Source of the DNA: Muribaculaceae bacterium
Lineage (GTDB): Bacteria > Bacteroidota > Bacteroidia > Bacteroidales > Muribaculaceae
Assembly: GCA_016281825.1 (NCBI GenBank)
Contig: JAEEJI010000025.1
Span: 1 to 33,012, forward strand
Length of the DNA stretch: 33,012 bases
Direction: 5' to 3'
Shown here: positions 1-33,012 of the stretch, one piece after another
Numbering within the stretch: position 1 is the first letter of the stretch
Layout: the number at the start of each line of letters is the position of its first letter
Notes under the pieces: model-generated
Told to the model about the DNA's origin: nothing
Databases searched by the model: none
The model's input: only the letters and a program-made list of their open reading frames with translations
Program-made: the position numbers and the translations under genes

Positions 1-1
1 T

Positions 2-1183
2 GGGACAAACTTGCGCCCCTACTGGAACCGAGACGGTCACCACACCATTGAGGAGCAGTTGCGGCTGGCACTGCAGCAATATTCTGCGCTGCGCAAGCGG
101 TGTGACCAGTTTGATGCCGAACTGATGGAGCTGGCTACCCGGGTGGGTGGACGAGAGTATGCCGAACTTTGTGCATTGGCTTACCGACAGGCCATCTCTG
201 CTCACAAATTGGTTGAGTCGCCTGATGGCGAGCTGCTGTGGTTGTCAAAGGAGAATTTCAGCAACGGCTCGATTGGCACCGTTGACATTACTTATCCGTC
301 GTCACCATTGTTCCTGCTCTATAATCCCCGTCTGGTCGAGGGCATGATGAACCATATCTTTGACTATAGCGAGAATCGCGGTTGGACAAAGCCATTCCCG
401 GCTCATGATGTCGGTACTTATCCGTTGGCCAACGGTCAGACTTATGGCGAGGATATGCCAGTCGAGGAGGCAGGTAATATGCTCATCCTGACTGCAGCGC
501 TGGCGGTGGTCGAAGGCAATGCCAACTATGCGAAGCGTCATTGGGAAGTGCTCACCACATGGGCCGAATACTTGTCGCAGTTTGGACTGGATCCTGCCAA
601 CCAGTTGTGCACCGATGACTTTGCCGGTCATTTGGCGCATAACACCAACCTTTCCATCAAGGCTATCTTAGGTCTCTATGGCTACGGTTATCTGGCTCAG
701 CAATTGGGCAAGGCCGATGTAGCAAGCCGCTATCAACAGATGGCGCGCGACATGGCAACCGAATGGGAGCGTATGGCAAATGACGGTGATCACTACCGGC
801 TCACTTTCGACCGTCCAGGCACATGGAGCCAGAAGTACAACTTGGTGTGGGATCGTGTGTTGGACTGGAACATCTTTGACCCGCAGATTGCAAAGACCGA
901 GGTGAAATACTATCTGACCAAGCAAAACCCCTTCGGTCTGCCGCTTGACTCGCGTGAGACCTATATGAAGATAGACTGGCTAGTGTGGGCCGCATCGCTG
1001 GCTGATGAACGAGCAGATTTTGAGTCGTTGGTGCATGGACTTTATCGTCAGGTTGACAGGACACGCTCACGTGTGCCGTTGTGTGACTTGGTGCGCACCA
1101 CCAATGCCGACAAGTGCGGCATGCAAGCTCGCTCGGTCGTGGGTGCATTCTTCCTGCCCTTGCTGCAGCAACACTTGCATTAG
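2..1183 (+). CDS. DUF4965/DUF1793-type glutaminase-like protein, C-terminal part (5' end lies outside the window)
   Basis: Open frame continues to the left window edge; motifs such as DVGTYPLANGQTYGEDMPVEEAGNMLIL, KYNLVWDRVLDWNIF and ETYMKIDWLVWAA are typical of the Bacteroidetes DUF4965/glutaminase A family. Confidence 0.8.
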   Translation, partial: GTNLRPYWNRDGHHTIEEQLRLALQQYSALRKRCDQFDAELMELATRVGGREYAELCALAYRQAISAHKLVESPDGELLWLSKENFSNGSIGTVDITYPSSPLFLLYNPRLVEGMMNHIFDYSENRGWTKPFPAHDVGTYPLANGQTYGEDMPVEEAGNMLILTAALAVVEGNANYAKRHWEVLTTWAEYLSQFGLDPANQLCTDDFAGHLAHNTNLSIKAILGLYGYGYLAQQLGKADVASRYQQMARDMATEWERMANDGDHYRLTFDRPGTWSQKYNLVWDRVLDWNIFDPQIAKTEVKYYLTKQNPFGLPLDSRETYMKIDWLVWAASLADERADFESLVHGLYRQVDRTRSRVPLCDLVRTTNADKCGMQARSVVGAFFLPLLQQHLH

Positions 1184-1190
1184 CGCGGCA

Positions 1191-1793
1191 CTACAACGAG
1201 CAGAATAACGAGACCAGGAAGGGCACACTGAAGTCGACTAGAAAGCCGTGGAACATCGACAGGATGACATATTCCTGTCCACAGCATCGTGTGATGATGG
1301 GAAGGGTGGTGTCCATGGTGGTGGCACCACCAGCCGAGATGGGGGCGAGTCGCCCAAACCATCGCACCATCAGCGGCGCGCCCAATAGGGTAATAACTTC
1401 ACGCAGGATATTGGCAAGCAAGGCGACCGTACCAAGTTCCGGCCCGTGATACTGTGTGATGATGACGCTCGAGAGGGAGTAGTAAGCAAATCCTGATCCT
1501 ACGGCGAGGCATTCGGTGAGTGAGCGGTGCGGAAGAGCGAACGCGATTACCGCTGTGCCGGCCAAAGTGCCGATGATCGTCATCAACGGGAGTAACAACA
1601 GAAGCGGGTTAAGTTGTTTGAAACGTCGCAGCATCTGCGTGTCGTTGCCCACGCTGAAACCCACGGCAAAGATAAGTGCGCATAGGGCGATGAAGCTCCA
1701 TTGGTTGATGTCGATGTCGGCGGGAATCCAGTGCAACAGACCCACGGCAATTCCCAACGCAAAGAACCCAACAATGATGAGGCTACCTTTCAT
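1191..1793 (-). CDS. lysO: LysO-type (DUF340) lysine exporter, C-terminal half
   Basis: 200 aa hydrophobic protein with GSGFAYYSLSSVIITQYHGPELGTVALLANILREV, characteristic of LysO/YbjE; overlaps the upstream N-terminal half by ATGA. Confidence 0.85.
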   Translation of the reverse strand: MKGSLIIVGFFALGIAVGLLHWIPADIDINQWSFIALCALIFAVGFSVGNDTQMLRRFKQLNPLLLLLPLMTIIGTLAGTAVIAFALPHRSLTECLAVGSGFAYYSLSSVIITQYHGPELGTVALLANILREVITLLGAPLMVRWFGRLAPISAGGATTMDTTLPIITRCCGQEYVILSMFHGFLVDFSVPFLVSLFCSL

Positions 1794-2071
1794 GGTTGCC
1801 CTCCTTTCTTTTTATGCTGTACGACTAGCCACAACGCCCAGGCTAGCGCGATGCTCCCCGCCAGTCCGCCTACGCAGAGTACGACAGCTTCGATACCCAA
1901 GTCACCCAAACGACCAATCACTTGCGGGTTCATCCCCACCTCTACACCCAGACAAAACAGCAAGGCCCAGATCAATACTGTGATGACCTGAGAGAGCATC
2001 GGAAACTGCCGGCGGCGAAACAGCCATCCAACCCCGATGCCACTAAACATGATGGCGACAATGGTGAACAA
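1790..2071 (-). CDS. LysO-type (DUF340) lysine exporter, N-terminal half
   Basis: 93 aa with three predicted TM segments (WALLFCLGVEVGMNPQVIGRLGDLGIEAV); 4-bp overlap with the C-terminal half. Confidence 0.75.
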   Translation of the reverse strand: MFTIVAIMFSGIGVGWLFRRRQFPMLSQVITVLIWALLFCLGVEVGMNPQVIGRLGDLGIEAVVLCVGGLAGSIALAWALWLVVQHKKKGGQP

Positions 2072-2075
2072 TTAA

Positions 2076-2103
2076 TTAAGAATTAAGAATTAAGAATTAA
2101 GAA
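2076..2103. repeat. Heptamer array (TTAAGAA)x4
   Basis: Four exact 7-bp copies upstream of the lysO N-terminal half. Confidence 0.9.
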
Positions 2104-2110
2104 GGTCAGT

Positions 2111-2150
2111 CTAGTGCCTTTAGTTTATCTAGTGCCTCTAGATCGTCTGG
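2111..2150. repeat. 9-bp phased CTAG array (CTAG, TTAG, CTAG, CTAG, CTGG at 2111, 2120, 2129, 2138, 2147)
   Basis: Direct counting: five units at exact 9-bp spacing. Confidence 0.85.
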
Positions 2151-2160
2151 TGAAATAAAA

Positions 2161-2193
2161 TTAGGCGCCGATTCCAATGGAATCAGCGCCTAA
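2161..2193 (-). terminator. Rho-independent terminator of tRNA-Cys
   Basis: Minus strand TTAGGCGCTGATTCC-ATT-GGAATCGGCGCCTAA followed by TTTTATTTC. Confidence 0.85.
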
Positions 2194-2199
2194 GGTCTG

Positions 2200-2271
2200 A
2201 GGTCGCAAGCGGACTCGAACCGCTGTACCTGGTTTTGCAGACCAGTGACTAAACCACTCATCCATGCGACC
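2200..2271 (-). tRNA. tRNA-Cys (GCA anticodon)
   Basis: Minus strand GGTCGCA...CTGGT-CTGCAAA-ACCAG...GGTTCGAGTCC...TGCGACC-T; 7-bp acceptor stem, anticodon GCA, U73 discriminator; CCA not encoded. Confidence 0.95.
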
Positions 2272-2289
2272 AATTTCGAAATGCGACTG

Positions 2290-2297
2290 CAAAGGTA
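2290..2297 (-). promoter_or_regulatory. Bacteroidetes -7 box (TAnnTTTG) for tRNA-Cys
   Basis: Minus strand TACCTTTG about 19 nt upstream of the tRNA 5' end. Confidence 0.6.
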
Positions 2298-2321
2298 CGC
2301 ACTATTTTTGACTCCACCAAA

Positions 2322-2522
2322 TCAATGGCAACATTTTTTAGAATTATTTTCATCGCAACACTGTGGGGTATGCTGACCAATATGACTGCACTGCTCACGC
2401 AATTTGCATGACGAACAGGGATTTAACTGCGTCTTCCGTCCCCGCAAGGTGCGATATACCGACCGCAAAGCAACCCCTACAGCAACAGCAACAATTACCA
2501 GTGCGATGATGTTTTGTATCAT
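2322..2522 (-). CDS. Small Cys-rich single-TM protein, similar in layout to FeoB-associated Cys-rich membrane proteins
   Basis: Start reassigned to MIQNIIALVIVAVAVGVALRSVYRTLRGRKTQLNPCSSCKLREQC...; TM plus CxxC/Cys-rich tail; 2 bp from the upstream gene. Confidence 0.5.
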   Translation of the reverse strand: MIQNIIALVIVAVAVGVALRSVYRTLRGRKTQLNPCSSCKLREQCSHIGQHTPQCCDENNSKKCCH

Positions 2523-2524
2523 AG

Positions 2525-3559
2525 TTAATGTGTTTTGGCCCATCGGTATATGGGTAAAGTGAAATATTTGTGAAGAATCTGTGCCAGAATGATGGAAACT
2601 ATAATGATGATAATTCTGGTGAGTGTGCCGTCCAACCAGGCAATGTGAAGCCAAGCAATCGCTTTTTTGGTGCCTGTGATGACCAGATACTGAAAAATGT
2701 AAATCTCAAAACTTAATTTGCCCACATACTGCAAGGGCCGGACGGACAACAAGCGTGAGACAATTCCTTTGCTAGATTGCAACATGGCGAGACACAATGT
2801 GGTGAGTGCGGCTGGGGTCAGCCACCAGAAACCAAAGACGTGTTTCATCCCTCGTGTGCCGACGATGACGTAAAAAACTACCACAATCAATACAACCAGT
2901 TCGATGCCGCTTGCCGCGCCAGAACCCAACTTTCGCGGATGTGACTGATAGATCTTATAGATTAGCATGCCGAACATAAACTCTACCAGGCGCATTGGAG
3001 GGAAGGTGTGCGTCAGGAACTTGTAGGTTCGTATGTCAAATTGAGCGGCAATGATGTCGAAGGCGGCAACTGCCAGAAGCAGGATAAGTAAGATGGTTGC
3101 AGTGTTGTGGCGCTGGTACCATCGCTCGATGAATGGAAACAGGGCATAGCAGAACACCAGCGAACTGAGGAACCAAGCCACGCCGTTGTAGGAATAAGCG
3201 ACATACAGGCTGGGAACATAGCTTTGCAGCAACAAGATGTGCAATGGCAGATCCCACCGCCATGTCCATGCCCCGAAGATAATCACCAATGCCAGCGAAA
3301 GCCAATAGAGAGGGACGAACCGGGCAAGGCGGTGTGTCATGAAACGAGCCCAACGGTGTTGGGTGACAGGCTCGGACATAGGGTGGTGCAAAGACATGAA
3401 AAAGCCGCTGAACACAAAGAGTGTCCCCAAAAAATAGCCGATGGGGTAGTTCGAAAACGGCATGCCGGTGTGGTACATCACCACGCCAAACACAGCAACG
3501 GCTCGCAAACCGTTCGCCGATTGAATCTCTTGTCTTTTGCTTTTCTCAAATGACTTCAC
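2525..3559 (-). CDS. Acyltransferase family 3 (OafA/YrhL-like) membrane protein
   Basis: EIQSANGLRAVAVFGVVMYHTGMPFSNYPIGYFLGTLFVFSGFFMSLHH and multiple TM helices. Confidence 0.9.
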   Translation of the reverse strand: MKSFEKSKRQEIQSANGLRAVAVFGVVMYHTGMPFSNYPIGYFLGTLFVFSGFFMSLHHPMSEPVTQHRWARFMTHRLARFVPLYWLSLALVIIFGAWTWRWDLPLHILLLQSYVPSLYVAYSYNGVAWFLSSLVFCYALFPFIERWYQRHNTATILLILLLAVAAFDIIAAQFDIRTYKFLTHTFPPMRLVEFMFGMLIYKIYQSHPRKLGSGAASGIELVVLIVVVFYVIVGTRGMKHVFGFWWLTPAALTTLCLAMLQSSKGIVSRLLSVRPLQYVGKLSFEIYIFQYLVITGTKKAIAWLHIAWLDGTLTRIIIIIVSIILAQILHKYFTLPIYRWAKTH

Positions 3560-3577
3560 GCTGCACAGTTGTTTTAG

Positions 3578-5641
3578 CTACTTTTTCAGTCTCTTGAGCT
3601 GGGCGTTGAGTTTGGCGGGCGTGAGGTCGGCGGGGTAGTCAGTGAAGGGGAATACTGTCTGGCAGCCATTGCGGAACTCGCTGCAGCCGAAGCCAGTGCG
3701 ACCCTTGACCATGTGGCCGCGGCCGCAGACAGGACAGATAACCTGCTCAAATTTGGTGATGCGTGGAGCGCGTGGCTTCTTCTCGCCTTGAGCCGCGCCA
3801 CTAGCTGGGGCTTTGGGAGATTTAGGCGCATCCTGCTCGACGATGATGGCGGGGCCGCTATTGTCCCGAAGCACGTTGAGCACAATCTCACCCACCATCT
3901 GTTTGAGTTCGTCGAGGAACTGCTGGGCGCTGTATTCGCCGCGCTCAATCTGGCGCAACTTGCGCTCCCACAGGCCCGTGAGTTTGGCACTCTTGAGCAG
4001 AGGCTCCTTGATGGTGTCAATGAGTTGGCATCCAGCAGTGGTGGCGCTCAGGCTCTTGCGCTCCTTGCGGATGTAGCGGCGGCGAAACAAGGTCTCGATG
4101 ATGGCGGCACGCGTCGAGGGACGACCGATGCCGTTCTCCTTCATCGCGTCGCGCAGCTCGTCATCATCTACGGTCTTGCCGGCGGTCTCCATGGCGCGAA
4201 GCAGCGTGCCCTCGGTGTAAGGCTTAGGTGGCTGCGTACTCTTCTTGAGCAGCGACGGCTCGTGCGGCCCGGTCTCGCCCACGGTCATCTGCGGCATGGT
4301 GCCGTTGTCGTCATCGTCCTTGCCCTTGTTCTCTTCGTCGACTTTCTCCTTTTTATATATAGCACGCCAGCCGTCCTTGAGGATGACCTTGCCTGTGGCC
4401 TTGAACTCATAGTCGCCGATAGTTGCCATCACCGTGGTGGTGGCAAACTCGCAGTCGGGGTAGAATGCGGCGATGAAACGCTTGGCAACGAGGTCGTAGA
4501 CCAACTTTTCCTCGCGGCTTAGCGCCACCGTACGCGGGTCGACGTTGGTGGGAATGATGGCGTGGTGGTCGGTGACTTTGCTGTTGTCAAACACTTTCTT
4601 GCTCTTGGGCAGCTTGGGCAAAGCCAGCACGGGGGCGGTGAGAGGCGCATAGGGTGTCATCGCCCGCATGATGTCGGGAATCTTCGGGTAGATGTCGTCG
4701 CTCAGGAACGTGGTGTCGACGCGCGGATAGGTCGTCACCTTTTTCTCATACAGCGACTGGATGAGCCGGAGCGTCTCTTCGGCGGTATAGCTGAACTTCT
4801 TGTTGCACTCCACCTGCAGACTAGTCAGGTCGAACAGTCGCGGTGGGGCCTCCTTGCCGTTCTTGGTCTCGATGCTGCTGACCGTCAGGGGTAACTCCTT
4901 GATATGCTCTATAACTAGGCTGGCGTCACCCTCGGTCTTGAAGCGCCCCTTGGTGGAGTTGAACGTCACGCCGCGGTACAGGGTCTTTATTTCCCAGAAA
5001 TCCTCGGGCACGAAATTCTCAATCTCCCGTTGGCGCGCGACAATCAACGCTAGGGTGGGGGTCTGTACGCGCCCAATGCTCAGCACATTCCGTGACTGGG
5101 CATACTTCTGTGTGTAAAGCCGCGTGGCATTCATGCCCAGCACCCAGTCGCCGATGGCGCGCGACAGGCCGGCATAGTAGAGGTTGTCGAAGTTGGCGGC
5201 GGGCTGCAGGTGCTGGAAACCCTCGCGGATGCTCTCGTCCGTAAGCGACGAAATCCATAGGCGTTGCACGGGCTTTTGGCACCGTGCTTTCTGGTAGACC
5301 CACCGTTGGATGAGTTCGCCCTCCTGTCCGGCATCGCCGCAGTTGATGACCTCGTCGGCGTCGGCGATGAGCGTCTCGATGACATGGAACTGCTTACGGA
5401 TGCCCTCGTCATCCTTGAGTTTGATGCCGAACTTGGGCGGAATCATCGGCAGGGCACTCAGGCTCCACCGCTTCCACAGGTCGGTGTAATCGCCCGGCTC
5501 CTTCAGCTCGCACAGGTGTCCAAAGGTCCAGGTCACCTGATAGCCGTTGCCCTCGTAGTATCCGTCACGCCGCGTCGTCGCCCCCAGTATCGAGGCGATA
5601 TCCTTAGCAACGCTCGGTTTCTCTGTCACACAGACTCTCAT
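3578..5641 (-). CDS. topB: DNA topoisomerase III
   Basis: N-terminal MRVCVTEKPSVAKDIASILGA, NVLSIGRVQTPTLALIVARQREIE, YPRVDTTFLSDD, C-terminal Cys zinc finger. Confidence 0.97.
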   Translation of the reverse strand: MRVCVTEKPSVAKDIASILGATTRRDGYYEGNGYQVTWTFGHLCELKEPGDYTDLWKRWSLSALPMIPPKFGIKLKDDEGIRKQFHVIETLIADADEVINCGDAGQEGELIQRWVYQKARCQKPVQRLWISSLTDESIREGFQHLQPAANFDNLYYAGLSRAIGDWVLGMNATRLYTQKYAQSRNVLSIGRVQTPTLALIVARQREIENFVPEDFWEIKTLYRGVTFNSTKGRFKTEGDASLVIEHIKELPLTVSSIETKNGKEAPPRLFDLTSLQVECNKKFSYTAEETLRLIQSLYEKKVTTYPRVDTTFLSDDIYPKIPDIMRAMTPYAPLTAPVLALPKLPKSKKVFDNSKVTDHHAIIPTNVDPRTVALSREEKLVYDLVAKRFIAAFYPDCEFATTTVMATIGDYEFKATGKVILKDGWRAIYKKEKVDEENKGKDDDDNGTMPQMTVGETGPHEPSLLKKSTQPPKPYTEGTLLRAMETAGKTVDDDELRDAMKENGIGRPSTRAAIIETLFRRRYIRKERKSLSATTAGCQLIDTIKEPLLKSAKLTGLWERKLRQIERGEYSAQQFLDELKQMVGEIVLNVLRDNSGPAIIVEQDAPKSPKAPASGAAQGEKKPRAPRITKFEQVICPVCGRGHMVKGRTGFGCSEFRNGCQTVFPFTDYPADLTPAKLNAQLKRLKK

Positions 5642-5660
5642 TCGTCGATTTTGTTAGGTG

Positions 5661-6848
5661 TCACTTCTTGTTTTGCCACTCGAAGCGGAAGGTGAAGTCC
5701 TCACCCATCATAGGAATGGTGACCTCGAGGTTGTCGGTCTTCTCGTGTTTGATGTGGAAGTAGCCCAGGTATTCCTGTCCTTGACGGATCGTGTTGGGCT
5801 TGATATATGATAATTCAAGCATCTCGCGCTTTGCGTTCTGCTCCTCAATCATGCCAGCGGTGATGGCAGCCGAGCCCAAGGCGACTGTGGCGGTGGCAAA
5901 GCCACCCATGTCACGGCTGTGATAACGGCTGCGGTAGTGGTCGGTGGGATAGTAGGGGTGATAACTGTGGCGTGCAGGGTGCCAACCGTTCTGGCGTGGA
6001 GGTGGAGGTGGCGAGTGGCGTCGGGCGTCATTGTCAATCTCTGCTTCGGCATATGCCACGGCGGCGGTGACAAGCACTTCGGCGGCAACCGTGAAGATGC
6101 GTGTCCAGGTCTGACTCGACTTGACCTTATTCATATAGTCTTCGGCACTAAGCACTTTCATGTCGACGGTTTTCTTCTTTTTAGGGAGGAACGACTTGGC
6201 AGTGATGCGTGCCGGATCGAGCAAGACATCCTTCTGACTATAGTTCTGTACGTCAAGGTCTACGGTATAGTACTTGCCATACTCGTTGGTTTGCTGCATG
6301 TGTGCGGTGACCATCACTCCCTTGTAGGCGATATACTGCACTACCGCGCCATCCTCGACCCAGAAACCATGCTCCTTGACGGGGAAGTCCTTGACCCATG
6401 CGTCATAGTCAATCACATCAGATTTCTCGCAGGTGTCGGCTTCGACTTCATAGAAGTTGAGCGCGCGTGGGTTGGTCTCGCTCTCGACAATGTCGAGCAC
6501 CTGGTCAATTGGCACTTTCTCAAACTCCAATGCGAATCGATGCTCCTGGTCAGGCTTGAGTACGAGTTGGTGGCTGTGGTCCTCGTCGCTCAGTGGCATG
6601 TTATAACTGTTGAGCAGTCGGTAGACGTGGTTGAGCGTGTCACGCACCACGATGTCTTCGAATACGTTCATAAATGGCTTTCCGTCGTTTTGCATCTCGA
6701 AGTAAAACACGGTGCTGTTGTCCAGTTGGTCAACTTGCACCAGTCGAGTGGAAAACGGGCGCTTTGAGCACCACAGGTGGCTATACTGTGCCATGGCGGC
6801 AACACTTGCCATCATGGCCATCACGAGAATGATTGTTCTTGTTTTCAT
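5661..6848 (-). CDS. Secreted protein of unknown function with PPPPP-His/Tyr/Arg-rich linker
   Basis: Signal peptide MKTRTIILVMAMMASVAAMAQ; low-complexity RRHSPPPPPRQNGWHPARHSYHPYYPTDHYRSRYHSRD. Confidence 0.75.
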   Translation of the reverse strand: MKTRTIILVMAMMASVAAMAQYSHLWCSKRPFSTRLVQVDQLDNSTVFYFEMQNDGKPFMNVFEDIVVRDTLNHVYRLLNSYNMPLSDEDHSHQLVLKPDQEHRFALEFEKVPIDQVLDIVESETNPRALNFYEVEADTCEKSDVIDYDAWVKDFPVKEHGFWVEDGAVVQYIAYKGVMVTAHMQQTNEYGKYYTVDLDVQNYSQKDVLLDPARITAKSFLPKKKKTVDMKVLSAEDYMNKVKSSQTWTRIFTVAAEVLVTAAVAYAEAEIDNDARRHSPPPPPRQNGWHPARHSYHPYYPTDHYRSRYHSRDMGGFATATVALGSAAITAGMIEEQNAKREMLELSYIKPNTIRQGQEYLGYFHIKHEKTDNLEVTIPMMGEDFTFRFEWQNKK

Positions 6849-6852
6849 TTCA

Positions 6853-6880
6853 AAATCTAGAATCTGTTATCTATAATCTA
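6853..6880. repeat. Imperfect heptamer array (nnATCTA)x4 across the mazG stop codon
   Basis: AAATCTA GAATCTG TTATCTA TAATCTA in exact 7-bp phase. Confidence 0.75.
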
Positions 6881-7665
6881 TATTTTGCTTTTGCTTCATC
6901 CCACAGGGCGTCCATTTCGGCTAGGGTCATATCGCGTAGCTGGCGGCCCTGCTCCTTGGCGCGGGCCTCAATGTAGTTAAAGCGGGCGATGAACTTGCGG
7001 TTGGTGCGCTCCAGGGCGTTGTCGGGACGCACGCCATAGAGACGGGCGGCGTTGACGATACTGAACAGCAGGTCGCCAAACTCCTTCTCTTCGTCAACCT
7101 GATCGCCGCGCCGAATCTCGGCTTCGACCTCAGCGAGTTCCTCCTTTACCTTGTCCCATACATCCTCTCGCTGTTCCCAGTCAAAGCCCACATTGGCGGC
7201 CTTCTCCTGGATGCGCTCGGCCTTGATGAGCGAGGGCAGCGTCTTGGGCACACCGCTGAGCACGGTCTTGTTGCCGTCCTTCTCGCGCGTCTTGATTAAT
7301 TCCCAGTTCTGAAGCACCTCGGCGGCATCTTTTGCCACTTGTTCGCCATAGACATGTGGGTGGCGGAAGATGAGTTTGTCGCACAACGAGTTGCACACGT
7401 CGGCGATGTCAAACTGGCCCTTTTCGTCGCCAATCTTGGCATAAAATACGATGTGCAGCAGCACGTCGCCCAGTTCCTTGCGGATTTCGGCGGGCACATC
7501 GTTAAGGATAGCCTCCGACAGTTCCATCGTCTCTTCTATGGTGTTCTCCCGCAGGCTTTCGTTGGTCTGCTCGCGGTCCCACGGGCACTTTGCGCGCAGG
7601 GTATCCATCACGTCGAGCAACCGCTCAAACGCCTTCAGTTTCTCTTCTTTGCTATTGTTGGGCAT
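6871..7665 (-). CDS. mazG: Nucleoside triphosphate pyrophosphohydrolase MazG
   Basis: LRAKCPWDREQTNESLRENTIEETMELSEAI...ELGDVLLHIVFYAKIG and a second MazG repeat (KEFGDLLFSIVNAAR). Confidence 0.97.
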   Translation of the reverse strand: MPNNSKEEKLKAFERLLDVMDTLRAKCPWDREQTNESLRENTIEETMELSEAILNDVPAEIRKELGDVLLHIVFYAKIGDEKGQFDIADVCNSLCDKLIFRHPHVYGEQVAKDAAEVLQNWELIKTREKDGNKTVLSGVPKTLPSLIKAERIQEKAANVGFDWEQREDVWDKVKEELAEVEAEIRRGDQVDEEKEFGDLLFSIVNAARLYGVRPDNALERTNRKFIARFNYIEARAKEQGRQLRDMTLAEMDALWDEAKAKYRL

Positions 7666-7801
7666 GGTTCGAATTGGTTTTGGACTGCAAAATTAGTGCA
7701 AGTTGAGAGAAATGCCAAATTTATTTGAGCATTTCCAAAACGCCGCCTAATTTATCCAAAATTAGCATTTTCTCGTCAATGTGACAAATAATTGGCACCA
7801 A

Positions 7802-7855
7802 TGTACAATTTTTTGTACAAATCTTTGGGGCTTTGTCCAAAAAGCATTACCTTTG
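7802..7855 (+). promoter_or_regulatory. Toxin-antitoxin operator and promoter: two TGTACA motifs, -33 TTTG, -7 TACCTTTG
   Basis: TGTACA at 7802-7807 and 7814-7819 (12-bp centre-to-centre); TTTG at 7824-7827; TACCTTTG at 7848-7855. Confidence 0.7.
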
Positions 7856-7882
7856 CACGTTCATTCTAAAATAATATAAGCA

Positions 7883-8134
7883 ATGACAACATTATCAGTA
7901 GGTGATTTCAGAAGCAACCTTGCAGCTTCTCTCAATCTAGTAGATCAAGGAGAGCAAATATTTCTTCGTCGCCATAACAAGATTTATGCGATTGTTTTAG
8001 TCGATGAAGACGATTTGTCAGTTACACCGCAGATGGCCGAAAAGTTGGCTAATGCTCGCAAGGAATTTCAAGAACGAAAGACACTGGTGTTTGACAGTGC
8101 TGCCTCTGCGCAGCAATGGATGGATGAGCTATGA
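7883..8134 (+). CDS. Phd/YefM-family antitoxin
   Basis: MTTLSVGDFRSNLAASLNLVDQGEQIFLRRHNKIYAIVL; small protein overlapping a YoeB-like frame by ATGA. Confidence 0.85.
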   Translation: MTTLSVGDFRSNLAASLNLVDQGEQIFLRRHNKIYAIVLVDEDDLSVTPQMAEKLANARKEFQERKTLVFDSAASAQQWMDEL

Positions 8135-8406
8135 GTTATCGCATTGAGTTCTCTTAAGAAGCACAGCGCGTCATATAAAAATGGAAGAAGTCCAATCCCA
8201 ATTCATTTAGGAAACTATATCGACTTCTTCCCGAACTGGAAGAGCATCCTCGCACAGGAACAGGTCATCCCGAACCCCTCAAGGGTGGCAATGGTGTGAC
8301 TTATTCTCGGCGTTTGTCTGGACAGGACCGTGTGATTTATGATATCTACGACTATGTAGTCACTGTATTGGTGGTTTCGGTAGAAGGACATTATGATGAC
8401 AAATGA
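8131..8406 (+). pseudogene. YoeB/RelE-like toxin frame interrupted by two in-frame TAA codons (8155-8157, 8176-8178)
   Basis: Translation MSYRIEFS*EAQRVI*KWKKSNPNSFRKLYRLLPELEEHPRTGTGHPEPLKGGNGVTYSRRLSGQDRVIYDIYDYVVTVLVVSVEGHYDDK; frame otherwise intact with YoeB-like E/R/H-Y residues. Confidence 0.85.
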
Positions 8407-8409
8407 GCT

Positions 8410-8982
8410 ATGATAGACTATCACACCATCATTGAGCAATATTACACGCCAGGGACAGCACTCTACGACACCCTGGTCATCCACAGCCAGCAAGTGGCAG
8501 ATCTGGCGGTGCGCCTGGCGGTGCGTTACAACGACCTTCATCCTGCAGTTGACCCGCTTGACATCGACTTCGTGCGCGAGGCGGCGATGCTGCATGACAT
8601 CGGCATGTTCCGTACCGACGCTCCAGGCATTCACTGTCACGGTACCGAGCCCTATATCCGCCATGGCATATTGGGAGCCGAACTGCTGCGCCAGCACGAC
8701 TTGCCGCGACACGCCCTCGTGTGCGAGCGCCACACCGGCACCGGCCTCTCGCTTGACGACATTGTCAGCCAGAACTTGCCCCTGCCACACCGTCAGATGC
8801 TCCCCGTCACCATGGAGGAAAAAGTCATCTGCTATGCCGATAAGTTCTTTAGCAAGACCCACCTCGGTGAGGGTGCCCGCACCATCGACCGCGTTCGCCT
8901 TTCTCTCGCCAAGTTCGGCCCTGCCACCATTGACCGCCTCCAAGAACTCACAGCTCTCTTCGGTGTCCCCATAACCTCCTAA
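8410..8982 (+). CDS. HD-domain phosphohydrolase
   Basis: HSQQVADLAVRLA...REAAMLHDIGMFRTDAPGIHCHG (H...HD...). Confidence 0.9.
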   Translation: MIDYHTIIEQYYTPGTALYDTLVIHSQQVADLAVRLAVRYNDLHPAVDPLDIDFVREAAMLHDIGMFRTDAPGIHCHGTEPYIRHGILGAELLRQHDLPRHALVCERHTGTGLSLDDIVSQNLPLPHRQMLPVTMEEKVICYADKFFSKTHLGEGARTIDRVRLSLAKFGPATIDRLQELTALFGVPITS

Positions 8983-9028
8983 AGGGTGGACTTCATTAAA
9001 ATGCTTATTCATTAAAAAAAATATCACA

Positions 9029-9784
9029 ATGGAACAATTTGATGCAAAATTAGTGAAAGACCAGGTGGTTCAATGGATTCGCGACTGGTTTGAAGAGAAC
9101 GGCAAGGGTTGCAATGCGGTCCTGGGTGTGTCGGGTGGCAAGGACAGTAGTGTCGTCGCCGCACTGTGTGCCGAAGCGTTGGGCAAAGACCGTGTCATCG
9201 GCGTGACCATGCCCAACGGCGTTCAGAAGGACATCGACGACAGTATGCGCCTCATCAACCATTTGGGCATACGCCACTGCAACGTGAATATCGGCGATAC
9301 CTACCAAACGCTGATGGAGGCAGTGAAGGAACAATTGGGCACGTTGGGTGTCGATGTGAGCAACCAGACCATTATCAATATGCCACCGCGTCTGCGCATG
9401 ACGACGCTATATGCTGTCTCGCAATCGCTGAACGGTCGTGTCGCCAACACCTGCAACCTCTCGGAGGACTGGGTGGGATACTCGACGCGTTATGGCGACG
9501 CCGCCGGCGACTTCTCGCCCCTGGGCGGACTCACCGTCCGCGAGGTTATCGCCATCGGCAAAGAACTCGGCCTACCCATTGACCTGGTAGAGAAAACTCC
9601 CTCCGACGGCCTCTGCGGCAAGAGTGATGAGGACAACCTCGGTTTCACCTACGCTGTGCTTGACCGCTACATCCGCACCGGCGAGTGTGATGACCCCCAT
9701 GTGAAAGCACTCATTGATGGCAAGCATGTGAAGAACCTGTTCAAACTCAAGCCGATACCGCATTTTGAGTACTGCCCGGAATAA
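9029..9784 (+). CDS. nadE: NAD+ synthase (NH3-dependent type)
   Basis: CNAVLGVSGGKDSSVVAALCAEALG (PP-loop), NTCNLSEDWVGYSTRYGDAAGDFSPLGGLTVREV, KTPSDGLCGKSDEDNLGFTYAVLD. Confidence 0.95.
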   Translation: MEQFDAKLVKDQVVQWIRDWFEENGKGCNAVLGVSGGKDSSVVAALCAEALGKDRVIGVTMPNGVQKDIDDSMRLINHLGIRHCNVNIGDTYQTLMEAVKEQLGTLGVDVSNQTIINMPPRLRMTTLYAVSQSLNGRVANTCNLSEDWVGYSTRYGDAAGDFSPLGGLTVREVIAIGKELGLPIDLVEKTPSDGLCGKSDEDNLGFTYAVLDRYIRTGECDDPHVKALIDGKHVKNLFKLKPIPHFEYCPE

Positions 9785-9812
9785 CCGCGAATTACGCGAA
9801 TAGTTATTGTTT

Positions 9813-9885
9813 GAACCACGAATCACGCAAAACCTTTTAGGCGTTTGGCGTCGTTGAGAGTTGTTTTGCGTGGTTCGCTTTTTTA
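9813..9885 (+). terminator. Imperfect long hairpin with T-tract downstream of nadE
   Basis: GAACCACG...CGCAAAAC / GTTTTGCGTGGTTCG followed by TTTTTT. Confidence 0.6.
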
Positions 9886-9945
9886 TTCTCATACGCTCAA
9901 ATGTAAAAAAATCTAAAAAATTGGCATTGTTAATTAAAATATTCG

Positions 9946-9953
9946 TACCTTTG
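9946..9953 (+). promoter_or_regulatory. Bacteroidetes -7 box TACCTTTG
   Basis: TAnnTTTG motif 30 nt upstream of the 9983 start codon. Confidence 0.55.
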
Positions 9954-9982
9954 TGACAAAGTAATTTAATTGACATTTGCTT

Positions 9983-10870
9983 ATGAAAAAGTTGTTACTC
10001 CTATCGATGGGATGCGTCGCGCTGTGGGGCGCGGCCCAGCAGGTGACCGTCGTCGAGCGCACGCGCCTGCTGCAAGACGTGGAAGGTCCTGCCTACCATC
10101 CCGTACTCAATGTCGACGGTTCGCGCCTGCTCTTTGCTAGTGGTGAGCAATTCGGCTTGAAGATGTATTCCTATGACGACAATGTGGTGACGCGCGTCAG
10201 CGATGAGGCGGGAGCCGGCATCGATGCCTTTTGGGGCGGAGACGGCAAGGCCTATTATGTGACGCAGGAGCGTCGCCAGAACAACCTGGTCTTCCGCACT
10301 GGCCATTGCTATGACGTGGCGGCGCAGCGGTCGCAAGTGGTGCTCGAGGCGCAGCATGGCGCGGTACGCCCCATGCCCGCGACGCGTGGCGCAGCGTTGC
10401 GCGGCAACGCAAGCTACGTCAGTGGCAAGTCGTTGGGTACGGCGGTGACTACCCAAGGCAGTGAGGTGGTGTTGACCGTAGGCAGCAAGGAGCGCCGCTT
10501 CACACCTGTGGACTCTGATGCCGGTTACCTGTGGGCGAGTCTGTCGCCTGACGGACAACGCGTGGCATTCTTTGCAGCCGGATCGGGCATCGTTGTGATG
10601 GACCTCAACGGTAACGTGTTAGCGCAACTGGGCAACTATGAGATGCCTTGTTGGCTCAACGATGACTACCTGGTGGCACAAAACGCTACCGACGATGGTC
10701 ACCAGTTCACCTCGTCACAGATTATCCTGCTCAAGGCCGACGGTACTTTCCGTCACGAACTGACTCGGCCCACCTCGATGACCATGCAGCCCACCTGTGG
10801 TGGCGGAAAAATTGTATACACCACCATTGATGGCCAACTGCACCAAATGAAAATCCAGATTAACCCCTAA
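9983..10870 (+). CDS. Secreted WD40-like/TolB-type (PD40) beta-propeller protein
   Basis: Signal peptide MKKLLLLSMGCVALWGAAQQ; repeats such as HPVLNVDGSRLLFAS, ASLSPDGQRVAFFA. Confidence 0.75.
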   Translation: MKKLLLLSMGCVALWGAAQQVTVVERTRLLQDVEGPAYHPVLNVDGSRLLFASGEQFGLKMYSYDDNVVTRVSDEAGAGIDAFWGGDGKAYYVTQERRQNNLVFRTGHCYDVAAQRSQVVLEAQHGAVRPMPATRGAALRGNASYVSGKSLGTAVTTQGSEVVLTVGSKERRFTPVDSDAGYLWASLSPDGQRVAFFAAGSGIVVMDLNGNVLAQLGNYEMPCWLNDDYLVAQNATDDGHQFTSSQIILLKADGTFRHELTRPTSMTMQPTCGGGKIVYTTIDGQLHQMKIQINP

Positions 10871-10881
10871 ACTGCACGACA

Positions 10882-13317
10882 ATGAAACCGATGAACTTCA
10901 AAACCATCCTGGCGATGCTCGTGGCAGTCATGGGCATCCACTGTGCGCTGGCTCAACAGCCGCATGTCTATATCAACCCCGGTCACGGCGGACACGATGC
11001 CGATGACCGCAACGTGGTGGTGCCGCCGTTTGCTCAAGGCGATACGATGGGCTTCTGGGAGTCGAACTCCAACCTGTGGAAGGGCTTTGCCCTGCGGGAG
11101 ATGCTCAAGAAAAAGGGCTACAAAACCAGCATCTCACGCATCCGCAACCGCACTGCCGATGACCTGAATCTGTCAACTATCGTGGCATTGTGCAACTCCA
11201 GTGGGGCGGACGTATTCTACTCCATCCACAGCAATGCAACAGGCGCAGGAGAGCACTACCGCATCAACTTCCCGCTGGGACTGTATCGTGGCTACACGGG
11301 GTCGCCCATCGTGCCCGGCAGCGACCAACTGGCCAAGGACTTGGGTGTCTATCTCCTCGCCAACCAGAGTACGGTGTGGAGCGAGAACAACTACCGCATC
11401 GCTGGCGACTGGACTTTTTATCCTGACTGGAACAACCAGGGCTTGGGCGTGTTGCGTGGCAACAATGCCGTGTCGATGCTCGACGAAGGCTCGTTCCATG
11501 ACTATTACCCCGAGACTTACCGCCTTATCAACCACGACTATGACTGGGTTGAGGGCTTTAACTTCTCGTTGGGTGCCGACCGTTACTTTGGCCGTTTGGA
11601 GAACTACAGCGACGACTTTGAGGGCATCATAACGGGCAACCTGCGCGATGACCGTTTGTTGCGCAATGTAACCTGGGTGTTGCTGGGCGATGACAAGCGG
11701 CAGCCCATCAATGGCGCAACTGTACGCCTGATTGACAGTGAAGGCAATGTGGTGCAGACCACCATGACCGACAACATTGAGAACGGTATCTACCTATTTA
11801 AATATGTGAAGCCCGGCACTTATACTGTTGAGGCAAGTGAACCAGAGCATTTCACCCAGACCAAGCAGGTGGTGGTTGCATCCAATGCGCCCACCTACTG
11901 CAACTTTGACCTCAAGCGTGTGCGCAACACACCGCCCGAGGTGCTCAGTTACTCGCCGGTTTGGAGTGAGGGCGATCCCGCCGAGCTTTGCGTCGAGCCT
12001 ATCGTCCTCCAGTTTAACTGGGACATGGACATCGAGGCTACCGAGGCCGCTCTGGAGATTGAACCAGCAGTCGAGGGCACATTCCGCTGGGAGGACACAA
12101 ACTATCGCATGGTATTCACGCCTGTTGATGCCTACCAGACTAATACACTCTATACCGTCACATTGCACAAGAGTGCCTGCCATGGAGGCGGCACGCCCAT
12201 GGAGCAAGACTTTACTTTCCAGTTCCTGACGCAGAGCCGCAGTCATCTCAACACGCTGGCGTTGTGGCCGCGCGAAGACTGCCAGGTACATTACAAGACC
12301 CCGTATGTTGAATTCCGCACTGACTCGCTGTTGCAATCCAAAGACTTGTTCAACCTGTTCCATGTCTATGACAAGAGTGGTACTGAACTTGATTGGAGCA
12401 AACGTCAAATCAAGAACAACAAGAATGGCGATAACTATGGCTACATTCGCCTGCCATTGTTGCGCGACCTGGTTCCGGGCGACGAGTATACTCTCAAGAT
12501 TGAGCGCGAGGTGAGCGATACCGCCGGTATCCACTTGCCCGCCGAGATGAACTATAAGTTTGTTGCAGCTGACATGGGTGTCGAGAAGCCCGAAACTGAG
12601 TTGCTTTATGATGGCGAGGATGCCTCCGGGGTCACAATAAGCGGAACCTACAAGAGTGCGTCCGTCTCAACCTCGACCGCTCATTTGTTCGGCTCCAAGT
12701 CGCTGCAGCTCAAATGGGACTTTGCCAAGGAAGATGATACCGAGGTGGAGCCGGAGCTGTTGCTAGGGCTGGAGTCTGATCAGGTCTTCACGGCTGGCGA
12801 CACATTGTGTGTGCATGTGTGGGGTGACATGAGCTGCAACAAGTTGCAAGCCGTATTCCTGCCAACGAGTGACGGAGACATGCCGGCATTGCCTGGTATT
12901 GATATGTTGGATGTCTGCACCCTTGACTTCCACGGATGGCAATACATTCAGATGGTTGTGCCCTACGGCTACAGCAAGTTCTCGGGTTTCCACATGATGC
13001 CCACCGACTCGCGTATGGGCGTGAGCGGCACGTTGCTGATTGACAATGTGCTCTATAAGCGCGGCATGCCCAATTCGGGCGTCAATCGCGTGACACTTGA
13101 CAATGTCCATGTGGGACCGGTGCCTGCCAGTGACTACATCGTTGCCAGTGCCGACTCGCGCATCCAGGGTGTCGAACTGCTTGACCTTGGCGGAAAGGCC
13201 TTGGTGCGCAATGCCACCAACTACGTCAACGTCGCCGACATCCCCGCCGGAGTTTATCTGCTCCGCGTCCATGTCAACGGCCTTACCTCAACCCACAAGG
13301 TAGCGGTTCAGCACTAA
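10882..13317 (+). CDS. Secreted N-acetylmuramoyl-L-alanine amidase (Amidase_3) with Ig-like modules and T9SS-like C-terminal domain
   Basis: VYINPGHGGHDADD, VFYSIHSNA, LDEGSFHDY; C-term GVELLDLGGKALVRNATNYVNVADIPAGVYLLRVHVNGLTSTHKVAVQH. Confidence 0.88.
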   Translation: MKPMNFKTILAMLVAVMGIHCALAQQPHVYINPGHGGHDADDRNVVVPPFAQGDTMGFWESNSNLWKGFALREMLKKKGYKTSISRIRNRTADDLNLSTIVALCNSSGADVFYSIHSNATGAGEHYRINFPLGLYRGYTGSPIVPGSDQLAKDLGVYLLANQSTVWSENNYRIAGDWTFYPDWNNQGLGVLRGNNAVSMLDEGSFHDYYPETYRLINHDYDWVEGFNFSLGADRYFGRLENYSDDFEGIITGNLRDDRLLRNVTWVLLGDDKRQPINGATVRLIDSEGNVVQTTMTDNIENGIYLFKYVKPGTYTVEASEPEHFTQTKQVVVASNAPTYCNFDLKRVRNTPPEVLSYSPVWSEGDPAELCVEPIVLQFNWDMDIEATEAALEIEPAVEGTFRWEDTNYRMVFTPVDAYQTNTLYTVTLHKSACHGGGTPMEQDFTFQFLTQSRSHLNTLALWPREDCQVHYKTPYVEFRTDSLLQSKDLFNLFHVYDKSGTELDWSKRQIKNNKNGDNYGYIRLPLLRDLVPGDEYTLKIEREVSDTAGIHLPAEMNYKFVAADMGVEKPETELLYDGEDASGVTISGTYKSASVSTSTAHLFGSKSLQLKWDFAKEDDTEVEPELLLGLESDQVFTAGDTLCVHVWGDMSCNKLQAVFLPTSDGDMPALPGIDMLDVCTLDFHGWQYIQMVVPYGYSKFSGFHMMPTDSRMGVSGTLLIDNVLYKRGMPNSGVNRVTLDNVHVGPVPASDYIVASADSRIQGVELLDLGGKALVRNATNYVNVADIPAGVYLLRVHVNGLTSTHKVAVQH

Positions 13318-13324
13318 ATCTTAA

Positions 13325-13338
13325 TTGAGAATTAAGAA
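13325..13338. repeat. Heptamer pair TTGAGAA TTAAGAA
   Basis: Directly precedes the CTAG array, as at two other loci. Confidence 0.7.
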
Positions 13339-13346
13339 TGGCTGCT

Positions 13347-13438
13347 CTAGTTCTCTAGTGTCTCTGGTTATTCTAGTTTCTCTAGTTCTCTAGTGTCTCT
13401 GATTATTCTAGTGTCTCTAGTTGTTCTAGTGCCTCTAG
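13347..13438. repeat. 9-bp phased CTAG array, 11 units
   Basis: CTAG/CTGG/CTGA at 13347, 13355, 13364, 13373, 13382, 13390, 13399, 13408, 13417, 13426, 13435; includes a 35-bp higher-order repeat. Confidence 0.9.
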
Positions 13439-13453
13439 TCGCTCACGAAATAC

Positions 13454-13490
13454 CTTTGTTCGGACGGATTACAAATCCGTCCGAACAAAG
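13454..13490. repeat. Perfect 17-bp inverted repeat with ACA triloop
   Basis: CTTTGTTCGGACGGATT-ACA-AATCCGTCCGAACAAAG; no T-tract follows. Confidence 0.95.
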
Positions 13491-13512
13491 CATAACGAGC
13501 ATTAAATAATAT

Positions 13513-13550
13513 TGCCAAACATTAAATAATGTTTATGATTGGCATTTTTT
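13513..13550 (+). terminator. Terminator-like hairpin with T6
   Basis: TGCCAA...TTGGCA followed by TTTTTT; inner AACATT/AATGTT pairing. Confidence 0.55.
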
Positions 13551-13562
13551 AACGAAAATGTA

Positions 13563-13593
13563 ATTTGGCTGCTGGGAAATAGTTGTAATTTTG
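13563..13593 (+). promoter_or_regulatory. Bacteroidetes promoter (TTTG -33, TAATTTTG -7)
   Basis: TTTG at 13563-13566 and TAATTTTG at 13586-13593, 19-bp spacer. Confidence 0.6.
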
Positions 13594-13662
13594 TGGCGAC
13601 AATAACGCTTTTTGGTGAGAATCCAATAGATATTAACCTTTGGTTTATTTTATTAACACGAT

Positions 13663-14532
13663 ATGCCTGCCATAGCAAATAATCGTAATATGACCGTCAT
13701 CGCCGAGAGCAGTAGCACTCGCACCGAGTGGACACTGATTGACGGTGGCGAAGTGGTCGAGCATGCTTTCACTATTGGTCTGAACCCCTATTTCCAGACG
13801 CGCCGCGAAATCAGTCACAGCATCCGTTTGGAACTGCCCGAGACGTTCTTCAGGCGCCGCTGGAACCATGTGTATTATTATGGTGCAGGATGTTCGAACG
13901 CCGAGAAAATAAAGGTGGTTGAGTCATCGCTGGTGGCGCAGTTCAAGACGCCGGTGACTGTCATGAGCGACTTGCTGGGCGCGGCGCGCGGATTGTTGGT
14001 GCGTGAATCGGGCTTGGCGTGCATCTTGGGCACCGGCAGTAACTCATGCATGTATGACGGCCAGGATATTCAGCGTAATGTGCGGTCGTTGGGTTTCATT
14101 CTGGGGGACGAAGGCAGTGGTTCCGCGTTGGGCCGCATTTTCTTGGGTGATGCGCTCAAAGGGGTCGCACCCGTAGGACTGACCCAGGAGTTCTTCGACA
14201 AGTACCAAGTGACGGTAGATGACATCATGGATGCGGTCTATAGCAATGCGTCGGCCAACCGCAATCTCAGTACCTATTCATTCTTTTTGAGCGAGCATCT
14301 CGACAATGACTACGTGGTGTCGCTGATTGACCGAGAGTTTACCCGATTTTTCGAGCGAAACGTTTGTCAATATGAGGGCTACGACAAGTTGCCTGTGGCG
14401 TTTGTGGGTTCTGTCGCCACCATCTATAGCGAGTTGCTGCTTGATGTAGCACAACGCTATGGAGTACACGTCCAAAAAATCGTGCGCAGCTCCATGCCTG
14501 GTCTCGTCACCTACCATTCTGCAGAGGTTTGA
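13663..14532 (+). CDS. BadF/BadG/BcrA-family ATPase, N-acetylhexosamine kinase-like paralog
   Basis: ACILGTGSNSCMYDG, LGFILGDEGSGSALGR; clear paralog of the 28565-29407 product; phosphate-1 motif is AESSSTRTEW. Confidence 0.85.
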   Translation: MPAIANNRNMTVIAESSSTRTEWTLIDGGEVVEHAFTIGLNPYFQTRREISHSIRLELPETFFRRRWNHVYYYGAGCSNAEKIKVVESSLVAQFKTPVTVMSDLLGAARGLLVRESGLACILGTGSNSCMYDGQDIQRNVRSLGFILGDEGSGSALGRIFLGDALKGVAPVGLTQEFFDKYQVTVDDIMDAVYSNASANRNLSTYSFFLSEHLDNDYVVSLIDREFTRFFERNVCQYEGYDKLPVAFVGSVATIYSELLLDVAQRYGVHVQKIVRSSMPGLVTYHSAEV

Positions 14533-14760
14533 CCTACCAGAGTATAGTTGTGCTAGATAACATCACGGCCACCGAGCAATCGGTGGCCAAATTGTTTATA
14601 GTGGGCGATTTTGCTAAAAATATGTAGTTAAACCATAAATAATGTTTAAATCACGCATTTAATAAGGTGTTTGTTTTTCTGTTTCAGAGAGATTGTTGTA
14701 TTTTTGTAGGTTGAAAGGAGAACCATGGTTCTATTGGTTCGAATGATTAATACTTTAACG

Positions 14761-17700
14761 ATGAATATAAGCATTAAGGCAAAGTCTTTGGCCGCCCTGG
14801 CGGTGGCCATCATGATGGGGTGGGGCGGAAGTCACGCCCAAACGGTCAGCGAAACGCAGCTGGCCAATGTGCAACAAGTGGTGAAGGCATTCTTGCCGAG
14901 TAACATGGGCATTGGCGAACTCAAGGCTCGTTCGGTCACGCTCGACGGTGATGATGTCGTGGTTGACTTAAGCGAAAACTTCGCCGATGTGCCCTTCACG
15001 CAAGCTAGTATCGCGCAGTTCAAGAAGGACATCAAGTCGGCTCTCGGCGGTGAATATGCCGGAAAGGACGTTCGCTTGACCATCTCAGGCAATGACATCG
15101 ACAACTACTTCGCTGAGTTCAACACCGACTACAAGCGTCGACACACACCGTTCATTACCGAGGTCGACCAGCACCGTCACTATAAGAAGGCACTCGATGG
15201 CAACATCGTCGCCGTGTGGCCCAGCCACGGCTGGTACTTCGAGCCATACCTCAACCGTTGGGAATGGCAACGTGCGCGCATGTTCCAGACAGTCGAGGAC
15301 ATGTACACCCACAGTTACATGATTCCGTTCATCATGCCCATGCTCGAAAATGCCGGTGCATACGTCTGGGATGCCCGCGAGCGCGACACTCACAACTTCG
15401 GAGCCGTGGTCGACAACGACGGTGGACAGGCGCAGACGGGCTACAGCGAGCACAACGGCAAGAACAAGTGGGAGACTGGCCAAGGAACAGGCTTCTCATT
15501 TGCCCGTGCCACATACAAGGACTTTGAGAATCCTTTCGCTGAGGGAACCTTCCGTCAGGTCAAGGCCATCAAGGACAAGAAGAAAGTATCGACCGCCGCA
15601 TGGAGCGTTGACATGCCCGAGACGGGCACCTACGCCCTCTACATCAGTTACAAGACCCTGCCCAAGAGCGTCAAGGATGCACAGTATGTCGTCAACTCGC
15701 TCGACGGAGAACGTACTTTCAAGGTCGACCAGACCATGGGTGGTGGCGTGTGGGTCTACTTGGGATCGTTCCAACTCGCCAAGGGCATGAACAAGGATGT
15801 GGTCGTGCTCAATAACTACAGCGAAGACAAGGACGGTATCATCACTGCCGACGCCATTCGCGTGGGTGGCGGTAAGGGAAACATCGTGCGTCGCGTGGCG
15901 TTGCCCACCGAGGAGAACAAGGCCATTGCCGCCAAGAACAAGGACGAGAAGTACTTGGGAAAAGAAGGCATGGACTACAAGTATGTCGGCAGTGGCGAAC
16001 ACCCTTGGTTCCACATCGGCTCGCGCTACTATCTGCAGTGGGCAGGCTTCCCCCATCAGGTCTACTCGACCAGCGAGGGCATCAACGACTATGTCGATGA
16101 CTATCGTAGCCGTGGCGAGTGGGTCAACTATCTGGCGGGCGGCAGCAGTGTGTTGCCCAAACAACCTGGTCTGAACATCCCCGTGGATGTGTCGTTCTGC
16201 TTGCACACCGATGCTGGCACGACTCCCAATGACGACATCATCGGCACACTGCTCATCTATTGCACCACCAAGGACGGCAAGCGCTTTGGCAAGTATGAGG
16301 ACGGCACACCCCGTGAACTGTCGCGGCAGTTTGCTGACATCGTATCGAGCGAGGTGGTTAACGACATCCGTGCCAAGTGGGAACCCAACTGGACGCGCCG
16401 TGGCATGTGGGACAAGTCCTACTATGAGGCGCGAGTCCCCGAGGTGCCCGCCTTGCTTATGGAGCTGCTCTCGCACCAGAATTTCGCCGACATGAAATAT
16501 GGTCTAGATCCGGGCTTCCGCTTTGATGTGAGCCGCGCCATCTACAAGGGCATCCTCAAATTCATCGCCAAGCGTGACCACCGTGACTATGTCGTGCAAC
16601 CTTTGGCGGTCAACTCGTTCGAGATTAGCGAGGCATCCTCACCGGGTACTTTCCTGCTCACCTGGAAGCCCACCCACGACAACCTGTCGCAGGAAGCCGA
16701 CCCGACGCAGTATGTCGTGCTCGAGCAGGTGGGATGCGACGCAGGCTTCAGGGAGGTAGCAGTCACGCCCGACCCGCAGTATTTGGCTCGCGTAAACGAT
16801 AACAAGATTCATTCCTACAAGATTGTCGCCATGAACGATGGCGGCCGCAGTTTCCCCAGCGAGACTCTGTCGCTGGGTGTCGCACCCAATAGCAAGGGCA
16901 CCGTCATGGTGGTCAACGGCTTCACTCGCGTGAGCGGACCAGACTGGTTCGAGGGAGAGAAATATGCTGGATTCTACGACGAGAAGGATCATGGAGTACC
17001 CTACATGCAGCAAATCAACTACCTGGGTTCGCAGCACGAGTTCCGCCGTCATCTCGAATGGCGCGATGACGATGCCCCGGGTTTTGGTGCCTGCCGCAGC
17101 AACCATGAGACCGAGGTTATTGCAGGCAACACGTTCGATTATCCCGCCATTCATGGCGAGGCGATCATGGCGGCAGGCTACTCGTTCGTCTCGAGCAGTG
17201 TGCAGGCAGTCGAGGAGCGTCCTTCGGCACTCTATGGCTACAAGGTGCTTGACCTCATCTTGGGAAAGCAGAAGGAGGTTCCCACGGGTCGTGGCGTGAA
17301 GCCCTCGCGCTTCAAGGCGTTTACCCCCGCGCTGATGGATGTCGTACGCTCTTTCACCCAGCAGGGTGGATCGGTGCTGGTCAGTGGCGCATACGTGGGC
17401 ACCGACATTTGGGACAAGGACAGTGTCAACCAGGTGGAGACCAATTTTGCCAAGAATGTGCTGGGCTTCCAGTGGGTTGACCGTTCTGCCACGCTGCGTG
17501 GTGAGGTATACACCGTACCCACACCCGGCAATCTCATGACCGATGGTGACACTTTCCAGTTCTGCAACCAGCTCAACGACAAACTCTATGCCGTCGAGTC
17601 GCCCGATGCCATCAAGGCCAGCGATGATCGTGGCTACACCTTCATGCGCTACAGCGAGAACAACATTCCCGCAGGCATCGTCAGTGACCGCTATGGTTAC

Positions 17701-17796
17701 CGAACTGTTGTCATGGGCTTCCCATTCGAGGTCATGACCGACAAGGCGCAGCGCAACCACCTCATGCAGACTGTCTTGAACTTCTTTAATAAATAG
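14761..17796 (+). CDS. Secreted Amidase_3-like protein with inserted golvesin/Xly-type domain (often annotated xanthan lyase)
   Basis: Signal peptide MNISIKAKSLAALAVAIMMGWGGSHAQ; IVAVWPSHGWYFE, SFCLHTDAGTTPND, LLMELLSHQNFADM; golvesin-like segment WSVDMPETGTYALYISYKTLP...GIITADAIRVGGG. Confidence 0.8.
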   Translation: MNISIKAKSLAALAVAIMMGWGGSHAQTVSETQLANVQQVVKAFLPSNMGIGELKARSVTLDGDDVVVDLSENFADVPFTQASIAQFKKDIKSALGGEYAGKDVRLTISGNDIDNYFAEFNTDYKRRHTPFITEVDQHRHYKKALDGNIVAVWPSHGWYFEPYLNRWEWQRARMFQTVEDMYTHSYMIPFIMPMLENAGAYVWDARERDTHNFGAVVDNDGGQAQTGYSEHNGKNKWETGQGTGFSFARATYKDFENPFAEGTFRQVKAIKDKKKVSTAAWSVDMPETGTYALYISYKTLPKSVKDAQYVVNSLDGERTFKVDQTMGGGVWVYLGSFQLAKGMNKDVVVLNNYSEDKDGIITADAIRVGGGKGNIVRRVALPTEENKAIAAKNKDEKYLGKEGMDYKYVGSGEHPWFHIGSRYYLQWAGFPHQVYSTSEGINDYVDDYRSRGEWVNYLAGGSSVLPKQPGLNIPVDVSFCLHTDAGTTPNDDIIGTLLIYCTTKDGKRFGKYEDGTPRELSRQFADIVSSEVVNDIRAKWEPNWTRRGMWDKSYYEARVPEVPALLMELLSHQNFADMKYGLDPGFRFDVSRAIYKGILKFIAKRDHRDYVVQPLAVNSFEISEASSPGTFLLTWKPTHDNLSQEADPTQYVVLEQVGCDAGFREVAVTPDPQYLARVNDNKIHSYKIVAMNDGGRSFPSETLSLGVAPNSKGTVMVVNGFTRVSGPDWFEGEKYAGFYDEKDHGVPYMQQINYLGSQHEFRRHLEWRDDDAPGFGACRSNHETEVIAGNTFDYPAIHGEAIMAAGYSFVSSSVQAVEERPSALYGYKVLDLILGKQKEVPTGRGVKPSRFKAFTPALMDVVRSFTQQGGSVLVSGAYVGTDIWDKDSVNQVETNFAKNVLGFQWVDRSATLRGEVYTVPTPGNLMTDGDTFQFCNQLNDKLYAVESPDAIKASDDRGYTFMRYSENNIPAGIVSDRYGYRTVVMGFPFEVMTDKAQRNHLMQTVLNFFNK

Positions 17797-17801
17797 GGTC
17801 A

Positions 17802-17836
17802 TCTAAAGTCTAATGTCTAAAGTCTAAAATCTAAAT
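17802..17836. repeat. Heptamer array (TCTAAAG)x5 ending 3 nt before the start codon
   Basis: TCTAAAG TCTAATG TCTAAAG TCTAAAA TCTAAAT in exact phase. Confidence 0.9.
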
Positions 17837-17839
17837 AAT

Positions 17840-19309
17840 ATGAAAAGAATTGATTGCTTTATCCCGTTTGTCAATGCCGAGCAGGCAGGGCAGACCATCG
17901 CGAACCTGAAGGCCGAGAGCTTGGTTGCTAACATCTATTTGCTGGCTGGCGAGAATGCCGAGGCTGGTGTTGAAGGATGCCACATGCTCAAGGTGAAGAA
18001 CCTGACCAGCAGCGAGACCATGCGCGTCATCGCCGGTCATGTGCAGAGCGACTATGCCATGCTCTACACCAAACACGATACCCTTAAGTTCGCCCCCTTC
18101 GCCGTCGAGCGCTTTGTCAAGCTCGCTGACGACAGTGGTGCAGGCATGCTCTATGCCGACCACTACAATGTCACCGAGAAGGGTGCCGCCAAGGCTCCGG
18201 TGATTGACTACCAGTTTGGCTCCCTGCGCGATGACTTCGATTTTGGCTCGGTGCTGCTGTTCTGTGGCTGCTGCATGAAGAAGGCTGCCGAGGCGATGAA
18301 GGCCGATTATGAGCACGCCGGACTCTATGACTTGCGCTTGAAACTCTCGCAGTTTGCCGACATCTGCCACATCAACGAGTTCCTCTACAGTGATGTCGAG
18401 CTGGACACCCGCAAGAGCGGTGAGAAGATCTTTGACTATGTCGACCCGCGCAACCGTGGCCGACAGATTGAAATGGAGGCTGCCTGTACCGAGCACCTCA
18501 AGGAGATTGGTGGCTACCTCGCTCCCGAGGTTGACGGCAAGCCCAACTTCAAGCACATCGAGTTTGACCAGGGCGACTTTGAGGTTGAGGCAACGGTGAT
18601 GATTCCTGTGCGCAACCGCATCCGCACCATCCGCGACGCCATCGACAGTGTCCTGCGCCAGAAGACCAATTTCAAGTTCAACCTCATGGTGGTGGACAAC
18701 TTCTCGACCGACGGCACCCGCGAGGCCATCGCTGAGTACGACGACCCGCGTCTGATCCACATTATTGCCGATTTCTATGACATGGGCATTGGCGGTTATT
18801 GGAACCTGGCAGCGCACCACGAGAAGGCCGGCAAGTTCATCGTCCAACTCGACAGTGACGACATGTACACGGACGAGAACACGCTGCAGACGATGGTCAA
18901 CGCGTTCTATGAGCAGAATGTGGCAATGGTCGTGGGCACCTACCTGATGACCGACATCAACTGCAACCCCATCCCTCCCGGCGTGATCGACCACAAGGAG
19001 TGGACACCCGAGAACGGCCGAAACAATGCCCTGCGCATCAACGGTCTGGGCGCTCCCCGTGCGTTCTACACTCCGGTGCTGCGCGCCGTGAAGATTCCCA
19101 ACACCAGCTATGGCGAGGACTATGCCTTGGGCTTGAACATCTCTCGCACCTACCAGATTGGCCGTGTCTATGAGCCAGTCTATCTGTGCCGCCGTTGGGA
19201 CGACAACAGCGATGCCAGTCTCGATGTCGAGAAGATGAACCGTAACAACCTCTACAAGGACCGCATCCGCACCTGGGAACTCCAGGCCCGCATCAAACTT
19301 AATTCATAA
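17840..19309 (+). CDS. Family 2 glycosyltransferase with a probable second, divergent N-terminal GT-A-like domain
   Basis: C-terminal half ATVMIPVRNRIRTIRDAIDSVLRQKTNFKFNLMVVDNFSTDGT...QLDSDDMY; N-terminal half MKRIDCFIPFVNAEQAGQTIANLKAE...YADHYNV. Confidence 0.85.
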   Translation: MKRIDCFIPFVNAEQAGQTIANLKAESLVANIYLLAGENAEAGVEGCHMLKVKNLTSSETMRVIAGHVQSDYAMLYTKHDTLKFAPFAVERFVKLADDSGAGMLYADHYNVTEKGAAKAPVIDYQFGSLRDDFDFGSVLLFCGCCMKKAAEAMKADYEHAGLYDLRLKLSQFADICHINEFLYSDVELDTRKSGEKIFDYVDPRNRGRQIEMEAACTEHLKEIGGYLAPEVDGKPNFKHIEFDQGDFEVEATVMIPVRNRIRTIRDAIDSVLRQKTNFKFNLMVVDNFSTDGTREAIAEYDDPRLIHIIADFYDMGIGGYWNLAAHHEKAGKFIVQLDSDDMYTDENTLQTMVNAFYEQNVAMVVGTYLMTDINCNPIPPGVIDHKEWTPENGRNNALRINGLGAPRAFYTPVLRAVKIPNTSYGEDYALGLNISRTYQIGRVYEPVYLCRRWDDNSDASLDVEKMNRNNLYKDRIRTWELQARIKLNS

Positions 19310-19316
19310 TTCAAAA

Positions 19317-19337
19317 TTAAGAATTAAGAATTAAGAA
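19317..19337. repeat. Heptamer array (TTAAGAA)x3
   Basis: Exact 7-bp copies just after the GT2 stop codon. Confidence 0.9.
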
Positions 19338-19345
19338 AAGATGGT

Positions 19346-19398
19346 CTAGTTCTCTAGACTTTCTAGATATTCTAGATAATCTAGAGCCTCTAGTCTAG
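19346..19398. repeat. 9-bp phased CTAG array, 7 CTAG units
   Basis: CTAG at 19346, 19354, 19363, 19372, 19381, 19390, 19395. Confidence 0.9.
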
Positions 19399-19405
19399 CA
19401 AATAA

Positions 19406-19426
19406 TTCTCAGTTCTCCATTCTCAA
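19406..19426. repeat. Inverted-orientation heptamer array (TTCTCnn)x3
   Basis: TTCTCAG TTCTCCA TTCTCAA, 10 nt before the DUF4922 start codon. Confidence 0.85.
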
Positions 19427-19435
19427 TTAAGGACG

Positions 19436-20386
19436 ATGAACCTCGGTGAGCAAATAGATGCGCTGCTTGAGCGTCAAATGCGCTCATGGCAATTGGTGCG
19501 CGACAACTATGCCGCGCTCCAGGACCTGCCCATGCGCAGTGTCTCGTTGGCTCACTCCGAGGTCATCTTGCAGTGCAACCCCGCGCGCCGCCGTTCGAGT
19601 GGCGCACGGGTGGACGCTGCCTCGCTGGCGGCACGACCATGTTTCCTGTGCCGCGAGCATCAACCCCCCGAGCAGGAGATGGTGGAGTGGGGCGGTGCCT
19701 ACAAGATTCAGGTCAATCCATATCCCATTTTCCCATCGCATCTGACAATCGCTTCGCTTGAGCATGTACCGCAGCGATTGGAGCCGCGCCGCATCGACCA
19801 GATGCTGGAGTTGGCATTGGAATTGCCCGATTGGGTACTGTTCTACAACGGCCCGCAGTGTGGAGCGTCAGCACCCGACCACATGCACTTTCAGGCGGGT
19901 TGCAAGGGTTTCTTGCCGCTTTGTGATGAGGTGGTCGACCCAGCTCTGTGGCCCGATGATGAGTTGATTGAGGCCTCTAGCGATGGCTTCATCGGCTTCA
20001 CCCAGCGCCTTGATCGCCCCATGTTCTTCATCCGCACCGAGAGCCGACCCTTGGCAAGTTTTTACATGGCGCGGTTACAGGTAGCGATGATGTTGGCGGT
20101 GGGCAGTGTAGACGAACCCATGCAGAATGTGCTTTGTTGGCACGAGGGAGACTACTACAACGTGGTGGTGTTCCCGCGCCGCAAGCATCGGCCCGACTGC
20201 TATGGCGAGGGTGAGGGGCAGTTCTTGCTAAGCCCGGCCTCGGTCGACATGGGAGGCGTCTGGGCCATCGCCGCTCAGCGTGACTATGACACCCTCACGG
20301 CAGAACACCTGCAAGCCATTATCAACGAACTGTGTGCCGACAATGCCACCATCGTCCGCATCATCGACCACTTTCACAAAACATGA
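19436..20386 (+). CDS. DUF4922, HIT/nucleotidyltransferase-like protein
   Basis: RPCFLCREHQPPEQ, VNPYPIFPSHLTIAS, NGPQCGASAPDHMHFQAG (HxHxQ). Confidence 0.85.
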   Translation: MNLGEQIDALLERQMRSWQLVRDNYAALQDLPMRSVSLAHSEVILQCNPARRRSSGARVDAASLAARPCFLCREHQPPEQEMVEWGGAYKIQVNPYPIFPSHLTIASLEHVPQRLEPRRIDQMLELALELPDWVLFYNGPQCGASAPDHMHFQAGCKGFLPLCDEVVDPALWPDDELIEASSDGFIGFTQRLDRPMFFIRTESRPLASFYMARLQVAMMLAVGSVDEPMQNVLCWHEGDYYNVVVFPRRKHRPDCYGEGEGQFLLSPASVDMGGVWAIAAQRDYDTLTAEHLQAIINELCADNATIVRIIDHFHKT

Positions 20387-20398
20387 TAAAAGAATGAA

Positions 20399-20438
20399 CT
20401 CGAACCCTCGAACCCTCGAATGCTCGAAAACTCGAAAA
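20399..20438. repeat. Octamer array (CTCGAANN)x5 in the spoIID-like 5' leader
   Basis: CTCGAA at 20399, 20407, 20415, 20423, 20431. Confidence 0.9.
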
Positions 20439-20441
20439 AAA

Positions 20442-21785
20442 ATGATGGATAAACAACAACCAACCGTGAGTGTTGGCATCATGAGCGCCGCAAGTGTGCG
20501 TTTTGTGCTCAATGGCGATTACCAGTTTATGGCCAACATGACAGTGACCGGCAGTCAACAAGTTGACGCTGAAGACAACAGCCTGCTATGGCAAGGGCAG
20601 CATTGTCAAGAGATACTGCTGACTCCAATCAATGCCGAGGGTTCATTCACATTATGTGACGTGACCATCGGCGTGAGTTTCCACTGGCGCCGCAAGGAGG
20701 ATCAAACGTTCCGTGGTAGCCTGAAACTCATCATGGAGAATGGGCTGGTCACTGCCATCAACGTCGTCCCCGTCGAGGACTATCTCACCAGTGTCATCTC
20801 GAGCGAGATGAGCGCAAAGGCATCGCTCGAGCTTCTTAAGGCGCATGCCGTAATTTCACGCAGTTGGCTGTTGGCGCAAATCCAACACAAACCGGCCGAA
20901 AAGGCTACAAACGACTCGGTGATGAGCGACCTGCAGCCCGACTTGGGCACAGGCGACGGTGATGAGACCATCAAGTGGTGGGATCGTGACGACCATGTCA
21001 ACTACGATGTGTGCGCCGATGATCATTGCCAACGCTACCAGGGCATCACCCGTGCCTCCACACCCACCGTCGAGCAGGCCATCCAGGCTACTTGGGGCGA
21101 GGTACTCGTGCATGGCGGCGAATTGTGTGACGCGCGCTTCAGCAAGTCGTGCGGAGGCGTGATGGAGGAGTTCGAGAACTGCTGGCAGGATGAGCATCAT
21201 GACTACCTGGAGGCGCGCCGTGACGGCGAGGATGAGACCGACTTCCCCGACCTCACCCGCGAAGCGACTGCCGAGGAGTGGATTCTCACCAGCCCCAAGG
21301 CGTTCTGCAACACCCACGACCCAGCCATCTTGAGCCAGGTACTGAACGATTACGACCAAGAGACCACCGACTTCTACCGCTGGCGCGTCGAGTATACGCA
21401 AGAGCAATTAGCCGACCTCATCAAACGCCGCACAGGCGTTGACTATGGTCGAATCCGCGACCTGCAGCCAGTGGCGCGAGGCACCAGCGGCCGACTCTAT
21501 AAGATGAAAATCGTGGGTGAGAAGTGTTCCCGCGTCATTGGCAAGGAACTTGCTATCCGCTATGCCTTGAGCGAGACCGCCCTTTACAGTTCGGCATTCG
21601 TGGTCGAACGTCACGATATCGATGCCGACGGCTATCCCGCCAAGTTCGTCTTGCGCGGTGCTGGTTGGGGACATGGCGTGGGTCTATGCCAGATCGGTGC
21701 AGCCGTCATGGGGGCAAAGGGCTATAACTACAAACAAATACTGCTCCACTACTTCGTCGGAGCAAACATCGAGAAAAAATATTAA
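20442..21785 (+). CDS. SpoIID/LytB-domain protein without an evident signal peptide
   Basis: VEDYLTSVISSEMSAKASLELLKAHAVISRSWLLAQ, FSKSCGGVMEEFENCW, GAGWGHGVGLCQIGAAVMGAKGYNYKQILLHYF; start reassigned to the MMDKQQP codon. Confidence 0.88.
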   Translation: MMDKQQPTVSVGIMSAASVRFVLNGDYQFMANMTVTGSQQVDAEDNSLLWQGQHCQEILLTPINAEGSFTLCDVTIGVSFHWRRKEDQTFRGSLKLIMENGLVTAINVVPVEDYLTSVISSEMSAKASLELLKAHAVISRSWLLAQIQHKPAEKATNDSVMSDLQPDLGTGDGDETIKWWDRDDHVNYDVCADDHCQRYQGITRASTPTVEQAIQATWGEVLVHGGELCDARFSKSCGGVMEEFENCWQDEHHDYLEARRDGEDETDFPDLTREATAEEWILTSPKAFCNTHDPAILSQVLNDYDQETTDFYRWRVEYTQEQLADLIKRRTGVDYGRIRDLQPVARGTSGRLYKMKIVGEKCSRVIGKELAIRYALSETALYSSAFVVERHDIDADGYPAKFVLRGAGWGHGVGLCQIGAAVMGAKGYNYKQILLHYFVGANIEKKY

Positions 21786-21814
21786 CTATAGAAATCTCAA
21801 ATGTCATTAACAAT

Positions 21815-23146
21815 ATGAATACTGATGTTCCTTTGAAAGAGAAATCGCCTTGGTGGTGGGTCCCAACTCTATACTTTGCTGAAGGCGTACCTTATTTTGT
21901 CGTCAATAACATCTCGGTAATGATGTTCACCAAGATGGGCGTACCCAATGGCGATATGTCGTTCTTTACCACTTTGCTCTATTTCCCGTGGTTTTTGAAA
22001 GGCATTTGGAGCCCAATAGTAGATGTTGTCAAGACCAAACGCTGGTGGATTATTGCCATGCAGGTTCTGATGACTGCTATGATGGTTCTTCTCACACTGA
22101 CCTTGCCCAAGCCGGAAAATGCGGTGATTAGCGGAGGACACACGCCCATAAGCATGTTTACCATCACGCTCATCCTGTTTATAATCGCTGCTTTTGCCAG
22201 CGCTACACACGACATTGCCGCCGATGGCTACTATATGTTGGCGCACAGTCCCAGCAGTCAGGCAGCATTCATCGGAATCCGTAGTGTGTTCTATCGTGTT
22301 GCATCGGTCTTTGGTCAGGGAGTGCTGGTGTTCATTGCTGGTATGATTGAGAAGGACACTGGCAACATTCCTATGTCGTGGCAAATCACGTTAGGTGTGT
22401 CGGCTGCTATCTTCTTCCTCATCACTTTATATCACACGTTTAAACTGCCACACTCATCTGACGATAAGCCGCGCATCGACAGTGCCACAAGTACACTGAG
22501 TGACAACATGCGTGAGTTGGGAAATTCTTTCAAGACATTTGTCCAGAAACCAGGTGTGTTGCTGGCTATCGCTTTCATGCTGCTCTATCGCTTGCCTGAA
22601 GGTTTCCTCATCAAGTTGTGTCAGCCTTTCTTGGTCCACTCAATTGAGGATGGTGGTCTGGGATTGCCTACCGAACTGGTGGGTACTGTCTATGGCGTGT
22701 TCGGTGTGATAGCGCTGTTATTGGGTGGTATCTTGGGAGGCATCTATTCGTCGCGCGTGGGACTAAAGAAGTCGTTGTGGCTCATGGCTGCCTGTATGAC
22801 TTTACCTTGTCTCACATTCGTCTATTTGGCGATTGCACAACCCGCAAATGTTGTTATTATCACTATCGCACTTTGCATTGAGCAGTTCGGTTACGGGTTT
22901 GGTTTCACTGCCTATATGCTTTATATGATGTATTTTAGCGAAGGTGAATTCAAAACATCACATTATGCTATCTGCACCGCCTTTATGGCATTAAGCATGA
23001 TGTTGCCTGGCTTCGTGGCTGGATACATCCAGGAAGCAATCGGTTATGTCAACTTCTTCTGGATGGTCATGGCTTGCTGCTTTGCAACACTGATAGTGAC
23101 CTATTTTGTCGACAAGAAGATTGACCCAGAATATGGTCGTAAATAA
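21815..23146 (+). CDS. ampG: AmpG-like MFS muropeptide permease
   Basis: PTLYFAEGVPYFVVNNISVMMFTKMGV, ATHDIAADGYYM, YRLPEGFLIKLCQPFL. Confidence 0.85.
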   Translation: MNTDVPLKEKSPWWWVPTLYFAEGVPYFVVNNISVMMFTKMGVPNGDMSFFTTLLYFPWFLKGIWSPIVDVVKTKRWWIIAMQVLMTAMMVLLTLTLPKPENAVISGGHTPISMFTITLILFIIAAFASATHDIAADGYYMLAHSPSSQAAFIGIRSVFYRVASVFGQGVLVFIAGMIEKDTGNIPMSWQITLGVSAAIFFLITLYHTFKLPHSSDDKPRIDSATSTLSDNMRELGNSFKTFVQKPGVLLAIAFMLLYRLPEGFLIKLCQPFLVHSIEDGGLGLPTELVGTVYGVFGVIALLLGGILGGIYSSRVGLKKSLWLMAACMTLPCLTFVYLAIAQPANVVIITIALCIEQFGYGFGFTAYMLYMMYFSEGEFKTSHYAICTAFMALSMMLPGFVAGYIQEAIGYVNFFWMVMACCFATLIVTYFVDKKIDPEYGRK

Positions 23147-23166
23147 CCACAAAAAATGAGACAACT

Positions 23167-24438
23167 ATGAAAAAGATATTTTTGACATTACTCGCCTGTG
23201 TGATGACGGCCCTGACGCTCAGCGCCGTGGTCAAGCCCGGCATCGAGGTGCTGCGCGACGGTGGCTTCAAGCAGCTGCAAGGCAAGCGCGTGGGACTGGT
23301 GACCAATCCTAGCGGCATCGACAATAATCTCAAAAGCACGGTCGATATCCTGCATCAGGCACCCGGCGTGAAGTTGGTCGCCCTGTTCGGACCCGAGCAT
23401 GGTGTGCGCGGCAATGCACATGCCGGTGACGCCGTGGGCGATGCCGTTGACCCCGAGACAGGCATCAAGATGTACTCGCTCTACGGCAAGACCCACAAAC
23501 CCACCGCCGAGATGCTCCGCGACATCGACGTGCTGGTTTACGACATCCAGGACATCGGATGCCGCAGTTATACGTTTTATGCTACCATGGGTGTGTGCAT
23601 GGAAGCCTGTGCCGAGAACAACAAGGAGTTCATGGTGCTCGACCGCCCCAATCCGTTGGGTGGGAACAAGGTGGAGGGCAACCTCGTCGAGGACGGCTAT
23701 TTCTCGTTCGTGAGCAAGTACGCCATCCCCTACCTCTATGGTCTTACACCGGGTGAACTGGCGCGCTTCCTCAACGAGGAAGGTCACATCAAGGGTCACG
23801 CCAAACTCACCGTCATACCCATGGAGGGCTGGACACGCGACATGAAGTTCCGTGACACGGGAATGCCTTGGGTGGCTCCCTCCCCGCAGATTCCTGCGCC
23901 GGAGAACGCCTTCTTCTATCCCGTGAGCGGCATCTTGGGCGAACTCTACATCTTCAACACGGGCATCGGCTACACACTGCCTTTTGAGTGCTTTGCCGCC
24001 TCGTGGATTGATGCAGATGCTCTGGCTCGTAACATGAATGCACTGAACCTGCCGGGAATGAAGTTTCGCCCCATCAACTACAAACCGTTCTTCGCGTTGA
24101 GCGTGGCCGTTGACAAGTCGCTGCAAGAGGTCCATGGCGTCCAGATTTATATCACCGACTTTGACAAGGCCAATCTGGTACTCACACAGTTCTACTTCTT
24201 GCAGGTCATTCACGAGATGTACCCCGAAAAGGAACTCTTCGAGCAGAATACCAAGCGTTACAATATGTTTGACAAGGTGTGCGGCACCAAGGAAATCCGA
24301 GAGCGCTTCTGCAAGCGATATCGCGTGGCCGACATCATTCATCTCTTCAATAAGGACGCTGAGGCGTTCAAGCAGCGCTCTACAATGTATTATCTCTACC
24401 ACAAGGGAAGCGACCTGGGATTGGTCGACTTGCCTTGA
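23167..24438 (+). CDS. namZ: DUF1343 family exo-beta-N-acetylmuramidase NamZ (YbbC-like), secreted
   Basis: RVGLVTNPSGIDNNLKSTVDIL, LFGPEHGVRGNAHAGD, VYDIQDIGCRSYTFYATM, LDRPNPLGGNKVEGN; N-terminal signal peptide. Confidence 0.9.
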   Translation: MKKIFLTLLACVMTALTLSAVVKPGIEVLRDGGFKQLQGKRVGLVTNPSGIDNNLKSTVDILHQAPGVKLVALFGPEHGVRGNAHAGDAVGDAVDPETGIKMYSLYGKTHKPTAEMLRDIDVLVYDIQDIGCRSYTFYATMGVCMEACAENNKEFMVLDRPNPLGGNKVEGNLVEDGYFSFVSKYAIPYLYGLTPGELARFLNEEGHIKGHAKLTVIPMEGWTRDMKFRDTGMPWVAPSPQIPAPENAFFYPVSGILGELYIFNTGIGYTLPFECFAASWIDADALARNMNALNLPGMKFRPINYKPFFALSVAVDKSLQEVHGVQIYITDFDKANLVLTQFYFLQVIHEMYPEKELFEQNTKRYNMFDKVCGTKEIRERFCKRYRVADIIHLFNKDAEAFKQRSTMYYLYHKGSDLGLVDLP

Positions 24439-24457
24439 CAACTAATCTACACTTGTC

Positions 24458-27259
24458 ATGGATGCGCGATATAAGGATTTTGTCAAGCGGGTCAAACAGT
24501 TTATCTCTGCCGACCGAATTTATACCGATGACCTCCGCCGCTTGGCGTGGGGTACTGATGCAGGTTTTTACCGACATGTGCCGCAGGTGGTGGTGCGAAG
24601 CCGCGACGAGCAGGAGGTGAGCCGTCTGCTCGCAATCGCCCACGAGATGCGTCTGCCAGTCACCTTCAGGGCGGCAGGAACAAGCCTCAGCGGACAGACG
24701 GTGACCGACTCTATCCTCATTGTGGCGGGCAAGAACTGGGAGCGATATTCCATTGCCCCCGATGCCTCGACCATCACCCTGCAGCCGGGACTGGTGGGAC
24801 ACAAGGTGGACGATATTCTGGCACCGCTGGGACGAACCTTCACCCCCGACCCCGCTTCGAAGAATTCGGCGATGGTGGGTGGCATCGTCATCAACAACGC
24901 GTCGGGCATGAGCTGCGGCACGCACGCCAACAGCGACCGTGTCATGCGCTCGATGCGCATTGTCCTCGCCGACGGCACCATCCTCGACACGGGCAATGAG
25001 CGCAGCCGAGAGCAGTTCCGCAACACGCACCCCGAGTTTGTCGCAGCCATTGAGCAGCTGCGCGACCGCGTGCTGGCCGATACCGAACTCGCCGACCGCA
25101 TCCGTCGCAAGTATGCCATCAAGAATGTTACGGGTCTGAACATCGCGCCCTTTGTGCGCTTCACCGACCCCTTCGATATCATCACCCACCTGATGGTGGG
25201 CAGCGAGGGCACCCTCGCCTTTGCCAGCGAGTTCACCATGGCGACGGGGCATCTGTCGCCGTTCCGTGCCAGCGCGATGCTCTATTTTCAGGAGATGCGC
25301 AAGGCATGCGAGGCGGTGGTGGCGATGAAGCAGGGACCGGTGCATTGCGCCGAGCTGCTCGACCGAAAGTCGCTGGCGAGTGTCGACGACAACACGGGCG
25401 AGAACCTCACCGCCGTGCTGGTGCAGACCTTTGCCGACTCGCAGGACGAATTGGATGCCAATATCTCCGAAATCAACCGCATCCTCGAGCCTTTCACCCT
25501 TTATGTCCCGGCGCGCTTCACCAGCGACCCGGCGGAGTACGGCAAGTATTGGGCAATCCGTTCGGGCATCTTCCCCAGCGTGGGTGGCACGCGGCCGCTG
25601 GGCACGACGGTCATCATCGAGGATGTGGCGTTCCACATCGAGGACTTGCCCGAGGCGACTGTCGACTTGGCGAATATGCTCAACGAGCATGGTTATGACG
25701 ACAGTTGCATCTATGGCCACGCACTCGAAGGAAACTACCACTTTATCATCTCACAGTCGTTCGACACGCCCGAGGAGGTGGCGCGTTACCGCAACCTCAT
25801 GGATCAGGTGGTCAGGCTCGTCGTCGATAAGTATGACGGCTCGCTCAAGGCCGAGCATGGCACGGGACGCAACATGGCGCCGTTCGTGCGCAAGGAGTGG
25901 GGCGACAAGGCCTACGAAATCATGCGCGAGGTCAAGCATATCTTTGACCCCGAGGGAATCCTCAATCCGGGTGTCATCTTCAATGACGACCCCGACTGCT
26001 TCATCAAGGATGTCAAACCCATGCCGCTGACCAACGAACATGTGGACCGCTGCATCGAGTGCGGCTTCTGCGAGGTGAACTGTGTGAGCTGCGGCATGAC
26101 ACTGTCGAGCCGCCAGCGCATCATCGTGCAGCGTGAGATCGCGCGGCTGCAGGCCACGGGCGAGGACCCCAAGCGCCTGGCGAGACTCAAGAAACAATAT
26201 CGTTATTACGGCAATCAGACCTGTGCCGCCGACGGACTGTGCAGCACGTCCTGCCCCATGAAAATCAATGTGGGCGACCTGACCCACGACCTGCGGGCAA
26301 AGGGGCGTGGCAAAGGCACGTTGGTACACGCAGTGGGAGCTGTCACAGCCAATCAGTTTTCCATCGTCAAGGGGGGGCTGAAGTCGCTGCTCTATGTCGC
26401 CGATGCCGCCCATACGGTGCTGGGCGACAAGGGTGTCACCGTCATGGGCAAGGCGTTCCACACCATCGGTGTCCCCCTTTGGACACCCTCTTTGCCCAAG
26501 CCTAAGAAAAATACCAAGTGGCAAGCTGCTGCCACCACGACGAGGCCCACGTATGCCGATGACGAACGCAGGGTGGTCTATTTCCCCAGCTGCCTGAATC
26601 AGACGATGGGACGCAGCAAGGGAGTAGAACAAGACCTCATCGATGCCGTGGTTGCTCTATTGAAACGTGCGGGCTGGGAGATTATCTTCCCCGAGGGCAT
26701 GAATCAGTTATGCTGTGGCATGATCTGGGAGAGCAAGGGAATGCCCGAGGTGGCTAACGAAAAGCTTTATGACTTGGAGGCGGCGCTGTTCGAAGCCTCT
26801 GATGGAGGCCTGTGGCCTGTCATCTGTGACCAGAGCCCCTGCCTGCACCGAATGCGGCGGCTCATGAAACCGGTCAAGCCGATGGAGCTCATGGAGTTCA
26901 TACACGACTATGTCGCCGACTCGCTCACGTTCCATCCCACCGACGAGCCCATCGCGTTGCACTTGACGTGCAGCACACGGCTCATGGGAATCGACGGCAA
27001 GGTGCTGGATCTGGCACGCCGCTGCTCCACACGCGTGGTCGTGCCTGATGGGGTAGGGTGCTGCGGCTTTGCCGGGGACAAGGGCTTCACCCATCCCGAA
27101 CTGAACGCCTACGCCCTGCGCAACCTGCGTAAGACCATTGAAGAGGCGGGCATAAAACGTGGCTTCAGCAACAGCCGCACCTGCGAGATTGGCCTCACCA
27201 CACACAGCGGCATCCCCTACCAGTCACTCATCTACCTCATTGACGAGGTCACGAGATAG
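24458..27259 (+). CDS. FAD-linked D-lactate dehydrogenase-like oxidoreductase with Fe-S and CCG domains
   Basis: FRAAGTSLSGQTVTDSILI, NSAMVGGIVINNASGMSCGTHANSDR, C-terminal FAD-oxidase region, CIECGFCEVNC...C...C, CCGMIWESKGM, GCCGFAGDKGF. Confidence 0.88.
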   Translation: MDARYKDFVKRVKQFISADRIYTDDLRRLAWGTDAGFYRHVPQVVVRSRDEQEVSRLLAIAHEMRLPVTFRAAGTSLSGQTVTDSILIVAGKNWERYSIAPDASTITLQPGLVGHKVDDILAPLGRTFTPDPASKNSAMVGGIVINNASGMSCGTHANSDRVMRSMRIVLADGTILDTGNERSREQFRNTHPEFVAAIEQLRDRVLADTELADRIRRKYAIKNVTGLNIAPFVRFTDPFDIITHLMVGSEGTLAFASEFTMATGHLSPFRASAMLYFQEMRKACEAVVAMKQGPVHCAELLDRKSLASVDDNTGENLTAVLVQTFADSQDELDANISEINRILEPFTLYVPARFTSDPAEYGKYWAIRSGIFPSVGGTRPLGTTVIIEDVAFHIEDLPEATVDLANMLNEHGYDDSCIYGHALEGNYHFIISQSFDTPEEVARYRNLMDQVVRLVVDKYDGSLKAEHGTGRNMAPFVRKEWGDKAYEIMREVKHIFDPEGILNPGVIFNDDPDCFIKDVKPMPLTNEHVDRCIECGFCEVNCVSCGMTLSSRQRIIVQREIARLQATGEDPKRLARLKKQYRYYGNQTCAADGLCSTSCPMKINVGDLTHDLRAKGRGKGTLVHAVGAVTANQFSIVKGGLKSLLYVADAAHTVLGDKGVTVMGKAFHTIGVPLWTPSLPKPKKNTKWQAAATTTRPTYADDERRVVYFPSCLNQTMGRSKGVEQDLIDAVVALLKRAGWEIIFPEGMNQLCCGMIWESKGMPEVANEKLYDLEAALFEASDGGLWPVICDQSPCLHRMRRLMKPVKPMELMEFIHDYVADSLTFHPTDEPIALHLTCSTRLMGIDGKVLDLARRCSTRVVVPDGVGCCGFAGDKGFTHPELNAYALRNLRKTIEEAGIKRGFSNSRTCEIGLTTHSGIPYQSLIYLIDEVTR

Positions 27260-27282
27260 ATGATAGATAGTATGTTATGTAA

Positions 27283-27301
27283 TCCGAGACGCAGTCTTGG
27301 A
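27283..27301. repeat. Triloop palindrome TCCGAGAC-GCA-GTCTTGGA
   Basis: 8-bp stem with one wobble/mismatch; near-identical copy at 28490. Confidence 0.8.
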
Positions 27302-27315
27302 CAACAATAAAGACA

Positions 27316-28476
27316 ATGAAAAAGAAAGACAACAAACGACTCCTCGCGGTCGACATCTTGCGAGGCATCACCATCGCCGGGATGTTGCTGGTCAACAACC
27401 CCGGCACTTGGAGCTACCAGTATGCTCCTCTGGCGCACGCCGAGTGGATTGGGCTAACGCCCACCGACCTGGTGTTCCCCTTCTTCGTGTTCGTCATGGG
27501 CGTGGCGATGTTCTTCTCGCTGCGCAAGTTTGACTTCCGCCCCAGTGGCGCGCTCGTCTGGAAGATTTGCCGTCGCACCATCGTGCTCTTCCTCATCGGA
27601 TGGGCGGTGCAGTGGTTCGGCATGTGGCTGCGCGGACTGTATGACCCCGAGAGCCACTTCTTCGTCAAGATGTTTGGCAACCTGCGCATCCTGGGCGTGT
27701 TCCAACGACTAGCATTGGTCTACTTCTTCGGCTCGATGATTGCCATCTTGCTCAAGACCAAGTGGATTCCATGGATTATCGGTCTGATTCTGGTGGCTTA
27801 CGCCATCATCTTGGGCACGGGTAATGGCTATGAGTTCTCGCTCGACAACATCGTGTCGCGCATCGACCTGTCGGTGCTGGGCGAGGACCACATGTACCAC
27901 GAGCACGCCTTTGGCGAGAAGCTCGCGCTCGACCCCGAGGGCATCCTGAGCACCCTGCCGTGCATCGCGCATGTGCTCATAGGCTTCTTGGTGGGCAAGG
28001 TGCTGGTCGACATCCGCGACAACCACCTCCGCATGGGCAAGGTGTTGCTATGGGGCAGCGTGATGTTGCTCATCGGATGGCTGGCGCAGTACGGCATCCC
28101 CTGCTGCAAGAAGGTGTGGACCAGCTCATACGTGCTCATCACTTGCGGTATGGCAGCGTGCATCCTGGGCATGCTCATCAACGTCATCGACATCCGTGGA
28201 AAGAAACGCTGGTGCCGCTTCTTCCAGACTTTCGGTGTCAACCCGTTGTTCTGCTACCTCGTGGGCACCTTATTGAGCATCATCTTCGGTGTCGTGCGCT
28301 TCGGGCAGAATGCCGACGGCGACAACATCACCATCCACTCGCTCATCCATGACGGATGCAAGGCGGTCACCACCTCGCCCGAGGCGGCATCCTGCCTCTA
28401 TGCCATCGTCTTCGTCCTCATCACTTGGTGCTTCGGCTACATCCTCTACAAGAAGAAAATCTACATCAAAATATAG
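27316..28476 (+). CDS. DUF5009/HGSNAT-like membrane protein, candidate MurNAc permease (MurT-like)
   Basis: RLLAVDILRGITIAGMLLVNNPGTWSYQYAPLAHAEWIGLTPTDLVFPFFVFVMGVAM; next to kinase and murQ. Confidence 0.85.
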   Translation: MKKKDNKRLLAVDILRGITIAGMLLVNNPGTWSYQYAPLAHAEWIGLTPTDLVFPFFVFVMGVAMFFSLRKFDFRPSGALVWKICRRTIVLFLIGWAVQWFGMWLRGLYDPESHFFVKMFGNLRILGVFQRLALVYFFGSMIAILLKTKWIPWIIGLILVAYAIILGTGNGYEFSLDNIVSRIDLSVLGEDHMYHEHAFGEKLALDPEGILSTLPCIAHVLIGFLVGKVLVDIRDNHLRMGKVLLWGSVMLLIGWLAQYGIPCCKKVWTSSYVLITCGMAACILGMLINVIDIRGKKRWCRFFQTFGVNPLFCYLVGTLLSIIFGVVRFGQNADGDNITIHSLIHDGCKAVTTSPEAASCLYAIVFVLITWCFGYILYKKKIYIKI

Positions 28477-28489
28477 CATGTCTATGTAC

Positions 28490-28508
28490 TCCGAGACGCA
28501 GTCTCGGA
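28490..28508. repeat. Triloop palindrome TCCGAGAC-GCA-GTCTCGGA
   Basis: Perfect 8-bp stem; shares flank ATGTANTCCGAGACGCAGTCTYGGAC with the 27283 copy. Confidence 0.85.
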
Positions 28509-28564
28509 CTTCTACTTAACTCCCCTTAAATACTTTGACTACTTAAATACTAAAAACAAGATAT

Positions 28565-29407
28565 ATGATTCTAATTGCTGACTGCGGGTCGACCAAGATT
28601 GATTGGTGCCTGCTAAACGGAAAAGAGAAAGTCGCGCAAATTTTCACGACTGGTATGAACGCCCTCATGCTCACGCAGGAGGAGATGACCGAACGCATCC
28701 ACAACGAACTGATGCCACACCTGGCAGGGTATACGGTGGACGAGATTTTCTACTATGGCGCCGGCATCATCAACGATGAAATCAAGGGCCATGTGGTAAA
28801 CGCTTTGAAGTCAAACCTGCCCAGCGTGCAGCGCATCGAGGTGGACAGTGACCTGCTGGCCGCCGCCCGCGCATTGTGCCAACGCAAGCCGGGTGTGGCG
28901 TGCATCCTGGGAACGGGCTCTAACTCGTGCTACTACGACGGCGAGCGCGTCGTCGACAATGTGTCGCCACTGGGTTATATCTTGGGTGACGAGGGCAGCG
29001 GTGCCGTGCTGGGCAAGCGACTGGTGGGCGATGTGCTCAAGAAGCAACTGCCCGAGTACCTCTGTGAGGAGTTCCTCAAGACCTATGACTTGGACCGTAC
29101 AAAGATCATCACTGCCGTTTATCGCCAACCGGCGGCTAACCGCTTTCTGGCGCAGTTTGGGCCTTTCCTGTCCAAGCACATCGATGAGCCGGGCATCCAC
29201 GACCTGGTGCTGAGCTCGTTCACCGACTTCTTTGTGCGCAATGTGGCAAGTTACAAGAACTACCAGAACCTGCCTTGCAACTTTGTCGGCTCGGTGGCAC
29301 ATGTGTTCGAGCGGGTGTTGCGTGAGGCGGCCGAGCCACTGGGCATCACCATCGGCACCATCATCAAGAACCCCATGGAGGGCCTCGTCAAGTATCACTC
29401 ATGTTAA
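28565..29407 (+). CDS. BadF-family N-acetylmuramate/N-acetylglucosamine kinase (MurK-like)
   Basis: MILIADCGSTKIDWCLLNG, ACILGTGSNSCYYDG, GYILGDEGSGAVLGK; directly upstream of murQ. Confidence 0.88.
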   Translation: MILIADCGSTKIDWCLLNGKEKVAQIFTTGMNALMLTQEEMTERIHNELMPHLAGYTVDEIFYYGAGIINDEIKGHVVNALKSNLPSVQRIEVDSDLLAAARALCQRKPGVACILGTGSNSCYYDGERVVDNVSPLGYILGDEGSGAVLGKRLVGDVLKKQLPEYLCEEFLKTYDLDRTKIITAVYRQPAANRFLAQFGPFLSKHIDEPGIHDLVLSSFTDFFVRNVASYKNYQNLPCNFVGSVAHVFERVLREAAEPLGITIGTIIKNPMEGLVKYHSC

Positions 29408-29412
29408 TAGAA

Positions 29413-29454
29413 TTGAGAATTGAGAATTGAGAATTTAGAATGGAGAATGGAGAA
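29413..29454. repeat. Heptamer array (TTGAGAA)x6
   Basis: TTGAGAA x3, TTTAGAA, TGGAGAA x2 in exact phase. Confidence 0.9.
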
Positions 29455-29475
29455 TCATCGCCAGCCGCATAATAA

Positions 29476-29496
29476 TTCTCAATTTTCAATTCTCAA
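29476..29496. repeat. Inverted heptamer array (TTCTCAA)x3
   Basis: TTCTCAA TTTTCAA TTCTCAA; inverted relative to 29413-29454. Confidence 0.9.
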
Positions 29497-29512
29497 TTAA
29501 AAAGCGAAGACT

Positions 29513-30328
29513 ATGTTTGTGAAAATCAGCGAGCAACCCTCGCTATACAATGACCTGGAGAAGAAGTCGGTGCATGAACTGCTCACCGAGATCAACCAGG
29601 AAGACCACAAGGTGGCCGACGCGGTGCAGAAGGCAATACCGCAAATCGAGGAACTGGTGACACGCATCGTGCCGCGTATGCGGCAGGGTGGACGCATCTT
29701 CTATATGGGTGCGGGCACCTCGGGGCGACTGGGCGTACTCGATGCCAGCGAGATACCGCCCACGTTCGGCATGGACCCGGGATGGATCATCGGACTCATC
29801 GCCGGTGGTGACACCGCGCTGCGCAACGCCGTCGAGAACGCCGAGGACGACACCCAGCAGGGATGGATTGACCTCCAGCAGTATAACGTCAACGAGAAGG
29901 ACACCGTCATCGGCATCGCCGCATCGGGCACCACGCCATACGTCATCGGCGCGTTGCGCGACGCGCGCGCGCATGGCTGCCTCACCGCAGCCATCACCAG
30001 CAATCCCGATGCTCCCATCAGCGAGGCTGCCGAGATTGCCATCGAGATGATTGTCGGACCGGAGTATGTCACCGGCAGTTCGCGCATGAAGAGCGGCACG
30101 GGGCAGAAGCTCATCTGCAACATGATCTCGACAAGTGTGATGATACAGATGGGACGTGTCAAGGGCAACAAGATGGTGAACATGCAGCTCACCAACCAGA
30201 AGCTCATCGACCGCGGCACCCGATGGCTGGTCGAGTCGCTCGGACTCCCCTACGACGATGCCAAGCGTCTCCTCCTCCTCCACGGCTCAGTCAAAAAAGC
30301 CGAGGACGCCTACCGAAACAATTCATAA
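29513..30328 (+). CDS. murQ: N-acetylmuramic acid 6-phosphate etherase
   Basis: IFYMGAGTSGRLGVLDASEIPPTFG, DDTQQGWIDL, GIAASGTTPYVIGALRDAR, GSSRMKSGTGQKLICNMIST. Confidence 0.97.
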   Translation: MFVKISEQPSLYNDLEKKSVHELLTEINQEDHKVADAVQKAIPQIEELVTRIVPRMRQGGRIFYMGAGTSGRLGVLDASEIPPTFGMDPGWIIGLIAGGDTALRNAVENAEDDTQQGWIDLQQYNVNEKDTVIGIAASGTTPYVIGALRDARAHGCLTAAITSNPDAPISEAAEIAIEMIVGPEYVTGSSRMKSGTGQKLICNMISTSVMIQMGRVKGNKMVNMQLTNQKLIDRGTRWLVESLGLPYDDAKRLLLLHGSVKKAEDAYRNNS

Positions 30329-30339
30329 TATATTTAATA

Positions 30340-31041
30340 ATGAATAATGTAGCAAAACAGAACTCCCCCCTCTTCAGGGGGGGCTGGGGGGGGCTACGGG
30401 GTTGGGTCTGGCTCCTCATCGCTTTGTTGCCTATCACCGCACTGGCGCAGGCGAATCAGGATGTGTACTATGCCCGGCGGGCGACGCTGTTCGAACAACT
30501 CCCTGTGGGCAAGAAAGACATCATCATGCTCGGAAACAGCCTTACCGACGGCGCCGAGTGGAACGAGCTCCTCCACAACAACCACGTCAAGAACCGCGGC
30601 ATCGTGGGGGACATCGTGCAAGGCCTCTACGAACGCATGGACCCTATCCTGAAAGGCCAGCCGAAGAAAATCTTCATCATGAGCGGAGTTAACGACATCT
30701 CGCACGATGTGTCGGGCGACAGCATCGCGCGCGCCATGGAGAAGCTGATTGTGCTCATCAAGACCCGCAGTCCGCGCACCAAGATCTACCTGCAGTCGAT
30801 GCTCCCGTTCAACAACGAAGTGCGGCTCTGGAAACTGCTAAAGGACCGCGAACAGGTGGTAGTGGACGGCAACCGGGTCCTCAAGGAGGTGGCGCGTCGG
30901 CAGGGCGTGACATGGATTGACCTGTACCCGCTCTTCGTCGACGACAACGGCCGCCTCAAGGCCGAGTACACCAACGACGGCCTCCACCTCATGGGCCCGG
31001 CCTACCTCATCTGGCGCGACGCCATCAAAAAATACTTTTGA
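30340..31041 (+). CDS. Secreted SGNH/GDSL-type hydrolase
   Basis: KKDIIMLGNSLTDGAEWNELL, GVNDIS, YTNDGLHLMGPAYLIW; start reassigned to MNNVAKQ. Confidence 0.85.
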   Translation: MNNVAKQNSPLFRGGWGGLRGWVWLLIALLPITALAQANQDVYYARRATLFEQLPVGKKDIIMLGNSLTDGAEWNELLHNNHVKNRGIVGDIVQGLYERMDPILKGQPKKIFIMSGVNDISHDVSGDSIARAMEKLIVLIKTRSPRTKIYLQSMLPFNNEVRLWKLLKDREQVVVDGNRVLKEVARRQGVTWIDLYPLFVDDNGRLKAEYTNDGLHLMGPAYLIWRDAIKKYF

Positions 31042-31062
31042 TTGAGAATTGAAAATTGAGAA
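31042..31062. repeat. Heptamer array (TTGAGAA)x3 abutting the stop codon
   Basis: TTGAGAA TTGAAAA TTGAGAA. Confidence 0.85.
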
Positions 31063-31173
31063 TTATTTTGTGACTGGACACACGCCCCCGCCCTTTGGGC
31101 ACCCGCTCTTTCAGCGTCAATGGGCTTCGCCTCAGCAAAGCGTAAGCAAGCTTAGAGGGGGAGCAAGTTTAGT

Positions 31174-31208
31174 CCTCCCCTAAGCTAGGGGAGGTGGCAC
31201 GAAGTGCC
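31174..31208. repeat. Tandem triloop hairpins CCTCCCCTA-AGC-TAGGGGAGG and GGCAC-GAA-GTGCC
   Basis: Two perfect inverted repeats separated by one base. Confidence 0.9.
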
Positions 31209-31238
31209 GGAGGAGTGTGTGATAACGCCAGGCGATAA

Positions 31239-31266
31239 TTCTCCATTCTCCATTCTCAATTCTCCA
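31239..31266. repeat. Inverted heptamer array (TTCTCCA)x4
   Basis: Overlaps the 3' end of the HAD phosphatase gene (encodes its MEN* terminus). Confidence 0.85.
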
Positions 31267-31909
31267 TTAAGTTAAGGACATCATTCGGCTGGTGGATGAT
31301 GGTGCCGGCGTAATACTCGACCAGCTCCTTCTCGGGACGGAACCCCCAGGTGACACCGACCGAGTCCACACAGGCGCGGCGCGCGGTCTCCATGTCCACA
31401 CCCGAGTCACCCACATATAGCACCTCGCGCTTCGGCACACGCGCCTTCGCGAGGATCGCAAACACCACCGAGGGGTCAGGCTTCACGTTGACCCCTTCTT
31501 TTTGTCCCTCGATGGCAACGAAGTCGATGTCGCCGAAGTAGTGGCCGATGATTCGTTGCACCGCGGCGTCATATTTGTTGCTGGCCACAGCCAGCTGCAC
31601 TCCCTGGTCGCGCAGGTCGCGCAGCAGCTCGGGCATCCCGGGGTAGGGCTTCGTGCAGTCGCAGCAGTGGTCGTCATAGTACTCCCGGAAGTCCTTCAGC
31701 AGTCGGTCGATGGTCGCGTCGTCGCGGTGTTCCTCGGGAAGCACGCGCGTGATGAGGCGACGCACGCCGTTGCCCACAAAGAATGGGTACGACGCCAGCG
31801 TGTGGGTGGCGAAGCCGTTCTTCTCCAACGCGTAGTTCGCGGCGTGCCCCAGGTCCTCGATCGTGTTGAGCAACGTCCCGTCCAGGTCAAATATCACAAG
31901 TCGTTTCAT
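31256..31909 (-). CDS. HAD-superfamily phosphoglycolate phosphatase-like hydrolase
   Basis: LVIFDLDGTLLNTIEDLG, LAVASNKYDAAVQRII, VLYVGDSGVDMETARRACVDSVGVTWGFR. Confidence 0.93.
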   Translation of the reverse strand: MKRLVIFDLDGTLLNTIEDLGHAANYALEKNGFATHTLASYPFFVGNGVRRLITRVLPEEHRDDATIDRLLKDFREYYDDHCCDCTKPYPGMPELLRDLRDQGVQLAVASNKYDAAVQRIIGHYFGDIDFVAIEGQKEGVNVKPDPSVVFAILAKARVPKREVLYVGDSGVDMETARRACVDSVGVTWGFRPEKELVEYYAGTIIHQPNDVLNLMEN

Positions 31910-32033
31910 AGTCGTCAGTTTCTGAATCTATTTGAAAAAGTCACGATTATTAATTTTATCACGAATTAAAGAATATTATTTTTATTTGTATTTAGCGATT
32001 AGCGTCGTAACTATTCAGCGATTCGCTAATACT

Positions 32034-32074
32034 TCCCCTCCCTTTTCCGAAAGGGGAGGGATTGGGGTGGGGTT
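32034..32074. repeat. G/C-rich dispersed repeat (CCCCTCCCTTTTCCGAAAGGGGAGGGATTGGGGTGGGG)
   Basis: Same style as the insert at the start of the SGNH hydrolase gene (30361-30401). Confidence 0.6.
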
Positions 32075-32143
32075 TAGACCAATAAACAGGTCTAGTTCTC
32101 CATAAATAACACGAATGTGCGTTGTAGCCTGTTTGTTTCTCAC

Positions 32144-32325
32144 ATGACTAGGTCATCCGTTGTGGTCTCATTAGATGGAGACATGGAGTAGATGCAAGTC
32201 GAAGACTTGCTGATGTGCGAAACACATTGTGCGTGCCAGTTCGTTGAACTGGTGCGCACTGTGTGACAGAGAGCATCACAGATGATCGCACCTCGTAGAG
32301 TGTGCGGTCGTGGTCACTAACACGA
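32144..32325. repeat. Cluster of short hairpins downstream of the Y1 transposase
   Basis: ATGAC-TAG-GTCAT (32144), GCAAGTC-GAA-GACTTGC (32194), GTGCGTGCCAGTTC-GTT-GAACTGGTGCGCAC (32229), CGCACCTC-GTA-GAG(T)GTGCG (32287), TCGTG...CACGA. Confidence 0.8.
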
Positions 32326-32330
32326 GTACA

Positions 32331-32774
32331 CTATGTCAGCATCATCTCTGTCCACTCGATGCCGTTCCGTTCAGCAATGCGTTTGATCTCGTCTTTAATT
32401 ACAACTTTATGATGATGTTCACGCTGTCCCATGATATAAGCAACAATGGCATCTTTATGAGAAGTGGAGACCGAAAAAGCGGCATATTCCTTTCCCCAAC
32501 CCACAAAATCAGGAAATAGGCCGCTCTGTTTAGCCCAGTCGCTGCTCGAGCGCTTTATGTCCCACATCAAATGAGAAAGGGTTACTGTCGGTGATAGGTC
32601 AACGAGCATGTGGATGTGATTCTCGATACCTCCAATTCGATAAAGAACGCATTTGTTGCGCTTTACAATGCTTGTGATAAAGCGATACATATCTTCGCAG
32701 TGTTCTGCGGCTATGGTCATCTTTCGATCTTTGGTGTTGATGACGATGTGATGGAGTGAAACAACTTTGCTCAT
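32331..32774 (-). mobile_element. Stand-alone IS200/REP-type Y1 transposase (RAYT/TnpA-like)
   Basis: LHHIVINTKDRK, GIENHIHMLVDLSPTVTLSHLMWDIKRSSSDWAK, EYAAFSVSTSHKDAIVAYIMGQREHH (HUH-type HxH and tyrosine); start reassigned to MSKVVSL. Confidence 0.88.
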
Positions 32775-32793
32775 AGATATATCATTTTCGCTG

Positions 32794-32801
32794 CAAAGAT
32801 A
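32794..32801 (-). promoter_or_regulatory. Bacteroidetes -7 box (TATCTTTG) for the Y1 transposase
   Basis: Minus strand TATCTTTG 20 nt upstream of the reassigned start. Confidence 0.6.
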
Positions 32802-32920
32802 GTAATAATAGGTGACTTTTGCAACCATGACTGCACACGTGTGCTATGAAAAAATGTGCGAAACGCCGTGCCTAACCAAAAAAAATCATCATTTTTTTAT
32901 TGTATTTTAAAAACTTTTAT

Positions 32921-32928
32921 TATATTTG
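32921..32928 (+). promoter_or_regulatory. -7 box TATATTTG for a gene beyond the right edge
   Basis: TAnnTTTG motif in an AT-rich non-coding tail. Confidence 0.4.
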
Positions 32929-33012
32929 CAGCGCAGAAGTGTGTCATTTCTTAATCTTACACGCCGAAATGTAACGTAAATTACTGAAAAACAGATAATT
33001 CTATTTTGTTAA

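Follow-up and report, generated by a model that had tools for sequence, protein, structure and literature searches.

Bacteroidales from gut and rumen harbour dozens of arrays in which CTAG recurs every 9 bp while the 5 nt in between vary (CTAG-9 arrays), a pattern that looks like the footprint of a DNA-binding protein. These arrays are real and belong to a large family. CTAGN5CTAGN5CTAG triples occur 120 times in the genome of the Muribaculaceae bacterium that supplied the analysed stretch of 33,012 nt (the window), against 0 for the reversed control pattern. They were found in 40 of the 49 species of the genus, and also in cultured Prevotella species and in other MAGs from the gut and rumen; cultured carriers are Prevotella jejuni, Prevotellamassilia timonensis and P. 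conceptionensis. Counts range from 0 to 284 triples per species, zero being reached even in one 100% complete genome and one single-contig genome of the genus. When each of the 256 tetramers was scanned for at periods from 5 to 15, with spacers required to differ, CTAG with a 9-bp period ranked first by far (65 in ~107 kb, expected ~0), a rank that is partly by construction since the scanned loci had been fetched for CTAG; the reversed-pattern controls are free of that bias. Within arrays, 103 of 119 steps measure 9 bp, with steps of 18 (five), 8 (four) and 5 bp (three) in addition. Across 117 kb, 148 of 252 CTAGs are located in arrays, and outside them the tetramer is depleted (104 observed, 196 expected). 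None of the outcomes that a preliminary description had named as refuting it was observed, further copies being plentiful in this genome and its relatives and spacers outpacing CTAG in divergence. In the open-access literature, to which the search was confined, we found no account of CTAG-9 arrays.

All three arrays that the preliminary description had placed in the window are present there (Table 1). The site of array 1 holds orthologous CTAG arrays with differing spacers in the species G008, G028 and G085. Array 2 contains an internal 35-bp duplication with 91% matches (Tandem Repeats Finder). The site of array 3 is also occupied by CTAG arrays in G085, G048, G034 and G028, as well as in the distant G033, G032, G017 and G025; it has no array in G096 and G008, the two closest species. 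An Rfam search returned the tRNA as its only match.

Table 1. CTAG-9 arrays of the window and the heptamer repeats beside them.
Feature	Positions	Strand	Units	Location
CTAG-9 array 1	2111..2150	.	in phase: CTAG, TTAG (degenerate), CTAG, CTAG, CTGG (degenerate)	between the start of a gene (1790-2071, minus) and the hairpin after a tRNA gene (2200-2271, minus)
CTAG-9 array 2	13347..13438	.	in phase: 9 CTAG, CTGG, CTGA	between genes 10882-13317 and 13663-14532
CTAG-9 array 3	19346..19398	.	7 CTAG, spacings 8,9,9,9,9,5	between a glycosyltransferase-like gene (17840-19309) and gene 19436-20386
Heptamer array	2074..2103	+	(AATTAAG)n	beside array 1; neighbour only
Heptamer pair, short	13323..13338	+	AATTGAGAATTAAG	beside array 2; neighbour only
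Heptamer array	19300..19337	+	(AATTNNN)n	left of array 3; neighbour only
Heptamers	19404..19428	+	(AATTCTC)n	right of array 3, sense inverted relative to 19300-19337; neighbour only

The heptamers had been read as forming one composite element with the CTAG units. Heptamers do adjoin each window array, but this does not hold as a general rule: a heptamer-type array lies within 60 bp of 10 of 29 sampled arrays, no more often than in gaps without CTAG arrays. The association with (TTAAGAA)n heptamers is that expected by chance (OR 1.27, Fisher p=0.79), and the composite-element idea therefore fails.

Orthologous arrays bear out the proposal that CTAG and its phase are under constraint, as spacers diverge far faster than CTAG. 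Among 14 hand-picked ungapped array pairs from related species, 251 of 252 core bases, 73 of 94 core-adjacent bases and 80 of 141 middle spacer bases were identical, the pooled core value being inflated because the arrays had been recognised by CTAG itself. The complete set of 37 comparisons between G000 and G096 or G008 comprises 19 arrays retained and 18 lost or decayed. Seventeen of the retained pairs have diverged spacers; in these, identity was 303/328 for CTAG, 211/322 for spacers and 87% for the adjoining flanks (p=6e-18). Individual loci show the same contrast, with core against spacer identities of 28/28 and 14/30 (L171/G096), 24/24 and 11/25 (L183/G008), and 16/16 and 5/15 (C108_299/G096); judging from these alignments, choosing intact arrays cannot produce such differences. 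An array can also persist in the same gap between species whose neighbouring protein is only ~53% identical. No single array seems essential, given the 0 to 284 triples per species and the 18 of 37 arrays lost or decayed.

Arrays gain units by local tandem duplication, are frequently lost as a whole and are patchy between species. Duplications of one or several units are plain in array 2, in G042 and at many named loci, with higher-order repeats of 18 and 35 bp, so the earlier claim that the arrays are not what simple slippage would leave stands for the constraint on CTAG but sets slippage too sharply against selection. Neutral slippage of 9-mers that chance to include CTAG is nevertheless a most improbable explanation: it requires core and spacer to diverge equally, which is contradicted by spacers near saturation beside a core that is not, and it does not fit the recurrence of a single tetramer at a single period across many genomes, with the control pattern at 0.

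The main rival is a selfish minisatellite spread by molecular drive, in which an enzyme specific for CTAG (nuclease, transposase or recombinase) works on the sites, and 9-bp units are added through repair or target duplication. Expansion would continue only for units whose CTAG is intact, and the core would appear conserved without gain to the host. The unit duplications, the high turnover and the wide copy-number variation are consistent with this scenario, which we hold to be possible though rather unlikely; against it, old arrays with saturated spacers have retained every CTAG, which would call for continuous renewal, and neither an enzyme nor an empty-site footprint was found. Copying between loci is likewise not visible, since multi-unit segments are shared only at chance level: adjacent spacer pairs common to different arrays of the genome numbered 2, against 1.6 expected, and the transfer of array segments between loci was rejected at this scale. 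Spacer words recur more often within one genome than across genomes; composition may be the cause, as a first-order Markov null nearly reaches the observed sharing. As to the terminal inverted repeats of a MITE minisatellite, some of the arrays inspected have short inverted flanks (AGATGGT..ACCATCT at L001) and most lack them.

The core extends into its flanks. Of 94 arrays, 62 have complementary majority bases on the two sides of the core (null 43±4, p<0.0002); the actual site is therefore a dyad palindrome of 6 bp that recurs at 9-bp intervals. Its form depends on the species: TCTAGA in most, ACTAGT in others, with CCTAGG as a further flanked form. In G042, the first spacer base is A in 98% and the last is T in 88% of cases (~14 arrays). 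The arrays thus have the dyad-symmetric site, fixed step and constrained core of a cooperative operator array of the MetJ/TrpR/RHH-like kind. XbaI, SpeI and AvrII recognise TCTAGA, ACTAGT and CCTAGG, respectively, and with the depletion of CTAG elsewhere these flanked forms would suit a methylation or restriction target of the CTAG type II family (XbaI/SpeI/AvrII/NheI/BfaI kind), the arrays being preferred substrates that serve as epigenetic marks. We regard this as very unlikely: most bacteria have little CTAG in any case, and we know of no reason for such an enzyme to favour tandem sites at exactly 9 bp.

The arrays had been described as intergenic, but not all are: some lie in frame inside the genes for IleRS, GltD, GcvPB, PurL, TruB, ABC-F, TolC-type and PcrB-TadA proteins. 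The period is compatible with the reading frame because 9 nt make three codons. In the IleRS coding arrays (L210, L211) CTAG is retained while the encoded residues differ, and in sister species the same loop contains heptamers as well as other repeats. In-frame arrays occupy dispensable parts (loops and linkers) of essential genes, much as Rickettsia palindromic elements do, which again fits selfish DNA; local regulation can hardly explain selection on every CTAG in a disposable IleRS loop.

Most arrays, including 25 of the 27 that were classified in the window genome, lie in short gaps between co-directional genes, at a median of 17 nt past the stop and 32 nt ahead of the start. Convergent gaps with arrays outnumber divergent ones (12 vs 4, p=0.08). 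On the sense strand of this genome, T precedes CTAG in 89% and A follows it in 68% of cases. These features would suit an RNA-level element, with intercistronic CUAG repeats bound by an RNA-binding protein (e.g. RRM) or acting on translation or decay, a reading that we consider unlikely. Tandem orientation is about as frequent when all of the window's gene pairs are counted, the sense bias is reversed in other species, and a single-strand reader needs neither flank dyad symmetry nor a palindromic core. In the text searched, papers on RbpB of Bacteroides and on the RBP of P. gingivalis give no UAG motif. Nor do arrays favour an RNA hairpin or cruciform from complementary spacers: inverse pairs numbered 4 against 10-14 expected in G000, the window genome thus showing a deficit, and 43 against 45-53 at the named loci. 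Folding energy was not below a column-permuted null, which supersedes an earlier test (mean z -0.93) that ignored column composition. What a protein reads, if one does, is probably DNA rather than RNA. Two roles at gene boundaries were also dropped. An early impression of start-codon preference in the window genome disappeared in a larger set (18 vs 17). As for a stop-codon device, 17 of ~113 array ends overlap a TAG stop, as expected where frames run into CTAG arrays, and most array-adjacent gene ends are TAA or TGA.

Several known systems share some of these properties. The tandem operators of MetJ and TrpR consist of dyad sites, with CTAG located at these sites or between them, to which symmetric proteins bind cooperatively; their step is ~8 bp and they serve few genes of one regulon, whereas dozens of 9-bp arrays lie here beside unrelated genes. 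Iterons and the phased-binding arrays of replicons and partition systems have regularly spaced sites too, but iterons keep most of the unit at a single replicon locus, in contrast to dispersed chromosomal arrays with free spacers. Rickettsia palindromic elements are similarly dispersed, and loops of housekeeping proteins tolerate them in frame; they are copies of a single sequence some 100-150 bp long, whereas CTAG-9 arrays have only core and period in common. The TAACTGA heptamer direct repeats of Beggiatoaceae, Bacteroidetes and Cyanobacteria (MacGregor 2015, PMC4679880) also form short, tandem, dispersed, mostly intergenic and patchy arrays, often just before start codons, and are proposed protein-binding sites; they repeat the whole heptamer, whereas CTAG-9 arrays have period 9, keep only a palindromic 4-6 bp core and also occur in frame. 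BrickBuilt minisatellites likewise spread through a Bacteroidales genome, that of Porphyromonas gingivalis (PMC4596501), but lie within a MITE, whose ends were not seen around the CTAG-9 arrays inspected, apart from the short inverted flanks at some.

From sequence comparison, we put at about even the chance that the arrays are cooperative DNA-binding sites selected for CTAG and its 9-bp phase. Each array would be a row of W-CTAG-W 6-bp dyad sites with a free 3-bp linker, read cooperatively by a putative symmetric protein, dimeric or polymerising. Such reading would keep core and step while linkers drift, units are gained by local tandem duplication and whole arrays are often lost; the patchiness among species may mirror the presence or absence of the binding protein. 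Candidate roles include chromosome organisation, marking, local regulation and service as a target for a restriction-modification-like or other enzyme. More tentatively, the arrays might form a new class, dispersed over the chromosomes of Bacteroidales, in which a putative polymerising protein reads palindromic W-CTAG-W sites set strictly 9 bp apart, with dozens to ~100 per genome, including in frame in essential genes, and a flank preference that tracks the protein from species to species.

Annotated Bacteroidales proteins contain odd low-complexity inserts (LDxLVx, SRxSSx) that the arrays explain. Under either reading, the arrays are readily testable in cultured carriers. If they are selfish, DNA expands within essential genes by multiples of three codons with one tetranucleotide kept, and a specific enzyme is therefore needed. 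If instead a protein reads them, the dominant gut and rumen bacteria would have a chromosome-wide, sequence-specific binder with no known counterpart, traceable through its 9-bp footprint across hundreds of species.

The three intergenic arrays reported in the preliminary description, with CTAG tetramers every 9 bp and 5-nt spacers between them (CTAG-9), are present in the window sequence. Outside arrays, CTAG occurs at about half its expected frequency (104 observed versus 196 expected in 117 kb), bearing out the depletion supposed there. The anticipated further copies were also found: in the window genome, a draft of 2.83 Mb in 281 contigs of which the window is contig 30, CTAGN5CTAGN5CTAG has 120 matches and the reversed control pattern has none. 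This triple pattern is present in 40 of 49 genomes of the genus (0 to 284 matches per genome) and absent from all 32 genomes that each represent another family of the order. When named genomes were scanned, at least 118 stretches showed the pattern. Among the matches listed, most came from MAGs of Prevotella, Prevotellaceae, Muribaculaceae, Paludibacteraceae and other Bacteroidales, and the cultured carriers were Prevotella jejuni, P. conceptionensis and Prevotellamassilia timonensis (21, 195 and 31 triples genome-wide). Two Verrucomicrobia MAGs and one Victivallales MAG have 45 to 223 matches each, with binning errors possible. Rumen MAG loci L018, L057, L111 and L119 (Victivallales) and L074 and L109 (Verrucomicrobia) hold many CTAG-9 arrays, part of them with G preceding CTAG, and may reflect transfer, convergence or misbinning. 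Matches in Achromobacter, Teredinibacter, Legionella and similar genomes look like perfect or coding repeats.

CTAG-9 arrays and other repeat features (window coordinates unless a locus is named)
Feature	Position	Description
Array 1	2111-2150	3 CTAG, two one-off units (TTAG, CTGG)
Array 2	13347-13438	9 CTAG, two degenerate units (CTGG, CTGA)
Array 3	19346-19398	7 CTAG
Perfect hairpin	13454-13493	TTTGTTCGGACGGAT...ATCCGTCCGAACAAA, 3' of array 2
Inverted heptamer arrays	19300-19428	frame array 3; left-side spacers after AATT vary (AATTCAT, AATTCAA, AATTAAG)
AATT-core inverted pair	29409-29455 with 29474-29498	(AGAATTG)n ... (AATTCTC)n
AATT-core inverted pair	31041-31064 with 31238-31268	(AGAATTG)n ... 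(AATTCTC)n
TCGA array	20399-20436	period 8, variable spacer, CTCGAACC/CTCGAATG/CTCGAAAA; just 5' of a gene
Dispersed repeat	~7686-7765	~80 bp; many 75-94% matches in 5 of 6 relatives searched
CCGG-9 and CTAA-9 arrays	L108:6426-6466, 3612-3652; L212	variable spacers
Fused frame	L120:4595-5746	PcrB-like and TadA-like genes, CTAG array as linker

For arrays of the window genome, the corresponding gene gap was examined in two closely related species, G096 and G008; in 19 of 37 comparisons an array was still in place. As had been proposed, spacers diverge faster than CTAG: across the 17 retained pairs with diverged spacers, identity was 303/328 bases for CTAG versus 211/322 for spacers and 87% for adjoining flanks. 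In 14 hand-picked ungapped pairs, 251/252 core bases, 73/94 of the two core-adjacent bases and 80/141 of the three middle bases were identical. Pooled core identity is inflated, because an array counts as retained by virtue of its own CTAGs, but under equal core and spacer rates the patterns at L171/G096 (core 28/28, spacer 14/30), L183/G008 (24/24, 11/25) and C108_299/G096 (16/16, 5/15) would be practically impossible. Spacing is conserved as strictly as the core. The remaining 18 arrays were gone or decaying with mutated cores (e.g. CTAG to CAAG in L172/G096), indicating that arrays are either whole or lost. At L171, array and flanks are 99-100% identical to those of G008 (L260) and differ strongly from those of G096 (L245), though G096 is otherwise closer to the window genome, which suggests recent recombination.

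Selection rather than simple slippage had been put forward as a possible origin of this pattern. The core and phase constraint holds, and a 35-bp internal duplication in array 2 shows that tandem duplication takes part as well. Neighbouring spacers are alike within arrays, strongly so in the named set among the matches listed (362 near-identical pairs versus 74), which points to local duplication. Pasting of arrays from one another was rejected at multi-unit scale, as different arrays of the window genome share spacer runs no more often than chance predicts. The suggested composite element with (TTAAGAA/TTGAGAA)n heptamers fell as well: heptamer-type arrays adjoin 11 of 27 gaps with CTAG arrays versus 13 of 37 without (p=0.79). 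The AATT-core inverted pairs are apparently a separate inverted-arm repeat family; beside array 3, AATT at period 7 behaves as if under the same core-plus-free-spacer rule.

Of 119 steps inside window-genome arrays, 103 are 9 bp long; five are 18 bp, one unit there being mutated. When unlike spacers were required, CTAG at 9 stood far ahead among all tetramers and periods, followed only by its own shifts, a rank partly by construction since the loci had been chosen for their CTAGs; CTAG at 8, CCGG at 9, TCGA at 8 and CTAA at 9 occurred in small numbers. Bases flanking CTAG tend to be complementary (62 of 94 named-locus arrays among the matches listed, comprising 44 T/A, 16 A/T and 2 C/G, versus 43 expected), so that the site is a 6-bp dyad. 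In G042, spacers begin with A in 98% and end with T in 88%, making the unit TCTAGA plus three free bases. Both this dyad symmetry and a sense-strand bias that changes sign between species make a role at the RNA level less likely. An RNA hairpin formed by spacer pairing was rejected: complementarity within arrays was not above chance and folding was not stabilised. In L096 (Porphyromonadaceae bacterium UBA2720, array and coordinates matching G028), TCGGTCGGATTTGTAATCCG, resembling the hairpin 3' of array 2, adjoins an array.

Arrays orthologous to array 1 exist in G008, G028 and G085. The array 3 gap lacks a CTAG array in the two closest species (G096, G008) and carries one in G085, G048, G034 and G028. 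It also carries one in G033, G032, G017 and G025, which are more distant, with just ~53-54% identity in the neighbouring protein. Other species have inverted TTAGG-, AGTT- or CGCTAAG-type short repeats there instead; by species, the gap 5' of the 19436-20386 ortholog (L285-L304) holds CTAG-9, inverted-arm (TTAGGNN)n, inverted-arm (AGTTNNN)n or CGCTAAG repeats.

Arrays of this kind are not purely intergenic: about one third of named-locus arrays among the matches listed lie within predicted frames. Several such frames are undoubtedly genuine genes, encoding isoleucyl-tRNA synthetase (IleRS), glutamate synthase small subunit (GltD), GcvPB, PurL, TruB, two ABC-F proteins, one TolC-type protein and a PcrB-TadA fusion. 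Nine bases make three codons, and CTAG can be translated in two frames out of three, as L-(D/E/V/A)-x or (S/P/T)-(R/S)-x. Among 30 relatives of L071, the IleRS loop carries CTAG arrays in three species, a heptamer array in one, CCGG at 9 in one (L212) and a palindromic hairpin in several, others having no insert; this loop is simply tolerant of inserts. Between L210 and L211, CTAG is kept in IleRS while residues change. Together with the in-gene arrays, this speaks for a process acting on DNA and against a regulatory role confined to intergenic sequence. The main rival to protein binding, drive by a putative CTAG-specific enzyme, accounts better for in-gene copies and for variation in copy number, but must explain perfect CTAGs in old arrays with saturated spacers.

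The nearest described kind, TAACTGA arrays, keeps the whole heptamer (PMC4679880), whereas CTAG-9 keeps only the core. Rickettsia palindromic elements also occur in frame within genes, but as copies homologous to one another. Tandem dyads containing CTAG are likewise present in MetJ and TrpR operators, but at a step of ~8 bp. None of these matches CTAG-9 in core, step and dispersion; a prior description was not found in the open-access literature, which is not proof of absence.

Taken together, core and phase constraint, dyad symmetry, local duplication and turnover characterise these arrays. Local duplication would create new units, selection would preserve the core and the 9-bp step, and a putative symmetric DNA-binding protein would read the row of dyad sites cooperatively, a reading with about an even chance of being right. 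Such a protein, its oligomerisation and the purpose of the arrays are inferred.
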